From assembly GCA_000230955.3 (NCBI GenBank), contig CP007061.1, positions 124,001 through 188,000 of the forward strand: a stretch of 64,000 nt of DNA, written 5' to 3'. The notes below the pieces were generated by a model. That model did not search any database. It was not told the origin of the DNA and saw only the letters and a list, made by a program, of their open reading frames with translations. This document shows, one piece after another, positions 1 to 64,000 of the stretch. Position numbers and translations under genes: made by a program. How positions within the stretch are numbered: the first letter of the stretch is position 1; every line of letters starts with the position of its first letter. This stretch comes from Halobacterium sp. DL1 (GTDB lineage Archaea > Halobacteriota > Halobacteria > Halobacteriales > Halobacteriaceae).

Positions 1-576
1 GGCCGGTGGCTCGTCGGTGAGTGTCGGTCTGGTCAACTGTCGAATGGCGTCGAGCTGCTTTGGCGGACTCCCACCGAGGATGTGGACGCGCCGCCCTCTC
101 CAATCGGCTGGGTCGGAGAACTCGTGGGCCAGGCGGTCGGCGTATCCCCGTGAATACCCGAGGACGAGGGTCTCAGGGATCGCGTCGATCACCGCCTGTG
201 ACTTCGGGACGACGATGAGCTCGGCCTCGGGATAGCTCGCTTGGATCTCACGAGCAGCAGCGACGTGGGCGTCGACGTCGTCGATTTCATCGACGTCGCC
301 GATGACCCCGACCTCTGGTTCGTACTCGAAGAAGCGGTCGACGAACCGCTCCAGATCGGGATTCCGGAAGTCGTTGTCGAGCATTCCAACGGGGATGCTG
401 AGGTTCTGATACTGCGTCTCTTGATATCCACAGTCCTCCCGAAAGCCCGGAAGGAAACCGAGCTTATAGGCATCCAGGGTGAACGGCACTCGATGAAGGA
501 ACGCTATCTGGTCTGCTTGTCTGGCGGCAGCGATGTCGCTAGCCGTGCTGGAGTCTGTACTCAAATCGAGGGACAT
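1..576 (-). CDS. DUF6610-like haloarchaeal protein, C-terminus cut by the window edge
   Basis: Reading leftward from ATG at 576 gives 192 codons without a stop up to base 1, so the C-terminus lies outside the window. The protein starts MSLDLSTDSS and contains VGMLDNDFRNPDLERFVDRF, VIGDVDEIDDVDAHV and VHILGGSPPKQLDA. I recognise this as the haloarchaeal DUF6610 family, common on plasmids and proviruses. Alternating strand-like and helix-like segments ending in the LGGSP turn suggest a TIM-barrel-like fold, but that is inference and no biochemical role is established. A GC hairpin (612-625) and TTTATT-like sequence lie just upstream, with an inverted repeat further up at 649-690. The family call is fairly sure; the function is unknown. 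Confidence 0.75.
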   Translation of the reverse strand, partial: MSLDLSTDSSTASDIAAARQADQIAFLHRVPFTLDAYKLGFLPGFREDCGYQETQYQNLSIPVGMLDNDFRNPDLERFVDRFFEYEPEVGVIGDVDEIDDVDAHVAAAREIQASYPEAELIVVPKSQAVIDAIPETLVLGYSRGYADRLAHEFSDPADWRGRRVHILGGSPPKQLDAIRQLTRPTLTDEPPA

Positions 577-648
577 GAATGAACTCGCGAGGCCGCTGCT
601 GGCCGCCCCGCGCCCCTTCAGGGGCTCAATAAACCGGGATACCCTCTA

Positions 649-690
649 TTAACCAACACTGTGCGCTTCAACTCGTGGAATGTTGGTTAA
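649..690. repeat. Inverted repeat family 1, copy 1
   Basis: Arms TTAACCAACA (649-658) and TGTTGGTTAA (681-690) are perfectly complementary with a 22-nt spacer. It begins 10 nt past the stop codon of the leftward gene ending at 700. The arms recur exactly at five other places and nearly at one more, whereas the spacers are unrelated. Confidence 0.9.
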
Positions 691-699
691 GAGCGGAGC

Positions 700-921
700 T
701 CACTCCTCATCCTCACGCAGCTCGTCGGCTTTCGACTTGAGGCGTCGCAGAATCTGTGGCCGATTCTGGTGGGCGTTCTCGTAGGCAACACACTCCTGAA
801 GGGTCTCCATATCGTTGATCGTCACGATACCTGCGTTGATGAGTCGCGTATTCGGGGGCTCGAGCCGTTGTTCTGGTGAAAGCTCGCTTGCGTCAGCCGA
901 TTGAATATCTGGATTGCTCAC
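700..921 (-). CDS. Small acidic protein of unknown function
   Basis: 73-residue acidic protein (MSNPDIQSADASELSPEQRL...). A central stretch, NTRLINAGIVTINDMETLQE, looks like a short helical fold, followed by a charged C-terminal helix (RRLKSKADELREDEE). No family is recognised with confidence. A GC hairpin with arms CGCCTC/GAGGCG (929-934 and 945-950) sits directly upstream of the ATG, preceded on the sense strand by a T-rich tract. The gene is followed immediately by inverted repeat copy 1. It is the last gene before a break in the leftward run. Confidence 0.6.
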   Translation of the reverse strand: MSNPDIQSADASELSPEQRLEPPNTRLINAGIVTINDMETLQECVAYENAHQNRPQILRRLKSKADELREDEE

Positions 922-970
922 TGGTGATCGCCTCCGCCACTACTGAGGCGACAAAAAACAGCCCTCTCCG

Positions 971-1276
971 TTACCCGTCTTCTTCCTTGGGTTGGATCTG
1001 ACGAGCGTCCTCTGCGAGATCATGGATGTACTCCCGAAGAATCTCCATGTCCTCGCGAGCGTCTTCGAGCGTCTTGCCTTTCGCTTTGGCCACGATTTTG
1101 TCCTGATCGCGGGTGCCAGTCCCGCGAGTAAGCTTCACGGTGAGGGAGACGCCGACGTCACTACGTTCGACGTATTCGGTTGGCGACGATCCCGTATTGT
1201 CCGATGTCGATTCGCCATTCGAATGAGACGACTGATCGTGACTTGACATTTGTATCTCTCGGTGATTGGTGTTCAA
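971..1276 (-). CDS. DUF7389-like small protein
   Basis: 101 residues from the upstream ATG; an internal ATG at 1249 (MSSHDQSS...) is an equally plausible start. After a Ser/Asn-rich disordered N-terminus, the conserved part is YVERSDVGVSLTVKLTRG, followed by a basic-acidic helix (TLEDAREDMEILREYIHDLAE). This matches my memory of the haloarchaeal DUF7389 family. Its function is unknown. The start overlaps the end of the next upstream gene by 4 nt (ATGA), so the two are probably co-transcribed. Confidence 0.6.
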   Translation of the reverse strand: MNTNHREIQMSSHDQSSHSNGESTSDNTGSSPTEYVERSDVGVSLTVKLTRGTGTRDQDKIVAKAKGKTLEDAREDMEILREYIHDLAEDARQIQPKEEDG

Positions 1277-1674
1277 ATAGACGGTGCGACCGGTTCCTCG
1301 GATGGGTCGCGAAGCACTGCGTCGATGTCACTGCCGGTGAGGCGCCAGCATCCGTCGGAACCCGTACAATCGAGTTGGCTCACGACCTCGGTCTTGAACT
1401 CTTGGTAGTAATCGAGGGCGAGCGCCTCGTCCTCCGTGTAGTCGAGCAGGAGCGCGAGCGCGAGTTGGGCCGGCCCGCTCCCGCCGTATCCCCACTCGAA
1501 GCCCGAGGGACTGTGGTTCGCCAACGCGAGACTCCGCTCTGGCGTGAGCTGTTCTTGCTCCGATTGGTTCTCGACGATGGCACGGCCTCGACGACGGTAA
1601 CCGACGTAGACAACGTCGGGATCCTCCGAGGCCCGGGACTGTACGTGCGAGGGTGGGTCGCTGATTCCACTCAT
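1273..1674 (-). CDS. DUF6166 family protein
   Basis: 133 residues. The C-terminal 100 residues carry the pattern typical of DUF6166: YVGYRRRGRAIV near the start, NHSPSGFEWGYGGSGPAQLA in the middle, then LDYYQEFKTEVV and a final WRLTGSDIDAVL. The family is widespread on bacterial and archaeal mobile elements and has no assigned function. A CCC-TTCA-GGG hairpin and the sequence CGACAAACAG (sense strand CTGTTTGTCG) lie 40-60 nt upstream of the ATG, an arrangement repeated before other genes here. It overlaps the downstream gene by 4 nt. Confidence 0.75.
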   Translation of the reverse strand: MSGISDPPSHVQSRASEDPDVVYVGYRRRGRAIVENQSEQEQLTPERSLALANHSPSGFEWGYGGSGPAQLALALLLDYTEDEALALDYYQEFKTEVVSQLDCTGSDGCWRLTGSDIDAVLRDPSEEPVAPSI

Positions 1675-1833
1675 AGGTCTGTTCGCGGGAGGCTCGTTCG
1701 ATCACCCCCGCACCCTTCAGGGGGCGACAAACAGCTACCAGGATTCACTCATGACGAGGATCTCGTCGAACTGTCCCGGGCTGGATTATCGTCGAATCTC
1801 GATACATTTTCAGCCGTCACGGAGGCAGCAGGC

Positions 1834-2511
1834 TTAGTAATCGACGTGTTGGGCTGGCGTAAGCGAAATCGACTCGATTGCTTCACGACGGATCTCTTTC
1901 TCAAGCCCGTTTTCACTCACTAATCGGAGTGCCCCTTCAGGACCATCACGAATCGCTTCGATAGTCGCCGCGAAATACTCCGAGCGACCATTGTCCTCCC
2001 AGATTTCGACCCGCAATTCCGCACCCTCAACGTCACTGCTCCATTGCCGCTCAACGTATGCCTCCCAGCACTCATTACACACCGCTTCGACCTGGTCTGC
2101 TAGATTCCCACTGAACGAGTCCGGTTCGAACGATACGGAATGATGGAGTACCTCTCCACACAAGTGCTCAGCCCACGCGATCTCCCCTCCCTCATCCCTC
2201 TCAACTCGAACCAGACAGCCGTTCACGCCGGCCATCGAATCGTCGTTGAGATCTACGTGTGACCGATCGAGACGCTCTCGACAGTGGGGACACGTAATGT
2301 CCTCTGCTGTCACGTCTTCATTTAGGTCGAAGTGTTCCCCCTCGATCGGTACGCGCACGTCATCACAGAGGCTTGACCATCCGAATCCGGTACCCGGGGG
2401 CATATGGTTGTTGTAGAAGACGTGCGTGAGCCCATCGTCAGTCGCCCAGCGACAGGGCGTTGGATACATAGAGTGGCTATCCTTCCACAGAGGACATAAA
2501 ACCGACTCCAC
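1834..2511 (-). CDS. Putative zinc-binding protein of unknown function
   Basis: 225 residues if the first ATG is used; Met15 (MYPTPCRWA) is an alternative start. Two Cys pairs are visible: CPHC at about residue 75, with a further Cys in the N-terminal part, and CNEC at about residue 146. This suggests one or two zinc ribbons. The C-terminal 60 residues (ELRVEIWEDNGRSEYFAATI) look like a separate small beta domain. No family is recognised. It is separated from its downstream neighbour by about 160 nt containing a leader hairpin. Confidence 0.6.
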   Translation of the reverse strand: MESVLCPLWKDSHSMYPTPCRWATDDGLTHVFYNNHMPPGTGFGWSSLCDDVRVPIEGEHFDLNEDVTAEDITCPHCRERLDRSHVDLNDDSMAGVNGCLVRVERDEGGEIAWAEHLCGEVLHHSVSFEPDSFSGNLADQVEAVCNECWEAYVERQWSSDVEGAELRVEIWEDNGRSEYFAATIEAIRDGPEGALRLVSENGLEKEIRREAIESISLTPAQHVDY

Positions 2512-2541
2512 AGGAGGGCCGACAGTGATAATCGAGCCCTC

Positions 2542-2937
2542 CTACGCGAGGTGGGAAACGTCTGCAGGCTCGTCGATATCGCCGAACTCGCCGCGCTCGA
2601 CCGGCTCCCAGTCCTCACTTGGTTCTGGACTCCACCAGTCGACCTCGTATTGGCCCGGAGCTCCCAGTACTTTCACGCGCGCCGATCCGTCCGGGAGGTC
2701 GCGCCGGAGCTTCTCGTCAACGTGGAGGTTCCAGGTCGTGTCGGTGTCGAAGCAGGCGAGGACGGCCTCCTCGTAGCCGCGTGTCTCCCGTGATTCCTGG
2801 AGTTCAACCTGTGTGTTGCAGTTCTTGCAGAACACCCCCTCGAAGGGGATGTGGGTGAAGACCTCCTGCCCGCAGACGGGACACCAGAGGAACTCGAACA
2901 GTGCCTCACTGTGTCGGTTGAGTACTTCAAGGCTCAT
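2542..2937 (-). CDS. DUF7567-like zinc-ribbon protein
   Basis: 131 residues from MSLEVLNRHSEAL. A longer ORF exists, but its first 41 residues are low-complexity leader and were left out. CPVC (about residues 19-22) and CKNC (about 38-41) form a clear zinc ribbon, followed by TWNLHVDEKLRRDLPDGSAR. I recognise the sequence as the haloarchaeal DUF7567 family. Its function is unknown. The gene immediately upstream is its usual companion (DUF7568-like), and both are common on haloarchaeal plasmids. Between them is a CCCGG-containing hairpin in the leader. Confidence 0.65.
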   Translation of the reverse strand: MSLEVLNRHSEALFEFLWCPVCGQEVFTHIPFEGVFCKNCNTQVELQESRETRGYEEAVLACFDTDTTWNLHVDEKLRRDLPDGSARVKVLGAPGQYEVDWWSPEPSEDWEPVERGEFGDIDEPADVSHLA

Positions 2938-3011
2938 CGTTGGACTGACCCGGTCGAACCGGGCCACCCCTCGTGCCCGGAGGAAAAACAACGCGACGGA
3001 CGTTCGCTCAG

Positions 3012-3377
3012 TCACCGCTCGGCGCCGTAGACGATGCGTGTTGGTGCTTCGTACCCACAATCCGGGCAGTCGAACCAGCGCTGGACCTTCGCCCCGTCTG
3101 CTGACTTCTCACCGACGAGGATGTCGTCGTTCGGGCACTCGGGACAACTCAGTTCGGGCGCAGGCCGCTTCCGGAGTTCGTCCCGGAACGATTTCCCGTC
3201 CTTCGTCTCGTACCCTCGCGCCCACACCGGGTAGCCGTCGACGAGGATAGCGCCACGCCACTTGTAGCGGTAGGTGTCTGGCGCTTTGTGCAGGACAGCC
3301 CGAGCGCCAGTTTCGGTGTTTCGATACTCGAGCGTCGGCGTGCGACTTTCGCGCTGCCAGTTAGTGATTCGGGCCAT
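3012..3377 (-). CDS. DUF7568-like zinc-ribbon protein
   Basis: 121 residues starting MARITNWQRESRTPTLEYRN. A C-terminal zinc ribbon has CPEC at about residues 80-83 and CPDC at about 106-109. The family is recognised from memory as DUF7568, which co-occurs with DUF7567 in haloarchaea. The role is unknown; two neighbouring zinc-ribbon proteins suggest nucleic-acid binding, which is inference. It starts 3 nt after the stop of the upstream gene, so the two are very likely one transcript. Confidence 0.65.
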   Translation of the reverse strand: MARITNWQRESRTPTLEYRNTETGARAVLHKAPDTYRYKWRGAILVDGYPVWARGYETKDGKSFRDELRKRPAPELSCPECPNDDILVGEKSADGAKVQRWFDCPDCGYEAPTRIVYGAER

Positions 3378-3380
3378 CTG

Positions 3381-3872
3381 TTAGAAGTGGACGTCGGCAG
3401 GGACGATCCAGAGCTCCTCACTCTCTTCGAGAACTCGATCCAGCTGTTCGCGGTGACGAATACCGTTCGCGTATTCGTTGTAGAGGAAGATCGTCGGCCC
3501 GTCGTATGCACCAACCTGATGGAACGCATGGCGGGCGAGGTCTTCGTCGCGCATAATCTCCTCATCTGAGTGCTCGTCAAGCGCTTCCTTCACCCGCTCA
3601 AGGTTGCGCTCGAACTCTTTGTTCGTCGCCTCCCAGCCACGCTCGACCAGGTCTTGGCCGTCGTCGGAATCGATCGGGGCTGCAGTCGGAAGGTCTCCCC
3701 ATCGCGCCTTCCCCGCAACGGACGTGTCCTCCTCATCGAAGGTCACGTAGTAATCGAAGACGGCGCCGGCATGTGGGTCCGCGCCGACCAGACGGTCGAA
3801 CACCGTCTTTCCGCTGGCCAGGGCGTCGTCGTGGGTCGATGCCTCTATCAGCGCGTAAATGACCATATGCAT
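3381..3872 (-). CDS. Conserved haloarchaeal protein of unknown function
   Basis: 163 residues from ATG 3872 (MHMVIYALIEASTHDDAL). The N-terminus resembles a ferredoxin-like fold (MVIYALIEA...DALASGKTVFDRLVG). Acidic helices follow, then a C-terminal block TIFLYNEYANGIRHREQLDR ... LWIVPADVHF. The C-terminal block is also present, degenerate, in the broken gene at 6876-7753, so the domain is shared. An 8-bp stem hairpin (GCGCCGGC ... GCCGGCGC) lies about 75 nt upstream. The start 27 nt further upstream is possible but less likely because it adds a basic leader. Confidence 0.6.
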   Translation of the reverse strand: MHMVIYALIEASTHDDALASGKTVFDRLVGADPHAGAVFDYYVTFDEEDTSVAGKARWGDLPTAAPIDSDDGQDLVERGWEATNKEFERNLERVKEALDEHSDEEIMRDEDLARHAFHQVGAYDGPTIFLYNEYANGIRHREQLDRVLEESEELWIVPADVHF

Positions 3873-3979
3873 CTCGAACACCTTGAAGCGCCGACGCACA
3901 CGGGAGTGCTACTCGCTCACCCCGTGCTGCGCCGGCACCCATCGCCGGCGCTCGAAAAACTCGCACTGGCGGTCGGCTC

Positions 3980-4396
3980 TCAGGATTCGTCCGCTCGGTC
4001 GACGGTGATGGTCAGATTCCCGGACTCGTAGTCCGCTTCAAAGTCGACGATGTACGCGTCCGAGTCGTAGGCGGCGTGGTAGGCGCGGTGACGCTCGAGC
4101 GAGCCAGTTGCCTTGAAGTGGAAGAACGCAGCCGCCGTGTAGGGCTTGCTCTTTGTCTCGATTTGCGTCTCAACCGACGCCGGAAGCGCGATTTGTGGTG
4201 TGTCGGTGTCAATGCTCGCCGCGAACGCCGTCGCCTCCTCGACGGTCGCTTGCGAATGTGCCGGTGTCTTGCCGGTGAGCACGTTCACCGCGGTTTCCGT
4301 GTCGTCGGTGAACAGGACGTCTTCGAACGTGTGTGTTCCGAGGATCGCCTCGGGATCCAACTCGCAGTCGTGAAACGGGTCGTCGTCTGAGGTCAT
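3980..4396 (-). CDS. Hypothetical acidic protein
   Basis: 138 residues, MTSDDDPFHDCELDPEAI. No recognised family. The middle (QIALPASVETQIETKSKPYT) and end (AYIVDFEADYESGNLTITVD) look like beta structure. The GC leader GAGCC...GGGGCTC occurs upstream of the ATG, as in neighbouring genes. Strand, spacing and codon usage agree with the neighbouring run, so it is likely a real gene. Confidence 0.55.
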   Translation of the reverse strand: MTSDDDPFHDCELDPEAILGTHTFEDVLFTDDTETAVNVLTGKTPAHSQATVEEATAFAASIDTDTPQIALPASVETQIETKSKPYTAAAFFHFKATGSLERHRAYHAAYDSDAYIVDFEADYESGNLTITVDRADES

Positions 4397-4470
4397 CGAA
4401 TCACGAGCCTACGTCGGGGCTCACCCATTTCTGCCCCTGAAAAACCGTAGCTGCCACAAAGCAGACCGAA

Positions 4471-5103
4471 CTATGGGTGGTTCAGGCTCGCCTTCTCGAA
4501 GGGGGATTCTCCGGTCGGAATGAGCAGCTCCTGTCGGTCTCCGACCCGCTCAGCGAGCTTCCGTTTCAGGTACTGTCTCGCCGTCGACGGCGTGAAGACG
4601 CCTTTGTCGATCATGTCGCCGACGACGTGTTTGAGGGCCGCGAACTGTCCCTGCAGGTGACCGTCGCCAACCGGCTCGCCGTCGTACCAGCGCACCGTCG
4701 CGAGCGCGCCGTTCCCGACCGTCTCTACCTGTTCGACTGTCTCCGAGTCGTACTGCAGCCCGAACCACAGCGTCCGATAGGCGGCCACCTCGAACGTCGT
4801 CGACACCACGAAAAACGCCTCGTGGTGGAATAGTCGAGGTGGTCAGCGACGATCTCGTCGAGCGTGAGTCCAGTGGCGCGGGGCTTCGGCTCGACGACGG
4901 TCGACGGTCGATCCTCGCCGGCGAGGTAGCCGTCGACGGCATCTGCCTCGAGGCCATCGGCCAGTTCTGCGAGGAGCTGTTTCGCCCACTTGGTGTCGGT
5001 GTCCTTGCCCAGCGTTACCCCGCCCAGAAAGCTTGTCGTCGGGAACATGAGTCGCTTCGCCAAGTGGTCGTAGTTCCTCGAAATCAGAGTAGTGGTCAGT
5101 CAT
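4471..5103 (-). pseudogene. Frame-disrupted haloarchaeal gene (MTDHYSDFEELRPLGE family)
   Basis: Three reading frames each hold part of one protein. The N-terminus starts at 5103 (MTDHYSDFEELRPLGEATH). The middle is in a second frame below about 5060 (GGVTLGKDTDTKWAKQLLAE ... GLTLDEIVADHLDYSTT). The C-terminus is in a third frame from about 4809 (VSTTFEVAAYRTLWFGLQYD ... ARQYLKRKLAERVGD) and stops at 4471. Joining the frames gives about 210 residues with uniform codon usage. Either the gene has decayed recently or there are two single-base sequencing errors. The C-terminal part alone could still be expressed from ATG 4809 (112 aa). No function is known. Confidence 0.65.
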
Positions 5104-5163
5104 CTCTTGAGCATGGCTTCCTTCGTAATGGTGTTTGAAGTCATGCCCCCCCTCTTCACGAAA

Positions 5164-5613
5164 TCACTGTGACGACCACAGTGTCTCTATGCGTTGCTCT
5201 ATCGCCGTGAGGACCGTGGAGTATACTTCGAGTGGATGGAGCGAAGGAAATTCGAGATCCGTGATTTCGGTAGCAGACGGTGGCTCATGGAAGTGCAATC
5301 GGGTGTTGTGCGTGTTCGGGTGTCGATCCCAGCGACACTCCCAGCGTTCCCCGTCCTCGTGTTCTTCGATGTAGTGGACCGAGAAATCACCAGTCGTGAA
5401 CCACCGACTGTCGAGTCGGGCCGCTGTCACCGAGTCCGGGTATCGCCCAGCATCGAGGAGTCCATGAAGCAGTCGGGGTTCGTAGGAATCCGGGTCGAAC
5501 GCAGTCTCGGCGACGAGGGAATCCGACGAAAGGTGCCGCTCCAGCAGGCGCAGCGTCTGTCGATCCGGTGGACCTGTCGAGTGAGCCGCTGAATCTTCCG
5601 GTGGCTGGCTCAT
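5164..5613 (-). CDS. TumE-like (DUF6516-type) putative toxin, pair 1
   Basis: 149 residues. The diagnostic block is FTTGDFSVHYIEEHEDG followed by CRWDRHPNTHNTRLHFHEPP: a Tyr/His strand, a Trp-Asp-Arg-His-Pro turn and a His-x-His strand. The same layout occurs in two other proteins in this window and resembles the TumE/DUF6516 toxin family, where such residues sit in a small beta-sheet domain. It begins directly after the stop of the HTH gene upstream (TAAATG), so the two form one operon. The toxin role is inferred from family resemblance and pairing. The first 30 residues are poorly conserved. Confidence 0.6.
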   Translation of the reverse strand: MSQPPEDSAAHSTGPPDRQTLRLLERHLSSDSLVAETAFDPDSYEPRLLHGLLDAGRYPDSVTAARLDSRWFTTGDFSVHYIEEHEDGERWECRWDRHPNTHNTRLHFHEPPSATEITDLEFPSLHPLEVYSTVLTAIEQRIETLWSSQ

Positions 5614-6141
5614 TTAGGCTGGAATCAGATGCCCGTCGTTCTGGGAGAGCTGGCGAGCAAGTTCATACAGCCGAATGTCCCGAATCACGCCCTGCCACTC
5701 GCTGACTGCAGTCATCCGCTCGTGGATGGTTTCGTGACTGTCGTGATCAAACACGTTGACGGCCGTTGGGCCGGTCGTCTCGAACTGCACTTCGTATTCC
5801 GTTCGCTGCGCTTCAAGCGCCTCCACGCGGTCGATGATCTCTTCGACCGAGAGCTCGGTCGCGATTCGACTGGCGTCCTGCCATTCGAGATACCCCTCGT
5901 TTCGTTCGTATGTCGCTGGGCGACTCTCTCTATCGGCTCGGGCGATGCCCATCTCCGCCAAACGGTCGAGATGCTTTTTCGCGGCATTTGGAGAGCAGTC
6001 CGCAAACTCAGCGATTTCGGTGTACGCAGTCGGAGACGTAACCCCGAGGACGACATCGTAGACACGACCAAACGTGTCTGTTCCCGTCTGCCACCGTCGC
6101 TGAGTATCGTCGGACTCTGGGGTCGGATCGAACTCGGTCAT
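5614..6141 (-). CDS. DUF7342-like winged-helix protein, putative antitoxin, pair 1
   Basis: 175 residues. A winged helix covers about residues 25-80 (VYDVVLGVTSPTAYTEIAEF, then CSPNAAKKHLDRLAEMGIA and a wing RESRPATYERNEGYLEW), followed by a coiled-coil-like segment (SVEEIIDRVEALEAQRTEYE) and a C-terminal helix (LYELARQLSQN). This is the DUF7342 HTH layout common in haloarchaea. It is the upstream gene of a two-gene operon with the TumE-like protein, matching the HTH-antitoxin-first order of TumA-TumE. TATA-like ATATATT lies about 20-30 nt upstream of the ATG. It probably autoregulates the operon (inference). Confidence 0.65.
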   Translation of the reverse strand: MTEFDPTPESDDTQRRWQTGTDTFGRVYDVVLGVTSPTAYTEIAEFADCSPNAAKKHLDRLAEMGIARADRESRPATYERNEGYLEWQDASRIATELSVEEIIDRVEALEAQRTEYEVQFETTGPTAVNVFDHDSHETIHERMTAVSEWQGVIRDIRLYELARQLSQNDGHLIPA

Positions 6142-6241
6142 ACCTATCTGTAGGCGACCACTCTCAATATATCTTCGGATTTTTCAAATATATGGGTGTC
6201 TCTGCTGGGTCGGGCCACTGGAAGGGCTGAATCAGTCTTGT

Positions 6242-6346
6242 TCAATCACGCAGCATTGCGACTGCCTTTCCGACTTGCCGGACGTGTTCACTCCGTTCCA
6301 GATCCAGTTCCTCGGCGAGATAGTCGACCGTCTCTGTGATCGTCAT
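6242..6346 (-). CDS. Possible 34-residue ORF
   Basis: ATG at 6346 opens a 34-codon frame, MTITETVDYLAEELDLERSE ... VAMLRD. The helix-rich acidic composition and codon usage are haloarchaeal, and an AT-rich stretch precedes it. It may be the remnant of a longer protein, since it lies in a decayed region between a TFB fragment and the DUF7342 gene. No homologue is recognised. Confidence 0.3.
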   Translation of the reverse strand: MTITETVDYLAEELDLERSEHVRQVGKAVAMLRD

Positions 6347-6399
6347 GGTTGAATATCTCCGTTCTCGAAGTATGAAACTGATACCGTTTGAAAATCGTC

Positions 6400-6549
6400 T
6401 CACACTGCGTTGAGCTCGTCCCTCCGAGCACGAATGGTCCCAGTTGCCATCCCTCCAGCATCCGCAACCCGCTGCTGTGTGAGTGATCTGCCGTGCTCCC
6501 GTGCGGCTTTGTGTATGCAGGCCGCTGCGACGCCACTCGGCCGACACCC
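6400..6549 (-). pseudogene. tfb: C-terminal fragment of a TFB gene
   Basis: The frame ending at 6400 reads RPSGVAAACIHKAAREHGR then SLTQQRVADAGGMATGTIRA and RRDELNAV. This lines up with the last 47 residues of TFB-1 in this window (HPAGFAAACLYKAAREEGRW ... ATVRTHRDTLAEQV), the end of the second cyclin-like repeat. No Zn-ribbon or first repeat is present upstream, so this is a fragment left by deletion or rearrangement. It joins directly onto the end of the next gene (stop at 6551). Confidence 0.7.
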
Positions 6550-6550
6550 A

Positions 6551-6739
6551 TTAGAAGTCCGCTTGGACGTCCGTCCCGTCTCCGCCATCTGGCCGTGTGA
6601 GAAGGCTCACCTCTTCCAGGAGGTCTCTCGCGGTCTCGACTCGCTCTTGATCCGCATCGTCCAACTGTTCGACATCCAGACGAGTCAGGTTACTGAGCAC
6701 GCAATGCATCCGGTAGCCCTGTTTGAACTGTTGTTCCAT
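6551..6739 (-). CDS. Small helical protein of unknown function
   Basis: 62 residues from MEQQFKQGYRMHCVLSNLTR, rich in predicted helix (LDVEQLDDADQERVETARDL). An upstream ATG at 6787 would add 16 residues that look like leader. Family-1 inverted repeat copy 2 lies about 80-120 nt upstream of the chosen ATG. No function is recognised. Confidence 0.45.
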   Translation of the reverse strand: MEQQFKQGYRMHCVLSNLTRLDVEQLDDADQERVETARDLLEEVSLLTRPDGGDGTDVQADF

Positions 6740-6816
6740 TGGAAGCGCCTCACGGCTTGCCGGCGCAGATAGACGCCACGTTGTCACTCTCGCCGGTCTC
6801 GCCGGCGGGTAATGCG

Positions 6817-6858
6817 TTAACCAACAAAGCTCGAAGACGCCCGGTCTGTGTTGGTTAA
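6817..6858. repeat. Inverted repeat family 1, copy 2
   Basis: TTAACCAACA at 6817-6826 and TGTTGGTTAA at 6849-6858, perfect arms, 22-nt spacer. It lies 18 nt past the end of the broken gene at 6876-7753 and upstream of the small gene starting at 6739. Confidence 0.9.
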
Positions 6859-6875
6859 CTCGTTAGGTTGCCGCG

Positions 6876-7753
6876 CTACTCGGGAGCGGGCCCGTAGCGA
6901 GGAGCCGCATACCTGGCACTCCCAGATCGGCTGCCCCGTCCACGTCTCGTCGGGAATCGATTCGTGAGTTTCGAACTGGTGGTCGGTCGCTCGTCCGCAG
7001 TCCTGACAGTCGAGTCGCTCCGTCGTCGGTACCGGCGACGGCCGGCTGTCCGAGTCACGCTCACCTGCTGTCGCGGTCAGCGCCATCGCTGGGACCAGCC
7101 ACATCTCGTCGTCGGCGTCGTCGATGATCTCTCTGAGACGCGCCTCGTCACGGATGCCGTTCCCACGCTGATCGTAGAGCCGCGTCGGGGCCTGTTCCTG
7201 GCGCTCCGACGCTTCCTGCCCGCTCCATTGTCCGGCCCTGGGCGGCTCTGAGAAGCCGCTCTCTCTCCCCTGACGACACCTGTACTGCGGCGGAGAGTGA
7301 GGGCCATCGATCGGCTAGCTGGCGCGCAGGCGCCTCCTCGAGATCGTAGATGAGCGTGTAGTCGTCGACGGCCGGCTCCGCCTCGTTGGCTGTGGGAAGG
7401 TTCGCCGCCGCGCCGCCCTTCGCGACGGCGCCGTAGAACGTGGTCGACTCAACGACCAGGTGGACGCTTCCGAGGAACGTTGTCGTCGCCGACTCGTTCG
7501 TACTGGTGGCTTCATTTCCGAGATGGTTGGTGAGACAGAACCGATATTTCGTCTGCCCGTCTGGGACTGATGCACCACAGGACTGGCACTCGCCGTCGGT
7601 AGCCGTCAGTGCGTTGGGCTAGCCCCCCATGCTCGTCGCGATGCGTTGCCGCCGGGGGTCACCATCACACCCGTCGTTGAGCTTCGCGTCCGGAATGTGG
7701 GAGACCTCGCCAATCGGCCGCAGCTCCTCGAAGTCGGAGTAGCGATTGCTCAT
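6876..7753 (-). pseudogene. Broken gene of the haloarchaeal family annotated 'biosurfactant protein 1'
   Basis: ATG at 7753 reads MSNRYSDFEELRPIGEVSHI ... QRIATSMGG and meets TAG at about 7621. The same frame resumes at once (NALTATDGECQSCGASVPDG, TTFLGSVHLVVESTTFYGAV, DDYTLIYDLEEAPARQLADR). A frameshift at about 7200-7260 moves the protein to RLYDQRGNGIRDEARLREII ... MWLVPAMALTA, and a last shift near 6905 restores the expected end, APRYGPAPE-stop at 6876. I recall full-length relatives of about 300 residues carrying the database name biosurfactant protein 1; that name says little about function. CxxC pairs indicate two zinc ribbons. One stop and two frameshifts make this a pseudogene unless the sequence is wrong. 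Confidence 0.7.
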
Positions 7754-7918
7754 CGATTGGCTCAGAATTTCAGTCGGTATGGTATTTCAACCACAGGGGG
7801 CGGTACTCATTACTCGACCTGAATCGCTTATACGAGAATACGCGACTGATCTGGAGAACTACAAGCAGTGTACTTCTGGGCGAGGTTCCAGGATTTCCGA
7901 CTACCGCCGTCCTGTGTC

Positions 7919-8056
7919 CTATTCAGTAGCGAGTTCGTCGTAAATCTCCTCGTTCTCGTTGGGGTCTTGCCGTCCGAGGAATCGGATGAGATACCTCCGC
8001 GCTTCCTCTGAGGACACCTCATCCGGACTCTCGAGATGGTCACTTCCAGCGGTCAT
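7919..8056 (-). CDS. 45-residue ORF at the end of HTH/TumE-like operon 2
   Basis: ATG at 8056 gives 45 residues, MTAGSDHLESPDEVSSEEAR ... DPNENEEIYDELATE, ending TAG at 7919. It starts 2 nt after the stop of the TumE-like gene, so it is positioned as a third operon gene. Acidic and helical. No homologue is recognised; it may be a third component or a remnant of a longer protein. Confidence 0.45.
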   Translation of the reverse strand: MTAGSDHLESPDEVSSEEARRYLIRFLGRQDPNENEEIYDELATE

Positions 8057-8058
8057 CT

Positions 8059-8511
8059 TCACGGCGGGTTTGATGCGCTATTCAGTTGGTCGACGTCGTC
8101 GTCCTCGTATGCTGCTCGCCACATTGCATGCACAGCACGGGCCACGAGTGACACCTCGGTCACGTCGATACAGGACGGTTCGGCTGCCATCGTGGCTGCG
8201 TCGGGCGGGGGATGAAAGTGGATCTTGGGTGAGTGGGTATTCGGGTGGCGATCGAATCGCCAGTTGACGTCCGCGGCATCGACGTAATGAAACGAGTACA
8301 TCCCCGGTTCGCTCCACTGGATATCGAGTCGAGCAGCACCGGCGTCTCCGAGCCCGTCAGTGAGACTAACCCGAAGTTCCGTGGGTGCGACGACGTCATC
8401 GTACGAGGTTGCTTCGACTAACGGCTCAAGCTCGAACCAGAGGTCACGAATCCGCTGGAGTGCCGGGAGATAGATCGGCCCGAACTCGCCGGCTCGGTCG
8501 TCGTCGCTCAT
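8059..8511 (-). CDS. TumE-like (DUF6516-type) putative toxin, pair 2
   Basis: 150 residues. The start is fixed by ATGA overlap with the upstream HTH gene (8508-8511). The diagnostic block is MYSFHYVDAADVNWRFDRHP then NTHSPKIHFHPPPDA, closely matching pair 1 (HYIEE... DRHPNTH...HFHEPP). N-terminal part: LPALQRIRDLWFELEPLVEA. The C-terminal helix is AVHAMWRAAYEDDDV. Likely the effector of a TumAE-like toxin-antitoxin pair (inference from layout and motif). Confidence 0.6.
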   Translation of the reverse strand: MSDDDRAGEFGPIYLPALQRIRDLWFELEPLVEATSYDDVVAPTELRVSLTDGLGDAGAARLDIQWSEPGMYSFHYVDAADVNWRFDRHPNTHSPKIHFHPPPDAATMAAEPSCIDVTEVSLVARAVHAMWRAAYEDDDVDQLNSASNPP

Positions 8512-9020
8512 ACAGCGAGTTGATGACTGGCCTCGTCGTAGGCGAGTGCAGCTTGGGCGACCGCGAGATTCTGCCGCGTCGTTCTCCACGCGGTGAGGTC
8601 GTCCCAACCCTCCGTCTCGCCGGCGTCGAGTTGCTGGCTGAGCTCTTCGGGTGACACCACGTCGTAGCGGTCCTCATAGCGTCGGATCTCGGCTTTCATG
8701 TCCTTGATGCCGTCGAGCAACTCCGTCCGATTAGCTTCCTCGCGAAGCTCGCGGATCCGGGACATCAGAATTCGGTCGCTGTTTCGCTTGTACAGCGTTG
8801 TTTGGCCGTCCTGTTGCGTCTCGGCGAACCCCGTGTTCACGAGCGACTTGCAGTGTCGACGCGCAGTCGGCTCGCTCACGAGGGCTCGGTCGGCGATCTC
8901 GGCTGCAGACTGCCCGTCATGGGTTTGTTCGATGATCTCGTACACTCGCTCGAATGGCGTGGTGTCGTCTTTCCAGTCCGCTTTGACGTGCTCGTTGACG
9001 TCATCCCACGTCTCGGTCAT
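8508..9020 (-). CDS. DUF7342-like winged-helix protein, putative antitoxin, pair 2
   Basis: 170 residues from ATG 9020 (MTETWDDVNEHVKADW); the longer frame needs a TTG start. The winged helix covers about residues 22-80: FERVYEIIEQTHDGQSAAEI, SEPTARRHCKSLVNTGFAET, then the wing QQDGQTTLYKRN. A coiled-coil-like helix follows (RIRELREEANRTELLDGI). It contains VVSPEELSQQL, similar to DVESPRELRAS in pair 3. Paired with the downstream toxin-like gene by a 4-nt overlap. An AT-rich promoter (AAATAATTTTC region) precedes it. Confidence 0.65.
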   Translation of the reverse strand: MTETWDDVNEHVKADWKDDTTPFERVYEIIEQTHDGQSAAEIADRALVSEPTARRHCKSLVNTGFAETQQDGQTTLYKRNSDRILMSRIRELREEANRTELLDGIKDMKAEIRRYEDRYDVVSPEELSQQLDAGETEGWDDLTAWRTTRQNLAVAQAALAYDEASHQLAV

Positions 9021-9095
9021 ACTGGGTTCTACGTACTGCAACGACAAATAATTTTCTGGGAAAAATATCCCTTTCTACCGGTACTCGTTCAGCGA

Positions 9096-10028
9096 TCAGG
9101 CCACCTGCTCCGCTAACGTATCTCGATGCGTCCGGACGGTCGCCGTCGAGGCGTTCGCCACGTCCGCAGCCTCGGTTTGAGTCAGCCATCGGCCTTCCTC
9201 GCGAGCGGCCTTGTAGAGGCAGGCCGCTGCGAACCCTGCCGGATGCACACCGGTCGTCACACCGAGCTCTTCAGCCTGCTCAGCGAGCGTTCGGGCCCGC
9301 TGCCGAATTGCATCCGGACACTCGAGGTCCGACGCGAGCCGCGGTACGAACATACTGGGGGAGACGGACTCGGCAGGGAGGCCCAGCTCTTCGTTCAGCG
9401 TTTTGTACGCGTTCGCGACTCGAGATTCCTCGACGCGGGCCATCTCGCTGACCTCGTCCAGCAACCGGGAGAGCCTATTACAGCGGCAGGCCCCGTACAC
9501 GCTGGCCGCGGCGATGGCTTCGATGGATCTGCCTCGAAGCAGGTCTTCAGTTTGAGCGCTCCGGAACAGCTGACACGCCTGGTCGCGCACCGAATCGGAG
9601 AGCTCGAGGGCACTCGCCAGCCGCCGGACCTCGCCCAATCCGTGTGCGAGGTTTCGCTCGGCTTTCGACTGGAACCGACCACGATTCTGTTCCCGGCGCA
9701 TTCGGGACAGTCGCTGGCGCTTTTGCCCAGAGAGTTCGTTCCCGTTTGCATCTTTCCAGCGACCAATCTCGGTCGACAGCCCTCGGTCATGCCGTGCCGC
9801 TGTAAGTGGAGCACCCGTCCGCTTTCGCTGGTCCTCGTCGTACGCTCGCCACTCTGGTCCCTGGTCGATTCGACTTTCCTCGATGACCAGGCCACAATCC
9901 TCACAGACCGTTTCGACCGAGTTCGTAGTTACACGTCCGTCACATTCGGGGCATTGGTTGTTTGACTTTGTCTGGACATTTTCGTCGAAGCAAGTTTCGT
10001 AGATATCTCTAATTGCCATTGTGCTCAC
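9096..10028 (-). CDS. tfb: Transcription initiation factor IIB (TFB-1)
   Basis: 310 residues (Met4 at 10019 is an alternative start). The Zn ribbon uses Cys26, Cys29, Cys42 and Cys45. The B-finger region follows (DQGPEWRAYDEDQRKRTGAP, then LSTEIGRWKDANG). Two cyclin-like repeats follow at about 105-200 and 210-305, including RSIEAIAAASVYGACRC and HPAGFAAACLYKAAREEGRW. It recruits RNA polymerase to TBP-bound promoters. Multiple TFBs are normal in haloarchaea; this one probably serves the element or adjusts host transcription (inference). Its leader holds a perfect hairpin, AGCCCCTCA-TTCAT-TGAGGGGCT (10056-10078). Confidence 0.93.
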   Translation of the reverse strand: MSTMAIRDIYETCFDENVQTKSNNQCPECDGRVTTNSVETVCEDCGLVIEESRIDQGPEWRAYDEDQRKRTGAPLTAARHDRGLSTEIGRWKDANGNELSGQKRQRLSRMRREQNRGRFQSKAERNLAHGLGEVRRLASALELSDSVRDQACQLFRSAQTEDLLRGRSIEAIAAASVYGACRCNRLSRLLDEVSEMARVEESRVANAYKTLNEELGLPAESVSPSMFVPRLASDLECPDAIRQRARTLAEQAEELGVTTGVHPAGFAAACLYKAAREEGRWLTQTEAADVANASTATVRTHRDTLAEQVA

Positions 10029-10055
10029 GATTACTGGAGACTCGCCATTACAGCG

Positions 10056-10078
10056 AGCCCCTCATTCATTGAGGGGCT
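10056..10078 (-). promoter_or_regulatory. Leader hairpin upstream of TFB-1
   Basis: A perfect 9-bp stem with 5-nt loop, AGCCCCTCA TTCAT TGAGGGGCT, lies 28 nt before the start of TFB-1. On the sense strand it directly follows TTGTTTGTT. Similar GC hairpins next to a TTTGT-type motif precede several other genes in the first 21 kb. Confidence 0.5.
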
Positions 10079-10189
10079 AACAAACAATTCTAGACTATCA
10101 CGCCATTTTCACAGGCCAGGTGATAGGTTTACTAGCTCTTCTTTCACAGCTTCATTATGTGAAACAGCAGTATTTGCAAACACCAGATA

Positions 10190-10639
10190 TTGACAACGGT
10201 ACTGTGGACAACGGTTTTATCAGCAGACAGTCAACACACTGCTAACTTGCAACTGAAGGACCCTAAACATCTCGCGGATCATCCTGACTCAGCAGAGGAG
10301 GCCAAGAGACTACTGAAAGATATCCGTGATAAAGAACTCAGAGTTGTTGAGGATAAATTTGAGCGTCGACAAAACCGAACACAGAGTTTCCACGATTATA
10401 TCCAGCGACAGCTAGACCACCCTGCCCAGGTCCTCCCAGAGCTCATTCAGAATGCTGATGATGTCGAACCGTGTGACACGGTCCAGATTGAGTTAACGGA
10501 TGATATGCTTCGAATCCGGAATAATGGGCGACCAATGAAGACCGAGGAAGTGGATACACTTTGTGCAGCCGGTGAAAGTACAAAGCACGATCCTGAGTAT
10601 ATCGGTCATTTTGGACTTGGATTTAAGTGGCTCTGTTGA
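10190..10639 (+). pseudogene. Truncated GHKL (sacsin/HSP90-like) ATPase, 3' end removed by an IS
   Basis: 149 codons from a TTG; no ATG lies upstream in frame, so the 5' end may be damaged as well. The GHKL ATP-binding fold is clear: QVLPELIQNADDV (N-box; Asn and Asp contact ATP and Mg), then DDMLRIRNNGRPM and GESTKHDPEYIGHFGLGFK (G-box). The coding sequence runs straight into the terminal repeat GGCTCTGTTGAAA at 10629 and stops, so everything after the first ATPase motifs is missing. Haloarchaeal relatives are large sacsin-type proteins, some in defence islands. Base composition is more AT-rich than the surroundings. Confidence 0.7.
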
Positions 10640-10756
10640 AACCCTCAGCAGATGATATATTCTGGCTTGGTTCGGTCAATACAATCGGCAGATATAGAAT
10701 ATACGGCTTTGTTGAAATCCTCAAAGAATTATATGTTCGTCATGTAATTCCACTAG

Positions 10757-11577
10757 ATGAAGGCCCTCCCGAAGTCACAGATTCTCCGTTTTACTGAGAA
10801 GGCAATCCATCTGGCACGCCGAGCCGTCTCTCGATACTCCTCGAAGTTTTCCAAACACCGCTAAACACTCCCACAGCACGTTGTTCTGCTGTGTCTCAAA
10901 GTTCGGAAGAACACGACCTATCGTGGTCTGCTTGACGAACTGATCGAGATGCCACGCATTCGTCGAGCTCTTGGATTAGCTGAACTACCCACGCCATCAA
11001 CGCTCTGTAAAGCGTTTGATCGACTTGACATGGCCGTATGGCGTGTCTTATTGACTCTCTCAGCGACGCTACTTCCGACGAGTGGAATCGTTGGAGTCAA
11101 TGCGTCAGGATTCGACCGGAGTCACGCCTCGAAACACTATACAAAGCGAGCGAAGTTGACGATTCAGCAGTTGGAGTCACGCTTCTCATAGACACAAGGT
11201 CGAACGCGGTTCTCGACGTACACGTAACGACGACACGAAAACACGACTCGAAGATCGCGCCGTCGCTCATCAACCGGAATACCGGGGAAGTAGCGGTTCT
11301 CCTCGGCGACAAGGGATACGATGACCAGAAGATTCGCGCATTAGCCCGTGAAACTGGTGTTCGTCCGCTCATCAAGCACCGCGAGTTCTCGTCTCTTCAC
11401 AGGGCGTGTAACGCCCGACTGGATGCCGGTCTCTACGGCCAGCGCAGTCAGAACGAGACGGTAAATTCTCGCCTCAAACGCAAGTACGGTGCATTTGTCC
11501 GCTCACGGCACTGATGGAAGCAGTTCCGTGAACTCGTTGTCGGCTGTCTCACTCACAACATCGACAAGGGACTCTAA
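10757..11577 (+). pseudogene. Decayed IS5-family transposase
   Basis: Starts MKALPKSQILRFTEKAIHLA. An in-frame TAA follows SKHR at about 10861, and the frame continues (TLPQHVVLLCLKVRKNTTYR). A frameshift at about 11175 leads to VGVTLLIDTRSNAVLDVHVT, and a TGA after VRSRH (11513) precedes the last block WKQFRELVVGCLTHNID, ending at 11577. Visible DDE-type features: TLLIDT..., GDKGYDDQKIRALARE and NETVNSRLKRKYGAF. Two stops and one frameshift make it inactive unless supplied in trans. Confidence 0.8.
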
Positions 11578-11676
11578 ACGGTAGATATTGAGGAGGTATG
11601 CTGTGAAACGCCGCTCTTGGCTTTTCACAAGGTGCGAAATTTATAAGCACTACAGGTTTACTGACCTAATACACCA

Positions 11677-11955
11677 ATGTCGAACGTTTCTAACAGAGAG
11701 CAGTTTCCGTCTGGATACGGGGTGATTACGGGCGTCTGGTTCGGTCTTGCCGTTGGGATAATCGCATTCTTGGTATCGGCCCAAATTCCAATAGGGCTCG
11801 TTGCTTTTGTCGTGGCAGGCGCGGTAATCGGAATTGGACTCGAACGATTTCTTGAGACACGCCCTCCGACAGCTAACGAAAGATGGGTTGCAGTTTTTCT
11901 TGGTATCGCCGGGGTAGTTGTCGGTGGGATAGTATTCTTCGTTTTATTCGATTGA
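11677..11955 (+). CDS. Small membrane protein inside the IS-bounded unit
   Basis: 92 residues with three hydrophobic segments at about 17-38 (VWFGLAVGIIAFLVSAQIPI), 39-56 (GLVAFVVAGAVIGIGL) and 70-90 (WVAVFLGIAGVVVGGIVFFV). No signal peptide or catalytic motif. Located between the decayed transposase and the terminal repeat at 12009, so it is a passenger. Archaeal TATA-like ATTTATAAGC lies about 35 nt upstream of the ATG. Function unknown. Confidence 0.6.
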   Translation: MSNVSNREQFPSGYGVITGVWFGLAVGIIAFLVSAQIPIGLVAFVVAGAVIGIGLERFLETRPPTANERWVAVFLGIAGVVVGGIVFFVLFD

Positions 11956-12117
11956 CTGGCATGGTCGATGTTACAGATATTCTCACTGATGATATCATCT
12001 AGCTAATGGGATTTCAACAGAGCCTATTCTCTGTATCTTGCACGGCACTCGTCATACTATCTCGATGCTTCTCTAACCGTCTGTAAAATACAGGGCGCGA
12101 ACGCAACTCCGGTGTAA

Positions 12118-12930
12118 CTACAGGTCGCGTTTCCTGAACGAAAGGTATCCAACGATGACCGGAATGCAGGCCAATCCGACGAGCCCGAGTACAGCTACTG
12201 CCGGTGTAATAAACTCGGCAGTAGACGTGCGTGCGACGGTCGGAAGAGGTCCAATATTGGCAAGTTCGCTGAGGAGATAGTTGTAGGCCGTAAAAGGGCC
12301 AACGAACGTGCTGAACGTGGCCCATGTCTCGGGTTGTCGTGGCGGTTGGAATCGGAACAGTATCAGAACTAACAGGTTTATCAGTACGTCCCAGAACAAG
12401 GTTAGGCCGAGGTACATCCCGAACGAGGTCGCGATGACGCGGCGAGAGGTCGACAGCGCCATTGAGATGGCTATCGAGAGCCAAAGGAAAACGACCCCAT
12501 ATCCTGCGATTCCGGCCATGAGTCCGGTATATGTTGGAGCGTCGAACGATGGATACGTGACTATCATTCCGACAGCTGTCACGAGTGCTGCAGCCGCGAT
12601 GGAACCGATCAACAACACCGTCCGACTGACCAATTTCCCGAGAACGAGATCCACTCTGGACAGGGGGAGTGATAGCGAAAGCAAGACGGTTCCGGATTCC
12701 TGTTCACCGATAATCGACTCGTAGCCAAGCACGATCCCGGCGAGTGGAACGAGGAGACCAGCGCCTGCTTTGAGGAGTTCGATGTATCCTTGGAAGTTCG
12801 GGTCCCCCACGTAGAGAATCAGTGCAGCGAGCCCGCCGAACCCGAAAAGAAACCCCCCCACAAGGGCCCAGATGCCACGTTGATTGACAGACCGTCGAAC
12901 GTCGGTGCGCGCGATGACATGCCAGTTCAT
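12118..12930 (-). CDS. ABC-2 type transporter permease, second subunit
   Basis: 270 residues from ATG 12930 (MNWHVIARTDVRRSVNQRGI), which overlaps the stop of the upstream permease (ATGA). Six hydrophobic segments, and the typical ABC-2 signature LVPLAGIVLGYESIIGEQES followed by TVLLSLSLPLSRVDLVLGK. The sequence ends YLSFRKRDL, parallel to the first permease (YVRFRRADL), so the two are paralogues. Forms the membrane part of an exporter with the ATPase at 13760. The substrate cannot be told from sequence. Confidence 0.85.
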   Translation of the reverse strand: MNWHVIARTDVRRSVNQRGIWALVGGFLFGFGGLAALILYVGDPNFQGYIELLKAGAGLLVPLAGIVLGYESIIGEQESGTVLLSLSLPLSRVDLVLGKLVSRTVLLIGSIAAAALVTAVGMIVTYPSFDAPTYTGLMAGIAGYGVVFLWLSIAISMALSTSRRVIATSFGMYLGLTLFWDVLINLLVLILFRFQPPRQPETWATFSTFVGPFTAYNYLLSELANIGPLPTVARTSTAEFITPAVAVLGLVGLACIPVIVGYLSFRKRDL

Positions 12931-13763
12931 AGATCGGCCCTCCGGAATCGAACGTAGCCACCGAGCACTGGGAGTGCTGCCCATGCGACCAGGAGCACAA
13001 CAGCCGTACCCCCACCGAGATACCACGGTGCCGACGACCCGAGATAGGCACCTGTGTTCACGTCGGCGACAAACGCGTCCATGACGCGCTGATAGAGTAG
13101 GGTCGGTTCAGCCCCATACACGAACCTTGCCCAGTCCGGAAGGGCGTCCCCGGCAAGATTCACGTATTGCAGGGCGTCCAAGATGTATCCCTCAAGCCCA
13201 GGCCACGCAACCACCAAGAGGAAGAACACGCCGAACGTGAGAATCGTCGCGCGTCGCATCGACGCTGTGAGCGTCGAAAGCCCGATCCCGATCGTGAGAA
13301 ACACGACCCCGTAGAGTACCGTTGTGACGAGAAAGATTACGAGTGTATCGAGGGCGACCGTTCCAAATGGGTAGTCGACGAGTGCTGCAGCACCGAGCGT
13401 CCCCGCGGTGATCGTCGTGGTGAGGATGAGTCCACGACCGAGTGTTTTTCCAAGAACGACGTCAGCACGAGAAATCGGAGACGAGAGGACTAATGCGAGC
13501 TGGCCACCCTCCCGCTCTCCGACGACGGCACGGTACCCGAGGAGGAGCCCAAACAGGGGGACGAGAAAGACGACAATTCCACGGAGAAACCGGTCGAGAT
13601 CTGCGATCGTTACGTCCATCGCGGCGGGGTTTTCGACGGTCGTCGGCGTGATGTATCCGCCGAAGACGAAGACGAGTGCAACGAGGCCGACGCCGATTTT
13701 CGGCGTTCTGCCGGTGAAGAAACTGCGGATCTCTTTTTGCGCGACTGTCGTCCAGCGAGTCAT
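12927..13763 (-). CDS. ABC-2 type transporter permease, first subunit
   Basis: 278 residues, MTRWTTVAQKEIRSFFTGRT. Six predicted membrane segments; signature region LVPLFGLLLGYRAVVGEREG then QLALVLSSPISRADVVLGK, as in NosY-like/ABC-2 permeases. Overlaps the ATPase gene upstream and the second permease downstream by 4 nt each, so all three are translationally coupled. It likely pairs with its paralogue to form a heterodimeric channel. Confidence 0.85.
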   Translation of the reverse strand: MTRWTTVAQKEIRSFFTGRTPKIGVGLVALVFVFGGYITPTTVENPAAMDVTIADLDRFLRGIVVFLVPLFGLLLGYRAVVGEREGGQLALVLSSPISRADVVLGKTLGRGLILTTTITAGTLGAAALVDYPFGTVALDTLVIFLVTTVLYGVVFLTIGIGLSTLTASMRRATILTFGVFFLLVVAWPGLEGYILDALQYVNLAGDALPDWARFVYGAEPTLLYQRVMDAFVADVNTGAYLGSSAPWYLGGGTAVVLLVAWAALPVLGGYVRFRRADL

Positions 13764-14779
13764 GCGCTGCCTCGTGTGTACTCAACGAACAGGTCCTCGA
13801 GCGATGGTTCTTCAGTCGTGAAATCGAGGACATCGACACCGAGATCGTGGAGCGCGACCAGGATGTCCATCTTGTCGTCTTTCGCGCAGGTGAGTCCGTA
13901 CTGACCCTCTTCTTCGACCCACGCTTTCTCGACCAGTTCGATGCTATTGATTATCGCAAGGTGTGACGTTGTCTCCTCTTTGAGGTCGCCTTTCTGAGTT
14001 GCAACCCCGTCGGCAGCCTGAACCATCTCCGGAGTCGGTTCGGTGCTTTCGTCGATCGTGATGAGAAGTTTCGTCTCCCCGCCTGCCATCTCGCGGAGCC
14101 CATCGATCGTATCGACAGCGGTGAGTTGTCCTTGATGCATAATACCAACGCGGTCGGCAACAGCCTCGATCTGTTCGAGGATGTGGCTGGAAAAAAATAC
14201 CGTTGCACCGCGTTCATTTTCTGCCAGAATAATCTCGCGGATCGCTTTCGCACCGGCTGGATCTAACCCGGACGTCGGTTCGTCGAGGATCAGGAGATCA
14301 GGGTCCCCGACGAGAGCCATTGCCAGTACGAGTCGCTGGGCCATTCCCTTGGAATAGCCATCGGCGTCTCTGTCAGCAGCTTCGGTAATCCCAACCCTAT
14401 CGAGGTAATCCAGTGACTCCCCGTCGACGTCTTTTGCTTCCATGGCGAAATTAACGTGCTGGCGTCCAGTCAGCCCGCTGAAAACGCTGTAGCCCTCCGG
14501 GAGCACTCCCATCCGCTTTCGAGCTTTGACGCTGTTGGTTTGGGTGTCGTGCCCGAAGACCTCGATACTGCCAGTAGTCGGTCGGTTGAACCCGAGCAAC
14601 ATATTGATCATCGTCGACTTTCCGGCCCCGTTGTGTCCGAGAAAGCCAAACACTTCGCCCTCCTCTACAGTGAGATTGACTCTGTCAACCGCTGTGAGTG
14701 AACCGAACCGCTTCGTCACTTCACGTGTTCGTATCGCCGGTGTCACTAGGGAACGTTCGTATAGAACGGCAATCAACAT
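13760..14779 (-). CDS. ABC transporter ATP-binding protein
   Basis: 339 residues from ATG 14779; GTG at 14746 (VTPAIRTREVTKRFG) is perhaps the truer start, since family members begin there. Walker A is GHNGAGKST, Walker B LLILDEPTSGLDP, the signature YSKGMAQRL and the switch His is in SSHILEQ. The C-terminal extension of about 100 residues ends in EPSLEDLFVEY, typical of ABC-2 exporter ATPases of the drug or NosF type. It energises the two permeases downstream. The operon lies between two IS terminal repeats. Confidence 0.9.
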   Translation of the reverse strand: MLIAVLYERSLVTPAIRTREVTKRFGSLTAVDRVNLTVEEGEVFGFLGHNGAGKSTMINMLLGFNRPTTGSIEVFGHDTQTNSVKARKRMGVLPEGYSVFSGLTGRQHVNFAMEAKDVDGESLDYLDRVGITEAADRDADGYSKGMAQRLVLAMALVGDPDLLILDEPTSGLDPAGAKAIREIILAENERGATVFFSSHILEQIEAVADRVGIMHQGQLTAVDTIDGLREMAGGETKLLITIDESTEPTPEMVQAADGVATQKGDLKEETTSHLAIINSIELVEKAWVEEEGQYGLTCAKDDKMDILVALHDLGVDVLDFTTEEPSLEDLFVEYTRGSA

Positions 14780-14991
14780 TTCGGTAAAGCCTGTTGGTTT
14801 GACACCGTTCCCGCTGACACAGCTGTTTGTGAAAACTTGACCCTCTCTGCGAGGGTTTCCCCTCCCTCTCTCCATTCTCTTACGTGTGAACGAACGAGTG
14901 CCAGCGTGCTAAACACACTCTCTATATTCAGCACTATCGCAAAAATATATCATCGATAGAGGATTTCAACAGAGCCAACTGGTTCTATAGG

Positions 14992-15066
14992 TCGTGGCTG
15001 CGCGCGCAGCAAAGCGAGCACGGAGCGGAGGGTGGGGAGGTGGGGCCTGGGTCGGTCCGGCACGTA
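14992..15066. repeat. Conserved 3' flank, copy 1 (downstream of the OB-fold gene)
   Basis: GTCGTGGCTGCGCGCGCAGC followed by AGCGAGCACGGAGCGG and a G-rich GGGTGGGG run recurs at 57899-57970, downstream of TFB-2. The two stretches are close matches apart from a short insertion after GCAGC, though the genes they follow are unrelated. Contains the palindrome GCTGCGCGCGCAGC. Confidence 0.7.
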
Positions 15067-15092
15067 GCAAAAAAGAAGGGTGGGACGACCGG

Positions 15093-15989
15093 CTACTCCC
15101 ACCACCGACCGCGTTCGGGGAAATTCACCGTAGTCCAGCCGGTCAGAGCCACCGAGACGCGCCCGTTGTACCAGTTCTTCGCCGCTCCACGAATACGAAC
15201 GTGCTCTCCCTCCTCAATCCAGGGTTGGTCGCTCGCAACCCAACTGGTGAACTTCGTTTTTCCGCTCTCGTCTTCGATGAGCCCCACTTGAGAAATGGCT
15301 GAACTCGACGGCTCCCACAACTGCGTCACAGTACCTTCGATGCTCACCTCTTTGCGATTGACGTTCTCGAGATTCCCGATGGGAACCACCGTCCCAGGAG
15401 CCGTCTGCAACTCCTCGAACACCCCGACGACCGCGCTCATCATGTCTTTCCCACCGACGACGGCTTCACCCAGCCGCCGGCCAATCGCTGCTCGCGACCA
15501 GCCATCCAGCTTCTCCGCCAGCCGCATCGACTGTGTGTTCACCGCCGCCAACTGCTCCTGGGTGAGTTCTGCACGAGGATCGTCCCGCTCTGGGTCCGTC
15601 CACGGGTTCACGCTCGCTGCCCGCTTCTGGAACTCTACACGCCGCTCAGCGCTCCGCTTCGCCGCGATATCTCGCGTCCGCTTCTCCCGACCGTCTTGCG
15701 TCCCCAGTTCGGCCTGGGCACTGATGCGCTCCAGCTCGGCCTCTCGTGCCTGGATGCGCTCTTCCTGTTCGAGAGTTTTCCCGAACAGGTGATCCGGGCC
15801 TTCCTCGACCCGCGCATCTGGGTGGTTGGAATCGACCTTCGCCTGCACCTCCATTTGTACCGTCGCCTGGAACTCCGGCGTCTCATCGACGACCTCGAAT
15901 CCATCCTCGTCGACCTCGACTTCATCGTGTTTCTCGAAAGCCTGTTCATCGACCGAAACTACATCACTGGTGACGTTCTTACTTGACAT
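15093..15989 (-). CDS. OB-fold (RPA-like) single-stranded DNA-binding protein
   Basis: 298 residues from ATG 15989 (MSSKNVTSDVVSVDEQAFEK). The upstream frame is open but consists of the structured leader, so it was excluded. The N-terminal 60 residues are acidic. A helical middle part is rich in E/R/Q (EQEERIQAREAELERISAQA). After about residue 195 comes an OB fold: VSIEGTVTQLWEPSSSAISQ, VGLIEDESGKTKFTSWVASD, then EGEHVRIRGAAKNWYNGRVS. This layout is the RPA-like protein common on haloarchaeal plasmids. It probably binds ssDNA during replication or transfer. It sits in the same 5' and 3' non-coding framework as TFB-2. Confidence 0.75.
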   Translation of the reverse strand: MSSKNVTSDVVSVDEQAFEKHDEVEVDEDGFEVVDETPEFQATVQMEVQAKVDSNHPDARVEEGPDHLFGKTLEQEERIQAREAELERISAQAELGTQDGREKRTRDIAAKRSAERRVEFQKRAASVNPWTDPERDDPRAELTQEQLAAVNTQSMRLAEKLDGWSRAAIGRRLGEAVVGGKDMMSAVVGVFEELQTAPGTVVPIGNLENVNRKEVSIEGTVTQLWEPSSSAISQVGLIEDESGKTKFTSWVASDQPWIEEGEHVRIRGAAKNWYNGRVSVALTGWTTVNFPERGRWWE

Positions 15990-16691
15990 TGGAACTTTCA
16001 CTTGTTCCTGAAGGCGCTTAGCGCCCGACACCGCGATGCTACAACATCGCGGATTTCTCAACGACCACAACGACCAATAGAACCATCTGTGCGCTCTCGC
16101 TCGCGCCTTCGTGAGCGCCCCCTGGGCGCGAGCGAGAGCGCGCCTCAGGAGGCCACTCAACCAGAACCGCGCGCCGACCCGCCCGGAGTGAGCGTCCAGC
16201 GGGATATGCCCGCTCGTGTCCGGCCCGATGTGCGGGATCGTGTCCAGGGCGACTGTCGCCGAGAACGCGCGCCGCGGTGTGGCGCGCGACAGCGCAGGCG
16301 GCACCAAGCGCTGGAACGCGAAAGCCCGCAAGGGGCGCAACCGACGGGGATACCCGCTGGCGTCGAGGGCACATCCATTTTAGCCCGGAACGGGCGCGGG
16401 CAGTGCGGAGAGCGCCCGCACGCCCGGAATGGTCGGTCGCGAGCGAGCGGAGGGCGGAAGCGGCGAGCGGGGCGTGCCGTAACAAAAGAACCCGTTCAAC
16501 CGAGCTCGACGCTCAGTGACACAACCGAAATCCTGGTGGACTCAGAAAGGGCGAGGCCGCCTCGGTCACCGGGAGACTGCGTCTCCCGAGCACACGGCGC
16601 AAAGCGCCGTGAACGTCTCCCGACCCGGCAAGCACCGGAGGCACGAGGAGCGCAGCGTGGGGCGCGGGATGCCGAGCGGCCGAGGGCTTTC
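15990..16691 (-). ncRNA. Long structured non-coding region, copy 1 (leader or ncRNA)
   Basis: No convincing ORF. It aligns over nearly its whole length with 59091-59700. Landmarks in order: hairpin CCGCGATG ctacaa CATCGCGG (16031-16052); a 17-bp stem (16091-16107 with 16125-16141); the stem GCGCGCC/GGCGCGC around GCGGTGT near 16267-16287; AACGCGAAAGCCCGC; TAGCCCGGAACGGGCG; GCCCGGAATGGTCGGTCGCG; GGACTCAGAAAGGGCGA; GGCCGAGGGCTTTC. Several stems differ in sequence between copies but stay paired. The strand is assumed from the downstream leftward gene. Compared with copy 2 it carries about 90 extra nt near 16560-16660 made largely of two short hairpins. Confidence 0.6.
16570..16611. repeat. Two short hairpins with 8-bp stems and 3-nt loops
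   Basis: CGGGAGAC TGC GTCTCCCG (16570-16588) and CACGGCGC AAA GCGCCGTG (16593-16611). Both are absent from the homologous region at 59 kb, so they look inserted. Hairpins of the same shape but different sequence occur at 18197-18239 and 18763-18830. Confidence 0.75.
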
Positions 16692-16713
16692 TGGATGACA
16701 GTCCCCACTCGGC

Positions 16714-17244
16714 TTAGATCAGCCGCATCGAGTCGCCGGGATCGTCGCCGATAATGTCCGCTAATCCGTAGACTGTGATCGCGTCCGTGTAGCCCTGCGC
16801 TCGAACGGCGTTCTCGATGCCCTTCCTGGCGGGCTGGTCGTCAGTAAGAACGACAACACCCGTTGTCGAGCGGTCTCTCAGATACTGAATGGCCAGCCCC
16901 GCGAGAATCGCATCGGTCTTTTCGACCTCGTGTTCGGCTTGGTCGGTTTCGTTGGCGATGGTCCGTCTGGCGATATCACTCGCCGCGACAGCATCACCAT
17001 CCGTCGGTGATGGGGCATCGATGATTTCGGCCCATCCCTCGTCGAGCGCCGTCCGGACACGATCCGTCTCTGGGCCCCCGAGTTCACCGATCACACGCCG
17101 GGGGAGTTTGCAGACGACGCCGGCGTGCTGGATGGCCCGCCGAAACCGTTGGTACTGCGGATTCGAGGGGCGGCCAATCGCGTAGAAGATATTTGCGTCG
17201 ACGAGGACGTCCTGCTCAGCAGTTAATGGCGTGTCTCGACCCAT
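16714..17244 (-). CDS. PIN-domain ribonuclease, putative toxin
   Basis: 176 residues. PIN acidic residues are in VLVDANIFYAIG (first Asp), in the GELGG region and EKTDAILAGLA (middle acidic cluster), and in VVVLTDDQPARKG (last Asp pair). PIN toxins cut RNA with Mg ions. It is preceded, 9 nt away, by an HTH gene rather than an AbrB- or RHH-type antitoxin, so the pair is VapBC-like but with a large winged-helix partner. It is the last gene before the structured leader region. Confidence 0.8.
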   Translation of the reverse strand: MGRDTPLTAEQDVLVDANIFYAIGRPSNPQYQRFRRAIQHAGVVCKLPRRVIGELGGPETDRVRTALDEGWAEIIDAPSPTDGDAVAASDIARRTIANETDQAEHEVEKTDAILAGLAIQYLRDRSTTGVVVLTDDQPARKGIENAVRAQGYTDAITVYGLADIIGDDPGDSMRLI

Positions 17245-17253
17245 CCGGCGGAC

Positions 17254-17961
17254 TCACCGATCGGGGTCCGACGACTGCGCAGGAGCGTCAGCTATGTCGT
17301 CGAGGTCGGGGAGGTCCATCTCGGTATGCACATCCGGGAAGAGGTACTCGAAGAATGGATCGTGCTCCCGGCCGACGGCGAGCGCCGGTTTGAGTGCGTA
17401 GATGATCATCATCGCCTCCGTCTCGCGAACGTCGATGTCGCTGGCGACCATCCGTTGGGTTGTCTTGCCTGCGAAGTGGAGCCCGGCGCCGCGCAACGCG
17501 GCGATGAGTTTCCCGAGGCCGTACCGATCCACGAAGTACTCGACGTCCTCGTCGACCTCCTGGAGCGCGAGGGCGTGGAGCACGGTCGGCGTGATGACGA
17601 TCGGGGCGTACTGCTCGACGATGATGATCGGCTCGGCGGTCAGCTGCTGGGGGCGCGTCGAGTCGTCCCGGTCGACGAGGCCGAGGTCGACCAGCCGATC
17701 GACGTATTCGTAGGTGGTCGATTTTGAGAGATCGAGTGTGTCCATGACCTCCGGCGGGGCGACCGGCCCCCAGTAACACACGTAGACGTAGACGCGGGCG
17801 AGTGCTGGGCGGTTGAGCAGTTCCACGACTGTTTCGAGTCGGGGCGCGTTCTCGGCAAGCGTCTCCGGCTCGAGCGTTTCTTCGTTTAGTACGTCGATCG
17901 GTGGCGGGTCCAGCGTGTCGATTCCACCATCTGGCCGAATGTGATCGTGATCAGGAGTCAT
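17254..17961 (-). CDS. DUF7437-like winged-helix protein paired with a PIN gene
   Basis: 235 residues from ATG 17961 (MTPDHDHIRPDGGIDTLD). The winged helix spans about 55-115: RVYVYVCYWGPVAPPEVMDT, LDLSKSTTYEYVDRLVDLGL, wing DRDDSTRPQQLT. A long C-terminal domain has DVEYFVDRYGLGKLIAALRG and TEAMMIIYALKPALAV. I recognise this as DUF7437, typically found next to PIN-domain genes in haloarchaea. It probably represses its own operon and neutralises the PIN protein (inference). The longer ORF start at 18057 adds 32 leader residues and was rejected. Confidence 0.7.
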   Translation of the reverse strand: MTPDHDHIRPDGGIDTLDPPPIDVLNEETLEPETLAENAPRLETVVELLNRPALARVYVYVCYWGPVAPPEVMDTLDLSKSTTYEYVDRLVDLGLVDRDDSTRPQQLTAEPIIIVEQYAPIVITPTVLHALALQEVDEDVEYFVDRYGLGKLIAALRGAGLHFAGKTTQRMVASDIDVRETEAMMIIYALKPALAVGREHDPFFEYLFPDVHTEMDLPDLDDIADAPAQSSDPDR

Positions 17962-18069
17962 GGTAGTTAGTTCGAAGTCCGTGTACTTCACACTATCGGT
18001 GCGGCGAGTGATGTACACTACTGGCCTTCTGTGAACGGACGCCGAGAGATGCTCCACCGAGTTGAACGG

Positions 18070-18441
18070 CTACTCGACAACGTGTGATTCGAGGGTGCGC
18101 GTCCAGTACGTCGCGGGCCCGTCAGGACTACACCGCGCACACAGCTGGAGCGGCCCCTCGAGATGTCCGAGTACTACACGGAAGCGCGTGAGCCGGGCGG
18201 GACCGAAGGTCCCGCTGGAAGCCGGCGTGACACGCCGGCGACGCCGCGAGCGCGTCGACGACGAGCCCACAGCCGTCGCAGGCGAAGTGATCACGCTCCT
18301 CGGGTCCGGTTCCGTCTGGATCGCGCAGTCGACGCAGATGGGGTGCGTGACCCGCTCGTCTTGGCCCCAGGTATGCGCCTCGCCAGCCTCGGCGCCGGGC
18401 GGGGTATCACAGAACGCACACCCCGTGAGCGTCTGCTGCAT
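18070..18441 (-). pseudogene. Zinc-finger protein with inserted palindromes (frame disturbed)
   Basis: Frame 1 starts MQQTLTGCAFCDTPPGAEAG ... PICVDCAIQTEPDP and ends LTRFRVVLGHLEGPLQLCAR then CSPDGPATYWTRTLESHVVE. Between them the expected zinc-binding segment EERDHFACDGCGLVVDALA is in another frame, followed by two perfect hairpins (18197-18215 and 18221-18239) that are translated as a basic Arg/Ser stretch. The simplest reading is a single-base shift after EPDP plus a GC-rich hairpin insertion that brings the frame back. The ORF stays open (123 aa), but the second zinc site is lost. ATG at 18441 shares one base with the TAA of the upstream gene. Confidence 0.6.
18197..18239. repeat. Two palindromic hairpins inside a coding sequence
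   Basis: GCGGGACC GAA GGTCCCGC (8-bp stem, 3-nt loop) and GCCGGCGTG A CACGCCGGC (9-bp arms). They interrupt the zinc-finger gene at 18070-18441 and have the same architecture as the hairpins at 16570-16611 and 18763-18830. Confidence 0.8.
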
Positions 18442-18731
18442 TACTCGGCCTCCGTGTCAGCGTCGTGGGCCGGCGTCCAGCCCTGGTGGAAGACGGCCAA
18501 CTGCGTCGGCGAGTCGAACGCGGCGCCGCTCGGTTCGTGAACGAGGACGCGGTCCTCGGGAACGGGTGTGACGACGGCCGCGTCGATGAGCTCGTTGACC
18601 AGGTGCTGGGCCGTCGCGTCGTCGATGTCCGACGTGTCGGCGCCGGCGACGTCGCGGTCCTGGGCGAGCTGCGCTTTCTCGAACTGTTCGTAGTCGGCAC
18701 TCGTGTCGTCGTGAGGATCGGGATCAGGCAT
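18441..18731 (-). CDS. Small acidic haloarchaeal protein
   Basis: 96 residues, MPDPDPHDDTSADYEQFEKA. Highly acidic, with a helix DDATAQHLVNELIDAAVVTP and a beta-like C-terminal part (VLVHEPSGAAFDSPTQLAVF). Unknown function. Its stop overlaps the start of the downstream zinc-finger gene (TAATG), so the two are co-translated. The leader contains a string of three hairpins (18763-18830) and CTGTTTGTCGGC on the sense strand. Confidence 0.6.
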   Translation of the reverse strand: MPDPDPHDDTSADYEQFEKAQLAQDRDVAGADTSDIDDATAQHLVNELIDAAVVTPVPEDRVLVHEPSGAAFDSPTQLAVFHQGWTPAHDADTEAE

Positions 18732-18762
18732 AATGAGTCACGCCGCGCACGCTGTCGCGCGC

Positions 18763-18830
18763 TGCACGCCTCCCGGCGTGCACGAGAAACAGCGTTTCTC
18801 GTTCGCACACCAGAACGCCTCGCGTTCTGG
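18763..18830. repeat. String of three intergenic hairpins
   Basis: TGCACGCC TCCC GGCGTGCA (18763-18782), CGAGAAAC AGC GTTTCTCG (18783-18801) and CCAGAACGC CTC GCGTTCTGG (18810-18830). All stems are perfect 8-9 bp with 3-4-nt loops and unrelated sequence. They form the 5' leader of the gene starting at 18731. Confidence 0.8.
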
Positions 18831-18862
18831 GGACGCCGACAAACAGCCCCAGCCGGACAGCG

Positions 18863-19408
18863 TCAGTCCGGTCGCGGGTCGCGATAGCCGATGACGGCGA
18901 CGTCGTCGATGAACAAGACACCCTTCATGAAGTCGAGTTTCGTCAAACTGTGCTGGTACAGGTTATGCCGGCCAAGGTAGTTCACCGGCACGACGAGGCA
19001 GCCGAACTCGATCTTTGACCGGCCGTTCTTCTTGGTTCGGTACCCTTTCTGAAACTTGAGCAGGTCGTCGCTGACGGTCTTCCGTTCGCTCTTTTCGACC
19101 TCGATGGCGATGCGGTCCGCGGCGTCGTAGAGGTCGACGCTGTAGTTGAACCCGAGATGCGACCAGAGCTTGCAGTTCGGGTTGTAGCCGCCAGCAGCGT
19201 CCCCCTCGTACTCGTACTGGGGGAGGCCGTCGGCGATCGCGGCATCGAACGCCCCAATCTCCGTGTGTTTCGTCGAACCGTCGAAAACGCTGGCCGGGAC
19301 GGTCTCGACGGCCGACCGAATCGACGCTAATGCTTCGTCCGGAAACGTCTCGGACGAGGTCTGGTTGCGGCGCTCGCTCAATCGGGTGACGTCCTCGACG
19401 ACGACCAT
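18863..19408 (-). CDS. PD-(D/E)XK endonuclease-like protein (BglII/BstYI-like)
   Basis: 181 residues from ATG 19408 (MVVVEDVTRLSERRNQTSSE). The core CKLWSHLGFNYSVDLYD then ADRIAIEVEKSERKT has the order Asp ... Glu-x-Glu-Lys expected of a restriction-type active site. It is followed by DDLLKFQKGYRTKK and the hydrophobic strands IEFGCLVVPVNYLG and GVLFIDDVAVIGY. The arrangement is reminiscent of the BglII/BstYI type II enzymes. No DNA methyltransferase gene is adjacent, which is unusual if it is a classical restriction enzyme. It may act on invading or modified DNA, or the host may supply protection. The family call is moderate. Confidence 0.6.
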   Translation of the reverse strand: MVVVEDVTRLSERRNQTSSETFPDEALASIRSAVETVPASVFDGSTKHTEIGAFDAAIADGLPQYEYEGDAAGGYNPNCKLWSHLGFNYSVDLYDAADRIAIEVEKSERKTVSDDLLKFQKGYRTKKNGRSKIEFGCLVVPVNYLGRHNLYQHSLTKLDFMKGVLFIDDVAVIGYRDPRPD

Positions 19409-19538
19409 ACTGGTCCTCGACGAACAGATGGCCGATAAAACCCGTCGCACGGCCCCTCAGGTCGACTGGTCGGCAGGTATCTCCTTCGAGGAACAAGGCG
19501 GCGGGCGGGGGTTGAGAGCATGAATTCTGGCAACGTCG

Positions 19539-19580
19539 TTAACCAACACTGCTCCGGTGCTGGTCCAGAATGTTGGTTAA
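19539..19580. repeat. Inverted repeat family 1, copy 3
   Basis: TTAACCAACA (19539-19548) and TGTTGGTTAA (19571-19580), perfect, 22-nt spacer. Ends 9 nt before the stop codon region of the leftward gene at 19590-20030. Confidence 0.9.
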
Positions 19581-19589
19581 GAGAATGGG

Positions 19590-20030
19590 CTATGGAGTCT
19601 GGAGTTCTCGAACCGGCCTCACGGTGAACGTATTCGTCTCGCTGGCCGGTGCCTCTCGCGTGTGCTCCGCCGGTGAGGCCCCCGACCGAGTGATCTGCGT
19701 GATGAGCTCGTCGCGAACAGTCTGTCGGGGGACGGTGGTCTCGTGCCAGCCAAGCCGGCCGTCGAAGTGCCGCTTCTGAAACTGATCGCCGACGTCGTCG
19801 ACGGCGACGTACTGCGTGCGTTTCGTCCCCCACGCCTGGTGGGTGACGACGACACCTCCCACGTGCTCGTGATTCAGCTCGACGAGGGCACACTCCACGA
19901 GCGCCACGATCGACGCGTGATCGCGGTCGTTCGGGATCGCCACCTCGAGGTCCGCCCACGGGGCCTCACCGTCGGGTTTGGTTGTCGCTCGATGCTCTGG
20001 CCGATTCTCGTTGATCTGTTCCGAAGCCAT
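19590..20030 (-). CDS. Conserved protein with a paralogue at 20883-21320 (copy A)
   Basis: 146 residues from ATG 20030 (MASEQINENRPEH). Shared core with the paralogue: APWADLEVAIPNDRDHASIV then ALVECALVELNHEHV, and YVAVDDVGDQFQKRHFDGRL then GWHETTVPRQTVRDELI. Unknown family. Both copies end in a conserved tail (TNTFTVRPVRELQ here, PDTFSVKPTHQL there) and are followed within about 20 nt by the same inverted repeat. A palindrome, CCCCCTCGAGGGGG, lies about 35 nt upstream of the ATG. Confidence 0.6.
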   Translation of the reverse strand: MASEQINENRPEHRATTKPDGEAPWADLEVAIPNDRDHASIVALVECALVELNHEHVGGVVVTHQAWGTKRTQYVAVDDVGDQFQKRHFDGRLGWHETTVPRQTVRDELITQITRSGASPAEHTREAPASETNTFTVRPVRELQTP

Positions 20031-20205
20031 AGTCTGAAGAGCGCACGTGATACGCCCCTCCACCCCCTCGAGGGGGCGATAGACACCTCTGACGGGACGT
20101 ACTGTCCCACGTCGATGATGCTGCGTCCAGCCGGCTACTTGACTGCGGGGTGAAAGCACAGTCCCACCCGAACATCCTACTGGGTCGCATCCCTAGCCGT
20201 AACAG

Positions 20206-20448
20206 ATGAGAAATTCGAGGACACCGCTCGGGCCGAGTGAACGAGAGATCCTCGAACACCTCGAGGCGTACGTCGACGCGAATTCCGACGACGAGTCGCT
20301 CACGCGTGAGACGGCGGTCACGTACCTGATGGAGCGGGACTTCGGGCGTGTCGAAGCCCGCGATCGAATCGAGCAGCTGCTTCTCAAGGAGCGTGTCATA
20401 GAATACGTCTCACGCTTTGGTCGGCCTGATTACTGTTTCAAGTCGTAA
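20206..20448 (+). CDS. Small helix-turn-helix-like protein
   Basis: 80 residues, MRNSRTPLGPSEREILEHLE. The order of three helices and a short C-terminal strand pair (ETAVTYLMERDFGRVEARDR, IEQLLLKERVIEYVSRFGRP) resembles a winged helix. It is the only rightward gene in this neighbourhood and is divergent from the 19590-20030 gene. No family name is recognised. It may be a DNA-binding regulator of its neighbours. Confidence 0.5.
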   Translation: MRNSRTPLGPSEREILEHLEAYVDANSDDESLTRETAVTYLMERDFGRVEARDRIEQLLLKERVIEYVSRFGRPDYCFKS

Positions 20449-20820
20449 CGGGTTTAGAAGTGCGTGCACCTAGTGCACGGACTGTAGAAACAGTTAGAGA
20501 GAATTCTATTTATTACATATATTGACATTTCGTCAGTATCAATGGTGGTTCGGCGTGGAGCGCACAACTGCTGTGAGAACGGAGATGACGGTCTCGGCGC
20601 TGCTGACTCCGAATACGCGACAACCATGCGGACTATTCTATGACACGCTGTCTCAAGGGCTATCTGTACAAAGTCGGTGAAGAACTCCGGATTCCGCCAC
20701 GGTCCTGACGATCTGGCGGATGGTCAAGTAGTAGGATGGCCGCTACCCAAGGGTGGTCATCGAGAGTAACAGATCGAATGCGGTGTGCCCGCGAAGGAGC
20801 GTCTCACAGCCGAATTACAA
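20449..20820. other. Gene-free AT-rich gap
   Basis: No ORF with haloarchaeal character. It contains the near-palindrome GTGCGTGCACCTAGTGCAC at about 20461, and an AT-rich stretch (TATTTATTACATATATTGAC) at about 20506-20525 that could hold a promoter. The rest looks like decayed coding sequence, but nothing can be identified. Confidence 0.4.
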
Positions 20821-20862
20821 TTAACCAACAAACGTTCGTCGAAAAGCGCATCTGTTGGTTAA
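20821..20862. repeat. Inverted repeat family 1, copy 4
   Basis: TTAACCAACA (20821-20830) and TGTTGGTTAA (20853-20862), perfect, 22-nt spacer, about 20 nt past the stop of the gene at 20883-21320. Confidence 0.9.
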
Positions 20863-20882
20863 CAAGCACCACCAGAATGCGT

Positions 20883-21320
20883 TCACAGTTGATGGGTGGG
20901 CTTCACGCTAAAGGTATCAGGCGTGTTGACCGGGTCAGAATGGCTTCGATTTCGTGCTAGTGACGCCAGCTGCGAGAGCCGCCAGACCAGTTTGTCCCGG
21001 ACATCAGCGCGCGAAACCCGGGTTTCGAACCAGCCGAGGCGCTCGTCGAACCGACGTTCGGTGAACTGCTGTCCAGCTGCATCGGCGGCGACATACTGAT
21101 CGATTGTCGCTCCCCAGACGTTCGAGGATCGGTACTCGGCACTGACGTCTTCGTGAGTAAGTTCGACGAGCACACACTCGACGAACGCCACAATCGACTC
21201 GTCACTCCGATCATTGGGGACGTCGAGTCGGAGGTCGGCCCATGGCGATGTCGCTGCATCGGACTCGGCTGGGTGGGCGTCGAGACCACGGTCTGGGTCG
21301 CGCTGTCGCTCAGAATGCAT
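20883..21320 (-). CDS. Conserved protein, paralogue of 19590-20030 (copy B)
   Basis: 145 residues, MHSERQRDPDRGLDAHPAES. Aligned with copy A over SPWADLRLDVPNDRSDESIV then AFVECVLVELTHEDV, YVAADAAGQQFTERRFDERL and GWFETRVSRADVRDKLVWRL. The middle VLVELTHEDV motif and the repeated GW(F/H)ET are the most conserved points. Function unknown. A leader hairpin with ACCCC...GGGGT arms lies upstream. The duplicated unit of gene plus inverted repeat suggests the repeat moves or is inherited with the gene. Confidence 0.6.
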   Translation of the reverse strand: MHSERQRDPDRGLDAHPAESDAATSPWADLRLDVPNDRSDESIVAFVECVLVELTHEDVSAEYRSSNVWGATIDQYVAADAAGQQFTERRFDERLGWFETRVSRADVRDKLVWRLSQLASLARNRSHSDPVNTPDTFSVKPTHQL

Positions 21321-21375
21321 GTGTTGGTCCGGGGCAGTTCGACAACCCCGTCACCTCTGGCGGGGGTGAGAGACA

Positions 21376-21798
21376 CTACGCCGAGCCGTCGCGGAATCGC
21401 TCGATCGGGACGTCAGAGACGTCGTCGTAGTCATCGTCACCGCCGACCAAGAGCGTCGCGTCGACATCCTCGGCGGTCGCGAGTGCGAACGAATCGCCGA
21501 GCGCGGGGTTGTACTTCAGGATGTACTCCGAGGCGTTAATCCAGACTGCGTCGACATCCTGCGTCTCGATCCCGAGTTCGTCGAGCCAGTCGAGGTAGTC
21601 GTCGGCGGTGGTCCGGTCATACTTCCGAGCGAGGGTGTACCGAATCTCGGCGAAGTTCACGCAGCTGACGTAGCCGGCTGTGTCCTTGACGGCGACCGCG
21701 TCGAGATACTCCTCGACCACGTCGCTCCCGGGTTCGTCGTCGGCGTGCGCGATCAACGGCTCGGCGTCGAAAACGACCCGATCGGGGACCGCCATCAC
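21376..21798 (-). CDS. vapC: VapC-type PIN-domain toxin
   Basis: 140 residues (Met2 is an equally good start). PIN acidic residues: VVFDAEPLIAHADDE (Asp1), the CVNFAEIRYTLARK segment (Glu), ALGDSFALATAEDVDATLLV (Asp) and GGDDDYDD (last acidic group). VapC enzymes are Mg-dependent ribonucleases that cut tRNA or rRNA. The start overlaps the stop of the upstream AbrB-type antitoxin by 4 nt (ATGA). A standard type II toxin-antitoxin module that helps keep the element. Confidence 0.85.
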   Translation of the reverse strand: MMAVPDRVVFDAEPLIAHADDEPGSDVVEEYLDAVAVKDTAGYVSCVNFAEIRYTLARKYDRTTADDYLDWLDELGIETQDVDAVWINASEYILKYNPALGDSFALATAEDVDATLLVGGDDDYDDVSDVPIERFRDGSA

Positions 21799-22097
21799 TC
21801 GTCCGTCGAGAAGCGGGCGTCGCGTTTGTCCCGGTCCTGCTCGCGCTTCTCGCGGAGGATCTGGGTCGCGGGCTTGTCGGTGGTCGCCTCGCTGCGGGCG
21901 GCGAAGCCACGCATCTCGCTCGGGGAGCGAACGTGCTCGACGATCACCTCGCCCTCCTCGGTTTCCCGGAACAGCACCTTCCCGGGGGCATCGATCCCGA
22001 GCTTGTCGCGGAAGCGCTTCGGGATGGTGGCCTGTCCGTGCTTCGTCACCGCAACGACTTCCCTTTCAGAGTGTTTTAGCTGTTCTGACTTATTCAT
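21795..22097 (-). CDS. vapB: AbrB/SpoVT-type antitoxin (VapB-like)
   Basis: 100 residues. The swapped-hairpin AbrB domain covers about residues 12-55: VVAVTKHGQATIPKRFRDKL then GIDAPGKVLFRETEEGEVIV. A charged helical C-terminus (REKREQDRDKRDARFSTDE) would wrap the PIN toxin. Upstream are two direct copies of TATTCATAG (22098-22106 and 22116-22124), 18 bp apart, well placed as an operator overlapping the promoter. Confidence 0.85.
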   Translation of the reverse strand: MNKSEQLKHSEREVVAVTKHGQATIPKRFRDKLGIDAPGKVLFRETEEGEVIVEHVRSPSEMRGFAARSEATTDKPATQILREKREQDRDKRDARFSTDE

Positions 22098-22124
22098 TAT
22101 TCATAGTATTAGATATATTCATAG
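22098..22124 (-). promoter_or_regulatory. Candidate VapB operator (direct repeats)
   Basis: TATTCATAG occurs at 22098-22106 and 22116-22124 (18-bp period), immediately upstream of the vapB ATG and within its AT-rich promoter. AbrB-type antitoxins commonly bind such AT-rich repeats to autoregulate. Confidence 0.5.
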
Positions 22125-22170
22125 GTAAGCCTTTCGCACCTCCAAAAACCCGGGAAGCATCGCCCCCTCA

Positions 22171-22507
22171 ATGAAGTTCGTCGTCGACGCGAACATCCAC
22201 CCTTTCCGGACTCATCTTCGACTCGATGACGCGCTGCCTCCTCGTCGAACCAGAGAACGACCTCCTGACCCCGGCGTATGTCCACGGCAAACTCGAAAAG
22301 TGTCAGGAGATGGTCTCCGAGAAGTCCAGTCTCACACTAACGGAGGTCGAGGATCTCATCAAGATTCCCTTCAAGCGGACCGACGTGGTCCCTCGGACAG
22401 GGTTCCTCAACTCGCTTCAAGAGGCCATACGGATCATGTGGGACACCGATCCCGATGACGCGCTCTATGTCCCGGTCGCACCGTCACTCGGAACGGCTTC
22501 CAAGTAA
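22171..22507 (+). pseudogene. Frameshifted PIN-domain gene
   Basis: ATG at 22171 gives the typical PIN start MKFVVDANI, then the frame is lost within a few codons. A second frame from about 22204 carries the rest (SGLIFDSMTRCLLVEPENDL, LTPAYVHGKLEKCQEMVSEK, VPRTGFLNSLQEAIRIMWDT, DPDDALYVPVAPSLGTASK). It lacks the final acidic strand (normally ...WSDD...). One frameshift and a truncated end make it inactive. Divergent from the VapBC operon. Confidence 0.75.
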
Positions 22508-22530
22508 CCGCCCTCACACGGATCGTGTCC

Positions 22531-22640
22531 TTGACTCGTCTTCGTTCTCCCTCGCAGTACCGGCTTGCTCGTTCTGGGGCTGCGAGTTCGTCGGTGAACC
22601 GCTCGATCTCTACTTCGAGGGTGTTGATCCGCCCAGCACG
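22531..22640 (-). pseudogene. Duplicated fragment of the primase-like gene tail
   Basis: On the minus strand, RINTLEVEIERFTDELAAPE and the following bases match the 3' end of the gene at 24004-25275 (ERIDTLEAEVERLTDELAAR). The nucleotide run around TCTCCCTCGCAGTACC is nearly identical in both places. It has frame damage and no start. A leftover of an earlier duplication or of recombination between related elements. Confidence 0.65.
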
Positions 22641-22793
22641 ACCATCCGGGCGAGAGTTATAGTCGCGGCCGCCTCGCACGAAACGGCCACCTCCTCAGCA
22701 ATTTAGCTCGCAGTCTGCGGCGACGTTCGTGTGAGTATGACGTGCCGAACGCGTTCCGCCGTGTTCATCTCCTCCGGCTAAGCCGGGTCGTTC

Positions 22794-23360
22794 TCATGCA
22801 TGGAGGCGTGTTTCGAGGGCGTCGAGTAGCTCCCAGAGCACACCAACGGGGGAAGAGGCAGTGAGCGTGAACGCATTGTAGGCGTAGGCTTCCTCGGGAG
22901 CGTCTCGTTCCTGATAATGGAGGTGTCCGGTGGCGTGGGGGTTCGGTTCGAGGTGATAGCCGCAATCGAAGCCGGTCGATTCCCTGTAATGGAAGACGAA
23001 GTTTGCGGCGAGTGACGTCCGCTGTCGGTCCTCAAGGCCCGTTTCCGGTGGGAAGGCCGGATTAGGGTGCCACGTAATGCGGAGCGAGGACGTGTCGGCA
23101 TCGCGGCCGAAATACAGTGGGTCGAGGTCCGCCTCGATCTCCGCATAGTTCCCCTCCGGCATTCCTCGAGCACTCACAACCGCAGGATGACGTTCAAGCT
23201 GTCCGCGCAACGAGCGGAGGATACGATGACGTCGCTCGCGGTCCTCGCGTGACGTATCCGTGCCGCCGTCAGCCCGGACGATCTGGGTCTGAGAGAGCGA
23301 CGCGACGCCAGAATCCCCACGGGACTCCTGGCGATCGGACGCCTTCCCCGAGCCGATCAT
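22794..23360 (-). CDS. TumE-like (DUF6516-type) putative toxin, pair 3
   Basis: 188 residues from ATG 23360, fixed by ATGA overlap with the HTH gene. The motif block is ANFVFHYRESTGFDCGYHLE then PNPHATGHLHYQERDA, corresponding to HY...RHPNTH...HFHEPP in pairs 1 and 2. The first 70 residues are longer than in the other copies and partly disordered. The C-terminal helix SPVGVLWELLDALETRLHA matches LEVYSTVLTAIEQRIETLW in pair 1. Most divergent of the three. Confidence 0.55.
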   Translation of the reverse strand: MIGSGKASDRQESRGDSGVASLSQTQIVRADGGTDTSREDRERRHRILRSLRGQLERHPAVVSARGMPEGNYAEIEADLDPLYFGRDADTSSLRITWHPNPAFPPETGLEDRQRTSLAANFVFHYRESTGFDCGYHLEPNPHATGHLHYQERDAPEEAYAYNAFTLTASSPVGVLWELLDALETRLHA

Positions 23361-23899
23361 GCAGATGCAGATGGCCGTGCAGTATACGTGTCGTAGTGGT
23401 CGATGGTGTCCCGAAGCAGTGAGAGGTGGTATCGGGCGGAGTCCCAATCAGCAGCGATTCGGATGCGCTCCTGTGCCTCCTCGACCGAGATATCCTCCGT
23501 TACCGATGCACGGAGCTCTCGCGGTGACTCCACGTCGTACTGGTCTTTCCACGCCGCAATATCCTGCTGGATTGTGGTGGCCTGTTCGGTGAGGTCCGTT
23601 TCAGTGTTGCTGCTCACGAGTTCCTGAAGAGCCGTCAGGCGAGTATAGACTGGATCGGGGTAGTACGTTCGGCCCTTTGCGGTGTCTTCAGTCATGAGGA
23701 CACCGAGGTCAACGAGTCGCGACAGGTGATCGCGTGTCGTCGGTTCGGAGACGTGTGCTTCCGTTGCGATCCATGCCGCAGTTTGGGGCGATTCGAGCGA
23801 GGACGCCACAGATCGCACCCGGTCGAAGCCAGTCGTGTGTTCCTTCCAAGTCACCACGTAATCCGGATCGCCACCGGCATTCGATTGTGAGTCTCCCAT
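23357..23899 (-). CDS. DUF7342-like winged-helix protein, putative antitoxin, pair 3
   Basis: 180 residues. Winged helix at about 25-80: FDRVRSVASSLESPQTAAWI, SEPTTRDHLSRLVDLGVLMT, wing EDTAKGRTYYPDPVY. Then a coiled-coil-like helix and DQYDVESPRELRASV, which matches YDVVSPEELSQQL in pair 2. Upstream is an AT-rich segment (AAAGATTATTGCATTTGG on the sense strand) likely to hold the promoter. Paired with the downstream TumE-like gene. Confidence 0.65.
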   Translation of the reverse strand: MGDSQSNAGGDPDYVVTWKEHTTGFDRVRSVASSLESPQTAAWIATEAHVSEPTTRDHLSRLVDLGVLMTEDTAKGRTYYPDPVYTRLTALQELVSSNTETDLTEQATTIQQDIAAWKDQYDVESPRELRASVTEDISVEEAQERIRIAADWDSARYHLSLLRDTIDHYDTYTARPSASA

Positions 23900-24003
23900 A
23901 CGCTACGTATGCCTCCAAATGCAATAATCTTTTCCCAGACAGAATAATTTGTCTGTGGGTGTAGACAGGAAAGCAACTCGGCATCGGTTGAGCAAGAAGC
24001 ACC

Positions 24004-25275
24004 TCATCCAAAACCCCCGTCAAACAGCCGCATTGTACGGCTCCACACAGATGATGTCTCAGACTCGTCTTCATTCTCCCTCGCAGTACCAGTTTGCTCG
24101 TTCTGGGGCTGCTCAGTTTCTCGGTCACGGGCTGCCAGTTCGTCGGTGAGCCGCTCGACCTCTGCTTCCAGGGTATCGATCCGCTCAGTCTTCTGTTCGA
24201 GTGTTGCCTCGAGTTCGTCGACCCGCTTGGTCAACAGTCGGTTTTTCTCCGCCAAATATGCACGACTCCGGTCTGCGTCGTCAGGGGTACCGCCAGCTGT
24301 GACCCCGTCCGGTGGGCCGTGGGGATCTGCGGCGTCGTCGCCGGCATCCGGGTCGTAGAACTCCGAAGTGGTCGCAATCGCTCTCTCGATGGTCTTTTCG
24401 CCGTACGTCGACCCGTCAGCGTAGTGGACCTCGTCCCATTTCTCCCGAAATAATCCTGACTGGCGGAACAGCTGCTCCATCTGCGTCCGGTCGCCACCGG
24501 TCCAGAACGCCAGCAGACAACACAGCGCCATGTCGGCCTCGGACTGACTGTCGTAGCCGACCGTATTCCCGTTCCAGAGCCGCTCGAACTTCTCGCCGTT
24601 CGATGCGTTTCGCGCTTTCTCGAGGAGGTTTTCGTCTTCGAGGTCGACGTCAACGTCGGCTGCACCGGTTGTCGGTGACTGGTCGTCAGCGCCACCACGC
24701 TGCTCGGACTTGGATACTGTGTCACGCTCGGTGTCCTGGACGTACTCGCGGTGAATCGCTGTGAGTGCGTCCTGCCGACGTGCAACGCGCGTTGGCGTTC
24801 GCTCGACGTGGTCGCCAGTGACGGTGAAAAAGCGTGCCGTGTCGTACAGTTCGACGCTCCCGCGGCGATTCCGCCCCTCCGGGAGTTCGCCCCTGATGAG
24901 CACGTGGTAGCCGGTTCCAGTGGGCGACACCTCCGTATAGGAGTCGAGTCGTTCGATGATGTCCAGCGCCGCGTCGTCGACGTCGCCGGTTTCAGGATCA
25001 CGGCAGTCGTCCAGGTCGACGCCGACGATGGGATCGTCGTCGGTAAACACGAATCCGACGCCATCGGCGTGTGCCGTCTCGGTGTACTCGAGTGCTGCCT
25101 CGAAACTCGCCCAGGTCTCCGACTCTGTTGATGATGCGAACCCCCCAGCCCCCGGTGTCACCGGAATCTTCGTCGGCTTGCCGTCCCGCTCCTCTTCGCG
25201 CCAGCACACCCACTGGTCGCGTTCGCGTAACGTCTCCGGAATCGTCTCCGGTTCGTCGACAATCGGTTCACTCAT
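24004..25275 (-). CDS. Primase-polymerase-like replication protein (NrS-1 polymerase type)
   Basis: 423 residues from ATG 25275 (MSEPIVDEPETIPETLRERD). N-terminal half: QWVCWREEERDGKPTKIPVT, DGVGFVFTDDDPIVGVDLDD (paired Asp of an archaeo-eukaryotic primase catalytic site) and YHVLIRGELPEGRNRRGSVE (basic/His strand). Second domain, about residues 225-310: SEADMALCCLLAFWTGGDRT then QMEQLFRQSGLFREKWDEVH, typical of NrS-1/P4-type primase C-terminal helical domains. A coiled-coil tail follows (LLTKRVDELEATLEQKTERI). No helicase is fused. It lies directly beside repeat array A, so it is the best candidate replication protein of the element. Confidence 0.75.
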   Translation of the reverse strand: MSEPIVDEPETIPETLRERDQWVCWREEERDGKPTKIPVTPGAGGFASSTESETWASFEAALEYTETAHADGVGFVFTDDDPIVGVDLDDCRDPETGDVDDAALDIIERLDSYTEVSPTGTGYHVLIRGELPEGRNRRGSVELYDTARFFTVTGDHVERTPTRVARRQDALTAIHREYVQDTERDTVSKSEQRGGADDQSPTTGAADVDVDLEDENLLEKARNASNGEKFERLWNGNTVGYDSQSEADMALCCLLAFWTGGDRTQMEQLFRQSGLFREKWDEVHYADGSTYGEKTIERAIATTSEFYDPDAGDDAADPHGPPDGVTAGGTPDDADRSRAYLAEKNRLLTKRVDELEATLEQKTERIDTLEAEVERLTDELAARDRETEQPQNEQTGTARENEDESETSSVWSRTMRLFDGGFG

Positions 25276-25345
25276 CCTCACACAGCACCTCGCATGGCTC
25301 TCACTGGCTCTGAGCCAGCACAGACTTCACGCTGCTCTACGTCTC

Positions 25346-25396
25346 GATCCAATCCCTTGGTCCCAACGGGGACCCCCCGTTCTATCCTAGTTGGTT
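25346..25396. repeat. 51-bp conserved box, copy A (origin-like)
   Basis: Begins GATCCAATCCCTTGG and ends CTATCCTAGTTGGTT. The centre holds the dyad GGTCCC-AACG-GGGACC followed by CCCCC. It aligns without gaps to 61840-61890 with eight or fewer differences. A dyad next to a C/G run resembles archaeal origin recognition boxes, but I cannot confirm a match to a published consensus. The array of GGGTGGAACA starts 3 nt after it. Confidence 0.7.
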
Positions 25397-25399
25397 GTT

Positions 25400-25576
25400 G
25401 GGTGGAACACCCGCTATAACTGGTTAAAAATCGCCAGACGTGAGAGTGTTCCACCCATTTCGGCCGTCTCGTTGGTGTTCCACCCATTGAGGATTTGGGT
25501 GGAACATGCCGTCGTCGGGTGATTTTCGACTTGCGAGTCTGGTGGGTTGAAGTCATGATTCTGATTGGGTGGAACA
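25400..25576. repeat. Iteron-like array A (GGGTGGAACA, 5 copies)
   Basis: GGGTGGAACA at 25400-25409, 25497-25506 and 25567-25576; its complement TGTTCCACCC at 25447-25456 and 25476-25485. All are preceded by T or AT on the repeat strand. The array fills the gap between the primase-like gene and the 3' end of the conjugation operon, with an AT stretch (ACTGGTTAAAAATCG) between copies 1 and 2. Confidence 0.85.
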
Positions 25577-25626
25577 GGCCCTGAGAAGTCGCGATGATAT
25601 CGTGAATTGGACCGTGTCTGTCCATT

Positions 25627-28600
25627 TCATGACTCAGGTCCCTCTTCAGAGCGAATGCGGATACCAGTGTAATGCCGTACGGGTTCTCCGTCGATTCGCT
25701 TCTTCGTGGAGTCCACCTCGATGTGAGTGTTGAGCTTCCGTGTGAACCAGCTCTTATTCAGCGGCTCGTCGATGCCATGTGCCTCTGCCCAGTCGTTGTA
25801 GAGGCCGAATACCTCATCTTTCGGCACGGCTTCATCTGCGTCTTCGATAAGATATTCGTCGACGAACGATTCGAACGACGGTGGCGATTGGTCTTCCTGC
25901 TTCTCTTCGACCGGCCCATCTGCCTGGTCGGTCTGACTGGGTGGTTCGTCAGCGGCCGCTGATCCGGACGATGCCGGATGGAGCGACCCGTCGGTGATTG
26001 CAGAGAGTGGCCGCTTCTCACCGTCTTCATACACTACTGATTCCGCCTCATCGTGAAGGATAACGATGCTGTACGTCGAACGTGTGTAGTCTGGTACGGG
26101 GAGTTCGGCTTCGGGGACGAATGGCTTCTTGATACGCACCCAGTCATCCTCGAACGCCGATTTCGACTCGTAGATGTGTTGCTCACCGTGCTCGTATACG
26201 ACGTACTCGTCGGCAGCGTGGTCGTAGCTGTAGATGGCTGGCACGCGATCCTTCGAGAGGGTCGAAAGCGACGGGACACGGTTGTGTTCCGTTCCGCTGG
26301 CATCACGAAGGACGATTTCGTCGTCATCACGCTGCCAGATGTTCTGGATCCTGTTCTCGTCGCCGTTCGCCGGTCGCACGGCCGTCACTCCCCCTTCTTC
26401 GGTCGCTCCGCCGTTGAACGTGAGATTCGAGTCGGTCGTGTAGAACCTCGTCTCGCCATTCTGGAGGGTGCGAACGGGTGGCGTGAGAATGCCGTCGACA
26501 CGGTCGGCCCACTCAGTTTCGTCGTTTCCTGGTCGAACGACAAACAGCGGGATATCCTCTGCCTCTTGGGCTTTCCGGAGGTTCGTGAGTACTTTCGCGG
26601 GATTCTCGGGTGTCGTCGTTTCGACTTCGATAGCGAATCGGTCGGCAACGTCGGGGTGGCTCGCCGTCGCGTCAGGTTTCTCGCTGCCATCCTGTGCGAG
26701 GATCGAGACCGTGAAGCCGAGTGCGGTGAGCTCTTCTTCGATCTGGCGGAGTGCTGTGTCGTGGGCACTCCCCCCAGCTGCCTGCACGCCACCAGTATCG
26801 GGCATCGCGACCTCCTCTCCGGCTTCAGTGAGCCGGATTCGGAGTTCGTCAGCGTCGATATCGACGGTCGTATCGAGGTATCGTGATCGTTCTCGAATGT
26901 CCGCGAGTGCATCATACGACGGGGGTTCGGCGTCGACGTCGTCGAAGAGTCGTCTGAGTTCGTCGTCGACTGCTTCGACGGCCACCCAGCCGTTCTCTTC
27001 ACGGCATCCTTCTCGAAGCTGGAGACTCCGGACCACCTTCGCAATCGCACCGTCCAGGTCATCGCTCGCAATATCGAGGACATCGTGTCCGTCGGCAGGT
27101 GGTCTCGTTGTTGTGGTGTCTGTCTCAGCCGGCACACCGTGTCTGTCACTGATGTGTTCGTGCATCGCGGAGAGCGTCTCAGTGAACTGCTCCTCTTCAC
27201 GCGCTGTGAGAGGCGATTCACTCTCGGGGTGGCCCGGTGGAATCGGGAGTGGTTCGAGACTGAACGGATACGGCCCCGTTTCACCGAACGTCGGGCTCGG
27301 CAGGCTGGCGATCCACTCTCCTCGCGGCAACGAACGAATCCGGTTGGCGAAATCCGTGGGGTCCATCTCTTCGTGGGCCATCGCTCGTGCCAGTTCTCGG
27401 TCGACGTTGATTTTCCCGATGAGCGAACTGCCGATGTTGTTCAGGGCGTTCAGGTAGATTTTTCGCCCGCCTTCGGCCTCCATCTGTTCGGGGAACTGCA
27501 TCGACAGGCCGACAGAGAGCCGGAATCCCCGCCCTTTCTCGAGGAGATCGTTCATAATGTCGGAGACCACGACCGATGCTGCCTCGTCAACGAGCAAGTT
27601 CACGACGTAGTCATCCGGGTGTTGGGAGAGCGCCCGTTTGCGATCCTTGAGGGCTGCATCGAGATTGGTCAGGATCACACCGGTCATGATCCGGGCGGCG
27701 TCGTCGCGAAGGTCTCCAAGGTCGAAGAGAATGACCGTATCTTCGTCGAGGACATCCCGAAAGTCGAACTGGTTCTCGGTATTATTGAAGATCTGACGCA
27801 GGTGCGTATCCTGCGAGATGTAGGCGAGACGGTTTCCGACACCGCCCATCACGTTCGCGAAGGTGTTCGAATCTAACTGAAGTTGCCGTCGGATCGTTCG
27901 AGTGACTTCCTCGTCGCTCGACCGCGGGGCGTCGCCGATGTTCTCGTTCGGTGGCCCGGCCTCCCAGAGCTGGTCGACTACGTGTTCGAGCTGTCGGTGG
28001 GCGAAGTAGTCCGTCGACGCTCGGTACAGCCCGTTCTCACGCCCGTACTCCTCGTCGAACAGTGCCTTGATGAGTGTCTTGATGAGAGTTGGGGCCACAG
28101 TCGCTCGCTCGTAGCGGTCGGTTCCCATCACGAGCTTCAAAATCTCTTCGTAGTGGTCGGCCTTCCGTTGGACGGCGTCTTCGCGGCGCCGTCCGCTCTC
28201 CATCGACGGTTCGAGATCGAAAAACGAGAACCCGGGGAGGACGTCTGGCACCGGGAAGTGAACGACGTTCTCTTCGAGATCGGTTATTCCGAACCGACGC
28301 CCGTGAGCCCGCATGTAGTTCTGGGCCATGTCGTCGTTCTTCGGGATAATGAGGATAGTTGGCCCCTCGGTGTTGTCGTATAGCGACAGCATATCGTTGA
28401 TCAGGGCTTTCGATTTCCCAGAGCCGGTTGTTCCGAACCGGCCGTAATGAGTGGGCAGCAGTCGGGGCGGAATATGTGTTGGCTCGCCTTCGGCCTCGCC
28501 GGTATCATTGAGTGCGTACCCGATTGCCATCCCGTCACGGAACTCATTCATCAGATCTTGGTGGGGGCGTGGCAACGGATTCCGACTCTGCTGTTCCGCA

Positions 28601-29949
28601 CGCGTCCCACGTGCTCCCTCGACAGTAAGCTGTTCCGAGGAGGGAACGAGTACGAAGTGCGCGAGTTCTCGACCACTTAGCACGAACCCGGGTCGGGTCT
28701 TCCCACGGCCGGTCGTGATCTCACGATCCAAGAGCCGCTGCAACGTCGCTCGTGTGTTCCGTTCTTTCGTGGCTGCCCGAAAGCCGCTGTCGCGCAACCG
28801 TTCAGCCGTAACCTCGTAATACGGCCCGTCAAGCGGATCGAATACCGGGACAAGTGATTGCATCCGCTCATCGAGATCATCGCGACCGTCGTCACCGGAT
28901 GGAATCCCGATTGCTCGGATGTTCGCGGTGAACGACCGCTTCGGATTTTTCGCCTCGATTGCCTCGACGCGTTTTGCAACCGCGTCGCTAAGCTGGTTTT
29001 TGTCCCGGTTCTCCGATTGGCCGTCGAGTTCGAAGAGGGAGCCAATAATCTCCTGGGCGAGTGTGTCCCGCCCGTCGATGATGTCCTCCTTGCGAAGATC
29101 GGCATCGGACTGCCAGCTCTTGCGTCGCTGGAAGACGACCTGGAACGCCACTGGTGCTGTCGCCTCCATCAGGTGGTCGACGAGCGACGCGAGCGCACCT
29201 CCTGGCTGATCGACGGCTGAAAGTTCCTCTTCGTCGTCGTCGGCAGTGAATGGCGAGAGTGAGGTCATCCAGTCCTGCTTTCGAGTGGCCGACCCCTGCC
29301 ACCGCACGCCGAGTGGGGAGACGGTCTCGGTCGCTGGCCGGGCGAGTATCGTCCCATCTGATGTTACCGTTGGTTCGGCAAGCGTGGTTAGTGGCTCATC
29401 CTCGGGAATCGCATCTGGTGGGGCGAGTTCGAGGGCGGTGTCTCCGAACTCGATGATGTGGTCGGCAGACAGGTCGCCGACCGTCCCTCCATCCGCGACT
29501 GATTCGGCGTCTGCTGGCCTCGCTTGACTGTCGTCGTCAGTCCCGAGTTTGTATTGCTCGTCAGGACCGAATTCGTACGTGAGATCGCCCGACTCATAGT
29601 GATCGACGAATGTCTCTCGGTCGAATTCCACAGGCTGCACGAGTCGGGATACGACGTCGATTTCGGTACGCTCGATGTCGAACGTCTCGGGATAGACCGA
29701 CCGGAGACGTTTCTCAAGCGTATCCAGATGATCGTCGGCACCGTAGTAGAATTCGACGGGGGCGTCTGCACCCTCGCTGAGCGCGAGAAATTCGAATCGT
29801 AGCGGTGTTTTGCTGTGTAGCGGATTGAGTTTGTCAGCTAGCCCTGTCGAGTCCATTGCGGTCAGTTTGTGGAGACTCTCCAGTGTCTGCGGCAGCCGCT
29901 CCGGATTGAGGCGTTCGGAGGTAGGCGTCACGCGGAGGTACTCACGCAT
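25627..29949 (-). CDS. Large conjugation ATPase / coupling protein (TraD/VirD4-like role)
   Basis: 1440 residues from ATG 29949 (MREYLRVTPTSERLNPERLP), which overlaps the VirB4 stop by 8 nt. Walker A is GRFGTTGSGKSKAL at about residue 510, with an FDLGDL strand and Walker B VNLLVDEAAS near residue 785, followed by KGRGFRLSVGLSMQFPEQM, the RecA-fold order of HerA/VirD4/VirB4 ATPases. About 500 N-terminal residues are acidic. The C-terminal third has VSILAQDGSEKPDATASH ... ADRFAIEVETTTPENPAKV (nuclease-fold-like strands) and, at the end, a small helical domain (YLIEDADEAVPKDEVFGLYN) like primase/DUF5906 winged domains. It probably feeds DNA to the secretion channel. The window shows no relaxase. 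Confidence 0.75.
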   Translation of the reverse strand: MREYLRVTPTSERLNPERLPQTLESLHKLTAMDSTGLADKLNPLHSKTPLRFEFLALSEGADAPVEFYYGADDHLDTLEKRLRSVYPETFDIERTEIDVVSRLVQPVEFDRETFVDHYESGDLTYEFGPDEQYKLGTDDDSQARPADAESVADGGTVGDLSADHIIEFGDTALELAPPDAIPEDEPLTTLAEPTVTSDGTILARPATETVSPLGVRWQGSATRKQDWMTSLSPFTADDDEEELSAVDQPGGALASLVDHLMEATAPVAFQVVFQRRKSWQSDADLRKEDIIDGRDTLAQEIIGSLFELDGQSENRDKNQLSDAVAKRVEAIEAKNPKRSFTANIRAIGIPSGDDGRDDLDERMQSLVPVFDPLDGPYYEVTAERLRDSGFRAATKERNTRATLQRLLDREITTGRGKTRPGFVLSGRELAHFVLVPSSEQLTVEGARGTRAEQQSRNPLPRPHQDLMNEFRDGMAIGYALNDTGEAEGEPTHIPPRLLPTHYGRFGTTGSGKSKALINDMLSLYDNTEGPTILIIPKNDDMAQNYMRAHGRRFGITDLEENVVHFPVPDVLPGFSFFDLEPSMESGRRREDAVQRKADHYEEILKLVMGTDRYERATVAPTLIKTLIKALFDEEYGRENGLYRASTDYFAHRQLEHVVDQLWEAGPPNENIGDAPRSSDEEVTRTIRRQLQLDSNTFANVMGGVGNRLAYISQDTHLRQIFNNTENQFDFRDVLDEDTVILFDLGDLRDDAARIMTGVILTNLDAALKDRKRALSQHPDDYVVNLLVDEAASVVVSDIMNDLLEKGRGFRLSVGLSMQFPEQMEAEGGRKIYLNALNNIGSSLIGKINVDRELARAMAHEEMDPTDFANRIRSLPRGEWIASLPSPTFGETGPYPFSLEPLPIPPGHPESESPLTAREEEQFTETLSAMHEHISDRHGVPAETDTTTTRPPADGHDVLDIASDDLDGAIAKVVRSLQLREGCREENGWVAVEAVDDELRRLFDDVDAEPPSYDALADIRERSRYLDTTVDIDADELRIRLTEAGEEVAMPDTGGVQAAGGSAHDTALRQIEEELTALGFTVSILAQDGSEKPDATASHPDVADRFAIEVETTTPENPAKVLTNLRKAQEAEDIPLFVVRPGNDETEWADRVDGILTPPVRTLQNGETRFYTTDSNLTFNGGATEEGGVTAVRPANGDENRIQNIWQRDDDEIVLRDASGTEHNRVPSLSTLSKDRVPAIYSYDHAADEYVVYEHGEQHIYESKSAFEDDWVRIKKPFVPEAELPVPDYTRSTYSIVILHDEAESVVYEDGEKRPLSAITDGSLHPASSGSAAADEPPSQTDQADGPVEEKQEDQSPPSFESFVDEYLIEDADEAVPKDEVFGLYNDWAEAHGIDEPLNKSWFTRKLNTHIEVDSTKKRIDGEPVRHYTGIRIRSEEGPES

Positions 29950-32149
29950 CGTCGCCACCTCCTGCTGGACCACCATCAGTCTCTGTTGGCGTCCGCTCAG
30001 GTGGGAGTTGTCCGTTGTCTGTCGCTCGGCTTTCAATGTCCTCCTGGAACGCCTGTACGTCCGCGTCCATCGGATTCTCGCCAGTGCCGGGGAGTGAGGC
30101 TCGCCGTTGCTCGGTTGGCTCGAAGTCGATGACCTGTTTCTCCTTGGGCATCGCTTTGACCTTGATCCCGCGCCACTCGCCGTCGACGCCGACGAGTGCT
30201 TCGGAGAAGCCTGCATCCTCGTTGCCGGGGACGGCATCCTGGACGAACCGCATCTGCGCGTAGTTCAGTCCGAACTCGTCGGCCCACGCCTTGTCCATCC
30301 CGTCCAACCGATGGAACTGCTTGACGGCACACTGATCGAGGATCGCTTCGGATTCGGCGTGCTCGAAGAACTCGTCGACGGTCTGGGTGACCAGCCGAAT
30401 CGAGAGATCGTGGTGTCGGTGATGGCGGAACACCGTCTCGAGGAACGCCAGACTTGCCGCGTCCTGCATGATGTAGCGGGCCTCGTCGATGTAGAACACG
30501 ACCTCCTTGTCTGAAACCTTCGCTCGCTCGTAGACCAGCGAGATGAGTAGCTGCATCGTCAGTGCCGTGCTGCTGTCCACGCTGCCTTCCTGCTGGGCCA
30601 GATCGAGATAGATCACCTTCTCGTCCCGGATGTCGAAATCGGATTCTTGACCGAGATTGGCGTGGCGACCGTCGTCCTCGAAGGGACGAAGCTGATCGAG
30701 CAACCACGTCGCGTCGTCCTTGATTTTCCCTGCCTCCTCGTCGGACCGCACGACGAACTCCTCGGGGTCGTTGATCATGTCCTCGAAGACGTCCATCATG
30801 TCGCGGATGGTCGGGCTCGGGTTGCTGTGCGTGGAGATGTCGTCGGTAATCCCCTGGCGCTTGTAGGCGCGCTTGAGGGCGAGTTCGAGCGTCGTCCGCC
30901 GGTCGCCGAGCGAGATGCCGCGGAGCGCGAAGAAGTTCGTCAGGAAGCTCATCGCGTCGTCGAGCTTCTCGTTGAACGGACTCGCGTCCTCACCCATCGC
31001 CCGCTGGACGTGCTCGGGCGTCTCGCGAATTTCCAGAGGGTTCAGGCCGAGTGTCCCGCCGACCGTGATTCGCTTGGCGTCGAGCGCCTCTGAGACACCG
31101 GCCCAGTTGTTCAGCGGTTCGAGGATGATTCCGATGCGGTCCTTGCTCTGCTCGATGGAGCGGATAAAGTTCTGCTTGGAGCTGAACGACTTCCCCGAGC
31201 CCGTGTCGCCGACGGTGAACATCGCGTACCCGTTGTCTCGGGAGAAGGGATCGATGACGACGGGGCTCTGGTTGTCTTTGTGAATGCCGAACTCGACGCC
31301 GCCCTCCTCGAGGATCGTCGCGTTGTGTGGGGAGGACAGTAACGCGCCGACGGCGCCACCGAGCGCGATCGATGTCCGGCCGAACTCGTTGTCGCCGATG
31401 GGCGCGGCGGATTGGAGGGCGAGGTCCTGCCGGCAAATCGCGGTCTTCGGCGTGAGGTTCGCCGGGTCGTCCCGGAGCGCACTCTTGACCGTCTGGACGG
31501 CATCTCTGAGGTGGTCTTTCTCGTCGGTCCGCACGGTGATGAACATCCCCTGGTCGAAGACGTTCGCGCCGTTCTCGACGGCCTTGTACGTCGCTGCAGC
31601 CTCGTTGGCTCGCTCTTGGAGATAGGCACTCCGGATACTCTGTTCGAGGTCAGCATCGACCTGAAGGTCGTCGGCGATGTCCTGCAGTTCGTTCCGAGCT
31701 CGCTCCTGGTTCTTCGGCGTGATGTGGGCGGTGAGGTCGAACTGGACGTCGGTCATCTCGAAGAGGTCGCTCAGATACCCGTCGTTGGGATAGTCGGCAT
31801 AGTTAGCGATGTACAGCGTCGTCGTCCACTGCTCGCCGACCCGTGCGGCTCGCGTTTCCCATTCGACAGCTCCGGGCGCGGTGACGGACTTGTGCGACTC
31901 GGAAATATCGTCGAGGAGCTGGCGTTCGGCCTCGCCTTCTTTGAGTGTCTCCTCGTCGAGGACGTCCGCGAAGTCCATGTCTGGTTCATCATCCGCAGTG
32001 AAGCGGTCCCAGAGATGTTTGCTGCCGACACCGAGGATGAGTCCCACCACGAGAGCAAGCACTGCTCCCTCCGCTGGTGACAGGTTCTGGAGCCACTCGG
32101 CGACGGGGCCAAGTGCGCCACCACCTGTCTGGAGGACCACGTTACGCAT
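29942..32149 (-). CDS. virB4: VirB4-like conjugation ATPase
   Basis: 735 residues. One N-terminal membrane segment (about 25-42, EGAVLALVVGLILGVG). Walker A is VGDTGSGKSFSSKQ (314-321) and Walker B VVFYIDEARYI (550-557), followed by RLVTQTVDEFFEHAESEAIL (sensor region) and QFHRLDGMDKAWADEFGL. The C-terminal 60 residues are disordered and Gly-rich. VirB4 powers assembly of type IV secretion pili and channels. Overlaps its neighbours at both ends, so it is tightly coupled in the operon. Confidence 0.88.
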   Translation of the reverse strand: MRNVVLQTGGGALGPVAEWLQNLSPAEGAVLALVVGLILGVGSKHLWDRFTADDEPDMDFADVLDEETLKEGEAERQLLDDISESHKSVTAPGAVEWETRAARVGEQWTTTLYIANYADYPNDGYLSDLFEMTDVQFDLTAHITPKNQERARNELQDIADDLQVDADLEQSIRSAYLQERANEAAATYKAVENGANVFDQGMFITVRTDEKDHLRDAVQTVKSALRDDPANLTPKTAICRQDLALQSAAPIGDNEFGRTSIALGGAVGALLSSPHNATILEEGGVEFGIHKDNQSPVVIDPFSRDNGYAMFTVGDTGSGKSFSSKQNFIRSIEQSKDRIGIILEPLNNWAGVSEALDAKRITVGGTLGLNPLEIRETPEHVQRAMGEDASPFNEKLDDAMSFLTNFFALRGISLGDRRTTLELALKRAYKRQGITDDISTHSNPSPTIRDMMDVFEDMINDPEEFVVRSDEEAGKIKDDATWLLDQLRPFEDDGRHANLGQESDFDIRDEKVIYLDLAQQEGSVDSSTALTMQLLISLVYERAKVSDKEVVFYIDEARYIMQDAASLAFLETVFRHHRHHDLSIRLVTQTVDEFFEHAESEAILDQCAVKQFHRLDGMDKAWADEFGLNYAQMRFVQDAVPGNEDAGFSEALVGVDGEWRGIKVKAMPKEKQVIDFEPTEQRRASLPGTGENPMDADVQAFQEDIESRATDNGQLPPERTPTETDGGPAGGGDDA

Positions 32150-33263
32150 CGTGTGGATCCTCCCGGCGCGAGTGGCCGATGATCGATTGGTCGCGAACGA
32201 CGCGCTCGGCCTCGTCGTAGTCGTGTTCGCGGCCGTTCCAGAAGTCCATATTCAGGACGAACAGCTCGACCGTACTGAGCCGGCGAGCGGACCACCCCGA
32301 CGCCTGCTGGATGAACTCGGCGCGGACGGCGTTGACGCGACTGTCGAGTTTCTCGAACATCTGGGCACGGCGCTCGACGTCAGTGAGGTCCTCGCGGCGG
32401 GTGACGAACGGGTTGAACAGGAAGCCGATGACCGGGAACTTGGTGAGCTTCTCGGCAGGTGTTCCCTCGTCCCGGAAGCGGTCGTACACTTCTATTGGGC
32501 TGACTTCAACGCCGATGTAGTACCGGACCTGCTGGATGCCCCGGTCGCGCATCTCCTTCGGCCGCGTCTCCCGGTACTCCTCGAGGAGTTCCCGGAAGAT
32601 CGGGTTCTCTGTGACGTCTTCGTCAGTAAGGCGCTCCTCAATGGTCTCGGTGATCTGCTCCACCGGAAATGAACGGGTTGTGGCGTGGAGTTTGAGCTTC
32701 GAGTCCAGCTCTTTGTTGGCGAACTCTTCGCCAGCGTCCTGGAGCTGCGCCCAGTCATCGGACATCGCGAAGTCCATGTTCGCTGGATCGATCTCGATGA
32801 ACGCCTCCATCGCGCCGTCTTCACGCTGGATGGCACCAGCGCCCGGCCACGCCCGCTTGATATTTGTGAGGTCCTGCGTTCGCTCGTCCGGCTTGAACGG
32901 CGTGTAGTTCGCGAGGCCCCCCTCGTTGCGCTCTGACTCGTTGGTACTCGTGTCGGCTTCGGCGGGCGCACTGAACGTGACCTGCGGCCGTTTGAGGTAC
33001 CGATAGACATCTTTGGTCCACGTCCAGGCGTTCAGGTGGGTTGGTGAGACGTAGATGACGGCGACGCCAAAGCCAAGCCCGCCAGCGACGAACGGGAGGG
33101 CGAGCGACTCGATCCCGGTGAGGCCTGCGATAAACAGCCCAATAATGGGGAAGGCGATGAGTAAGCCGACGTCACCTTCCTCGATGTTGAGATACGGGAT
33201 GCGACTCTCCTCGCCGAACTGATCCATGATGCGCCGTGCGGCTGCGTCTTGGTCTGTTGACAT
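32142..33263 (-). CDS. Membrane protein of the T4SS operon (VirB3/PrgI-like plus domain)
   Basis: 373 residues. Two adjacent membrane helices at about 30-75 (VGLLIAFPIIGLFIAGLTGI, LALPFVAGGLGFGVAVIYV), as in PrgI/VirB3 proteins. A long cytoplasmic domain follows, with SDDWAQLQDAGEEFANKELD, RYYIGVEVSPIEVYDRF and a C-terminal EHDYDEAERVVRDQSI. The soluble part resembles the N-terminal domain that precedes the ATPase in many VirB4 proteins. The pair may therefore be a VirB3-VirB4 split at an unusual place (inference). Overlaps virB4 by 8 nt. Confidence 0.6.
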   Translation of the reverse strand: MSTDQDAAARRIMDQFGEESRIPYLNIEEGDVGLLIAFPIIGLFIAGLTGIESLALPFVAGGLGFGVAVIYVSPTHLNAWTWTKDVYRYLKRPQVTFSAPAEADTSTNESERNEGGLANYTPFKPDERTQDLTNIKRAWPGAGAIQREDGAMEAFIEIDPANMDFAMSDDWAQLQDAGEEFANKELDSKLKLHATTRSFPVEQITETIEERLTDEDVTENPIFRELLEEYRETRPKEMRDRGIQQVRYYIGVEVSPIEVYDRFRDEGTPAEKLTKFPVIGFLFNPFVTRREDLTDVERRAQMFEKLDSRVNAVRAEFIQQASGWSARRLSTVELFVLNMDFWNGREHDYDEAERVVRDQSIIGHSRREDPHDA

Positions 33264-33265
33264 TG

Positions 33266-34381
33266 TTAGTGGATTCCTCGATCAAAGTCCATCCCGCGTC
33301 CGTCACTCGTCGATTCCGCTGTCGCTCCACCTGGGTCATTCTCCGTTCGACGGTACGATGGCGTGCCGCTATCGTCCGCTCCGTGCCCACCACGGGCAGC
33401 TGCTTTTTGCGCGACGGCGTGGCCAGCGGCGGCTTTCGGGCCCCACCGAGCGGCGGTCGTCGCGACGCCGGCGCCACCGACGTAGGCCCCGGCGGCGACA
33501 CCGCCAACAAGGGCTGCGCCTTTCGTCGCACCGCCGACGACTTTGGCCGTCAACGGGGTCGCGTATTTGAACGTCTTCCACGTGATGAAGAGTGCGACCA
33601 GTGGGAGGGACGCAGCGACGAGATATTTGAGGAACGCTGTTCCTGGCGTGAGCGTCCCACCAGCGTAGATCAAGTCGTATCCCTTGAGGACCATCGCAGC
33701 AGGGAGTGGGAGGACAGCCAACGGGACAAACCGTTTGCAGAACCCCATCGCGATATCGGATACGACTGGAATGTTTCCATAGGCCAGTGCAAATGCAATC
33801 GGCATTCCGTACAAGTAGACATAGAGCAGGATCATCCGGATGTAGAACAGCGCCTCTAGAGCCCACATCGAGATTCCACCAATCACAGCGAACAATAGTC
33901 CCAGTCCGGGATTTGTGATGGCTGCTCCCAAGAACTGAATCATCGCCGAGGCTACGGAGGAAAGCTCCGGCATCAGGGCGATGGTGAATCCGTCGACGAG
34001 GTAGAGTGCGAGAGTCCCAATCCAGTACCATGTAATAATCAGAAAGGCTCCGACCCAGGCTGTCTTCTTGGTTTTTCGGGCTTCATAGGCACTTCCGATA
34101 TTGAAGATTCGAACCGTGTGACGCCCCTGGACGCTCATCACGAGGAGCAAAAGGGCAACTAGCATGATTTCGCCGCCGATGAGAGCATCGTGGATCGCTG
34201 GCCAAGGTGCGTTGGTTGGTTCACCAAAGACAAAGGCTCCATTCGTCTCTGGGGTCGGGGTTCCGAACATTCCCTCAGTCAGAGTCTCATACCCCGATCT
34301 GAGACCGTTCATAAACAGCCCGATGAACCAATCAACGACGCCCTTGATACCCTCGAGGACGACGTCAATGAGATCAACCAT
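33266..34381 (-). CDS. Polytopic membrane channel protein (VirB6/TrbL-like)
   Basis: 371 residues. At least six hydrophobic stretches between about 65 and 290, including GGEIMLVALLLLVMSV, AWVGAFLIITWYWIGTLALY, PGLGLLFAVIGGISMWALEA and KYLVAASLPLVALFITWKTF. The C-terminal 80 residues are Ala/Gly-rich and then charged and disordered (RGGHGADDSGTPSYRRTEND). Size, position between the lipoprotein and the VirB3/B4 genes, and topology fit a VirB6/TrbL inner channel component. Primary sequence alone does not prove the family. Confidence 0.65.
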   Translation of the reverse strand: MVDLIDVVLEGIKGVVDWFIGLFMNGLRSGYETLTEGMFGTPTPETNGAFVFGEPTNAPWPAIHDALIGGEIMLVALLLLVMSVQGRHTVRIFNIGSAYEARKTKKTAWVGAFLIITWYWIGTLALYLVDGFTIALMPELSSVASAMIQFLGAAITNPGLGLLFAVIGGISMWALEALFYIRMILLYVYLYGMPIAFALAYGNIPVVSDIAMGFCKRFVPLAVLPLPAAMVLKGYDLIYAGGTLTPGTAFLKYLVAASLPLVALFITWKTFKYATPLTAKVVGGATKGAALVGGVAAGAYVGGAGVATTAARWGPKAAAGHAVAQKAAARGGHGADDSGTPSYRRTENDPGGATAESTSDGRGMDFDRGIH

Positions 34382-34383
34382 CG

Positions 34384-35220
34384 TCAGGCCTCCGTGATCG
34401 TGACTTCACAGTCAGTCATCTCGTCAGACCCGGAGTACTGGACATTGTAGGCACTCGTGACTCGATTGCCACTGACTCGGGTCTCGACGATAACCGTGAA
34501 CTGGCCGCTGTTACCGTCTGGGGAACACCCCATTCCGTCCTCACTCTCTGAACCGAACGGGAACGAATTACTGAACAGGTCGGCCGTCTCGCCAGGGGAG
34601 ACTACTACCCGGTCGGTTTCGTGCATTCCACTGCCTCTGGGGTTCTCAATTGGATTGGGAACGTCCCCGGAGAAGATTAGTTCCGTTATCGCTTCCGGAC
34701 CACTCCCTGTGTTCTCTACCGTGACGAATGCCTCGCCATTCTTGATCCGGTCCGTCTCGGATTCACCATAGACTTCGTCCCACGGCTTATCTGGATTATT
34801 CCGATAGAGTCCAACATCCTGTATCTGGATCTCCGGACGCAGTTCAGTATTGGTCTCGACTACTGTCTCCTCACCCTTCAACGCGAGTACGCGGTACTCA
34901 CCGGGCGCATATGCGGTGCCGATCTCGAACGAGACCTGTTGAGCACCTGTAGCTACGTCACGTTTCCCGAATAGTTCGCCGTTCGGTTGGATGAGGTTAA
35001 CCTGGTCAACGTCGGACTCTTCGGAGAGTTCGACGACGAGTGTTGTCCCCTCGACAGCGATACGCGTGAGTGGGCCTTTGCCATCTGGAGAGGTCGTTCC
35101 GTCACTGGGTGTTCCAGACCCGCCATTGTCGTTTAGACAGCCAGCGACCCCTGCGAGCGCAGCGCTGGCGACTGTTCGGAGGGCGGTTCGCCGACTGATG
35201 TGTGGGTGGTTTCTAGTCAT
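34384..35220 (-). CDS. Tat-exported lipoprotein of the conjugation operon
   Basis: 278 residues. The N-terminus MTRNHPHISRRTALRTVASA has a twin-arginine motif, followed by a hydrophobic stretch and lipobox LAGVAGC (Cys at about residue 28), then Gly/Ser/Thr-rich linker. The mature part is beta-rich (LTRIAVEGTTLVVELSEESD, AYAPGEYRVLALKGEETVVE). Anchored outside the cell membrane, probably part of the external complex. Function in transfer is inferred from operon position. Confidence 0.75.
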   Translation of the reverse strand: MTRNHPHISRRTALRTVASAALAGVAGCLNDNGGSGTPSDGTTSPDGKGPLTRIAVEGTTLVVELSEESDVDQVNLIQPNGELFGKRDVATGAQQVSFEIGTAYAPGEYRVLALKGEETVVETNTELRPEIQIQDVGLYRNNPDKPWDEVYGESETDRIKNGEAFVTVENTGSGPEAITELIFSGDVPNPIENPRGSGMHETDRVVVSPGETADLFSNSFPFGSESEDGMGCSPDGNSGQFTVIVETRVSGNRVTSAYNVQYSGSDEMTDCEVTITEA

Positions 35221-35223
35221 GGA

Positions 35224-36960
35224 CTATGGGTTCCGTTGGAAGATATCTTCTGGACCGAGCATTAGGAGGAGCCGCTTGCCTGCGTAGAACATCACAAGAA
35301 ACGGGATGAGCTGCCAGCCGACCTCGAAAATCAACGCAAACCACCCGTCGATGGTTCCGAGCGGGTGCCAGCGAGCAGTAGCCGTCGCACTCACATACGC
35401 GGGGTTGTGCCCGAGCCACGAGCCCGGATGGTACCGAGCCGTGTAGATACCCGGATCGTCGATCGTCACGATCGCCACCCCGGACACGTTGGTCTCGACA
35501 CGCTGCTCTGCGACGGTGATGTAGCCGTTTCGAGTGCTTCCACCGATTGGATATCGCCGGACAGGATCGCTGAGAACGATTGGTGCGCCCGTCTCGTTGT
35601 CGCGGAGTTCGATGCGGAGTGTGGCCTGGCTTTCGTTCTGCTGGAGAACCTCAACAGTCAGATTACTTCGGCGGAGCTGCCGCTCGGAACCAGCATCAGG
35701 TGCCACAATCGAGGCATTCACACCTCGCACAATACCTGCTACCTGGAGCGCGTCGCGGTCGACGCTCTCGGCGCGAACTGCGACACCGTACGTCGTCGTG
35801 TACGACTGGTTGACGATGTCGATGTTGATGTTCTCACCGAGAGTCCCGACCGGAGACGGTCGGTCAGTTCCCCAAGTGTCGATAATCTCTGGGCCATCGC
35901 GAACTGGTTCAGCACGCGGGCCGATTCGCGAAGGGTACGCGTGGACGTACACGGGGATCGCGTCAGACTCGACGGTGGCGCTGTCGGTCCGGTTCGACCT
36001 GACGAGCGTATCCCAGTTGGCGTTCCGAGCGGTGTAGAACCGCCAGACGCCACGAACTCTCGCATCACCGTCTTCGGTCAGGGTATACCCCTGCCACGGC
36101 CGGGACTGGAAGATGGCAACGCCAGAGTCACCGTTGGGATACTCGGCGTAGTAGGGATACGCCGAGAGGTCGTAGATCTCGACGTCGATTGAGTCCGAGA
36201 CGTTGCGTGACTCCGTCCGGTAGGTGACGTCGACGTCCGTCCGGTTGCCTTGGTCGATCCGGGTAGTCTTTTTGAGCCGGACGCTGATCTCCGCTTCGAG
36301 CGTGAGATTCGCGCTCCAGTCATCCTCGATCTGGTAGTCGAGGGCTGGCGTATGGGACCCGCCCTGGGTCGCGATGGTCTCACCGTCTTTCTTCAGCCGG
36401 ACTTCTTCGATTTCGTGCTCCGTGAGCGACCACTGGATGGTCGTGTTCCTGGACGAACTGCCGTTCGGGACACGAACCCGATAGTCGACGAAGCCCCGCA
36501 TCGTCCCGTTCGGCGCGATATAAAGAGGCGTCTCTCCGGACTCGAGATGCCCCCGTGTGGAGGGCTGGACCGCGAAGATTGTGGCGTGGGCATCCTCGAT
36601 GAAGACACCGTCCTCGAGGTCCGCGTGCGACGGATGCACGGACGTGTCTGCCCCACCGGCGTCGAGGTCCTCGAAGTCGTTCCGGGTCCACGTTGCCGCG
36701 GTCGCCGGCGGGCGTTTGAACGTGATGTCTGTCCCGTTCGCAACCTGGTGGATGGCGGAGCGATTCTCGCCGTACCGCTGGCGGTACGTTTCTTGGCTGA
36801 TGTAGTTATCCGCATCGCGCGACCACAGCGTCGCCGACTCGTTCTCCGTGAGCCCGTTGTCCTCCGTCCCTGGCCGCGGCGGCTCAGCAACGACGATACC
36901 CGTGACTAAGCTCGTCACAAATAGGGCGGCCATGAGCACGGAGAGTTCTCGGTGATCCAT
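35224..36960 (-). CDS. Secreted surface protein with C-terminal membrane anchor, T4SS operon
   Basis: 578 residues. Signal peptide MDHRELSVLMAALFVTSLVT (cleavage near VVAEPPRP). Many N-x-S/T sites (for example NGTD, NRSA, NVSD, NESQ) fit a glycosylated exterior protein. Late domain: TVAEQRVETNVSGVAIVTID, DPGIYTARYHPGSWLGHNPA. Near the end a membrane helix, LIFEVGWQLIPFLVMFYAG, then KRLLLMLGPEDIF in the cytoplasm. Likely an outer component or adhesin of the mating apparatus. Confidence 0.7.
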   Translation of the reverse strand: MDHRELSVLMAALFVTSLVTGIVVAEPPRPGTEDNGLTENESATLWSRDADNYISQETYRQRYGENRSAIHQVANGTDITFKRPPATAATWTRNDFEDLDAGGADTSVHPSHADLEDGVFIEDAHATIFAVQPSTRGHLESGETPLYIAPNGTMRGFVDYRVRVPNGSSSRNTTIQWSLTEHEIEEVRLKKDGETIATQGGSHTPALDYQIEDDWSANLTLEAEISVRLKKTTRIDQGNRTDVDVTYRTESRNVSDSIDVEIYDLSAYPYYAEYPNGDSGVAIFQSRPWQGYTLTEDGDARVRGVWRFYTARNANWDTLVRSNRTDSATVESDAIPVYVHAYPSRIGPRAEPVRDGPEIIDTWGTDRPSPVGTLGENINIDIVNQSYTTTYGVAVRAESVDRDALQVAGIVRGVNASIVAPDAGSERQLRRSNLTVEVLQQNESQATLRIELRDNETGAPIVLSDPVRRYPIGGSTRNGYITVAEQRVETNVSGVAIVTIDDPGIYTARYHPGSWLGHNPAYVSATATARWHPLGTIDGWFALIFEVGWQLIPFLVMFYAGKRLLLMLGPEDIFQRNP

Positions 36961-36988
36961 AGGGCTCGCGTCGGTGACAGCAGGTGGT

Positions 36989-37387
36989 TTACCAGGGGAC
37001 GAGGTCGACGCACTGTGCCAGCGGGAGGCCCATCATCGACCCTGCAACTGTGTACAGCGGGCCGAGGACGACGAGGACGACGGCGGACTTCATCGCCGAG
37101 CGCTTGTGGCGCTTGAGCCCCTTCTTCTGATCCGGAGTGATCGTAAACATCTCGATAAGGGAGTCAGCCTGCCACACGATAGCGAGACCGACAATTCCCA
37201 GCGTCGTCGTCAGCTGGAAGAAGCCCTCGATCATACTCGGAAGATTATCCGCGCTACAGACCGCATTACTCTGCGCGGCGACGGGCTGCACAGCAAACAG
37301 GCTCAACATGACCACGACAGTGGCTGCCTGTCGTATCACGGGCCGGTAAGACGATTCAACAGTCTCTGGATAATCGTTGTCTGTCAT
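36989..37387 (-). CDS. Small membrane protein, pilin-like (VirB2/TrbC position)
   Basis: 132 residues. A hydrophobic segment after a polar N-terminus resembles a signal peptide (ATVVVMLSLFAVQPVAAQ, cleavage after VAAQ). Two further membrane helices follow (FFQLTTTLGIVGLAIVWQAD and MKSAVVLVVLGPLYTVAGSM), separated by a short basic loop (DQKKGLKRHKRS). Cys residues near each end could form a disulfide. Signal plus two helices with a basic loop is the VirB2 pilin layout, and it precedes the other T4SS genes, so a pilin role is reasonable but inferred. Confidence 0.55.
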   Translation of the reverse strand: MTDNDYPETVESSYRPVIRQAATVVVMLSLFAVQPVAAQSNAVCSADNLPSMIEGFFQLTTTLGIVGLAIVWQADSLIEMFTITPDQKKGLKRHKRSAMKSAVVLVVLGPLYTVAGSMMGLPLAQCVDLVPW

Positions 37388-37704
37388 TAGTGCGTCTCGT
37401 TGTGAGCGTTTTCACAGCTCTCGGTAGCTGATGTTTCTGACTGGGTGCCGTCTCTCGAATCGGCTGAGTTGACGACCAGTTCCTGGAGGTCACTCAATCG
37501 ATTCGTTTCTTCGACGACTTCGTCGAACGAATATCCCCGCTCCTGTGCACGTTCGAGGAGATCACGGAATTCGTGTGGGTCGATATCACGAACATCCATC
37601 TCTTCTCGAAGCGCCTGCCGATACAGCGCGGAGGCGTTGATGTAGTCAAACCACTCCAGGAACAGCTGATCGATCTCTTCGATAGTGACCTGTCGGGTTT
37701 TCAT
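37387..37704 (-). CDS. Small cytoplasmic protein at the head of the T4SS operon
   Basis: 105 residues, MKTRQVTIEEIDQLFLEWFD. Helical (REEMDVRDIDPHEFRDLLER then AQERGYSFDEVVEETNRLSD) with a disordered tail. Overlaps the pilin-like gene by one base (TAATG). Being the first gene of the operon it could be a regulator, but no DNA-binding motif is evident. The upstream region (37705-37850) contains CATATTGG/ATTCA-type AT-rich sequence suited to a promoter. Confidence 0.55.
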   Translation of the reverse strand: MKTRQVTIEEIDQLFLEWFDYINASALYRQALREEMDVRDIDPHEFRDLLERAQERGYSFDEVVEETNRLSDLQELVVNSADSRDGTQSETSATESCENAHNETH

Positions 37705-37849
37705 GTGTATGCGGGGTGATTCATATTGGTTGAATCGCGGTTCATAGCATACACCCCCGATTGTCAGGGTGGGTGGTTATACTCATCCGTGTTTACACTG
37801 TCAAAGGGTGTGAACACCGGACGCAGCCCTCAACACAGAGAAGGCTATA

Positions 37850-39268
37850 TTAACGGGGAGACAGCTTCAGAGGGATACCTTCTTTTGACTGGGTAGTAAC
37901 GCGAGGTTCGAGTTCGATATCCCGATTTTTCTCCCACTCAAACTCGAACTGCTGGCCAATCGTCGCGAGCACGACCTTGGCTTCCAAGAGAGCGAATTCT
38001 CGCCCGATACAGGTTCGCCGCCCCCCGCCGAAGGGGACGTACGCGAAATCATGGAGCTCTTCTTCAAATTCATCCGTCCATCGGTCGGGTCGGAACGATA
38101 ACGGATCGTCGTAGAACTGGCCATCACGATGTACGTGGATCACGGATAGGTGAATCTCGTGATCCTCGGGGATTCGGAATCCGTTGACTTCGACGTCAGA
38201 CTTCGTCCGGCGCGGGATCGTGTGAATCGGTGGGTATAGCCGAAGTGCCTCGGTGATGATGTTCTCCGTGAATTCGAGGTCTTGGAGATCGTCGTAGGTT
38301 GGGGGGTGGTCACCGAGTACCGTCTCCAATTCCGCATCGAACCGCTCTCGGATGTCCGGGTGCGTGGCCAGCACGTACCACGTAAACGCGAGTGCGGTAG
38401 CTGTCGTTTCGTGGCCTGCAAAGACCATCGTGATAAGCTGATCTTCGATTTCGTCAGTCGTGAGCTGCTCACCGTCATCCGAGTTACGGATTCGCTGTAA
38501 CTGTGTGAGTAGATCGGACGGGTCCATATTGCTGGATGACTCCTCAGGCCTCTGTTGACCGCCTCCAGCAACTCCATCGTCCACGACTGATGGGCTGACC
38601 GACTGACTGCCCTCCTCCGCAAGGAGGCTCCGAACTTCCTGTCGAAGCCGCTCCTTTGAGTGGTCGAACCGACGGCGAGCTGGTGTCGGAAGCCAGTGGG
38701 GGAGAATCCACGAGGAGGGAGTAAACCACTCGTTAAGACCATCAGCGGCATCGCGAAGCTCTTGATCCTCTCCAGGAACTAATTCACGACCGAACAAGGT
38801 TGCGAACAGAATTTCAAGAGTGAGATCACGCATTTCCGTTTCCATATCCCGAGTGTCGCCCGTCTCCCACTGCTCAAGTCGTCGTTCAGTACACGCCACC
38901 ATCTGCTCTGTGTAGCCTTTGATCTGCTCGCGATAGAACAGTGGTTGCATCATCTCCCGTTGTCGTCGCCACTGCTGGTCCTCGACTGAGAGTAATCCAT
39001 TACCGAATGCTCGTCGATAATCCTCGGTTTTCCCGAACGCGTCGACGTCGGCCACCAGAACGCGATTGAAGTAATCCGGATGAGCCAACACGAAGACGTC
39101 GTCGACTGCTGGGAGATCCATGCGATAGATATCCCCGCACTCCGACGTTGCCCTGTCTACGAACTCGAACGGATCGCGAGCAAAATCGACTGCATGCTTG
39201 AACACCGGGTATCCGGATGGCGCTGGGGGAAGTTGCGAGGCCACAATACCCATACTTTGCGGGAACAC
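37850..39268 (-). CDS. Cytochrome P450
   Basis: 472 residues (Met6 is an alternative start). I-helix oxygen-binding motif AGHETTATAL at about 282, ExxR in EALRLYP at about 339, PERF-like region SFRPDRWTDEF, and heme-binding loop FGGGRRTCIGREF with Cys at about residue 418. A full-length, apparently intact monooxygenase. The substrate cannot be deduced; haloarchaeal P450s of this type are similar to fatty acid or retinoid-related enzymes. It is divergent from a FilR1-domain regulator, which probably controls it. Metabolic cargo between the transfer operon and the rest of the element. Confidence 0.93.
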   Translation of the reverse strand: MFPQSMGIVASQLPPAPSGYPVFKHAVDFARDPFEFVDRATSECGDIYRMDLPAVDDVFVLAHPDYFNRVLVADVDAFGKTEDYRRAFGNGLLSVEDQQWRRQREMMQPLFYREQIKGYTEQMVACTERRLEQWETGDTRDMETEMRDLTLEILFATLFGRELVPGEDQELRDAADGLNEWFTPSSWILPHWLPTPARRRFDHSKERLRQEVRSLLAEEGSQSVSPSVVDDGVAGGGQQRPEESSSNMDPSDLLTQLQRIRNSDDGEQLTTDEIEDQLITMVFAGHETTATALAFTWYVLATHPDIRERFDAELETVLGDHPPTYDDLQDLEFTENIITEALRLYPPIHTIPRRTKSDVEVNGFRIPEDHEIHLSVIHVHRDGQFYDDPLSFRPDRWTDEFEEELHDFAYVPFGGGRRTCIGREFALLEAKVVLATIGQQFEFEWEKNRDIELEPRVTTQSKEGIPLKLSPR

Positions 39269-39404
39269 GTGTAAAAAGTACTGTCGGCGGGTTCGAGTTC
39301 ACATTTCAGAGAGGGAGTTGGAATGATGAGACGTTCGTTTCAATACCCGATCTCGTCGATATATTCATACCCTAGGCGACGCTATCTTAGAAAATGGGTG
39401 ATCC

Positions 39405-40508
39405 TTGGTGACACGCCAAGAGCGTGCGGTCACAAACCCACTCACGGACGAACGAATAATCGTCCGTGAGCTCATTAATGATCTCGCTGGGTCTGCCCGT
39501 CTCGAGGTACTTCGATCACTTGACGACCAACCCCTGACAGCATCGAAGATAGAAGAACGGGGCCAGGTTACTCGACAGACCGCGTCAAAACACCTCGCGC
39601 AGCTCACCGATCAAGGCCTGACCAAATCAACCAATGGTGGGGTATATGAGCTTACAGCCGGCGGGAAGGTCATCCTCTGTGCCTTCGAAACCTGTTTCGA
39701 TAATCTCGATCCAGAACGCCTCACACATCTCACGCGCTCAAAGCACACGATTCCGCTATTACACACGCTTTCTGAAGAGCCCCTACGACCAAGCGAATTG
39801 GCTGAACGAGACGCGGGATCACCCTCACGTGCGACAGTTCGAAGGAAAATTAGACTATTCGAGACGGAGGGCTGGACCGAGGAAATCGACGGTGAGCACC
39901 AACTTACGCCATCTGGTGAGCGAACATTGGACACATATGATGAGCTAGCGGTGAAGATCGAGCAAGTGATGGAGAAGGCGCCGTGGTTTCAACGGCTTAG
40001 CCCGACTCGGACAGACATTCCAGTGCAGGCTCTCAGTGATGCAAAACTGTACGTCTCCTCACCGCACTCGCCAGGGATCGTGCTCGCGACGGCCCTCAAA
40101 CTCTGTGACCCCCGACTCGACCACTTCCGCGTCCTGACGTCAATTTTCAATCCAACGCTCTTTACAGCGTACGACAAACTCCTCAGACTTGGGCTCAACG
40201 GGGAGGCGATCGTCGACGCCTCGCTCTACAACCGCCTCCACGAGGAGAATATGGAACACTTCCTCGACGATTCCAACTACGAGAATTTTCAGGTATTCTA
40301 CCTCGACGAAGAATTAACGCTCGGTATCGGAATCTACGACCAGGAACAGATCGCGATCGGTGCGTATAATGAAACTGGAGAGGGGGAGCATATCGCGATG
40401 CTTCTCAGTTCGAACGACGCGGTCGTTCAGTGGGGTGACGATCTGTATAACTACTATCGAAAACGTGCCATACGTGCCAGTGAAAACTCCCCCGAGAGTG
40501 CCAATTAA
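39405..40508 (+). CDS. Winged-helix regulator with C-terminal FilR1-like domain
   Basis: 367 residues; the start may be TTG 39405 or GTG 39408. The N-terminal winged helix covers about 27-85 (SARLEVLRSLDDQPLTASKI, TRQTASKHLAQLTDQGLTKS). A second helix-turn-helix segment spans about 110-170 (PSRATVRRKIRLFETEGW). The C-terminal half (FRVLTSIFNPTLFTAYDKLL, GEAIVDASLYNRLHEENMEH, FYLDEELTLGIGIYDQEQIA) matches the ligand-binding FilR1/DUF1724 type found in archaeal regulators. Divergent from the P450 with 136 nt between, so it is the likely P450 regulator. Confidence 0.75.
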   Translation: MVTRQERAVTNPLTDERIIVRELINDLAGSARLEVLRSLDDQPLTASKIEERGQVTRQTASKHLAQLTDQGLTKSTNGGVYELTAGGKVILCAFETCFDNLDPERLTHLTRSKHTIPLLHTLSEEPLRPSELAERDAGSPSRATVRRKIRLFETEGWTEEIDGEHQLTPSGERTLDTYDELAVKIEQVMEKAPWFQRLSPTRTDIPVQALSDAKLYVSSPHSPGIVLATALKLCDPRLDHFRVLTSIFNPTLFTAYDKLLRLGLNGEAIVDASLYNRLHEENMEHFLDDSNYENFQVFYLDEELTLGIGIYDQEQIAIGAYNETGEGEHIAMLLSSNDAVVQWGDDLYNYYRKRAIRASENSPESAN

Positions 40509-40531
40509 ATAGAGAGGGAGATTTCATAAAG

Positions 40532-40572
40532 TTAACCAACAAATTTGGATCTATCCCTGTATTGTAGGTTAA
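40532..40572. repeat. Inverted repeat family 1, copy 5 (one mismatch)
   Basis: TTAACCAACA (40532-40541) and TGTAGGTTAA (40563-40572), spacer 21 nt. One arm position is changed (A for T). It lies between two converging genes, 23 nt past the stop of the regulator and 31 nt from the stop of xseB. Confidence 0.75.
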
Positions 40573-40603
40573 TCCGCTACACGGTCGGTGAAGTCTTCCT
40601 CAG

Positions 40604-40807
40604 TCATTCGATTTCAATGATCTCACCTTCACCTTCGTGGAGCAAATTGCGGATTTCATCCAGCAATTCCTGTCCCTCTTCGTAAATCTCACTTCCTTCA
40701 TCGAGCGAGATCTCGTCTGCGTCGAACTGTTCGATGATCTCTTCAACCTGGTCCATTCGGTGTCTGATGTCAGAATCGTTTGCCACGCTTAGATCACCCC
40801 CAGCCAC
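40604..40807 (-). CDS. xseB: Exodeoxyribonuclease VII small subunit
   Basis: 67 residues from ATG 40807; GTG 40786 (VANDSDIRHRMDQVEE) is an alternative, since it lies just past the xseA stop. Two antiparallel helices, DIRHRMDQVEEIIEQFDADE and SLDEGSEIYEEGQELLDEIR, with the SLDE/G-E-E-G loop typical of XseB. Partner of XseA in degrading ssDNA. The ATG version overlaps the end of xseA by 19 nt. Confidence 0.8.
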   Translation of the reverse strand: MAGGDLSVANDSDIRHRMDQVEEIIEQFDADEISLDEGSEIYEEGQELLDEIRNLLHEGEGEIIEIE

Positions 40808-41841
40808 AGCCCGGTGATGACCAACAACAGCAACAGTAGCACAGCGATTGCGGCCTTGTAGTAGACCGGCGAGAGGCCCTCAGGGGCGGCCGCCTCGTCG
40901 ACTGCTTCGGCGAGTTCCTGCTCGTGTTCGTGCTCCTGCTGGAAGGTTTCGTACGCGGCGTCGAGTTGCTGCGCCAGCGGCGTGATCTCGCCCGCGAGGA
41001 ACTCCTCGCGGGAATTTACGATATACTCGCCAGCGGCCGTCGGCGTGATCGTCGCGACGTCCGTCACCTGATCCGCGATGAGCCGGTCATCAGTGTGTCC
41101 AATCGCGGTGACTACTGGGGTACTGGCGGTGAAGATAGCCTCTGCGACTCGCTCGGTGTTGAACGCTTGGAGGTTCGAATCGCTCCCACCACCACGGCCG
41201 ACGATAATCGCGTCGACGTCCTCCGACCGGTCGAGGTGGTGGATGCCGTTCGCGATGGATGTCGGCGCGTCCGAGCCCTGGACGGTGGCGTCCTTTATCA
41301 GGATGTCAACGGTCGGGTTCTGTTCGTGGATCGCGTTCTGGATGTCGTACCGGGCATCGCCACGGAGGGACGTGACGACACCGACGCGCTCCGGGAACGC
41401 CGGCGGTTGCTGTTTCTGTTCCTCATCGAACCACCCACGCTCTTCGAGTTCGCTTCGCAGGCGTTCGACGGCCGCCGCCTGGTCGCCGTCGCCGACGACG
41501 ATCACCTCCCACGGTTTGAGGTCGATTTTCCCGCCTTCGACCCAGTAGTCGATGTCGCCTTCGAGGATGACCTCGGTCCCGTCCTCGAGGTCGACGTCCA
41601 TGTTGCGGTAGCGGTTCGCCCAGAGCATACAGGGGAGCTCGGCGTTACCGTCGGTGAGCGTGAAATAGAGTGCCGTACTGTTCTGGTGGAGGTCGGTGAC
41701 TTCTCCGATACAGCGGACACCGTGGAGGGCAGGCGTCTCCTCGACGACAGACGCGATTTGGTCGTTCAGCTGTGACACGCTGAGGACCGCTCTCGCATCG
41801 GGGTTGACCGCCTGCCGTTCAGTATCCGGTGCGTCCGCCAT
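40789..41841 (-). CDS. xseA: Exodeoxyribonuclease VII large subunit with C-terminal membrane helix
   Basis: 350 residues. N-terminal OB fold (about 20-115: VSQLNDQIASVVEETPALHG, EVTDLHQNSTALYFTLTDGN, VILEGDIDYWVEGGKIDLKP). Nuclease domain has FPERVGVVTSLRGDARYDIQ, GRGGGSDSNLQAFN and TAIGHTDDRLIADQVTDVAT then PTAAGEYIV, the family hallmarks. The usual long C-terminal coiled coil is reduced to one helix (QQEHEHEQELAEAVDEAAAP), and the protein ends in a membrane helix, AIAVLLLLLLVITGLWLGVI. Membrane anchoring is not typical for bacterial XseA. It would be placed to process ssDNA arriving by conjugation (inference). Confidence 0.85.
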   Translation of the reverse strand: MADAPDTERQAVNPDARAVLSVSQLNDQIASVVEETPALHGVRCIGEVTDLHQNSTALYFTLTDGNAELPCMLWANRYRNMDVDLEDGTEVILEGDIDYWVEGGKIDLKPWEVIVVGDGDQAAAVERLRSELEERGWFDEEQKQQPPAFPERVGVVTSLRGDARYDIQNAIHEQNPTVDILIKDATVQGSDAPTSIANGIHHLDRSEDVDAIIVGRGGGSDSNLQAFNTERVAEAIFTASTPVVTAIGHTDDRLIADQVTDVATITPTAAGEYIVNSREEFLAGEITPLAQQLDAAYETFQQEHEHEQELAEAVDEAAAPEGLSPVYYKAAIAVLLLLLLVITGLWLGVI

Positions 41842-41915
41842 GTACGTCTTCTAATACTGAAGAGGAACTTCAAAAAGCTACGTTCGAGTGATGAGGTCGA
41901 CTGTGGTACCCCGGA

Positions 41916-42083
41916 CTACAGGTCGCGGGGCTGGACCGTCTTCCGGTCGTTCGCTTCGGCACGCTCGGCAGCGTCGTCGAGGAGTTCGGCGGCCTCTTCG
42001 TTGAGGGCGTCGTAGAAATCGGCCGAGACGTTGTGATCCGACAGTGCATCCTTCACAGCTGCTTTGACGATTAGGTCAGACAT
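41916..42083 (-). CDS. Small histone-fold protein (DUF1931-like), copy A
   Basis: 55 residues from MSDLIVKAAVKDALSDHNVS. Histone-fold hallmarks: central helix VSADFYDALNEEAAELLDDA, then AAERAEANDRKTVQPRDL with the R-K-T-V-x-P-R-D-L ending common to archaeal histones. At 55 residues it lacks part of a normal 65-70-residue fold. A near-identical paralogue is at 57014-57181. It may dimerise with it or bind DNA. The longer ORF start at 42185 is rejected as leader. Confidence 0.7.
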   Translation of the reverse strand: MSDLIVKAAVKDALSDHNVSADFYDALNEEAAELLDDAAERAEANDRKTVQPRDL

Positions 42084-42219
42084 TCCATCACAGGATTCTC
42101 TTGTCCGCCATATAAAGGTTCGAAGTTTCTCGCCGGGATTTCGACCATAATGCTGCCGAGACGTACTCTGGATACCAGAGAGCACTTAATCACCCCGTCA
42201 AAAGTAGGGAAACAGACGG

Positions 42220-42402
42220 ATGCACGATTTAACCGGATTCCAGCGGGATATCTTGTACGTTATTACCGGACTCGAAGAGCCACACGGGCTCGCAGTCAAG
42301 GATGAACTCGACGACTACTACGAACAAGAGATCAATCACGGGCGGCTCTATCCAAATCTCAGTACTTCACAAAGCCGCTTAGTTAGAACGTCTGCTTGCT
42401 GA
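42220..42402 (+). pseudogene. PadR-family regulator truncated at an ISH3 insertion
   Basis: MHDLTGFQRDILYVITGLEE, then GLAVKDELDDYYEQEINHGR and LYPNLS, is the start of a PadR winged helix. The coding sequence is cut at 42366, where the target duplication GTACT precedes the ISH3 end, and the remaining codons read IS sequence to a stop. After the element, sequence to the right does not continue the PadR frame, so the gene was already short or was also deleted. Confidence 0.8.
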
Positions 42403-43752
42403 AGGTGTGTCTAAAACCAAACAAGCAGACGGTGAGATCCACGAGGACCAGCTTCTTAACTTTCTCGTCAACCGCCTTGACGAGGAAGTTTCGCTCTCGT
42501 TAGCCAATAACGCTGAAATCACTGCTGAAGACATCTATGAGGTCCTCGTCGGCGCTTGCGCCGACGGGACCTCTGTCTCTACGCTCTGTGCGTCGAGCCA
42601 GAACTCACCCGCTGGGAACACGGTCCTCTACCATCTTCGGACGAAGTTCGAGCCGGAACGGCTCGAACGAGTCGCTAACACGCTCCTGCGAAAGGATCTC
42701 GATGAATTGCTCCCCGAACAGGTGGAGGTCTGCGCAGACCTCCACCTGCGGCCCTACTACGGTGACGAAGACGACACAGACGGCCTCTATCACTCGGTAG
42801 CGAAGCGTGGAACCACTGCGTTCCACGCCTATGCCACACTCTACGCGCGTGTGAAGAACAAACGCTACACGCTGGCGGTACGCCGTCTCAAAGACGGCGA
42901 TACCGCAAGTAGTGTCCTCGCTGAGTTCTTCGGTGTCCTCGACGGCCTTGACGCCGGGGTCAAGGCCGTCTACCTTGATCGCGGATTCTACGACAGTAAG
43001 TGTCTCACGCTGCTTCAGGCGCACAATTACGCGTACGTGATCCCGATCATCCGGTGGGGTGAGGCGATTCAGCAAGAGCTCTCGGAAGGATGGAGTCGCG
43101 TCATTCAGCATGATCTGACGGGGAAACTCGACGGTCACAGCTGGACCGTCGATTTTCCCGTCTACATCGACTGTACGTACCTAAATGGGAAGTATGACGA
43201 GAACGGTGTGGCGCGTCACGGCTACGCCGCTGACGCGCCGTTCATCGACTCACCACGGGACGCTCGATACCACTACTCGAAACGCTTCGGTATCGAGTCA
43301 AGCTATCGCTTGTTTGAGCAAGCGATAGCGACAACGACAACACGAGATCCAACGGTACGGCTGCTGTACGTGGTGGTGAGTCTCCTCTTACAGAACGTCT
43401 GGCGGTACCTTCACTACGAGTATGTGGCGACGCCCCGCCGAGGCGGGCGTCGCCTCTGGTGGTGGCCGTACAAGGAGTTCGTCAATATGATTCGACGAGC
43501 TGCGTGGACGGCCCTCGCGGTGCGTCGGGCCGTCCCCGCGAATCGGCCACCTGACGACCGATTCCACCGCTAACCACCGACCGAGCAAGCCAGCGGAGTG
43601 AGTGGCGACGCTGTCGCGTCGGCGGCTGACCGCCGCCGACAGCGACAGCTCTCCGTCGATCCGTCCGTAATTCTCTCGTCGAGACCGTCAGTACAACCGC
43701 TTCGACACAGAACTCAGGCCGCAGAAACAGCTAGCCGAGGATGCTTTGTGAG
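42367..43752 (+). mobile_element. ISH3-family insertion sequence, complete
   Basis: 1386 bp between direct repeats GTACT (42362-42366 and 43753-43757). Terminal inverted repeats start TCACAAAGC at the left and end GCTTTGTGAG at the right. Length, 5-bp duplication and transposase fit the ISH3 family. It holds one intact transposase gene, so it may still be active. The right end includes GC hairpins (GGCGG CTGA CCGCC). Confidence 0.9.
42407..43573 (+). CDS. ISH3-family transposase
   Basis: 388 residues with GTG start (SKTKQADGEIHEDQLLNFLV). Conserved ISH3 features: YEVLVGACADGTSVSTLC, LPEQVEVCADLHLRPYYGDE (first acidic catalytic residue), LDRGFYDSKCLTLLQAHN (second), HYSKRFGIESSYRLFEQAIA (Glu of the DDE triad, in the Y-R-x-E-like region), ending RRAVPANRPPDDRFHR. 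No frameshifts. Confidence 0.95.
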   Translation: MSKTKQADGEIHEDQLLNFLVNRLDEEVSLSLANNAEITAEDIYEVLVGACADGTSVSTLCASSQNSPAGNTVLYHLRTKFEPERLERVANTLLRKDLDELLPEQVEVCADLHLRPYYGDEDDTDGLYHSVAKRGTTAFHAYATLYARVKNKRYTLAVRRLKDGDTASSVLAEFFGVLDGLDAGVKAVYLDRGFYDSKCLTLLQAHNYAYVIPIIRWGEAIQQELSEGWSRVIQHDLTGKLDGHSWTVDFPVYIDCTYLNGKYDENGVARHGYAADAPFIDSPRDARYHYSKRFGIESSYRLFEQAIATTTTRDPTVRLLYVVVSLLLQNVWRYLHYEYVATPRRGGRRLWWWPYKEFVNMIRRAAWTALAVRRAVPANRPPDDRFHR

Positions 43753-43770
43753 GTACTGAATATAGGTGAT

Positions 43771-44100
43771 ATGAACGCAGAGGAAGCAATCGAGACCGGG
43801 GGCTTGGCAGCGTTCTTCCTATTTACCGCCTTGTTCCTCTCTACGATTGATCTCTCACTTGGTGGTTCGCCGGATACTGTCCAGACTGCCAACAAACTCT
43901 CGCGTTTCCTCTACGCTGGCGTGATGACCGTTGCGCCGACATCTCAGCTGGCGATAGCTATTGATCTAGTTGCCGCTCTGGTCGCCTCTGTGGGACTGCT
44001 ACAAGGTGCCAAAGAGTCCATCAAGGGCGGAGTCATTGCTGCTGCATTTCTCTACTTCTTTATAGGCTTCTTGGTGAACTATGCGACTGCCCCGGTTTGA
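43771..44100 (+). CDS. Small polytopic membrane protein
   Basis: 109 residues from MNAEEAIETGG. Three to four hydrophobic segments (LAAFFLFTALFLSTIDLSLG, LAIAIDLVAALVASVGLLQG, GGVIAAAFLYFFIGFLVNYA). Function unknown. It starts 18 nt beyond the ISH3 element, so its original upstream context has been displaced. Confidence 0.5.
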   Translation: MNAEEAIETGGLAAFFLFTALFLSTIDLSLGGSPDTVQTANKLSRFLYAGVMTVAPTSQLAIAIDLVAALVASVGLLQGAKESIKGGVIAAAFLYFFIGFLVNYATAPV

Positions 44101-44260
44101 TCGACCATCGCTTGAATGAATTTTGACTCTGAGTACATACGCCAATCCCCTCAACAGCAAGGGTATCACACCCTTCTAGGAGTATTCGCCAGCATGTGGT
44201 AAAGGTCATATCGGACCTTGGGTGTGTGTCCTGCCGCGATTCGCCGGGGTCTAGAAGACA

Positions 44261-44301
44261 TTAACCAACATTCGTCCTCATTCGGTGATTGTGTTGGTTA
44301 A
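44261..44301. repeat. Inverted repeat family 1, copy 6
   Basis: TTAACCAACA (44261-44270) and TGTTGGTTAA (44292-44301), perfect arms, 21-nt spacer. It ends 20 nt before the stop of the TBP gene. Confidence 0.9.
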
Positions 44302-44321
44302 CGCAGTCACAGAGGTGTAGC

Positions 44322-44870
44322 TTATCCGGTCTCAAGCAGTGTTTCTATTGTTTCACGGAACGCTGAGAACGCGGTGTCGGCCTCCGTAATTTCCTGAGCG
44401 CCAGTGATCACGACTTTTCCGGTGGCAAAGACCAGTAGTACGCACTCGTGGTCGCGGGGGCGGTACACCAATCCGGGGAACTGCTCTGGTTCGTACTCTG
44501 TGATCTCAAGACCAAGCCCAATTGCAAGCGCTGACAGATTTAGCGGTCGTTCGAGATCGGCCATGCACACGTAGTTCTGGATACTGAACCAGGCATCCTC
44601 AGCACTCGAAACGATCCCGTGACGTTCCAGCAGGACCAGAAACTCGTCTCGGAGACGTTCAGATTCGGCTTCCGACGACGCTCCGGTGATGATGTACTTC
44701 CCGGTACGGTACAGCGTGATCAATGGCTCGCCGTCGCCGAACCGGACGTAGGCTCCAGGATATTTTTCGGGATCGTAGTCGACGACGTCGTCAAGTTCCC
44801 GTGCGAAGGTCGCGAGATCGAGTTCGACGTCTAAGGCTCCCGACGCAACGACATTGACGACGCGTACCAT
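44322..44870 (-). CDS. tbp: TATA-box-binding protein
   Basis: 182 residues made of two TBP repeats: VNVVASGALDVELDLATFAR, YPGAYVRFGDGEPLITLYRT, GKYIITGASSEAES, and IQNYVCMADLERPLNLSALA, EQFPGLVYRPRDHECVLLVF, GKVVITGAQEITEAD. It pairs with TFB at promoters. Haloarchaeal chromosomes have their own TBP, so this extra copy may set up element-specific promoter use with the two TFBs here. It ends next to inverted repeat copy 6. Confidence 0.95.
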   Translation of the reverse strand: MVRVVNVVASGALDVELDLATFARELDDVVDYDPEKYPGAYVRFGDGEPLITLYRTGKYIITGASSEAESERLRDEFLVLLERHGIVSSAEDAWFSIQNYVCMADLERPLNLSALAIGLGLEITEYEPEQFPGLVYRPRDHECVLLVFATGKVVITGAQEITEADTAFSAFRETIETLLETG

Positions 44871-44971
44871 CGTGAAATCCTTCGTGATCGAGAATACTTA
44901 TATCAGCGTAATAGCGTACCGGATAGCCTGCCCACCGTGGTGGGGATTGATCACCTGGCGGTTCTACGCTG

Positions 44972-45352
44972 CTACTTGCTCCGCTCAACGAGGTTGTACT
45001 CTTCAGCGTACTCAAAAATGACTTGCAGGATGTCCCACGATTTGCCGGTCTGATCGTCTTCGAAGTACCATTCAGCCTGTTCGCCGATAGCGTCAGAAAC
45101 GGCTTCAGCATCGAGAAAGTCCTCTGGGTCGTCGAAGCCCATGCCGATCCAGTCCTCGCCAGCAAGGTTCGCAGACAGGTCTCGTGTGATGGCGTCGATC
45201 ACCGCTCGCTGGAGGTCCGCCGTGAAGTCTACTTCATACCGCTCTTCGGGCATTTCCTCTTTCAGTTTCGGGAGCAACTGCTCGGCGATCTCTTGGTGCG
45301 ACGATTCTTCACTTCCCGCCCAGTCGTTCAGTACGGTGTAGTCGTTCGGCAT
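44972..45352 (-). CDS. Hypothetical acidic protein downstream of hsdR
   Basis: 126 residues, MPNDYTVLNDWAGSEESSHQ. Helical and acidic throughout (EIAEQLLPKLKEEMPEERYE, FTADLQRAVIDAITRDLSAN). It lies 57 nt past the end of hsdR on the same strand and may be the last gene of the type I restriction operon. Not recognised; a restriction modulator is possible but unsupported. Confidence 0.55.
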   Translation of the reverse strand: MPNDYTVLNDWAGSEESSHQEIAEQLLPKLKEEMPEERYEVDFTADLQRAVIDAITRDLSANLAGEDWIGMGFDDPEDFLDAEAVSDAIGEQAEWYFEDDQTGKSWDILQVIFEYAEEYNLVERSK

Positions 45353-45409
45353 CGTTTGAGTCTGTCTTGGCCGTATCTTGACTGTGTTGCTGTCAGTGTT
45401 TTCTGAAGT

Positions 45410-48367
45410 TTATCCTGATTGGCTCTCTTGGTACACCTGTTGACGAAGATGCTTTGTAATCGCTTCCTGGACTTCGTCGTTGTCCATAAACTCCGCGAAG
45501 AGCTCCTGATTCTGGTCCATTCGATCGATAAACATACTGGTTAGCGCATCGTCGAACTCCAGCGCGAAGTTTTCGCGACTATTGGCACGCGCAGAACGCT
45601 GGAGGTGATCGTCTTCTAGTGCATCTTCCTTGAGCTGCTCAAGGAACAGTTGGTCGGCCTCGGTGAAATCAGTCCCAAGCTTGTCGTTGATTTTCTCGAC
45701 GATAGTCGACAGTTCAACTTCATCATCAGCTTCTGAACCGCCCGTTCCAGTCTCTGTCGGGCCTTTGACCTCACCGTCAGTCGCGCTGAGCCCGATGGAA
45801 CCCTCCTCAGACTTCTCAAGCCGATAGTACTGTAGGGCGAGTTCGTCGTCGAATTCTACGGTAGGGTCATGAGATTGCCTCGGGAGTTCCTTGTACAGGA
45901 ACCGACCGAAGGTGTAGAGCTTCTCAAGGTGGGTATCCGCGTAGCTGACGATCTGCGACTGAAACTTATACAGCTGCAGGAACGACCTGAGCGTTGAGCG
46001 GAAGTCTTCCTGGATTTCCTCCTCTTTGGCGACGAAGCGGTCCCGGGCTGGCTGAACGATACTGCTGAGCTTTCCATGAGTACCTTCCGTCCCCGTGTTG
46101 GACGGGTCAAAGAATACCTTAGCGAAGCGGTCGACTTCCTTTTGCTCGTAGATGCGGAACGCATCGAGGTCAGAGGCTAACTGTTGGAGATGTTGTGGGT
46201 CCATCTCCTCCGTCACGGTTGTCTTACCGTAGAACGGCTCAAACGCTTCCTTGATCTCTTCCTGCTCGTTCTCGAAGTCCAGCACGAACGTGTCCTCTTT
46301 CCCGGGATGCTGCCGGTTCAATCGAGAAAGTGTCTGGACCGCTTGAATCCCCGAGAGTTTCTTGTCGACATACATCGTGTGGAGGAGCGGTTGGTCGAAA
46401 CCGGTCTGATACTTATCGGCGACGACGAGGACCTGGTACTCCGGCGTGTCGAAGACGTTGGGGAGTTCCGACTCTTTGATGCCGTCATTCATTCCCTTTT
46501 CCGTGTAGCTACCGCCATCGTCCTCGACCGTCCCACTGAACGCGACGAGCGCGCTGAGGTCGTATCCGTTCTCCTCAATATATTCGTCAATCGACTTCTT
46601 GTAGCGGACTGCGTGAGCGCGAGAGGACGTCACGATCATCGCTTTCGCCTTCCCACCGATCTTGTGCTGCGTGTGGTTCCGGAAGTGTTCGACGATGATC
46701 TCAACTTTCTGTGAGACGTTGTGCGGGTGGAGTTTCAGGAACCGCGATATCGCGTTCACTGCCTTCTGCTCGGGCACCTGTGGGTCCTCCTCGACGACCT
46801 TCGCGACGTTGTAGAACGTCTCGTACGTCGTGTAGTTTTGGAGGACGTCGATGATGAATCCCTCATCTATCGCTTGCTGCATCGAGTACAGGTGGAACGG
46901 TTCGTGCCCACCGTCTCCATCGGGTTCACCGAATGCTTTCAGGGTCTTTGCCTTCGGCGTCGCAGTAAACGCGAAAAAGCTGAGGTTGGGCTGTTTGTTC
47001 CGAGATTTTGCATTCTCTGCCATGGCGTCCTCCCAATCCTCGATATCTTCCTCATCGACCCCCGAGAGGATGCCCTTCATCTCGGCGGACATCTCGCCGC
47101 TCTGGCTGCTGTGGGCTTCGTCGACGACAACAGCGTAATCCCGCTCCGGAAGTGACTGTGCGTGCTCAATGACGTACGGGAACGTCTGGAGCGTCGTGAT
47201 GATCACGGGCTTGCCAGCCTCCAAGGCCTCCGCGAGCTCCTCGGATTTCGAGCGGTTCTCGCCTTTGATCGGATGAACGACGCCAGTCTTGTGGTCGAGC
47301 TCGTAGATGGTGTTCCGGAGCTGTTCGTCGAGGACGGTTCGGTCGGTGACGACGACGACGCCGTCGAACACTGCATCGTCTTGGTCGTCGTGCAGCGAAC
47401 TGAGCCGGTGAACCAGCCAGGCGATAGACTTGCTCTTCCCGCTCCCGGTGGAGTGCTGGATGAGGTAATCCTCGCCGGGTCCCTCCTCTTTCGCGCTGGC
47501 AACCAGCTGGCGGACACACTCCAGTTGGTGATAGCGCGGGAAGATGATCGTCTCGTCCTCCTCGACGGTGATGCCGTCTTTCTTGATCTCCTCCGTGTCG
47601 ATGTGGATGAACCGCTGGATGATATCCATCCAACTGTCCTTCGCCCAGACGTCTTTCCAGAGATACGCAGTGCGGTGGTCGTTCTCTCGTGGGGGGTTGC
47701 CACCGCCCTTCTCGTGGCCCTTGTTGAACGGGAGGAAGTGGGTGTCCTCGCCGGCGAGTTCGGTCGTATAGTGGATCTCGTGCTGGTCGATAGCGAAATG
47801 GACCAATGCACCACGTTTGAATCGGAGGACGGGTTCGCTCGGGTCGCGGTCTTGGCGGTACTGTTCTCGGGCGTCCCTGTTTGCCTGGTCGGTAAAGGTG
47901 TTCTTGAGTTCGCCTGTTGCGACGGGGATGCCGTTGACGCTCAGTGCGAGGTCCACGCTCAGATTCGAATTCGTCGCCGAGTAGTGGAGCTGTTGGGTGA
48001 CACCGAGGCAATTTGCTTCGTAGCGAGCCTGCAGTTCCGGATTGATCCCCGTGTTGGGCTGGAACGTCGCGAGCTCGATTTTAGTGCCGGTGGTGCGAAG
48101 ACCATGACGCAGTAGTTCGAGCGTGCCTTGTCGTTCGAGGGCGCTCGTCAGTTCCTGGAGGAAGCGCTCGCGAGCGCTGCCCTTGTGAGCGGTCTCCAGT
48201 TGCTCCCAGGCTTCCGGCTGGGTTTCTTGGACGAACGAGATGACCTCGTCAGGGAAGATGCCCCGTTCGGCGTCGAACTTACTGTTCGGAACGCGTGTGT
48301 AACCGCGTTTGAGGAGAGAAGCGGCAATCTCGTCTTCAAAGGCCGCTTCATCGTACTGCTTACTCAT
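45410..48367 (-). CDS. hsdR: Type I restriction enzyme, R subunit
   Basis: 985 residues. Nuclease domain in the N-terminal 250 (IPVATGELKNTF, with E-x-K at about residue 154). Helicase: Walker A STGSGKSKSIAW at about 309, DEAH box VVVDEAHSSQSGE near 417, FFAFTATPKAKTLKAFGEPD, later QTGFDQPLLHTMYVDKKLSG and QTLSRLNRQHPGKEDTFVLD (motif VI). Helical C-terminal domain. Cleaves unmethylated DNA after ATP-driven translocation, with HsdM and HsdS. No frame damage. Confidence 0.95.
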   Translation of the reverse strand: MSKQYDEAAFEDEIAASLLKRGYTRVPNSKFDAERGIFPDEVISFVQETQPEAWEQLETAHKGSARERFLQELTSALERQGTLELLRHGLRTTGTKIELATFQPNTGINPELQARYEANCLGVTQQLHYSATNSNLSVDLALSVNGIPVATGELKNTFTDQANRDAREQYRQDRDPSEPVLRFKRGALVHFAIDQHEIHYTTELAGEDTHFLPFNKGHEKGGGNPPRENDHRTAYLWKDVWAKDSWMDIIQRFIHIDTEEIKKDGITVEEDETIIFPRYHQLECVRQLVASAKEEGPGEDYLIQHSTGSGKSKSIAWLVHRLSSLHDDQDDAVFDGVVVVTDRTVLDEQLRNTIYELDHKTGVVHPIKGENRSKSEELAEALEAGKPVIITTLQTFPYVIEHAQSLPERDYAVVVDEAHSSQSGEMSAEMKGILSGVDEEDIEDWEDAMAENAKSRNKQPNLSFFAFTATPKAKTLKAFGEPDGDGGHEPFHLYSMQQAIDEGFIIDVLQNYTTYETFYNVAKVVEEDPQVPEQKAVNAISRFLKLHPHNVSQKVEIIVEHFRNHTQHKIGGKAKAMIVTSSRAHAVRYKKSIDEYIEENGYDLSALVAFSGTVEDDGGSYTEKGMNDGIKESELPNVFDTPEYQVLVVADKYQTGFDQPLLHTMYVDKKLSGIQAVQTLSRLNRQHPGKEDTFVLDFENEQEEIKEAFEPFYGKTTVTEEMDPQHLQQLASDLDAFRIYEQKEVDRFAKVFFDPSNTGTEGTHGKLSSIVQPARDRFVAKEEEIQEDFRSTLRSFLQLYKFQSQIVSYADTHLEKLYTFGRFLYKELPRQSHDPTVEFDDELALQYYRLEKSEEGSIGLSATDGEVKGPTETGTGGSEADDEVELSTIVEKINDKLGTDFTEADQLFLEQLKEDALEDDHLQRSARANSRENFALEFDDALTSMFIDRMDQNQELFAEFMDNDEVQEAITKHLRQQVYQESQSG

Positions 48368-48379
48368 ATGAATCCAATC

Positions 48380-49708
48380 TTATCCTCCATGTTTCGCTTC
48401 AGACACATCAATCTGGTTCGTGATCTCGGCTGTGATTACTGACTCACGCATCTCAGATAACTTCGAAAGTAGATTATTGATGGTTGAGATTGAGCTATTC
48501 ACTTCAGTAGACATCTTTGATAAGCGATTTACTATTTCTTGCTGATCTCTTTTCGGAGGTATCGGCATTTTCTGGTTGGAGAGCTTTTCAACCGTGATAT
48601 GGTCTATTGTACTTTGGTTAGAGTTCGCAGAGAATATCCCCGTTTTCACAGCAAATTCCATGAAATAGCAGAAGAATTCCGGGATTTGATTGCCATCATT
48701 TGCACGGACTCTATGTAAGGCCTTTTGATAATACACCCCCTCGGTATCTTGGCGCCAAACAGCACTTTCACCACAACCAAACCCGCCTTCACATACGAGA
48801 ACGTCTCCCTGCTCAAGCTGGTAGAGGTTTCTCTCATCCTCTGTGAAGTCCATCTTGGGGAGCTCTTCCGTGTTGATGTCCCACCAATGTACGTCTTGGT
48901 TTCGGAGATATGGCGCTAGGTGCTCACCAGATATCTCAGCTGCATCCAACATTTTTCCCAGCTGTATATCATAGTACCATCCCACTTTGGCGACATCCCA
49001 GCTTTTGGGTATTTTCCCCAACCAAGGGATATCTGTCTGAATCTGTCCCTCGGAGCCATTTGAACAGGTTATCTCTTCCCATATTTTTGATAGCCTTTTC
49101 TGTTGTAGTAGATCTTTTAATTGGTTTCCAACAGCTATTGCTTGATAGATATTCGAGATTTTCTTGTCCAATCGGGCCGCTTTCCGCTGTTGGAGGTCAT
49201 ATCTAATTTGCGGTATCTCGAAGTTCTCTATGAATGAACTTGGCACTCTTTTTTGTCCCGCAACCCCCCGCATCGCGGTTACCGCTTCGTCCATGAAGGG
49301 CTTCGATCGAAGAACATACCAGAGAAATTCCGTACTAACCCCCTCACGCGGCCGCAAAATATGTAATTCAGTCGTTCCGAATCCGATTCCGTTTTCTAGT
49401 CCTCGACAGATCGCCCCTTTCCCGTTCTCGAAGGACGGCGTAATCTTCGCTATCGCAATATCTCCTTCCCGGAAGTAGGTATAGCCATCATACACCTCCT
49501 CCAGTGGGCGTGTCTCAGTATCTTTGATTTCGCCATCTGTCCCGAAATCCTCCAGCGGGACGAAGCTTACGTCTGTCTTCGGGTCAAGATCCGAGAGTTC
49601 CGATTTGGTCGGGTTGATTCGAGCGAGATGCTTTAGACGGACTGTTTCCGGTTCGTTCGATTTCTCTGTACCGTCAGTGAATTCCGTGATGTTCGCCTGT
49701 CCATCCAT
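48380..49708 (-). CDS. hsdS: Type I restriction enzyme, specificity subunit
   Basis: 442 residues with two target-recognition domains (about 20-190 and 230-400), each followed by a long spacer helix (RYDLQQRKAARLDKKISNIY and KRDQQEIVNRLSKMSTEVNS). IPQIRYDLQQ and MPIPPKRDQQ are the usual conserved joints. Clearly more AT-rich than hsdM and hsdR, especially in the TRDs, as expected for exchanged specificity domains. Start overlaps the hsdM stop by one base. Confidence 0.93.
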   Translation of the reverse strand: MDGQANITEFTDGTEKSNEPETVRLKHLARINPTKSELSDLDPKTDVSFVPLEDFGTDGEIKDTETRPLEEVYDGYTYFREGDIAIAKITPSFENGKGAICRGLENGIGFGTTELHILRPREGVSTEFLWYVLRSKPFMDEAVTAMRGVAGQKRVPSSFIENFEIPQIRYDLQQRKAARLDKKISNIYQAIAVGNQLKDLLQQKRLSKIWEEITCSNGSEGQIQTDIPWLGKIPKSWDVAKVGWYYDIQLGKMLDAAEISGEHLAPYLRNQDVHWWDINTEELPKMDFTEDERNLYQLEQGDVLVCEGGFGCGESAVWRQDTEGVYYQKALHRVRANDGNQIPEFFCYFMEFAVKTGIFSANSNQSTIDHITVEKLSNQKMPIPPKRDQQEIVNRLSKMSTEVNSSISTINNLLSKLSEMRESVITAEITNQIDVSEAKHGG

Positions 49709-51699
49709 TACTCCGTCACCTCGCTCAGCAGCTCGACGATCTCGTCTTCCAGTTCACGAATGTCGGCGTCGATTTCCTCTAGCGGCCGCGGCGGCTCATA
49801 TTCGTAGAAGTAGCGGTCAAAGTTGATCTCGTAGCCCACAACTCCCAATTCGCCATCCTGATCGTCGTGGTACTTACTGCTCTCGTTGATCCACGCGTTC
49901 TCCACGTGGGGTTGCACCTCCTCTTCGAAGTACTCCCGCAGATCCGTCCCTAATGGCACCCGTTCGCGGTCGCGAAGATCGGTATCGTGCTCCGGATTCC
50001 CCTTACTATCGGTGACGATTTCGGCGTCTTCGTTCTGCTCGCCGAACGCGCGTTCTATCGCGTTATAAACACTGTTGCGGACGTCGACGTCGTTCCGTTC
50101 GAAGCAGTCTTCGACTTCTTTCATGAACTCGTCGCGGTCCATCCACTGTCTCTCCGAGTCCAACTCGTAGAGCGCCTCTTTGACCGCTTCCTGCACCTCT
50201 TTGTCCCGGTTCGTGAACGCCCGTTCGTCGTCGAGGCTCTCGATGCGCTCCTCGGTCGCCTGAAAGCTCATCCGTAGCGGCCGGTCAATAACGATGCGGC
50301 GGTAGCCGAACTCCTCGGTGGAGACGACCTTCGAGCGGCCGTTGGCCTCCAGATCGCCGAAGATACGGGAGATCTCGTCGATATGGTCTTGCGTGAGTTC
50401 GTGGCGCTTCTCGCCCAGACTCTCGTCCATCTCGGCGTACAGGTCCTGTGCGTCGATGAGCTGGACCTTGCCTTTCCGGCGCTCCGGCTTATTGTTCGAG
50501 AGCACCCAAATGTAGGTCCGAATTCCCGTGTTGTAGAAGAGATTCTCCGGCAGGCCGACGATTCCCTCCAGCCAGTCGTTTTCGAGGATCCAGCGCCGGA
50601 TAGCTGATTCCCCGCTGTTAGGTCCGCCATTGAACAGGGGCGAGCCGTTGAACACGATGGCGATACGGGAGCCACCCTCTGCAGGCGACTTCATCTTGCT
50701 CAACATGTGCTGGAGGAACAGGAATGCACCGTCGTTGGTCCGGGGCGTCCCCGCACCGAAGCGGCCAGCGAACCCTTCCTCTTCGTGTTCGCGCACAACC
50801 TGATCTTTGACCTTCTTCCATGAGACCCCGAACGGCGGATTCGAGAGCATATAGTCGAAGGTCCGGCTCGGGAAGCCGTCCTGGGTAAACGAATTCCCGT
50901 AGATGATGTTCTCGGGCTCTTGGCCCTTGATGAGCATATCCGAGTTACAGACCGCGTATGATTCGGGATTGAGTTCCTGCCCGAAGACGTGGAGGTTCGC
51001 GTCGGTGTTGAGCTGGCGGACGTACTCCTCAGCGACACTAAGCATCCCGCCGGTCCCACAGGCGGGGTCGTACACCGTTCGGATAGCGTTCTGTTCGGTC
51101 AGTGCCTCGTCGTCTTCCTGGAAGGTGAGGTTGACCATCAGTTCGATCACTTCCCGCGGCGTGAAGTGCTCGCCAGCCGTCTCGTTACTCAGTTCGTTGA
51201 ACTTCCGGATGAGCTCCTCGTAGATGTAGCCCATCTCCTCGTTCGGGACTTCCTCGGGATGGAGGTCGATTTCAGCAAACTGCCGAACGACCTTGTACAG
51301 AAGATCGGCGTCGGCAAGTCGGTCGATCTGGTGGTTGAACTCGAACTTCTCGAAGATCTCCTTCGTCTCCTCGTCGTACTGATTGATGTAGTACTGGAGG
51401 TTCTCCGCGATGTCGTCGGGGTCGTTGCAGAGCGATTCAAACGTGTACTCACTAGTGTTGTACACCTGTGCATCGGCGGCTTTCTTCAACGAGGGGGCGA
51501 CGTTCTCGATACCTTGTTCCTGAAGCTGCTCGTACCGCTCTAGTACCGCTTCCTGATTCCGTTCAGTAACGCAGTCGAGTCGTCGAAGAACAGTCAGCGG
51601 CAAGATGACCTTTTGATATTCCGACTGCTTGTAGTCCCCTCTGAGAAGATCTGCAATAGACCAGATAAAGTCCGACTTCTCGTTGAAGTTATCGACCAT
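49708..51699 (-). CDS. hsdM: Type I restriction enzyme, DNA methyltransferase subunit
   Basis: 663 residues from ATG 51699 (MVDNFNEKSDFIWSIADLLR); the 16 extra residues of the longer ORF are leader. N-terminal helical HsdM_N domain, SAM-binding motif I VYDPACGTGGM at about 208-218, catalytic NPPF (N6-adenine) at about 288 (YMLSNPPFGVSW), and EIVGLPENLFYNTGIRTYIW as expected. The C-terminal extension ends YEPPRPLEEIDADIRELEDE. Confidence 0.95.
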   Translation of the reverse strand: MVDNFNEKSDFIWSIADLLRGDYKQSEYQKVILPLTVLRRLDCVTERNQEAVLERYEQLQEQGIENVAPSLKKAADAQVYNTSEYTFESLCNDPDDIAENLQYYINQYDEETKEIFEKFEFNHQIDRLADADLLYKVVRQFAEIDLHPEEVPNEEMGYIYEELIRKFNELSNETAGEHFTPREVIELMVNLTFQEDDEALTEQNAIRTVYDPACGTGGMLSVAEEYVRQLNTDANLHVFGQELNPESYAVCNSDMLIKGQEPENIIYGNSFTQDGFPSRTFDYMLSNPPFGVSWKKVKDQVVREHEEEGFAGRFGAGTPRTNDGAFLFLQHMLSKMKSPAEGGSRIAIVFNGSPLFNGGPNSGESAIRRWILENDWLEGIVGLPENLFYNTGIRTYIWVLSNNKPERRKGKVQLIDAQDLYAEMDESLGEKRHELTQDHIDEISRIFGDLEANGRSKVVSTEEFGYRRIVIDRPLRMSFQATEERIESLDDERAFTNRDKEVQEAVKEALYELDSERQWMDRDEFMKEVEDCFERNDVDVRNSVYNAIERAFGEQNEDAEIVTDSKGNPEHDTDLRDRERVPLGTDLREYFEEEVQPHVENAWINESSKYHDDQDGELGVVGYEINFDRYFYEYEPPRPLEEIDADIRELEDEIVELLSEVTE

Positions 51700-51926
51700 T
51701 GTACGGTGGAAGGTAAGTGTGTATGATAAACGCCACGGAGTATTCACTGAGAAGGCCCGCTATCGACGTCGATTCACTTCACACAATCCGGCAATACTGA
51801 CTCTACCGAAGAGAAGATCGGCGACTCGGTGAGAGAGCTCATCTCTTCTCATCGATATCGAGGAGCGATGACCACTGTTCCGACCTGTTTCATTACCCCA
51901 CGGTTCACAGACTGAGTTACGCACGA

Positions 51927-52754
51927 ATGCAGGATTTCATTGTGGATGAGGACTCGCACCCTCGATCTATCGGGTTTGACGCCACAGACCGACAGGATCT
52001 CGTGGTGACTGTCGGTGTTCTTCTCAATCGGACGCAGGAAGCCACACTCCTGGATGACCTCTATCAGACGATATATGATGACGGCTATCTGCCGTTCCGG
52101 ACGAAAAGCCGTGACCTTTCACTCCCTCCTGAGAAGGTTCAGGAGCTCCTTCTTCGGTGTAACGGGGAGGTCGGTATTTGCGTTCATCAGGACGACGTCA
52201 AGCTTCCATTTGCTGAGGCAGTCCACTCCGCGATCCTCCTTGACGAACTGAGTGTGACTACCGACGACACGATAGCCATCGTCGACGGTGACCAGGGTAG
52301 AGCAGGCCAGCTGTATCAGACTGCCGTTGCAATCGACGTGGTTCCGCCGTCAATCACAAACTGTGCCCAGTCAGAGCTCTACTATCCACATCTCCTGTTG
52401 GCGGACCTTGTTGCTGGCGTTGTCGCAGATACCATTGCGGCGAATCCTACAGCTCTCTCTTCAGCCTCGGTCGCTGGACCAGTTGAGATGATACTGGAGA
52501 CGACACAGGAATCTCGGAAAGGTCGATGGGGACGTGGATATTCCGCTGTTGCGCGTGGCGAAGGAGAGGTTCGACGGGCAACATACGAACAGCGATATGC
52601 GCATTCCGTCCGGGAGCGCGTCAGCTGTTGGTTTCACGGAATATTTGGGAAGACCCATGCTCCACCTCCGGAGAGTGATGGCGTTCAACCTGTTGTAGGG
52701 AGGCTCGAGGCAATGGGGTGTAGCGATGTCGCTACGTGGCTTGCTGAGCAGTAG
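51927..52754 (+). CDS. Protein of unknown function next to the type I RM system (DUF3800-like?)
   Basis: 275 residues. SIGFDATDRQDLVVTVGVLL near the start, DDTIAIVDGDQGRAGQLYQT in the middle and SELYYPHLLLADLVAGVVAD later. An early Asp in a strand, a central Asp and the late LLLADLVAG recall DUF3800 (RNase H-like fold), but the first motif is not typical, so this is low confidence. Divergent from hsdM; it may belong to the defence island. Confidence 0.5.
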   Translation: MQDFIVDEDSHPRSIGFDATDRQDLVVTVGVLLNRTQEATLLDDLYQTIYDDGYLPFRTKSRDLSLPPEKVQELLLRCNGEVGICVHQDDVKLPFAEAVHSAILLDELSVTTDDTIAIVDGDQGRAGQLYQTAVAIDVVPPSITNCAQSELYYPHLLLADLVAGVVADTIAANPTALSSASVAGPVEMILETTQESRKGRWGRGYSAVARGEGEVRRATYEQRYAHSVRERVSCWFHGIFGKTHAPPPESDGVQPVVGRLEAMGCSDVATWLAEQ

Positions 52755-53088
52755 TGAAAGGGCACTGATTCCCGCCTCCACCCCCGTTTCCACGCGGGAC
52801 CTGTCCGAGGACGCAATTGTGATGTGGTGCGTCCCCGTTCGGACCGCGTCTTACCGGGATGGCAGGAGCGGTGCGACGGGCTTCAAACGCCGGTGCCTGC
52901 GGCGCTCCACCTAGTACGTGTGGGGGCATCCTATTAGAAGTTGTCCTTCATTTTCTGCGCTTTACAGTACCTCGGTCAGTGATGCCGATTTGTCGTATGC
53001 GACGGCTAGGGATTACTGAGCGAGAAGAGCAAATAACCCTGCCCAACCACTTTATTTCGCCCTCGGTGGAGACCGTGTACTCGTCTGG
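52755..53088. other. Gene-free gap between defence genes
   Basis: No convincing ORF, although a 62-codon frame at 52726-52914 is open (GERALIPAST-like sequence that might be a remnant of an IS end). The right half is more AT-rich and leads into family-2 inverted repeat copy 1 and the promoter of the HEPN gene. Confidence 0.4.
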
Positions 53089-53133
53089 TCTTACCAAACT
53101 TCTCCCCTACTCTCTAGCCATCATTTGGTAAGA
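53089..53133. repeat. Inverted repeat family 2, copy 1
   Basis: TCTTACCAAA (53089-53098) and TTTGGTAAGA (53124-53133), perfect 10-bp arms, 25-nt spacer; 47 nt before the ATG of the HEPN gene. Confidence 0.9.
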
Positions 53134-53180
53134 CAACCGCAGATATACATCACAGAACCGACTACACACCGTTAGATTAG

Positions 53181-54704
53181 ATGGATTCACCGGCGGCACA
53201 GGCGTATCCTCGTATTCGAGACGCGGTTGAGTCCTTCGTCGCGGACGTTCAGGACTATACGGAGGATGCCTACGAGCAACTCCCCACGACGACGATCACC
53301 GAATCCAATACGTTTCGCGACCGGAAACACGAGTACACCGTCGAACAGCCGTCGAAAATCGTCCGTGATACGAACCGGTTCAAACGCTTCTATTTCAGTG
53401 ATCTAGCCGAATTACTCATCGACGACGGGCTCTCATTCTGTCCGCATCGTCGGGATGACGTAGAACGGACTCTCCACGTCAAACGCATCTTTAAAGTCGC
53501 GAAGCTCACCCTCGATTACGCCGGCGACGTGGTATTCGACGAAGACGCCTTTGACACCGCCTACGAGGATCACTTCGCACCCCTCTACGCGAGTACTCAC
53601 GTCCACCGAGTCGTGTTCCCCCTCCCGCGAGTGATCCTGCGACCAGACGATATCAGGGATGGATTTCAGCTAACGCTTGAGCCCCTCGAAGATTCGGTCG
53701 ATAACGGCGAGTATGTGGCGTCTCTCACGGACGATCTCCTGCTCTCAAAGATTCCTGACTTCGAGATGACGGCGATGCAGACGTACGGCACGCCCGGTAT
53801 GATTACTCAACCGGATCAAACCCAGAAACGACTCGGGTGGGCGACGACTCTCGAAGTCGAGTTCGAAGTCACCCATCGTCCCACGAAACACAACTCCGAG
53901 CATACGGGCCTCGACCTCAGCTGGACTGGAAATCAAGCGCTTTCTGAAGCGGCCGTGATCGCGAAACAGGTCGTTACGGCACTCCGGCTTTGGGCCCCGA
54001 AAGAGTACGCTGGGCTTGGCCCGGGATATCTCCTCCGTGACTCCTGGAAGACGTATCGCGGTATCAGCGCCGACGTCGACCGAGTGATCATTCCGGAGTT
54101 CGGGCAGCGCGGGAAATCATTCCACCGTGACTCAATTGAACTCCCGGAAGCCGAGCAAGACGTCCTCCGTGAGCACTGGCAACGAATCGGGCCGTACTGC
54201 ACGTTGGAAGATGAGACGTCGAATACGCTCTATCGGTGCCTCACTCGGTTCAACCGAATGTACGAGCGGTCGACGTCCGAAGACCAGATCGTAGATGCCT
54301 TTCTCGGCTTCGAAACCACGCTTATCCGTGGTGATCCTGGCTCAACGCTCCCAAACCGGGCTGCAGCTCTCCTCAGTGACCAGGATGACTGTGATCTTGA
54401 TGAGGTGCGGACGTTCTTAGAGGAAGTACGACGCATCCGGAACCGAATTGTCCACAACGATGCGAGTCTCTCTGAGGAGTTGTCTGGCGACTATCCTGGC
54501 CCGAATGAGACTCGGGCGTATCTCAAAGAAGTTCGCTGGTACTTGGCGCAGGTTGTCATCGCTTATTCGGCGTTACTGGACACACCTCGCGATTCAATTC
54601 AGGCTATCAATCAAACGATAGTGGATTCGAGGATCGACGAGATGGCTGAGGAAAATCAGAAATCGATCCTGCATACGCTCCTACGTACGTTGATTGGCCG
54701 CTAA
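53181..54704 (+). CDS. HEPN-domain protein (Apea-like), putative defence effector
   Basis: 507 residues. The first 330 form an unrecognised mixed domain (KIVRDTNRFKRFYFSDLAEL, HVHRVVFPLPRVILRPDDIR). The C-terminal 150 contain RFNRMYERSTSEDQIVDAFL, GFETTLIRGD, LPNRAAALLSDQ and RRIRNRIVHNDASLSEEL. The R-N-R-I-V-H element at about residue 419 is the RX4H motif of HEPN ribonucleases, and the surroundings match the Apea-like HEPN type. A membrane protein gene follows. RNA-cutting abortive defence is a reasonable inference from the fold and neighbours. Confidence 0.65.
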   Translation: MDSPAAQAYPRIRDAVESFVADVQDYTEDAYEQLPTTTITESNTFRDRKHEYTVEQPSKIVRDTNRFKRFYFSDLAELLIDDGLSFCPHRRDDVERTLHVKRIFKVAKLTLDYAGDVVFDEDAFDTAYEDHFAPLYASTHVHRVVFPLPRVILRPDDIRDGFQLTLEPLEDSVDNGEYVASLTDDLLLSKIPDFEMTAMQTYGTPGMITQPDQTQKRLGWATTLEVEFEVTHRPTKHNSEHTGLDLSWTGNQALSEAAVIAKQVVTALRLWAPKEYAGLGPGYLLRDSWKTYRGISADVDRVIIPEFGQRGKSFHRDSIELPEAEQDVLREHWQRIGPYCTLEDETSNTLYRCLTRFNRMYERSTSEDQIVDAFLGFETTLIRGDPGSTLPNRAAALLSDQDDCDLDEVRTFLEEVRRIRNRIVHNDASLSEELSGDYPGPNETRAYLKEVRWYLAQVVIAYSALLDTPRDSIQAINQTIVDSRIDEMAEENQKSILHTLLRTLIGR

Positions 54705-54758
54705 GGCTGCATTAGCTCGGGATTCAACATCGCAGTCAGGGTTGACGGAATACTCTTG

Positions 54759-54803
54759 TCTTACCAAATAACCCGGAACTTGCCTGCATTATGTTTGGTA
54801 AGA
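54759..54803. repeat. Inverted repeat family 2, copy 2
   Basis: TCTTACCAAA (54759-54768) and TTTGGTAAGA (54794-54803), perfect, 25-nt spacer; between the HEPN gene and the membrane protein gene, 64 nt before the latter's ATG. Confidence 0.9.
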
Positions 54804-54867
54804 TACGGGGAATAGACATCACAGAATTATGTAGGGGTGGTGAGGAGACCTGTATGAGACCGAGTTT

Positions 54868-56592
54868 ATGAGTAATCGGAATTGGCGAGGAAGGCTTTCG
54901 GCGTGGGCTCATTCCGTCGTAGTTCGCTATACCCTCCTTACGCTTACCGCGGCTGGAGTGGTCGCGACGCTGACTGCTCTCCTCAACCCGGCTGTTGAGA
55001 TCGAGAATATCAGGGCGCTACTGACGACCCTAGCGACGGCAGAAGCCTCAGTTCTGGCAATCGTGTTCTCCGTGACTGTCGTCGCTTTGCAACTCGTTGT
55101 GACGCGATATTCGGCTCGCCTCACCTCGCTTTTTGTCAAGGAGCCGTTGTTCCGCACGACGTTCGCGCTCTTCGTCAGCGCCATCACGTTCAACCTCCTC
55201 GTCGTCTATCTCCTCCCGATACAGAACAGCCGCCTAATGAACGCAGTCGTCGGGATCGCGTTTGCGCTTGCTGCGGTCTCAACGTTTGCGCTCTATCGAT
55301 TTATCCGGCTGATGATCCAGCGCAGCTCACCTGACGACCTCATCTCCGTGTTGGTCGAGCGGGAACTCGCACCCGACGAATACCTTCCAGCGACCGTTGC
55401 GGCGTTCAACGAGATCGAGGTACATCCGATTCGCCCACTGTACCGAACGATTGCTCGGGCGATCGAGCTGGGCGAATACCAAACCGCAGAACAGGGGATC
55501 GACGGACTTCGGACGGTACTCACCCAGACGTTCGAGCACCTCGAAAGCGAACACTCCGAGGAAGACGCCGCACAGTACGCATCTGCTGTTTCAACTGAGG
55601 TCCTAACCGAGTATATCTCGCCGATCTTGGAGCAGGCATACACCCACGAGCAATACGATCTGGTTTCGGACGCAGTCGACGATGTCGAGGCGGTCGCTCT
55701 CGATGGGCTCGACCGCGGCTTTACTGACATCGCCGAGGACGCTGCTGAGGGACTCGGAGACGCGTTCGATGCGGCTCCCTTGACCTGGGAGGGGAACCGC
55801 CTTCGAGGCCCGGTCAAAGAGTCACTACTCGAACTGACGAAAGCCACAGCAAGCGACGCCGATTACTCGACATTTCGAGCGGTCTTCCATCCACTAAATT
55901 TCCAAATGAAGCTTCTCTTGCGACGCCGACCGGATTCGAACGTGACCTACCACCTCGTCGGGGACTACTACAGTCGAGAAATTGGTGAGGTATTCGAGGC
56001 ACTCGTCGATCGATACGGCCCCGCTGTACGAGACCAGGACATCAATTGGATCTCCCCCACTGAAGGACGAAAGTGGACGCTCCCAGATGAAGCTGAGTCC
56101 CTCCGGCACTTTTGGCGCGAATACGCCAGCTTCACAGAGACGGTTCTACGGTATCGCGTCTCAGAAGAGGAGTACCCATTTGTTGAGGGATCGATCGACG
56201 ATGGCTGGAAGCGGATCACGCAGTGCGCTGCTGATGCTGGTATTGACAATCTGGCGACGCTGTGCTGTATGACGACGCTTCAGCTCGCGTATCGTGTTGA
56301 CCAGCTCGAGGACGGCCGCCTCGGAATGTGGACGAACAATCTTGGACTCCTTAGACGGGATTACGACCCAACTATCGTCGATAGGGCATTCGAACTCCTG
56401 AAAGCAGGCGAACAGCCGGAGGGACAAAATATCTCAGTTCGAACGGTTGATCCGACGTCAACAGAGACAGATAAGGGATTCATCGAGTGGTTCCTCAACA
56501 CTGAAGAGGAAGACACACCATTCGAGGAGTGGCTCGTCGAGTTCGAGAAAGACGTCCACGAACGAACGGAGTACCTTCAGGAGCGAGAATGA
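54868..56592 (+). CDS. Large membrane protein with DUF2254-like N-terminus
   Basis: 574 residues. Four membrane helices in the first 150: VVVRYTLLTLTAAGVVATLT, AEASVLAIVFSVTVVALQLV, FRTTFALFVSAITFNLLVVY and MNAVVGIAFALAAVSTFALY. The segment LAIVFSVTVVALQLVVTRYS then ARLTSLFV is the DUF2254 signature. The 420-residue soluble part is helical (AIELGEYQTAEQGIDGLRTV, YTHEQYDLVSDAVDDVEAVA). Overlaps a small SH3-like gene by 4 nt. It may be the membrane-acting partner of a defence system with the HEPN gene (inference). Confidence 0.65.
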   Translation: MSNRNWRGRLSAWAHSVVVRYTLLTLTAAGVVATLTALLNPAVEIENIRALLTTLATAEASVLAIVFSVTVVALQLVVTRYSARLTSLFVKEPLFRTTFALFVSAITFNLLVVYLLPIQNSRLMNAVVGIAFALAAVSTFALYRFIRLMIQRSSPDDLISVLVERELAPDEYLPATVAAFNEIEVHPIRPLYRTIARAIELGEYQTAEQGIDGLRTVLTQTFEHLESEHSEEDAAQYASAVSTEVLTEYISPILEQAYTHEQYDLVSDAVDDVEAVALDGLDRGFTDIAEDAAEGLGDAFDAAPLTWEGNRLRGPVKESLLELTKATASDADYSTFRAVFHPLNFQMKLLLRRRPDSNVTYHLVGDYYSREIGEVFEALVDRYGPAVRDQDINWISPTEGRKWTLPDEAESLRHFWREYASFTETVLRYRVSEEEYPFVEGSIDDGWKRITQCAADAGIDNLATLCCMTTLQLAYRVDQLEDGRLGMWTNNLGLLRRDYDPTIVDRAFELLKAGEQPEGQNISVRTVDPTSTETDKGFIEWFLNTEEEDTPFEEWLVEFEKDVHERTEYLQERE

Positions 56593-56816
56593 CGGAATAT
56601 CAGTTTAAAATGGGTGATCGCGTCCGAATCGATATCCCTGATGAGACAGATCCGGACTTCAGCCGACTCCACGGGTATCACGGCGAGATCGTCGCTATCT
56701 TGGAGGACGACGCCGGCGCTGTCACGGGCGATGATCGCGACGCCGTGCTGTACCGTATTCAGCTGGACGACGGGACGGAAACGGATGTTCGGTGGCGCGA
56801 TCTCCGGCCACCCTGA
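56589..56816 (+). CDS. Small SH3/KOW-like protein (DUF8139-like)
   Basis: 75 residues from ATG 56589, overlapping the membrane protein stop (ATGA). MGDRVRIDIPDETDPDFSRL, GYHGEIVAILEDDAG, YRIQLDDGTETDVRWRDLRP is a complete five-strand barrel pattern with a G-D-x-V-R-I start. I recall it as DUF8139, but the number is uncertain. Co-translated with the membrane protein, so it may be its cytoplasmic partner. Confidence 0.65.
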   Translation: MTEYQFKMGDRVRIDIPDETDPDFSRLHGYHGEIVAILEDDAGAVTGDDRDAVLYRIQLDDGTETDVRWRDLRPP

Positions 56817-56864
56817 GGTCTTGTTCTCACGTTGCTGTCCAATCTGTGGTGCGTATTTGCACCC

Positions 56865-56910
56865 TCTTACCAAACTGCACATCTACAATACACCCATTTG
56901 TTTGGTAAGA
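56865..56910. repeat. Inverted repeat family 2, copy 3
   Basis: TCTTACCAAA (56865-56874) and TTTGGTAAGA (56901-56910), perfect, 26-nt spacer; between the membrane/SH3 operon and the histone-fold gene. Confidence 0.9.
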
Positions 56911-57013
56911 TCCCGCCACTGTTCCCGCGTGATCCGCTGTATCGACGAATCACAGTCGATAGCCGCAAGCGAATATCTACGCTTATGTGAGAGATAGCAG
57001 AAATGAGGAGTGT

Positions 57014-57181
57014 ATGACAGACCTGATCGTCAAATCGGCTGTAAAGGACGCACTCGACGAGAACAACGTTTCGGCGGATTTCTACGAGGCGCTGGACGAC
57101 GAAGTCGCTGAACTGCTTGAGGATGCTGCGCGACGGGCTGAGGCGAACGACCGGAAGACGGTCCAATCGCGCGACCTGTAA
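57014..57181 (+). CDS. Small histone-fold protein, copy B
   Basis: 55 residues from ATG 57014 (MTDLIVKSAVKDALDENNVS). Aligns along its full length with copy A at 41916-42083 with about ten differences, ending RAEANDRKTVQSRDL. Same reduced histone fold. It lies after family-2 inverted repeat copy 3. Confidence 0.7.
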   Translation: MTDLIVKSAVKDALDENNVSADFYEALDDEVAELLEDAARRAEANDRKTVQSRDL

Positions 57182-57195
57182 CAGACGCGCTTCGG

Positions 57196-57795
57196 TTAGC
57201 TTTCACTGAGCGGCGTAGGAATCTCGACCGCGGTAAAGCGAGCAACCGCTCCACAACCCACACACTCGTCGACGAACGCGCAAACCCGAAGCGAGGTTTC
57301 TAACTCGCGGATCTCTCCGCACACGGAGCACTCGTATGAGGTACGATACCGGACCTGCGGATGGTGGTTTTGCTGCCGTATGTGGGGGTTCGACGTCGCT
57401 TTCTTCTTGTCGTAAGACGTCGTCGGTGAGTTGTCCTGATTCGTCACGGGCTGGTCGTGACCGAGCTGCCAAGCCGAATCGGGAAGCGTGTCGTAGATGT
57501 GATCTGATTCACTGGCATCGGCATCGAAGGCAGCGGGCTCAGCTGGAAAGTCTGCATCATCGGGTGGGTGATTATCGACAGAGGCACGGTCGTCAAGTGA
57601 CGCGTCTCGGGAAGTTGGTGGGGTCGTCCGTGCCGATGCACCGAGTTCAACGGCCTCCGCCTGCTCGTGGAGTTCGCCATCGATTGCTGCCGCCAGATTG
57701 GCAAGCGGCTCGGAGATATCAGACTCTCCGTGTTTCTCAACGGCGTTCTCGAACAACCATTCTCGGAGAGTCGCTGCAGTTTCTCTATCGACCAT
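57196..57795 (-). CDS. Zinc-ribbon protein of unknown function
   Basis: 199 residues from ATG 57795 (MVDRETAATLREWLFENAVE). The N-terminal helices are followed by about 90 disordered residues (SDHIYDTLPDSAWQLGHDQP) and a C-terminal ribbon with CSVC at about 152-155 and CVGC at about 177-180. It converges on the histone-fold gene with 14 nt between stops. Function unknown; possibly nucleic-acid or protein binding. Confidence 0.55.
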   Translation of the reverse strand: MVDRETAATLREWLFENAVEKHGESDISEPLANLAAAIDGELHEQAEAVELGASARTTPPTSRDASLDDRASVDNHPPDDADFPAEPAAFDADASESDHIYDTLPDSAWQLGHDQPVTNQDNSPTTSYDKKKATSNPHIRQQNHHPQVRYRTSYECSVCGEIRELETSLRVCAFVDECVGCGAVARFTAVEIPTPLSES

Positions 57796-57898
57796 GAACG
57801 ACGGGATGGAATTCATTCAGTTCTCACTCCGTCCCTCTTGGACGCGACAAACCACACATCGTCTCCCTCCCCGTTTACGAGACTCCTGACTGGCGTCA

Positions 57899-57970
57899 AT
57901 GAGGTTGTGGCTGCGCGCGCAGCGACCGCAGGGAGCGAGCACGGAGCGGTGGGTGGGGTGGAGGGGCGTT
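57899..57970. repeat. Conserved 3' flank, copy 2 (downstream of TFB-2)
   Basis: GGTTGTGGCTGCGCGCGCAGC, AGCGAGCACGGAGCGG and GGGTGGGG in the same order as at 14992-15066. It lies just past the 3' end of TFB-2. Confidence 0.7.
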
Positions 57971-58010
57971 CACGGGCGGTGGTCGCCAGTAAAAACGGGG
58001 AGAGCCCCGC

Positions 58011-59090
58011 TCAGCGCAGGGTGTTTCGCTCTTCCTCGAGGCCGACACCCGGGTTATCGGTGCCGTGTTCGTCCTTGTAGGCGTTGACGAGTTCACGACT
58101 GTACCTCGCGATCCGATTTTGGGACGTCGGCACGACTGTGCTTGACGCCTCGGCGACCTGCCCCTGGGTGAGATGCTTGCTCGGGAGCAGGCGATCCGCC
58201 GCGTACAGCGCCGACGCCGCGACGGTCAGCCGTGGCGTCCCCGGCCCGACCGGCACCTGATCGCCAAGTCTCATCAGGTGTTGGGCCAGCCGCCACGTCC
58301 GCACGACGCGCGCCCCGGGGATCGCGTCATTATCGAGCGCGTCGACGACCTCCATCACGGCATTCGGCCTGATGAGTGGTGCATCGAACCCACATTCACA
58401 CCGAATCTTCCGCGCTGCAGCACACACCCGCTCGTGGGGCGCTTTCGTGTACATCGCGACCGCGACATCGATCTCGTCGCGATTGATGGGAGACGCTCGT
58501 GCCGCGACTAGGACGGCGCCGCCAGCGAGTGCTTCCCAGGCCATCCGCCCGCCCGGAAGCCGCGCTTCCGAAGCGCTCCGGAGGTATCTCGCCGCCATCT
58601 TGATGACGTAGTCCGGCAGGTCCAGATTGCCACCGATCATCTCGATGTCCCGAAGCCCCTCGTTGAGGCGCTTCGTCCGCTTGCGCTTCTCGCCGAACTG
58701 ATAGCGCCTGTGCCACTTCCGGAGACGCTGGAACTTCTTCCACTGCTCATTGCTCAGGGGATTACCGTGGCCGTCAGTCGACTTCCCAATCTTCGTGTGA
58801 AGGCCATTGTCCGTCCGCAGTGGGTCCACCGTCTCGATGCTCTGATCGGCGTTCCCAATCAGGCCCAGATCGTTCAGCGTCGGGCTCAGGTCGACCCACT
58901 CGTCGGCGACAACCAACCCGCAATCCCTGCAGAACGACTCCTCGTCTGCAGTAATCACCTGGCCCTCACACTCGGGACAGGCCGACCGTCCCGACGGCTC
59001 GCGCTCAACTGTAGTCTTTCGACTACGCTGCTCAGTAGTTGTAGTCTGTACATCCGAAACCGTCTTTTCGCTCGCGTAGTTACTTGACAT
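58011..59090 (-). CDS. tfb: Divergent transcription initiation factor IIB (TFB-2)
   Basis: 359 residues, MSSNYASEKTVSDVQTTTTE. Zn ribbon with Cys38, Cys41, Cys54 and Cys57 (CPEC, CRDC). The B-finger region is unusual: it lacks the GPEWRAF-type sequence and reads ADEWVDLSPTLNDLGLIGN, though GLHTKIGKSTDGHGNPLS is kept. Two cyclin repeats follow (AWEALAGGAVLVAARASPIN and TVAASALYAADRLLPSKHLT). Probably a specialised TFB with altered promoter or polymerase contacts. Its 5' and 3' flanks are shared with the OB-fold gene at 15093. Confidence 0.88.
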   Translation of the reverse strand: MSSNYASEKTVSDVQTTTTEQRSRKTTVEREPSGRSACPECEGQVITADEESFCRDCGLVVADEWVDLSPTLNDLGLIGNADQSIETVDPLRTDNGLHTKIGKSTDGHGNPLSNEQWKKFQRLRKWHRRYQFGEKRKRTKRLNEGLRDIEMIGGNLDLPDYVIKMAARYLRSASEARLPGGRMAWEALAGGAVLVAARASPINRDEIDVAVAMYTKAPHERVCAAARKIRCECGFDAPLIRPNAVMEVVDALDNDAIPGARVVRTWRLAQHLMRLGDQVPVGPGTPRLTVAASALYAADRLLPSKHLTQGQVAEASSTVVPTSQNRIARYSRELVNAYKDEHGTDNPGVGLEEERNTLR

Positions 59091-59700
59091 TGGTGTGTTA
59101 GCACCTGAAGGCGCTCACCACCGCGCCCGACCCCCCGTGTTCCTGCACGGGATTTCCTCGACGTCGACGACCGACCAGTCACGACTGCGCGCTCTCGCTC
59201 GCGCCTTCGCGAGCGCCCTGTGGGCGCGAGCGAGAGCGCGCCCAAGGAAGGCCACCCAACCAGCACCGCGCGCCGAACCGCCCGGAGCAAGCGGCCAGCT
59301 TTAAGCCGTTTCTCGCGTCCGGCCCGGACTGCGGGTTCGTGTCCAGAGCGACGGTCGTGAGCACGGCGAGCCGTGGTGTGGCTCGCCGCGCGGAACGGCC
59401 CAAAGCGCTGGAACGCGAAAGCCCGCGAGGGGCGCAACCGAAAACGCGCTTAATGCTGGCGTCGAGACCAGATTCACTTTAGCCCGGAACGGGCGCTCGC
59501 GGTGCGGAGAGCGCCCGCACGCCCGGAATGGTCGGTCGCGAGCGATGCGGAGGGCGGAATGCGGCGCGCGGTGCGTGCCGTCACGAACCATCCAGCCAAC
59601 TGATGTCGACGCTCGCCGCGCCAGCCGCCATCCTGGCGGACTCAGAAAGGGCGAAGCCGTCTCGCGTGGGTCGCGGGATGCCAAACGGCCGAGGGCTTTC
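59091..59700 (-). ncRNA. Long structured non-coding region, copy 2 (leader or ncRNA)
   Basis: Homologous to 15990-16691. Same order of elements: hairpin CCCGTG ttcctg CACGGG near 59134-59151 before GATTTC; a 19-bp stem (59187-59205 with 59223-59241); the stem GGCGAGCC/GGCTCGCC around GTGGTGT near 59366-59387; AACGCGAAAGCCCGC; TAGCCCGGAACGGGCG; GCCCGGAATGGTCGGTCGCG; GGACTCAGAAAGGGCGA; GGCCGAGGGCTTTC at the far end (59687-59700). No ORF. Strand assumed from the leftward TFB-2 gene; a rightward gene begins 8 nt beyond. Confidence 0.6.
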
Positions 59701-59707
59701 GACGACG

Positions 59708-60265
59708 ATGCTTTACAATGACGTGCTCGCTATCAGCACGCGAATGTCGGGTCTCTATGATACGATTATGTCGACGGCCGAGGACAGCGACTATATCGAC
59801 GTCGAACACGTGTGGCCGCTCGGAATCGGCCTCACTGTCGTCCTCATCTCGCTCCTCGACATTCGAGCACTGAATCAACTACTCGCCTCACTTGATGGGT
59901 TCACACAGTTGCGTGATCTGCTGTTGATGGCGTTGAAAGGGGTCGGCGCGGGGATGCTCACGCACTTTGCCTACAGTACGAGCGACGTCTCGTTTCGGAG
60001 TCGTCAGACGCTCCAAACCAAAGAACGTGCGCTCCTGCTCATTCTCGGCGTCGGTGTCGGCGCAGGTCTCCTCATTGACGTCGTCATTCCCCAGCTGGTG
60101 GAACCCTTCCCGTTTGTCGTGGTTCAGACCTCCGGCCTCCTGTTGGTACTCGGAATGTGGTATCTGCACTTGCTAATCGAGAACTGGAAACTCTCGAACG
60201 AGTGGCCGCACGTACTGAGTGGTGTGCTCATTGCCTTCGGCCCGTACGCACCCTATCTGTTGTAG
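59708..60265 (+). CDS. Membrane protein of unknown function
   Basis: 185 residues from ATG 59708 (MLYNDVLAISTRMSGLYDTI); an internal Met at 59744 is possible. Hydrophobic segments: WPLGIGLTVVLISLLDIRAL, LLILGVGVGAGLLIDVVIPQ, FPFVVVQTSGLLLVLGMWYL and HVLSGVLIAFGPYAPYLL. No recognised family. It starts exactly where the conserved non-coding region stops, so its promoter may lie inside it. Confidence 0.6.
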   Translation: MLYNDVLAISTRMSGLYDTIMSTAEDSDYIDVEHVWPLGIGLTVVLISLLDIRALNQLLASLDGFTQLRDLLLMALKGVGAGMLTHFAYSTSDVSFRSRQTLQTKERALLLILGVGVGAGLLIDVVIPQLVEPFPFVVVQTSGLLLVLGMWYLHLLIENWKLSNEWPHVLSGVLIAFGPYAPYLL

Positions 60266-60416
60266 AACGCTGACGGAACAGAAATGAATGGGAATCGCAA
60301 TAGCTGGCGGTATTAGATCGATATAGTCCTTCCTATAGGATTTCCTAACGCAAACGCTATTGTCGCCGTCGCGCCCGTCAAGAAGTCATTAAGCCCCCCG
60401 CTACCAACACAGACGT

Positions 60417-61346
60417 ATGTCCCGCTGGGAGCACATTGATCTCCAACAGGCACTCACCTACGATGAGGAACTCACCCTCTACCGAATTACGCGGATGTAC
60501 CTTGGCCAACCCGAAGGCTTCGACGATCTTGAGATCACGAGCGGGATAGAAGACGACTATCTCCTCCCGCAGCCGATGCCAGACGACGACCAAATCGCCA
60601 TCGGCGACGCTGACCTTGCTGACCTCGAGGAGAAGGGGTTCATCACCCAGGAAACCGTGATGCGACGGAACTACTGGGGCCTCACGGAGAAGGGAAAAGC
60701 AGCTGTCCCTACGTTTTTCGAGGAGTTTGACACCGATCCCAACGAATCGATCACCCACCGAATCGGCGTCCAGCTCGCCGATATGTATCTCCGCAACATC
60801 GCAGTGGGCTATAACACTCGGGGTGTCCGCACTTACCAGTCGATCGACGAGTTCGACCCCGCCAAGACGTTCGACGTCATCGCGTACTCGAAAGACGACC
60901 ACGAGCCACGCGTCCGCGTCGAGGTCGAACGGGAGTCAAACAACTACGACGCCGTCGTCGACGACTTCGAAAAACTCCGCGACGCCGGCTACCACGACGC
61001 CCCTCACTACACGGGCGCCGCATTCTGGGTATTCCCCCGCCGGAGCACCGCCTACAAGATCATCAACCTCCTCATCGACCGCGACCTGATCAGCCTCCGT
61101 AACGGGAAGATCAACAAGAATACCCCACTCGCACGCGCCCAGCGTGAGGTTGGTGAGTGCTACAACCCCGGCTTCGACGCCTTCACCACGTATTCGAAGC
61201 TCATGTTCTGGGACTTCGAATTCGACGGCGACCACATCGCCCCCATCGGCGACCGCGCAATCCTCGACGAACTCCGGGAGGATCCAGCGTACGACTACGT
61301 CGATGAGAACATCTACAACACAGCCGTTGACCAACGCGCCGTCTGA
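60417..61346 (+). CDS. Winged-helix protein with nuclease-like C-terminal domain, next to repeat arrays
   Basis: 309 residues. N-terminal winged helix at about 12-105 (TYDEELTLYRITRMYLGQPE, DLADLEEKGFITQETVMRRN, WGLTEKGKAAV). Then FDVIAYSKDDHEPRVRVEVE followed by RESNNYDAVVDDFEKLRDAG looks like the Asp ... E-x-E core of a PD-(D/E)XK-type fold. C-terminal helix-rich part (WVFPRRSTAYKIINLLIDRD). It lies 70 nt upstream of array B (GTGCGTCGGT), so it may bind that array as a replication or regulatory protein. No family recognised. Confidence 0.55.
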   Translation: MSRWEHIDLQQALTYDEELTLYRITRMYLGQPEGFDDLEITSGIEDDYLLPQPMPDDDQIAIGDADLADLEEKGFITQETVMRRNYWGLTEKGKAAVPTFFEEFDTDPNESITHRIGVQLADMYLRNIAVGYNTRGVRTYQSIDEFDPAKTFDVIAYSKDDHEPRVRVEVERESNNYDAVVDDFEKLRDAGYHDAPHYTGAAFWVFPRRSTAYKIINLLIDRDLISLRNGKINKNTPLARAQREVGECYNPGFDAFTTYSKLMFWDFEFDGDHIAPIGDRAILDELREDPAYDYVDENIYNTAVDQRAV

Positions 61347-61418
61347 CCTCCCAGATTACTGAGATAGCCACTTGGCGCCTGAAGTTCGTACCGTCTCTTT
61401 ATCTGGACGCAAACCACG

Positions 61419-61610
61419 ACCGACGCACACCAAATAGCGAGTTTAGAGACGAGGAAAAACGCTGTAAGAGTGCGTCAGAGCGTATTCAATGTGCGTCGGT
61501 TTTCGAAGTGCGTCGGTCTTCTCCAAATCATCTAGTACAAGCCCCAGATTGACCGAAAATCTACGATTCATGCGCCTCAAAACAGACCCGCTCGCTGAAT
61601 GTGCGTCGGT
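61419..61610. repeat. Iteron-like array B (GTGCGTCGGT, 5 copies)
   Basis: GTGCGTCGGT at 61491-61500, 61508-61517 and 61601-61610; a variant GTGCGTCAGA at 61470-61479; the complement ACCGACGCAC at 61419-61428. Located downstream of the gene at 60417 in a gene-free region. Copies 2 to 4 are about 17-21 bp apart, copy 5 is 93 bp further. Confidence 0.85.
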
Positions 61611-61725
61611 ATGAATCCGACGTGATACGAACCGCGGTCCGGTCACAGTTGGAGGCCACAACGGAACCAGAATAGACGAAATTGAACCATCGACCCAGAG
61701 GCAATCAGGATTCAAAGGTAACGCG

Positions 61726-61766
61726 TTAACCAACAATCCCGGTCCAGTCTCGGTATTGTTGGTTAA
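61726..61766. repeat. Inverted repeat family 1, copy 7
   Basis: TTAACCAACA (61726-61735) and TGTTGGTTAA (61757-61766), perfect, 21-nt spacer. It lies between arrays B and C, with no gene within 380 nt on the left. Confidence 0.9.
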
Positions 61767-61839
61767 TTATCTTCCCCCTCCACCGTTTCCGGAGCTTCGG
61801 CCGCCGTTGACGACAAACTCCTATCTGCAGGTAGCCGCC

Positions 61840-61890
61840 GATCCAATGCCTTGGTTCCAACGAGGAACCCCCCATCTATACTAGTTGGTT
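61840..61890. repeat. 51-bp conserved box, copy C (origin-like)
   Basis: Begins GATCCAATGCCTTGG and ends CTATACTAGTTGGTT, with central dyad GGTTCC-AACGA-GGAACC followed by CCCC. It aligns ungapped with 25346-25396. The dyad is kept in both although its bases differ. Array C starts 3 nt after it. Confidence 0.7.
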
Positions 61891-61892
61891 TT

Positions 61893-62065
61893 TGCCGTAA
61901 CAGAAATGCCAAGTCTGCGTAATCGGGATCGAGGACGGCTAATACGGGCGCACGGCAACGTCCCCTACTGCGTTTTCGTTACGGCAATCTCAGTGATTGC
62001 CGTAACAGAATTCTCTCTGTCGATTTCGAGGTTTCTGAGCCGTTGTCGCTGTCGATGCCGTAACA
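61893..62065. repeat. Iteron-like array C (TGCCGTAACA, 4 copies)
   Basis: TGCCGTAACA at 61893-61902, 61998-62007 and 62056-62065; an inverted, nearly exact copy (CGTTACGGCA) at 61977-61986. The last five bases, (G/T)AACA, match those of array A. AT-rich DNA lies between copies. Confidence 0.8.
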
Positions 62066-62484
62066 CGATTCCTCCTTCCGCTACACAGGCTGAAACTGCT
62101 GTACACGGCAGAATAGCTGGAGGCCATGCTGGACCATTTCTCATTCGCGCTCTCGTGGCAATCACAGCTGACGTCGTCACTAAGGGCTAATTCCTACTGG
62201 AACGAGGCGACCAGCGCTATCAGATCGTTGGCACCGCCCACGGAACCTCCAGAAGCTACACTGCTCTATAAAGAGACTCCACACTCAATCATAGTCAGAA
62301 TAGCTCCGTTTACTAGCGGAGGGAATTCTAATTGTGAAACCAGGATTTAGGGCCTTATTCGGACAACATCGACGAAATTAGTGGTAAACCGCAACTAGGA
62401 AAACTGACGGTGAGCTAAGTGAATCGATTATACGAGAGGGAGTGTCTCAATATCTTGGCACAAGGTGCTGCAAAGCCGAGGAAA
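62066..62484. other. Gene-free gap right of array C
   Basis: No ORF with haloarchaeal codon character. The right part is AT-rich (around 62330-62440) and would suit an unwinding region or promoter. No further repeat copies were seen. Confidence 0.4.
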
Positions 62485-63132
62485 CTATGAGTCGGAATCT
62501 TGGTTCAGAATATCCTTCGCCAATTCTTGCATACTCGTGTCCTTCTCTTCCCACCGGACGTCCCGAGAGACGATGAGAGTATACAGCCGTTCTTGCCGAT
62601 CCTCTATCTGGGAGTACCGAGAGAGTCCGAACATCCTCTTGAGTATCCTGTAGGAGTTGGCCTGCTGATAGGCATGAGCGTAGTAGCGGTCGGGTGCATC
62701 TGCCGTATAGAATATTGGAGTCACCTTTCGGTCAACACAATCCTCAATCACCTCTGGGTGGGTTCCAGGGTCCCACTCGTGGAGTTCGTAGCCCTCGTAA
62801 TCGTCGATTTCGTAATTCCCGCCCTCTACAGCAGTGCTCTGGTTCCGAAAGGCGACGACAGCTGACCAGTTCTGGTCCTCCGTTAGCACGATGTTGATCT
62901 CGTCAATTGGACCTTCGTGCCAGTCTCCAGGATAGTCCACCGCAACCCCGATGCGAGAGTCATCTTGCTCCCCAAGGATAATTGTGGGCCACCCACTCTT
63001 GGTCGAAGAACGGACCTCGATATCGTCCGCCAGCAGGCGTATGAGTGGATGTGCATGGACTCTCCTCCCCGGTGTATTCAGTTGTGTCCCGATTGGTAAC
63101 GGAATCCCGTCCTCAAAGTCCACGACTGGCAT
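62485..63132 (-). CDS. Hypothetical protein
   Basis: 215 residues, MPVVDFEDGIPLPIGTQLNT. Beta-rich N-terminal part (WPTIILGEQDDSRIGVAVDY, IDEINIVLTEDQNWSAVVAF) then helices (YAHAYQQANSYRILKRMFGL) and a charged C-terminus. It has a lower GC appearance than most genes here. No family recognised. It converges on the array C region. Confidence 0.5.
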   Translation of the reverse strand: MPVVDFEDGIPLPIGTQLNTPGRRVHAHPLIRLLADDIEVRSSTKSGWPTIILGEQDDSRIGVAVDYPGDWHEGPIDEINIVLTEDQNWSAVVAFRNQSTAVEGGNYEIDDYEGYELHEWDPGTHPEVIEDCVDRKVTPIFYTADAPDRYYAHAYQQANSYRILKRMFGLSRYSQIEDRQERLYTLIVSRDVRWEEKDTSMQELAKDILNQDSDS

Positions 63133-63212
63133 TAGACTGGAATAGGTTGTCCAGGGTACAAGAGTTTGTTACTGACTCTGCTTCGCACGTCACCTCTCAA
63201 TTTGGAAAATCC

Positions 63213-63354
63213 GGCTCCGTTGAAATCCCGGCTCTGTTGAAACTCTCTTCACACCTTGCGATTTGCTGAGAGGCTCGTTTCTAACCGTATCTACGAAAAC
63301 CGGTGGGAACAGTAGCTCTCCTCAATATCAACTTTGAAGGATTTCAACAGAGCC
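63213..63354. mobile_element. MITE with the same ends as the 10.6-15 kb unit
   Basis: A 125-bp element, GGCTCTGTTGAAA (63230-63242) to GGATTTCAACAGAGCC (63339-63354), without coding capacity. An extra end, GGCTCCGTTGAAATCC (63213-63228), is placed directly to its left. These ends match the terminal repeats of the IS-bounded unit at 10629-14976, so the same transposase could move it. Confidence 0.7.
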
Positions 63355-63496
63355 GAAATCTTTGAAGATTGAGAGGAGCAGCATGCTGAATACAGCGCGC
63401 GTATGCAGCGCCCTGACTGATGACAAGCCATTTGAGTGCCGCTCAGTAGTTTTAGTGACAAGGGATATTTAGGAGGCAACGCTGGTAGGAGACGTC

Positions 63497-64000
63497 GTGA
63501 TTACAGAGTCACCTTTCAACGCCAATCTGGCGATACTGGAGCCGGGTAGGCAACATCATCAGGCAGCTCTTGACGGGCTCAAAAGCCTAGAGTTCTCAGA
63601 GAGCCGGTCGTACGGGTTCAACATCTCCGAATCAGGTGAAATAGCTATTGGCGGATACTTCGTTGAGAAGACCCCTGTCAAGACAGAGACTTTTGACGCA
63701 TCCACACAGCAGGTTGTAGACAGGGAAGTTGAGCAGACACTGCTGATACCTTTCCAGCTTGACTTTGATATCGGACTCCTCTCTATTTTTTCCGATCAAA
63801 GCGATACGAGCAAGCTGATCTCTAGGATTGGTGAGGCAAGCGACTTCAGTTTCCCAATTACCGAGACACAGCTCCCGGTAGACAGGGTGTACGCAAATCT
63901 ACAGGACAAGGAGTGGGCGATTGACGTGTCCAGTATACGCATACAGAACTTCGAGGCAGAGGGCGGCCTCTCCGGGACGTACACCATCAAAGATGTCGGG
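63497..64000 (+). CDS. Hypothetical protein, C-terminus cut by the window edge
   Basis: GTG at 63497 opens 168 codons without a stop to the window end. GGAG at 63488-63491 (spacing 5 nt) and AGGAGG at 63471-63476 are candidate ribosome binding sites, unusual in a window of mostly leaderless genes. Protein starts VITESPFNANLAILEPGRQH and is beta-rich (YGFNISESGEIAIGGYFVEK, LLIPFQLDFDIGLLSIF). Codon usage is more AT-rich than neighbours, which suggests recent transfer. Family unknown. Confidence 0.55.
   Translation, partial: MITESPFNANLAILEPGRQHHQAALDGLKSLEFSESRSYGFNISESGEIAIGGYFVEKTPVKTETFDASTQQVVDREVEQTLLIPFQLDFDIGLLSIFSDQSDTSKLISRIGEASDFSFPITETQLPVDRVYANLQDKEWAIDVSSIRIQNFEAEGGLSGTYTIKDVG

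Follow-up and report, generated by a model that had tools for sequence, protein, structure and literature searches.

The 64,000-nucleotide stretch of Halobacterium sp. DL1 analysed here (the window) holds two minus-strand loci, copies A and B, in which different genes are enclosed by a common 5' and 3' framework. In copy A, a structured 5' element (15990-16691), made up of a core (about 15990-16481) and a 5' domain (about 16482-16691), lies upstream of a 298-aa OB-fold gene of the Rfa5/Rfa6 (RPA/SSB-like) family (15093-15989), and includes both a long hairpin (GCGCTCTCGCTCGCGCC..GGCGCGAGCGAGAGCGC, 16091-16143; helices 15-16, 98-100% paired) and a hairpin directly before the start codon (15990-16009). 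The OB stop codon is followed by a 3' module (14989-15092) that comprises a T-run (about 15069-15074), a C-rich tract and a GC palindrome and ends ..CCACGACCT. In copy B, the 5' structured element (59091-59700) precedes a 359-aa TFB (TFIIB-like) gene (58011-59090), after whose stop codon comes a 3' module (57902-58010) with the same parts (T-run at about 57991-57995), ending ..CCACAACCT. A blastn comparison of the two minus-strand regions aligned the 5' elements, which measure about 0.5-0.7 kb, at 79.8% identity over 574 bp (E 4e-128), with an additional common block of 37 bp (92%), and the 3' pieces (14989-15046 in A, 57902-57967 in B) at 80.3% over 66 bp (E 3e-13). This confirmed the claim of the first-pass annotation that two different ORFs, OB-fold and TFB, sit inside common flanks, and recovered the 3' piece close to the positions given there (14992-15066 and 57899-57970). 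On its opposite strand the 3' module (14989-15046, 57902-57967) is rich in G (GGGTGGGGAGGTGGGG-like), which may represent a four-stranded DNA motif lying past the terminator.

Upstream of copy A, a co-directional gene (16714-17244, minus strand; PIN-like by eye, with no Pfam match) stops 22 bp short of the element, so that this copy is probably read from an upstream promoter. Downstream of the TFB gene of copy B lies a gene (57196-57816, minus strand) that regularly follows element-linked TFBs, the same cluster being found in 5 of 82 layouts. The genome as a whole contains four copies of the element, all on one 315.6-kb contig: copy A (C2:139987-140720), copy B (C2:183104-183700), a third that is 93% identical to A (C2:281447-282073) and a fourth (C2:111811-112206), the last two each preceding an OB gene.

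A class-wide search detected the element in 170 of 292 haloarchaeal genomes and 62 of 77 genera, and blastn against 72,556 plasmid records and 50,697 phage records placed it in 162 of the former, at 253 places, and in none of the latter. There were up to six matches per genome, and some copies lay on chromosome-sized contigs. Known plasmids that carry it include pHS3 of Halobacterium salinarum R1, pNRC100 and pNRC200 of strain NRC-1, pNG600 of Haloarcula marismortui and pHME132 of Haloferax mediterranei, whose annotations leave it blank, ahead of a 'DNA-binding', 'OB-fold' or hypothetical protein. Rfam 15 gave no gathering match in the 64-kb window, and across five element loci its only match, to sR45, was at chance level, fell short of the gathering threshold and lay outside the element. 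Searches of PMC full text turned up no account of it, and term searches of PMC10134880 and PMC12558985 gave no relevant passage. A putative control region present in over half of the sampled genomes, among them that of the model organism Halobacterium salinarum, appears to have gone undescribed. Five genomes, each with a different genus code (L045-L049), share identical element cores and near-identical layouts, a pattern we read as recent spread of related plasmids.

To define the partner genes, we assembled 120 fetched genome loci, 6 annotated plasmid regions, two stretches of the DL1 genome itself and the window, and retained 140 of 157 merged element matches (score of at least 90; 17 fell below). 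As the loci were drawn mostly from the best class-wide matches, strongly diverged copies are under-sampled. The next gene was OB in 109 and TFB in 11 of the 121 copies with an intact 3' end, the one remaining copy running off its stretch; a further 19 copies were truncated, four of them adjoining a TnpB gene. In all 120 intact copies with enough sequence an ORF begins where the element ends, at zero distance from the ATG and in the same orientation. The association also holds in reverse. The element stands at the ORF start in 76 of 80 OB genes found by protein alone, and three of the other four keep its last hairpins (by eye). TFBs of the element-linked family are uncommon, with 15 genes in 14 of 194 genomes. 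Judged by coordinates, each of the 15 is preceded by the element or by its last part; three of them show only the last 150-170 nt, one of these at a contig end. The flanks are therefore not confined to one of the two genes; nor did any of the further unrelated genes considered in the first-pass annotation turn up, the sample holding exactly two families. Since both are stably tied to the framework, the locus is better described as a two-gene exchange around a common control region than as an open-ended cargo slot.

The OB product matches PF01336 below the curated cut-off (E 3.9e-4) and is 73-85% identical, full-length over 298 aa, to plasmid genes of H. salinarum R1 and NRC-1; the TFB matches PF00382 with 32.5 bits against a cut-off of 23.6 (E 9e-8), and the element-linked TFB genes belong to a single family, with 50-85% identity to copy B. 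Halobacterium Rfa5/Rfa6 and Haloferax HVO_A0019, HVO_A0374 and HVO_A0409 belong to the same OB family, with 71-88% identity between the two species compared, and Rfa5/Rfa6 deletion mutants are sensitive to mitomycin C (PMC5924565); the passages of that paper on Rfa5/Rfa6 do not treat the upstream element. In several loci (L045-L049, L052, L053, L127 and others) a second TFB of about 308 aa follows OB as a separate gene, in the conserved order OB, TFB, zinc-ribbon protein. In 8 of 82 layouts (L012, L058, L068, L072, L073, L078, L081, L093) OB is followed, directly or at a short distance, by a zinc-finger plus HNH-like protein (by eye), possibly a homing-type nuclease.

The first-pass annotation had recognized the conservation of the 5' framework and overlooked that it is base-paired. 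An RNAalifold consensus from 75 of 82 copies contained many compensatory pairs. Base pairing was then measured in an alignment (A2) holding 45 of the 67 rows of a larger one (A1), mainly rows without large inserts and with some near-duplicates taken out; separately, nine divergent rows of the 67 were dropped from other comparisons. Across these 45 sequences and 111 pairs, 97.2% of cells were paired, compared with 31-48% when the partners were slid. Cells changed on both sides numbered 206, compared with 84.8 +/- 6.7 after shuffling, pairs with both-side changes 19 compared with 12.6, and covariation reached 0.104 compared with 0.038, values equalled in none of 500 shuffles in each case; the number of further pair types did not exceed that in the shuffles (155/500). 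Because much of the covariation comes from two helix haplotypes, the independent events are fewer than the cells. An alignment-independent test with 1000 re-pairings gave the same picture for the helix flanked by CGCCAGC/GCTGG, where arms of 29 distinct versions formed a run of 5.93 with their own partner and a mean of 2.88 when re-paired (maximum 4.21). The hairpin before the ATG varies in stem sequence among copies while keeping its complementarity; over 67 distinct versions, the value is 4.31 for a stem's own arms and at most 3.46 in 1000 re-pairings. That the arms co-vary while re-paired, slid and shuffled controls fail indicates that base pairing is maintained by selection. Chance or low complexity as the source of the pairing is ruled out by the slid and shuffled controls. 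In L324 (pNRC200) and L109 the apical domain is a different one (CCAGCGGGAAAGCGC..CGCTTTCTCCGCTGG) on the same closing helix.

The framework does not end at the start codon. The first 25 codons of the OB gene (15915-15989) and of the TFB gene (59016-59090, MSSNYASEKTVS..) are partly homologous, and in a comparison of the first 75 nt 10 of 11 TFB genes outscored all 220 internal control windows against OB, as did 8 of 11 once the initial 12 nt were excluded. The likeness of the coding parts therefore reaches beyond the MSS start to which it had been thought limited. In 73 non-redundant OB genes, synonymous sites of codons 3-18 are strongly conserved (among genes keeping the residue, GTT in 100%, GAT in 98.6% and GAA in 100%), and the mean share of the top codon is 0.84 over codons 1-20 compared with 0.58-0.69 past codon 80, the last few codons excepted. 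The framework thus extends about 20 codons into the gene, past 'MSS', which suggests homologous recombination. At the other end, the copy A version of the 3' module is matched by 73 of 107 OB copies and all 11 TFB copies, and the end of the module occurs in three versions, each found with both OB and TFB.

How often genes and frameworks have parted was examined in a tree of 118 element cores, in which the TFB-linked elements are scattered and 9 label changes are needed, at least six of them required by branches with good support; as few sufficed in 31 of 500 random labellings. A single clade of TFB-linked elements was rejected (p-AU 1.5e-53), a test whose tree ignores recombination and whose result would be the same if flanks were converted without gene exchange. 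Helix type, 3' type and gene are found in every main combination. Given the scattering and the rejection of a single clade, gene and framework have been re-paired repeatedly, which supports the suggestion of the first-pass annotation that the locus exchanges its gene and makes the exchange recurrent. The pattern is most simply read as frequent recombination between copies within one cell, and polyploid Haloferax is reported to carry out gene conversion efficiently (PMC11276520). Plasmids could in this way reassort genes within a fixed regulatory frame.

We then asked on which strand the structure would be read. Consensus folds are strong for both sense and antisense, and folding energy was discarded as a discriminator because single-sequence energies are equal (antisense lower in 36 of 65). 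One-sided changes read on the mRNA strand gave 51 A-C and 23 G-U cells, and over 137 rows 200 and 113 (by pairs 40 and 30, p 0.28). Unpaired positions are 20% A on the mRNA strand compared with 33% A and 14.5% U on the opposite one, on which the core also folds better (-147 versus -126 kcal/mol). Haloarchaeal RNase P RNA (30 sequences), treated identically as a control, gave a clear sense signal (G-U 67, A-C 13, unpaired A 0.44). With A-C exceeding G-U and A-rich unpaired positions on the opposite strand only, the core seems to lean to the antisense strand; the 3' hairpins are strand-neutral, and the hairpin before the ATG looks sense by eye, its conserved loops being rich in purines. Possibly both strands are transcribed and fold, or the role is at the DNA level. 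A TATA-like sequence seen by eye near the 5' end of some loci was rejected as a sense promoter since it may belong to a divergent gene.

The reading we prefer, which we hold to be about evenly balanced between true and false, is that the element gives a large structured control RNA for plasmid genes, either an mRNA leader, a counter-transcribed RNA or both. It makes up the upstream half of a gene framework conserved on haloarchaeal plasmids, in which an ornate base-paired region ends at the start codon, with conservation continuing about 20 codons in, and in which the 3' module is terminator-like. It would work as RNA, as mRNA leader and/or as an RNA counter-transcribed over the same stretch, and this RNA would control how a plasmid-borne ssDNA-binding protein or TFB is expressed. 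Genes would be exchanged between frameworks by homologous recombination or gene conversion within the common flanks and first codons, as several copies with the same flanks share one cell. The zero distance to the ATG, the fixed orientation, the overlap with the first codons and the T-run after the stop codon fit the control region of one transcription unit, and compensatory base pairing together with a fixed position and orientation before the gene is what a cis-acting structured leader RNA displays. That each of the two families might instead have inherited a single ancient leader and exchanged no genes afterwards, with recombination confined to the flanks, seems highly improbable: the TFB genes are a single related family and flank conversion would scatter the tree by itself, but TFB elements form no clade, the 9 label changes have to be accounted for, 3' module types are shared between genes and the first-codon homology needs at least one junction inside the ORF.

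Somewhat unlikely, though a tentative candidate, is a separate large ncRNA transcribed from the opposite strand, starting near or inside the first OB or TFB codons and running away from the gene. It would account for the A-rich, U-poor unpaired positions, the lower folding energy of the core and the A-C excess described above, for which the RNase P control behaves as expected, and its promoter in the first codons would explain both the synonymous conservation of OB codons 3-18 and why unrelated genes share these codons. However, no TATA-like sequence was seen by eye there and no T-run follows the far end, the strand test by pairs is not significant, the 3' hairpins show no strand preference, and the downstream gene is intact in nearly all copies. 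A role as DNA, in which a cruciform or single-strand structure would serve plasmid replication, partition or the movement of a cassette, is distinctly unlikely: the element's nearly strand-symmetric mismatch pattern, the conserved modules on both sides of the gene and its frequency on plasmids are consistent with such a role, yet it occurs in multiple matches per genome and on chromosome-sized contigs, is tied to one gene start, and keeps no transposase or relaxase with it in the layouts. A mobile cassette or insertion sequence was likewise considered; no transposase or recombinase cluster of its own is kept with the element across 82 layouts, TnpB adjoining just a few copies, and no terminal inverted repeats or target duplications were seen by eye in copy A and L011.

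Under the preferred reading, the element resembles OLE-type large ornate bacterial RNAs in its several hundred nucleotides, elaborate structure, conserved nucleotides and ties to particular genes or mobile DNA; GOLLD and ROOL are further RNAs of this kind. It differs from OLE-type RNAs in lacking an Rfam match, in being archaeal and putative as an RNA, in having two alternative genes, and in stopping exactly at the start codon and overlapping the ORF. Structured leaders and riboswitch-like 5' UTRs likewise lie upstream of a start codon in the same orientation, with a hairpin abutting the ATG and different genes sharing it, but the element is far larger, and its copies also have the first codons and 3' module in common. 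Plasmid counter-transcribed RNAs, such as the RNAI and CopA types, would also place structure on both strands over a plasmid gene leader; the element is much longer, its targets are not known replication initiators and its antisense transcript is putative. According to a published transcriptome (PMC4983044), leaders above 150 nt are infrequent in Haloferax and structured leaders untypical, so that a leader of this size would be exceptional. The element is larger than most known regulatory RNAs, would as a leader run against the view that haloarchaea use few long or structured leaders, and offers a testable control region for plasmid RPA-like genes and a plasmid TFB.

Finally, the element is connected to a clade of TnpB proteins (at least 72% identity to the element-linked protein). 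In this clade the conserved RNA end ..GTGGATGTCGA is directly followed by a constant sequence of 15-16 nt, CCGCTGGNCGCTYGC; the fetched loci show this in 21 distinct contexts. A shorter form of the constant sequence, GCTGGNCGCTYGC, is present in 109 of 118 element cores. In more distantly related TnpBs the sequence at the equivalent position varies. Loci with the constant sequence include L076, L092, L101, L102, L121 and L293-L303, among others, often with TTTT thereafter. The constant sequence looks like a fixed guide against intact elements, and insertion of TnpB into the element, with the 3' flank kept as a guide, would explain it. The four element copies adjoining TnpB end near model position 540. 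TnpB was rejected as a third cargo because its unit is an insertion: it lies beside or within a truncated element, and element sequence is found at its RNA end. A nuclease-dead, TldR-like repressor was also rejected, as the RuvC-II GDL of the fixed-guide clade is found in mobile-looking relatives with varied flanks too. It is unlikely as a whole, although conceivable, that the element represents a new class of large structured RNA, present across most haloarchaeal genera and encoded opposite its partner gene, with a promoter in the first codons, two unrelated genes as interchangeable partners and a fixed-guide TnpB clade specialised on it as a target. A second recurrent break point lies at model position 409, where seven copies stop (L132, L135, L148, L151, L160, L165, L121), several with TnpB downstream.

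Follow-up and report, generated by a model that had tools for sequence, protein, structure and literature searches.

Bacterial leading regions carry copies of Frpo just upstream of ssb (PMC11541004; PMC9849209), and the Frpo and ssi elements, present in several copies directly upstream of that gene, fold on the entering strand and drive ssb and anti-defence genes before second-strand synthesis (PMC9849209; PMC11541004). The element described here was found in a window of 64,000 nucleotides (the whole stretch of DNA that was analyzed) from a plasmid of Halobacterium sp. DL1. It resembles the Frpo and ssi elements of F, ColIb-P9 and related plasmids in being non-coding, in occurring as several co-oriented copies upstream of a gene for a single-stranded DNA (ssDNA)-binding protein on conjugative plasmids, in having toxin-antitoxin and anti-restriction genes nearby and, as we infer, in folding as ssDNA; the likeness lies in where it sits, in its genes, in its orientation and, for three of four helices, in a template strand that appears to fold. 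It differs from them in being archaeal, far longer (500-700 nt) and devoid of sigma-70 boxes, in serving also a gene for a TFB-like initiation factor and in reaching into the first codons of the genes it precedes. An SSB-type gene lies directly downstream of the element on a conjugative replicon, as for Frpo, but no hairpin rebuilding -35 and -10 boxes and no sigma-70-type site was found in it, and because these promoter boxes were not found we keep it out of the Frpo class. To our knowledge, little has been described of the events that take place when conjugative DNA enters an archaeon.

Two further comparisons concern structured RNA. The large ornate RNAs OLE, GOLLD, ROOL and HEARO are of similar length, with many conserved stems and a mobile-element context, whereas the haloarchaeal element has neither an Rfam match nor a clear RNA-strand signature and is tied to one start codon. 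The T4 gene 32 leader likewise lies upstream of a gene for a ssDNA-binding protein and places a hairpin over a Shine-Dalgarno-like stretch, whereas in the haloarchaeal element it is the strand complementary to the mRNA whose pairing is kept.

Results

Throughout this work the element is oriented with the rpa gene to its left, on the minus strand. The two regions of the window listed in Table 1 are copies of one element of about 500-700 nt: they are 80% identical over ~560 nt (E=1.6e-126) with their order kept, and 92% identical over their last 37 nt, copy 2 lacking about 90 nt near the right end relative to copy 1. A first-pass annotation of the window had reported this collinear alignment of two long regions, and the stems it pointed out are present in both: CCGCGATG/CATCGCGG in copy 1 against CCCGTG/CACGGG in copy 2, GCGCGCC/GGCGCGC against GGCGAGCC/GGCTCGCC around GCGGTGT and GTGGTGT, and a common stem of 17 bp in one copy and 19 bp in the other, together with a block that it took to be single-stranded, GGACTCAGAAAGGGCGA, which is the same in the two copies. 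It had counted two copies, whereas the plasmid (contig 2, 315,592 bp) carries four and hundreds occur elsewhere. It had also considered the regions free of open reading frames; mechanical reading frames do cross copy 1, but they cannot be conserved, since the middle of the element differs in length among copies.

The element is a sequence family new to Rfam, widespread among haloarchaeal plasmids and previously undescribed. We collected 189 unique copies from haloarchaea; matches occur in 30 of 59 related genomes, a motif scan places the element in 121 of 292 Halobacteria genomes, and 162 plasmid records in PLSDB contain it, the best among the plasmid matches listed being all haloarchaeal. The phage records searched returned zero matches, and hence give no sign of a phage element. 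No Rfam covariance model matched the element at its gathering score (sub-threshold E-values of 0.27-0.4 only), and within the literature searched neither the element nor any archaeal ssDNA promoter is described.

Table 1. Features of the element and its surroundings, numbered from the first nucleotide of the window.
Feature	Position	Strand	Basis
Element copy 1	15979..16714	+	whole-model nhmmer profile match; 80% identity with copy 2
Element copy 2, upstream of TFB-like gene, part of right-hand block missing	59080..59732	+	alignment with copy 1; nhmmer
Plasmid RPA-like OB-fold ssDNA-binding protein	15093..15989	-	NCBIfam replication factor A PRK07217, E=6.7e-18, below curated cut-off
TFB-like transcription initiation factor adjoining copy 2	58011..59090	-	Pfam TFIIB, 9e-8
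Hairpin H1 adjoining rpa start codon, GGAAC...GTTCC	15991..16008	+	covariation; strand wobble
H1 in copy 2, GGTGT...GCACC, plus-strand G.T	59092-59105	+	covariation; strand wobble
Hairpin H2, GGCGC/GCGCC, nearly invariant GAAGGCGC block	16013..16025	+	copy alignment; strand wobble
Hairpin H3, CCGCGATG/CATCGCGG; in copy 2 CCCGTG/CACGGG at 59134-59151	16031..16052	+	
Long stem H4, 17 bp, arms 16091-16107/16125-16141	16091..16141	+	sequence; DNA folding
H4 in copy 2, 19 bp, arms 59187-59205/59223-59241	59187-59241	+	sequence; DNA folding
Large closed domain, variable middle, conserved block CCGGAATGGTCGGTCGCGAGCGA..GCGGAGGGCGG	16160..16482	+	alignment; DNA folding
Right-hand block, GGACTCAGAAAGGGCGA ... 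GGCCGAGGGCTTTC, in part of the copies only	16533..16712	+	
PIN-like protein, right border, variable cassette	16714..17244	-	PIN assigned by eye, no Pfam match
HTH partner of PIN-like protein, right border	17254-17961		
Coupling-protein-like ATPase with primase/D5-like C-terminus, gene start approximate	25627..29976	-	TrwB/CedB and Pox_D5, both weak; 'conjugal transfer protein' as annotation of a homologue
VirB4-like conjugal transfer ATPase	29942..32149	-	NF045975, E=1.6e-36, below curated cut-off
TrbL/VirB6 conjugal transfer protein	33266..34381	-	PF19590, E=3.7e-136
VirB2-like pilin candidate	36989..37387	-	weak PF04956, below cut-off

From the start codon of the opposite-strand gene the element runs through hairpins H1, H2, H3 and H4 into a closed domain, whose middle falls into three main length classes among copies, and then into optional right-hand blocks ending in GGCCGAGGGCTTTC. 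The fold is conserved: copies whose RPA proteins are only ~50% identical show the same hairpin chain, with compensatory changes in H4. Four copies (L065, L049, L060 and L099) lack the left half and rpa, have unrelated flanks and begin near a common stretch, GGGGGTGAGCAGC..ACGCCGCGCAACCCC, which could mark either a precise boundary of loss or a second functional unit. The idea that rpa-less copies are independent RNA units was set aside; they look like left-truncated remnants, several of them starting at the same GGGGGTGAGCAG stretch.

In the larger set of copies compensatory change goes far beyond chance, and the pairing is under selection. H1 occurs with 14 different arm triplets, and yet 192 of its 222 cells are Watson-Crick pairs, against a mean of 95 and a maximum of 120 in 5000 permutations of the arms; 52 of the 74 distinct sequences are fully paired at the three free positions, where permuted arms give 7.9 on expectation and 19 at most. 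Changes from one Watson-Crick pair to another, as inferred for the two halves of the element, number 33 and 15, and DNA folding z-scores are -4.8 (plus strand) and -3.4 (minus strand) for copy 1 and -5.4 (plus strand) for copy 2.

The placement of the element is strict. There are 146 copies with a complete left end, 133 of which have a readable gene there, and in 131 of these the element meets the start codon of an RPA-like (115) or TFB-like (16) gene, the codon lying 10-11 nt inside the match in 126 copies. The two kinds of gene form two protein clusters, both on the strand opposite to the element; RPA is the archaeal counterpart of SSB. The first codons of the TFB-like gene resemble those of rpa, both kinds of gene having AGT as codon 3 and GTT-TCG as codons 11 and 12. 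Across 95 RPA genes, codon 3 is AGT wherever it encodes serine (27% elsewhere in the gene), codon 11 is GTT wherever it encodes valine (6%), codon 12 is TCG wherever it encodes serine (20%), codon 14 is GAT in 99% (37%), codon 15 is GAA in 100% (36%), and codon 20 is AAA in 97% of lysines (26%). Codons that are fixed here and uncommon elsewhere point to selection at the nucleotide level across some 60 nt of coding sequence (the first ~20 codons). In the window, codons 3-20 of rpa (15930-15989) display an extreme synonymous conservation that peaks at GTT-TCG, or CGAAAC on the plus strand, and that none of the models considered in this work explains.

The right flank is variable, comprising PIN-like/HTH gene pairs (recurrent at the right border in 28 copies), plasmid prf1 and other genes. 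The prf1 gene, a paralogue of that for the archaeal release factor aRF-1, borders the element immediately on its right in plasmids of Natrinema and Haloferax mediterranei and in several other copies. The RPA gene of Halorhabdus tiamatea precedes a DISARM-type gene and a gene for a methyltransferase. Near the element in the window, two related small proteins (19590-20030 and 20883-21320, minus strand) show the pattern PWADL..VPNDR..SIVA.VEC.LVEL.HE.

A minus-strand conjugation (type IV secretion) operon lies between the two copies in the window. By hand count over 59 genomes, the element is present in all 19 with a strong TrbL_3 match and in 11 of the 40 without one. Over the 292 Halobacteria genomes, the element nearest to a TrbL_3 gene lies downstream of that gene, on the other strand, in 46 of the 53 cases, at distances of 11-42 kb (median 17.5 kb); some of the exceptions (G017 C8 and G001 C1) may result from circular numbering or integration. 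Copies less than 30 kb apart are co-oriented in 20 of 21 cases. MOB-suite calls all 162 element plasmids non-mobilizable. In Salarchaeum japonicum a single strand carries, in this order, TBP, XseA, XseB, the conjugation operon, small genes and, beyond a divergent gene pair, the element, RPA and TFB.

Several observations concern the makeup of these plasmids. That of S. japonicum has its own TBP, TFB and RPA, and its genes for subunits of exonuclease VII and for a TATA-binding protein adjoin the conjugation operon. Between 24004 and 30237 of the window (minus strand), an apparent fusion of the coupling-protein/D5-primase type is followed by a protein with an NrS-1 polymerase HBD domain (PF22763, 8.4e-32), a pair that is a possible transfer-linked primase. 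Contig 2 has TrbL_3 genes at 157374-158357 (minus strand) and 263700-264692 (plus strand), in two complete-looking conjugation loci of opposite orientation, each with its own element ~17.5 kb downstream; the window plasmid appears to be a cointegrate, made up of two conjugative plasmids.

In structured RNAs, pairs on the transcribed strand give way to G-U much more often than to A-C. Changes from Watson-Crick pairs to G-U and to A-C were compared for pairs predicted on both strands, the control being RNase P RNA that was taken from 30 related genomes and put through the same procedure. The ratios are 77:61 and 28:29 for the element, against 47:14 for RNase P. Helix by helix, counts of wobble among distinct sequences, which are not fully independent, are 14:1 (plus:minus) for H1, 13:1 for H2 and 13:4 for H4, and H3 has the opposite preference (5:15). 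Mismatches tolerated in H1, H2 and H4 taken together favour plus-strand G.T, which would be A.C on the rpa or tfb mRNA, by 40:6. The ratio of unpaired A to T on the plus strand is 1.4-1.6 in the element against 4.6 in RNase P. Fold energies of the two strands, a weak test run on 40 copies, are better for the plus strand as DNA in 28 and for the minus strand as RNA in 26. The data support pairing near the start codon being kept on the plus strand, that is, on the template of rpa and tfb and not on their mRNA, with H3 in disagreement.

Discussion

The first-pass annotation read the region as a large structured RNA or a long leader, possibly new, and its paired changes as the outcome of selection on RNA structure. 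Part of this holds: the element is long, it has no Rfam family or published description that we could find, and the permutation test carried out here on H1 came out strongly for selected pairing. The reading as RNA gains partial support: the overall wobble ratios are unlike that of RNase P, and single helices show a plus-strand bias. Pairing kept on the plus strand, with a signature weaker than that of an RNA, places folded template ssDNA first and a plus-strand RNA second, and disfavours an mRNA leader; the conjugation context and the strict orientation likewise point to ssDNA as the folded molecule.

We propose, with a confidence that falls just short of even, that the element is a cis-acting ssDNA element for the expression or establishment of haloarchaeal conjugative plasmids, working much as Frpo and ssi do. 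The plasmid would become single-stranded, most likely as the strand entering the recipient, and the template strand of rpa or tfb would then fold into successive hairpins, the last of them at the start codon. The folded DNA would recruit TBP, TFB and polymerase and start early transcription of rpa or tfb, and possibly primer synthesis too, so that the incoming plasmid would obtain its own ssDNA-binding protein and initiation factor during transfer. Several results speak against the proposal: no TATA/BRE promoter was recognised in the fold when looked for by eye, H3 has the opposite wobble preference, certain carriers of the element have no strong TrbL_3 match, and MOB-suite places all 162 plasmids among the non-mobilizable. 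A role in complementary-strand priming would be compatible with the element, both functions being ascribed to Frpo in the title of the original report that PMC11541004 cites.

The main rival is a large structured non-coding RNA on the plus strand, antisense in orientation to rpa or tfb and starting near their start codon, which we consider unlikely. It would account for the wobble preference of H1, H2 and H4, for GCGAAAGC, a GNRA-like sequence that many copies have in their middle domain, and for the constraint on codons 11-12, whose plus-strand CGAAAC, which we take to resemble a haloarchaeal BRE, would then be spaced roughly as a start near the ATG requires; but CGAAAC has no TATA-like box beside it, the excess of A in loops is weak, Rfam offers no match and the overall wobble is far from that of RNase P. 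GNRA-like loops had at first suggested a plus-strand RNA to us, an impression that lost weight once RNase P served as a control.

A structured 5' leader of the rpa or tfb mRNA, on the minus strand, might control translation, for instance through autoregulation by the ssDNA-binding protein, and would suit an element that is always directly upstream of the start codon, with GGTGA/GGAG, similar to a Shine-Dalgarno sequence, on the minus strand of about half of the H1 sequences, H2 loops that can be GNRA on that strand and no TATA box immediately before the ATG. It is nonetheless improbable, because it is on the template strand that the hairpins at the start codon retain G.T: the 40:6 excess in H1, H2 and H4 is the reverse of what a minus-strand RNA would give, H3 being the exception.

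Even less probable, in our view, is a processing site that needs folded ssDNA without being a promoter, such as an origin of transfer, a complementary-strand origin (ssi/sso) or a partition site. Fixed orientation and distance relative to the conjugation operon, the primase-like genes of that operon next to the element and the multiple copies per replicon, which suit ssi sites, all speak for it, but the TFB gene has a copy of its own that shares the fold and the 5' codons, and the codon constraint binds the element to a gene start, as would be expected of expression more than of nicking. We hold it very improbable that the palindromes are ordinary double-stranded operators of a plasmid regulator that inverted-repeat conversion maintains, for although inverted repeats beside start codons are common operators, the arms of H1 vary freely among 14 triplets with their pairing kept, whereas a protein site would hold its sequence.

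The ssDNA expression element that we favour would, as a mechanism, be a new variant, in archaea, of a strategy known from bacteria. The broader claim, that archaeal conjugative plasmids possess ssDNA promoters, the entering strand folding for use by the host polymerase with plasmid TBP/TFB and RPA, and that the Frpo strategy was invented independently, is one that we regard as possible and hold with reserve. The element provides a searchable marker of a plasmid family found in 121 of 292 Halobacteria genomes, and it names the genes that are likely to be needed first in the recipient. If the proposal is true, ssDNA promoters have evolved outside the bacteria as well, with initiation by TBP and TFB instead of sigma factors.

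Follow-up and report, generated by a model that had tools for sequence, protein, structure and literature searches.

What is a compact array of short repeats for when it lies between the end of a conjugation operon and a primase-polymerase gene? The array is carried by C2, the 315,592-bp contig of a two-contig haloarchaeal genome of 3.16 Mb (Halobacterium sp. DL1), and was analysed within a window of 64,000 nucleotides (C2 bases 124,001–188,000; positions without a prefix are those of the window). The preliminary description, made from the letters of the window, took it for the replication origin or partition site of the element. Our reading, to which we give a probability of about 0.6, is that sequence comparisons point to a clt- or oriT-like cis-acting site at which the coupling ATPase P3 would bind, for DNA processing and transfer of a conjugative plasmid module. 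Replication origin or partition site beside a primase-polymerase is not the best fit.

The spacer, its repeats and its constant core

The flanks of the array are as first described, with the primase-polymerase gene (P2) on one side and, on the other, the gene that ends a VirB4/VirD4-type operon (P3). The features of this region are as follows.

24004–25281, minus strand: P2, NrS-1-type primase-polymerase, 425 aa (PF22763, 8.4e-32; 6k9a, 5e-36)
25627–30237, minus strand: P3, VirD4/HerA-class coupling ATPase, 1536 aa, last gene of the transfer operon
25282–25626, no strand assigned: non-coding spacer, 345 bp, P3 stop to P2 start, containing the repeats, the core and the P2 leader
25359–25396, minus strand: constant core AACCAACTAGGATAGAACGGGGGGTCCCCGTTGGGACC, stem CCAAC (25390–25394) with GTTGG (25363–25367), bulge TAGGATAGA
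25399–25409, plus strand: repeat 1, TGGGTGGAACA, core-proximal
25447–25457, minus strand: repeat 2, exact TGGGTGGAACA copy
25476–25486, minus strand: repeat 3, exact TGGGTGGAACA copy
25496–25506, plus strand: repeat 4, exact TGGGTGGAACA copy
25566–25576, plus strand: repeat 5, exact TGGGTGGAACA copy
25427–25457, plus strand: composite unit of constant box AAAATCGCCAGACG and variable repeat, inverted arm I1, the box being family-wide
25496–25526, minus strand: second composite unit, in opposite orientation to the first

The elements of the spacer named in the preliminary description were confirmed as well, at these positions: five exact copies of GGGTGGAACA at 25400, 25447(−), 25476(−), 25497 and 25567, in both orientations over a span of 177 bp, and, 3 nt before the first of them, a box (25346–25396) with the dyad GGTCCC-AACG-GGGACC at 25359–25374 followed by a C-run. 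With one base added, the 11-mer TGGGTGGAACA has five exact copies within 178 bp, and these are the only ones in the whole genome (3.16 Mb), where a reversed control pattern occurs twice. The signal is the clustering, because the 10-mer by itself is not rare in the window (6 occurrences with one mismatch allowed, versus 3.8 expected). Two 31-nt inverted arms, 25427–25457 and 25496–25526, include one repeat each.

Other candidates for the function of the spacer were tried and rejected. A 115-aa open reading frame across it (25278–25625, P0001) gave no Pfam match, and neither the length nor the sequence of the spacer is kept in relatives whose P2 is 85–91% identical. Rfam gave no match to a known structured RNA in the window, although the core leader could still be transcribed, and a tRNA-linked site was dismissed for a window without tRNA. 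P4 (23357–23899), considered as a general reader of the repeats, has homologues at only 5 of 112 loci. The leader that runs from the core to the primase start (25282–25358, minus strand) is very alike in elements with differing repeats and contains the palindrome CTGGCTCAGAGCCAG; this 5′ leader may be structured. Downstream of P2, the coiled-coil tail of this protein (residues 367–417) is matched again over short stretches at 22502–22631 (minus strand).

Across 392 genomes of the order that were searched, relatives of P2 were detected in 236 and of the P3 tail in 170. We examined 112 P2 loci, 110 from genomes and two from plasmid records, and found the order P3–spacer–P2 at 102 of them, the other ten having no P3 match or being cut by contig ends. 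Among 246 genomes of the phylum outside the order, the C-terminal region of P3 was not found except in G541, where the winged-helix part is matched within a 673-aa frame (G541:C17:6999–7256, E 3.4e-11). In PLSDB, 23 plasmid records match part of the spacer, four of them over at least 80% of its length and most of the remainder over only 115–119 nt beside P2, or less; all 23 are typed as non-mobilizable.

With all 112 loci kept, the best repeated 9-mer varies (TTCCACCCA, TTACGGCAA, GGTCAGGGG, TTCAGGGCA, TTCAGGGTA, TGTCCACGC, TTACCCCGG, TGTCCAACC, TTACGACAG and others). Set in register, the repeats are mostly 12-mers that follow the pattern TGTNNNNNNNAA. Their layout is conserved. Classes TTCCACC and TTACGG have them ordered forward, forward, reverse (with a second reverse where detected) and forward, ending 12–13 nt before the core, and most other classes have mainly direct repeats that end at −24.

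The repeat sequence differs between plasmids while the core, AACC[A/G]ACTAGTATAG with a covarying stem, is unchanged across relatives. It is recognisable at all 102 P3-linked loci (at least 11 of the 16 letters of AACCAACTAGTATAGA). A CCAAC arm is present in 54 distinct core sequences, 42 of which have its complement GTTGG downstream; 13 distinct cores have another arm, and of these six carry their own exact complement and none GTTGG (CCGAC is matched by GTCGG in 5/5). A pairing of 4–5 bases was present in 55 of 67 distinct cores, 12 being unpaired, compared to 19% after shuffling of the downstream part. The core also includes a conserved unpaired stretch, TAGTATAG. A constant box near AAATCGCANGACGG, located at a fixed distance before a repeat, was found at least once at 78 of 102 loci, with a mean of 0.92 per locus versus 0.033 in shuffles.

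Covariation of the repeats with the winged helix of P3

The domains assigned to P3, and its partner ATPase in the operon, have these positions.

27193–28740, minus strand: P-loop ATPase region of P3, residues 500–1015
26536–26769, minus strand: PD-(D/E)xK-like nuclease core of P3, about residues 1157–1234, from predicted fold and conserved residues
25648–25875, minus strand: RFX-like winged helix of P3, residues about 1455–1530, proposed repeat reader (PF03288; 1dp7 match)
29942–32149, minus strand: P5, VirB4-type ATPase of the same operon (NCBIfam VirB4-like families, best 1.6e-36)

Among 21 members of the P3 family, TrwB_AAD_bind (PF10412) was matched by 10, TraG-D_C (PF12696) by 11 and T4SS-DNA_transf (PF02534) by five at E 0.01 or better, and DUF87 by 13. 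On these profile matches we class the family with the VirD4-class coupling proteins, which have a TrwB/TraG/VirD4-type P-loop domain; P3 of the window itself falls below threshold for the coupling-protein models and displays only its C-terminal Pox_D5 domain. On the same replicon, outside the window, there is a second VirB4/VirD4-type gene pair (C2:265917–271935, L015). Its VirB4 is 84.6% identical, its VirD4-like protein matches P3 over residues 4–1039 only and has a different C-terminus, and the VirD4-like gene runs directly into the next gene with no spacer.

A PDB sequence search with P3 alone gave no match, and searches with P3 alignments gave weak matches only. The last 537 residues were modelled with a mean pLDDT of 83.5. 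The C-terminal domain of this model is predicted to have the fold of the RFX DNA-binding domain (RFX1, 1dp7: Z 12.2, rmsd 1.6, 75 residues aligned; Foldseek E 8.4e-4), and PF02257 was matched by 4 of 53 P3 members. RFX proteins bind GTTRCC-like half-sites, which GTTACG resembles. The model further contains another winged-helix-like domain and a domain of alpha-beta-beta-beta-alpha-beta topology that resembles PD-(D/E)xK nucleases, among them Hjc, the Holliday-junction resolvase of archaea (1gef, Z 8.3 with this 537-residue model). When this domain was folded alone Hjc was the top match, with Z 9.1, in a low-confidence model (mean pLDDT 62.5) that we use as support only. D1189, E1204 and E1206 are invariant in both alignments, and E1167 and K1215 in the 51-row alignment. 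Fold similarity (Z 8–9) together with these conserved residues suggests that P3 may contain a nuclease; as the position of the usual nuclease lysine is occupied by E, we treat cleavage by P3 as hypothetical.

For the comparison of distances 80 of the 102 loci were kept, corresponding to 58 non-redundant loci (of the 22 dropped, 16 had weak repeat calls and six were removed by length or motif filters). Over the 58, repeat distance correlated with that of the winged helix (Mantel r 0.70, p 0.0005), and at lower values with those of the P3 body (0.51) and P2 (0.27). The correlation with the winged helix held once the P3 body was taken into account (partial Mantel 0.58, p 0.0005). Given the winged helix, neither the P3 body (−0.17) nor P2 (−0.17) added anything; the repeats do not follow the primase.

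Natural swaps were seen among the window, a Haloglomus plasmid (L018, NZ_CP101167, with GTTACGGCA-class repeats) and L028. Their P2 proteins are 86–91% and their P3 bodies 81–86% identical, with winged helices of 31–41% identity and different repeats. Between P3 of the window and that of L018, identity drops from 80–98% to 15–48% beyond about residue 1373–1390. In the three comparisons made, the repeat half of the spacer has an identity of only 45–48%; at the core the DNA becomes similar again, and the last 130 nt before P2 are 85–91% identical. Judging from these alignments, winged helix and repeats are swapped together between near-identical elements, but the codons of the winged helix are about 70–300 nt from the nearest repeat, so the joint exchange could partly reflect physical linkage.

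Particular residues of the recognition helix in the P3 winged helix were associated with particular bases of the repeat, in counts that are not independent trials because the loci form 21 clusters with shared ancestry: where the fourth residue after the invariant W is K, bases 3–5 are T[TC]C in 55 of 55 loci; where it is R they are TTA in 17 of 20; where it is S or N they are GTC in 5 of 5; and with V before WF, base 10 is T in 10 of 10. The exceptions to the R rule (L104, L105 and L111) represent two R-bearing winged-helix families with other bases, L104 and L105/L111, and two loci (L085, L091) have S before WF yet T at base 10 in the core-proximal copy. That such matches recur across diverged P3 bodies argues against linkage as the explanation, but they come from only 21 ancestry-sharing clusters. 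Mutual information calculated broadly between winged-helix columns and repeat positions singled out no contact residues; it was distributed across the domain, as shared ancestry would lead one to expect.

Replication, the primase and sites without it

Haloarchaeal Orc1/Cdc6–ORB origins combine dyads and G/C runs beside a replication gene. The locus resembles them in its dyad and G/C run next to a replication gene, but unlike them it has no ORB-like element or orc1 nearby (25.3–25.6 kb). Orc1/Cdc6 (PF09079) was searched in 16 genomes, and each of the 20 locus-bearing replicons they contain carries at least one such gene. C2 has orc1 genes at 1.2, 118.7 and 202.1 kb, and fragments near 88 kb. 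Ten ORB-like 21-mers (at most 4 mismatches) were found in its first 300,000 bases; eight of these are at C2:200501–202725 around orc1 (L012), the others at 185.8 and 250.4 kb, and none near the locus (C2 149.4 kb), the closest being about 36 kb away. The array around orc1 (C2:200.5–202.7 kb) is the probable vegetative replication origin of the replicon, about 51 kb from the locus. In an 81-kb Halomarina plasmid orc1 is at 77.4 kb and the locus at 28.5–29.0 kb.

Twenty further P3 loci for which no P2 was listed were fetched. P2 was in fact present in two (L159, L160), two were cut by contig ends (L161, L162), and five (L166, L175–L178) have retained the repeats and the core, while the 6–6.5 kb fetched showed no P2. 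One has a truncated P3, the gene being broken within the winged-helix region on a 3.66-Mb contig with no spacer after it (L163, G290:C1). In the other ten (L164, L165, L167–L174) P3 abuts the next gene without a spacer, so P3-like motors there can do without it. In this clade, whose tail is 40–42% identical to P3 and in which spacer, repeats and core are missing, the abutting gene is of about 685 aa and has a P2-like tail.

The site also occurs as an orphan, one example being in the window itself.

61839–62066, minus strand: orphan second site (region B), core 61875–61888, four GTTACGGCA-class repeats, no P2 or P3 nearby

What had been described as a 51-bp box is the stretch common to the locus and 61839–61894 (56 bp, 85.7% identical). 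An ORB-like 21-mer at C2:185777 (window 61777) adjoins this orphan site. The core pattern AACCRACTAGTATAGA had 42 matches in the 392 genomes and its reversed control none. Comparison of the lists by eye placed 33 of the 42 exact matches at listed P2 or P3 matches. The remaining nine were region B and eight that we fetched: three lie beside P2 or P3 fragments (L204, L205, L210), five are orphans with repeats (L206–L209 and region B), and one has no repeats and may be a chance match (L203). In genome G207 the orphan L207 has the same repeat type as the resident P3 element L121, and a second orphan, L208, is of the TTACGG type; in G346 the repeat of orphan L206 resembles those of the resident elements L212 and L213. 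In the window the two differ in type, the orphan being TTACGG and the resident P3 TTCCACC. A site used in trans would be expected to occur as orphans, although decay of old elements could be another source.

These data bear on the claim of a replication origin. The conserved, cis-acting and origin-like character of the locus, and its usual place beside an NrS-1-type primase-polymerase, were rightly recognised; its designation as replication origin or partition site is not upheld. If the locus were the origin of P2, the repeats would be iterons bound by a plasmid protein and the core hairpin a start site for the primase, in vegetative or post-transfer replication. Several points speak for this: P2 is a true NrS-1-type primase by its sequence match to such primases and its helix-bundle domain, it adjoins the site at 102 of 112 loci as fits a replication role, the core is hairpin-like, and the primase-polymerase plasmid pRN1 uses a stem-loop origin, according to the relevant part of PMC4234260. 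However, repeats at an iteron origin are sites of the plasmid's own replication initiator, and here they follow the winged helix of P3 and not P2. Moreover, the site persists in the five loci without detected P2 and as orphans, and Orc1/Cdc6 on 20 of 20 replicons and the ORB-like array on C2 locate replication elsewhere. Loci with identical repeats are found together in 5 of 16 multi-locus genomes (some of them draft assemblies), which iteron incompatibility would disfavour. We regard an origin for P2 as unlikely, with a modest chance of being right.

Two other explanations appear weaker to us. The repeats stand directly upstream of P2, where a promoter is expected, and could be an operator through which the P3 winged helix or another regulator controls the primase promoter or the operon; but about five copies in 180 bp, a fixed geometry, a covarying core, and primase-less and orphan sites exceed what an operator needs, and it would be unusual for a translocation motor to end in a regulator domain, so that we judge this improbable. 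A partition (centromere) site or a site-specific resolution site of the element would fit the iterated sites and the mosaic recombination seen around the core. It is very improbable: in two annotated relatives ParA is encoded at the start of the record, about 27 kb or more from the locus, and no ParA is annotated beside the locus in either.

A candidate transfer site and its counterparts

For the transfer reading, we infer the following course from the patterns above. The C-terminal RFX-like winged helix of P3 would bind the plasmid-specific repeats and thereby load or direct the motor onto its own plasmid. Repeat-bound winged helices would arrange the motor at the constant core, which, with its covarying stem and unpaired TAGTATAG, would be the processing point. 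Next the core hairpin would open and be cut, the P3 nuclease domain being a possible agent of the cut, and the DNA would then be pumped via the VirB4/VirD4 machinery, with P2 priming or copying the transferred strand in the donor or the recipient.

Archaeal conjugative plasmids have no identified relaxase, according to the pertinent passages of a 2025 review and of a study from 2023, and the open-licence papers searched contained no description of a haloarchaeal transfer origin that we could find. A broader and frankly speculative proposal is that haloarchaeal conjugative elements start transfer without a relaxase. P3 alone would be reader, through its RFX-like winged helix, and nuclease; it would recognise the plasmid-specific array, cut the constant hairpin core and pump the DNA, winged helix and repeats forming a swapped specificity cassette and orphan cores being mobilised in trans.

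The transfer origin of archaeal conjugation has long been missing, and the locus is a candidate for it. It offers a concrete, testable answer to how archaeal conjugative plasmids mark and start transfer, comprising a defined DNA site, a candidate reader with a residue-to-base pattern and a candidate nuclease. The natural swap variants predict which motor pairs with which plasmid, and the signature of core plus repeats could spot conjugative, and possibly mobilisable, replicons among those now typed as non-mobilizable.

In Streptomyces the DNA-translocating ATPase TraB recognises 8-bp repeats at clt, as set out in the sections of PMC4170104 and PMC12857230 on this system. Both systems would combine a translocating ATPase with short repeats at a cis-acting transfer locus, and TraB/clt, as those sections present it, invokes no relaxase; covariation and joint swapping in the sequences suggest that P3, too, may itself recognise its repeats. 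TraB/clt is defined by an FtsK/SpoIIIE-homologue motor with no other known T4SS parts, whereas P3 is of the VirD4/HerA class, has a VirB4-type ATPase partner in its operon and would read through an RFX-like winged helix. At about 11–12 bp the repeats here are longer than those given for clt; further differences are the separate constant core, a hairpin, and the nuclease-like domain within P3.

The winged-helix protein TcpK binds nine-nucleotide tandem repeats (the TcpK box) in the oriT of pCW3 and is needed for efficient transfer, as stated in the portion of PMC6137059 that deals with it. The P3 locus likewise pairs a winged helix with short repeats, a pairing known here from sequence covariation, but TcpK is described there as a separate protein, unlike the winged helix of P3, which forms part of the coupling ATPase and varies in step with the repeats. 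The relevant part of a 2026 paper on archaeal rolling-circle initiators (PMC13107129) deals with another kind of hairpin origin, whose reader is a separate Rep protein. The archaeal plasmid pRN1 also associates a hairpin element with a primase-polymerase gene; its stem-loop, as given in the same part of PMC4234260, measures about 100 nt and is located downstream of its replication gene, whereas the site here follows P3 and can exist without a primase. By analogy, TraB/clt and TcpK would be the nearest working counterparts of the locus, and the pRN1 origin the nearest comparison on the primase-polymerase side.

Follow-up and report, generated by a model that had tools for sequence, protein, structure and literature searches.

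Downstream of a gene for a putative DNA-binding protein in Halobacterium sp. DL1 lies a cluster of short repeats, here termed array B, and the locus raises the question of what these repeats do and which protein reads them. The window, i.e. the whole stretch of 64,000 nt that was analysed, comprises bases 124001–188000 of contig C2 (315,592 bp). C2 carries Orc1/Cdc6 genes with ORB-like elements and a ParA-like gene (names from reading of the translations), and is treated here as a presumed plasmid. The repeats and their surroundings, in window coordinates, are as follows.

60417–61346, + strand: p60417, 309 aa, with a predicted winged helix (approximately aa 15–105) and a predicted PD-(D/E)XK-like core
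61347–62484, no strand: non-coding island, 1,138 nt between the convergent genes 60417–61346 (+) and 62485–63132 (-)
61419–61610, no single strand: array B, with exact GTGCGTCGGT at 61491–61500, 61508–61517 and 61601–61610 (+) and at 61419–61428 (-)
61470–61479, + strand: variant copy GTGCGTCAGA of array B, matching GTGCGTCGGT at 8 of 10 positions
61726–61766, no strand: copy of a dispersed inverted repeat TTAACCAAC...GTTGGTTAA, 41 nt
61776–61797, - strand: ORB-like element, 22 nt, identical to elements by an Orc1/Cdc6 gene at approximately 201–202.5 kb of the contig
61839–61891, + strand: orphan conserved core, with dyad arms CCAAC (61857–61861) and GTTGG (61884–61888) and CTATACTAGTTGGTTT at 61876–61891
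61893–62066, no single strand: array C, with TGCCGTAACAG at 61893 (+) and 61998 (+), TGCCGTAACAC at 62056 (+) and an inverted copy with 2 mismatches at 61976 (-)

Array B is a real and unusual iteron-like array. The preliminary description of this DNA reported five copies, one variant and one inverted, in a gene-free stretch; both points hold, as 192 nt contain four exact copies of GTGCGTCGGT (one inverted) together with the variant, and the only reading frames there are short and implausible. In 3,000 dinucleotide shuffles of 61347–62484 four copies of any 10-mer per 192 nt never occurred (maximum two), nor did four copies of any 9-mer (maximum three, reached twice). The word itself is not rare, with 16 matches at up to one mismatch in the whole window versus 9.75 ± 3.31 expected; it is the clustering that is. 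Exact copies number 13 in the 3.16-Mb genome, 4 of them inside array B. Because array B lies between convergent genes, an operator role for either annotated gene is unlikely.

An unbiased scan of all 315,592 bp of the contig for 9-mers with at least four copies per 260 nt returned CRISPR-like arrays at 17–20.6 kb, a cluster at 91.5 kb that adjoins an Orc1/Cdc6-like gene, plus the three arrays of the window: A at 149.4 kb, B at 185.4 kb and C at 185.9 kb. These three are alike in layout, being irregular, of mixed orientation and 170–190 nt in span, and differ in sequence, which agrees with the earlier proposal of three unrelated iteron-like families. The starts in array B are spaced 51, 21, 17 and 93 nt apart with one copy inverted, and thus lack the regular spacing of CRISPR. 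Elsewhere on the contig, CRISPR-like repeats in L075 (17051–20000) and L076 (1–620) have a regular period of approximately 65–66 nt, and in L079 (8670–11840; C2 88.7–91.8 kb) an Orc1/Cdc6-like gene is apparently split by a transposase gene, with flanking ATTGTAAGTG repeats.

A pattern search across 392 genomes of the order found no array like B. The two-copy pattern is present in 55 of these genomes; 15 loci were examined, the remaining places being known as matched strings, and at least four copies occur only in L122 and L127. In both of these the copies lie in a single orientation at short spacing and do not resemble array B, so array B as a widespread element was rejected. Phages gave no match to it, and plasmid matches fell on conserved elements rather than on array B. 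Two further identities were discarded: one of the iteron families that accompany the conserved core described below, as no family seen there is GTGCGTCGG, and a hidden core next to array B, as the best match to the core pattern in 61340–61720 has 3 mismatches.

The rest of the island holds elements of several kinds. The inverted repeat TTAACCAAC...GTTGGTTAA (40–42 nt) occurs in 19 copies on C2 (315 kb), the one at 61726–61766 included, and is also found on H. limi and S. japonicum plasmids; perhaps it serves partition or a shared regulator. Positions 62271–62463 are 71–76% identical to DNA of other haloarchaea, with a counterpart that adjoins a transposase gene in Haloplanus sp. HW8-1, and may be a mobile-element remnant.

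DNA searches with 61200–62480 or 61340–62480 recovered conserved non-coding DNA in 21 plasmid records and in 48 of 293 genomes. The strongest piece, which starts at 61839, recurs on plasmids of H. halophilum, H. limi and S. japonicum, where it separates a ‘conjugal transfer protein’ gene from an NrS-1-type primase-polymerase-like gene. Box C of the preliminary description belongs to this conserved site, which consists of a covarying dyad core followed by iterons. A second copy, linked to genes of this kind, is present in the window.

25345–25397, + strand: gene-linked core copy, dyad arms 25363–25367 and 25390–25394
25400–25576, no single strand: array A, GGGTGGAACA at 25400 (+), 25447 (-), 25476 (-), 25497 (+) and 25567 (+)
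25627–30237, - strand: coupling-ATPase-like (T4CP-like) protein with a C-terminal Pox_D5/RFX-like winged helix, the candidate iteron reader
24004–25281, - strand: NrS-1-type primase-polymerase-like protein (PF22763, 109 bits)

The window thus has this site twice, each time with iterons of its own. Of 392 genomes, 41 contain the core pattern CCCCN{0,6}CTATNNTAGTYGNTTT, and none contains the reversed pattern that served as a control. Merging of overlapping matches gave 48 places (42 distinct 80-mers), all of which were examined; the linked core of the window is missed by the pattern and stands outside the 48. Viral contigs gave no match in one search and a single match in another (L136), which has neither dyad nor repeats and was treated as chance and left uncounted. 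The 5-base dyad arms are fully complementary in 43 of the 48 cores, always at a start distance of 27; all other distances from 10 to 59 together gave 3 matches. The arms take the forms CCAAC/GTTGG (31 cores), CCGAC/GTCGG (9) and ACGAC/GTCGT (3), alongside GCACC/GTTGC (3, four of five pairs) and two more without full pairing. The variation is compensatory, which would suit a hairpin in the DNA as well as a dyad to which a symmetric protein binds.

Gene context was scored within flanks of up to 1.5 kb. The ATPase gene is on the iteron side in 43 of 48 cores, the primase-polymerase-like gene is on the other side in 41, both are present in 41, and neither lies within that distance in 5; one locus (L158) reached the gene thresholds in this analysis and only partly in another check. 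The five orphan cores are the window copy (L099), L062, L163, L120 and L165, with wider gene checks made for the window copy, L062/L163 and L120. Since the orphans keep the dyad without either gene, the core appears to function as DNA, in cis. Repeats are also seen after orphan cores; 12 of the 48 places have no 8-mer with at least three copies. L062 and L163 belong to the same 637-kb replicon, Natribaculum breve CP095391, where approximately 10 kb separate them. They differ in their iterons, and neither of the two ATPases, nor the primase-polymerase, nor p60417 has a match in the surrounding 30 kb.

For the linked genes, matches to profiles of coupling proteins and VirB4-like proteins stay below curated cut-offs: the T4CP-like ATPase has weak DUF87 and TraG-D_C matches and its neighbour a TraG P-loop match, all below cut-off. 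The annotation of the linked loci names genes for conjugal transfer or conjugation, and PLSDB assigns these loci to MPF_T; in the same database all 21 plasmid records that matched are classed as non-mobilizable. No relaxase appeared when selected genes of the window were scanned with Pfam.

How the iterons of the linked site might be read is suggested by the C-terminus of the ATPase. Compared with the ATPases of three plasmids with TGCCGTAAC iterons, the window ATPase is mostly 80–100% identical up to approximately column 1350 and 16–40% identical beyond it; the divergent tail is roughly the last 130 residues. This tail matches Pox_D5 in 16 of 16 C-termini, and its modelled structure resembles the DNA-binding domains of RFX proteins (E 2.6e-4 and 3.1e-4). 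For a wider comparison, iterons were scored as shared when a common 8-mer occurs at least twice in each of two places, over the 48 places plus the linked site of the window, which gave 44 ATPase fragments and 861 usable pairs, not independent of one another. Among pairs with ATPase bodies 90–99.9% identical, the winged helices are 84–100% identical where an iteron 8-mer is shared (26 pairs) and 25–49% where none is (37 pairs), ranges without overlap. One pair at 75–90% body identity breaks the trend: L108 and L114 share an 8-mer with 83% identity in the body and 46% in the winged helix. In an earlier version of the comparison, iteron families were sorted by hand and L093 was left out. A permutation test of winged helix against iterons on 11 related loci gave 23 of 20,000. 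As tail and iterons change together and are adjacent on the DNA, we infer that the C-terminal winged helix reads the iterons. The only Pox_D5 match in the genome is the window's own ATPase, linked to array A. A Pfam search of the genome, which could miss one, found no reader for array C; array C is an orphan, without a detectable reader in this genome.

The nearest candidate reader for array B is p60417, which the preliminary description put forward as its binder. Its proposed DNA-binding domain is borne out at the level of prediction. The model (mean pLDDT 77) has a winged helix and, after it, secondary structure in the alpha-beta-beta-beta-alpha-beta order of PD-(D/E)XK nucleases; among the solved structures listed, the matches are MarR/TubR/RosR-type winged helices for the first part (Z <8) and mostly restriction-type nucleases for the second (best PDB Z 7.5, all Z <8), with Foldseek E = 0.013 or worse. 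Predicted core residues are E110, H114, D153, E169 and E171, and D107, H114, D153 and E169 are invariant in a 35-member alignment; in the PD-(D/E)XK motif D153 and E169 are conserved and the third position is E, not K. The fold is likely a winged helix plus a PD-(D/E)XK-like domain. There is no Pfam match above cut-off, and a sequence search of solved structures returned PadR-type and ribosomal S10 stretches only, none under E 0.05. Replic_Relax, whose architecture we take to be similar, is absent as a Pfam profile from the matches at E <= 0.1 in the 35 family members.

Of the 293 genomes of the order that were searched, 68 (its own counted) have relatives of p60417, at roughly 23–38% identity outside itself; back-translated patterns found none, and tblastn found none in plasmids. 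Most relatives are a domain of approximately 200 residues ending frames of 1,200–1,700 residues. These frames represent a second type of coupling-ATPase-like protein, and p60417 is a relative of their C-terminal domain that stands alone. One relative on the same contig, P0003, aligns at 57% to the first T4CP-like protein over 972 columns. A common origin of p60417 and the nuclease-like stretch in ATPases of the first type was rejected (probability 1%, P 0.057), the two having only a D...E-V-E motif in common.

If p60417 reads array B, its winged helix would bind GTGCGTCGGT and its nuclease-like domain would nick nearby, which we regard as possible and somewhat doubtful; equally doubtful is the extension in which protein, array B and orphan core form a small mobilisation module. 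The gene ends 73 nt from the array, both predicted domains (the second with E110, H114, D153 and E169 conserved) suit such a role, and an array without counterpart stands beside a protein without close relative in the genomes searched. However, the expectation that homologues of the gene always have such repeats downstream failed: in 30 homologue loci, each with approximately 1.5 kb on both sides of the match, there is no non-coding array, and the only 9-mer in four copies (L026) is inside its reading frame. In 11 wider loci, arrays adjoin stand-alone homologues in L137/L138 (same sequence), L147 and L142, each family with a different sequence; L139, L140, L141 and L146 have no array with three copies, and L143, L144 and L145 have three-copy 9-mers approximately 0.9 kb or farther off. 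The homologues in L138 and L139 are identical at 269 of 291 positions overall and at 75 of 75 in the winged helix, and the DNA downstream aligns at 92–95% up to approximately 3270 in L138, then breaks at the start of the array. Near-identical homologues beside unlike arrays are evidence against such proteins reading adjacent arrays, in that group at least. Moreover, no p60417-like gene was seen by eye among the open frames listed for the orphan cores L062 and L120, nor did tblastn match p60417 in the 30-kb stretch with L062 and a second orphan core. The binder claim, weakly supported, is thus possible and not favoured.

In the same homologue loci, a conserved block with a GC-rich inverted repeat (L138:3158–3270, L139:3181–3291 and, in L147, up to 4982) sits just before the arrays that differ between close relatives. 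The block resembles a core of another type, again followed by repeats that can be exchanged.

The island could alternatively be a second replication origin, with arrays B and C as iterons and the ORB recruiting Orc1/Cdc6. The 22-nt ORB lies between these two arrays and is identical to elements of the contig's Orc1/Cdc6 locus, a likeness to haloarchaeal Orc1/Cdc6 origins, and a primase-polymerase-like gene adjoins linked cores. Yet array B is a different sequence from the ORB, no initiator gene adjoins the island, and the contig already has Orc1/Cdc6 loci, which makes this an unlikely account. Rep-Arvir rolling-circle origins likewise have a conserved hairpin and a variable binding site downstream of a gene (PMC13107129); by contrast, the core here follows a motor gene and has exchangeable iterons, and the two matches in the genome to the initiator family PF25227 are both on the other contig.

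Array B could also be a remnant, left by decay or arisen by chance, or else bind a transcription factor that controls a small RNA missing from the annotation. This is improbable: one copy is already degenerate and no homologous array turned up in anything searched, but four exact 10-mers per 192 nt are not expected by chance. Equally improbable, given the conjugal annotation and MPF_T typing of the linked loci, is that core and iterons serve to recruit or package plasmids into vesicles instead of serving conjugation, even though a VirB4/TrwB/packaging-ATPase-like protein is predicted to recruit haloarchaeal plasmids into vesicles (PMC10818511).

The favoured explanation, to which we give about an even chance, is that array B is a genuine recognition-site array among the cis-acting plasmid signals of the island, on which a specificity protein assembles. 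Its companions in the island are the ORB, a copy of the dispersed inverted repeat, and the core with array C, which form an orphan site of the transfer type; array B would add a further specificity array to them. A sequence-specific DNA-binding protein would assemble on it, and the plasmid would thereby be picked for transfer or maintenance. By analogy, the ATPase winged helix would load the motor on arrays A and C; loading of the ATPase at the site by its tail would mark the plasmid for export, the core may be the place of DNA opening or nicking, and orphan sites may be moved by the machine of another plasmid. The reader of array B would most likely be supplied in trans or be a protein not yet recognised, p60417 being the only candidate at hand. 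The explanation starts from array B, the island, the orphan core and the joint exchange of iterons and winged helix at the linked site, all observed here. As array B has neither a homologue in the collections searched nor an adjacent core, proximity and layout are what connect it to the transfer-type site.

In Streptomyces TraB a winged helix gives specificity, and clt is positioned beside the TraB gene. Vogelmann et al. (2011) reportedly studied this system. The core with its iterons may be a transfer-site candidate resembling TraB/clt: both have a motor-like transfer ATPase with a set of short repeats next to it, the tail of the haloarchaeal ATPase would take the part of the specificity winged helix, and in 43 of 48 cores the repeats are next to the 3′ end of the motor-ATPase gene, although array B itself has no such gene. 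Unlike TraB, the haloarchaeal ATPase resembles VirD4/HerA/TraG profiles and adjoins VirB4/TraG-like and primase-polymerase-like genes, and the repeats follow a conserved dyad core. Streptomyces conjugation needs a single plasmid protein, TraB, with the clt locus and its 8-bp TRS repeats (PMC4170104). The TraB type is marked by an FtsK-type motor that works without a type IV secretion system; what bears on this here are the weak DUF87 and TraG-D_C matches of the ATPase, the TraG P-loop match of its neighbour and the MPF_T typing. A bacterial oriT is similar in having an inverted repeat, more repeats, a position beside a coupling-protein-like gene and orphan copies elsewhere; however, as no relaxase was recognised by PLSDB typing or in the Pfam scans of selected genes, the haloarchaeal site is not classed as bacterial oriT/relaxase. 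Archaeal conjugative plasmids are described as lacking a recognisable relaxase (PMC9905601). Among open-licence papers listed for archaeal conjugation and coupling-protein sites, none was recognised as describing the core or its iterons.

More broadly, and with rather less than even confidence, haloarchaeal plasmids may have a new kind of transfer origin: a covarying dyad core with iterons that would be read by the Pox_D5/RFX-like tail of the ATPase, site and reader being exchanged together as a cassette. Orphan sites would then allow large replicons to be moved by the machine of another plasmid, and array B would be a third specificity array following the same logic.

The wider question is how haloarchaeal plasmids mark DNA for transfer, given that no recognisable relaxase is described for archaeal conjugative plasmids (PMC9905601). 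Array B alone is a smaller question and needs a reader; the neighbouring core-plus-iteron site is the more important result. It narrows the question to one sequence and one protein domain, both defined and open to testing, and the joint exchange of iterons and winged helix predicts rules of specificity. Orphan sites, if they are what they appear to be, would explain the movement of large replicons that lack matching machinery.
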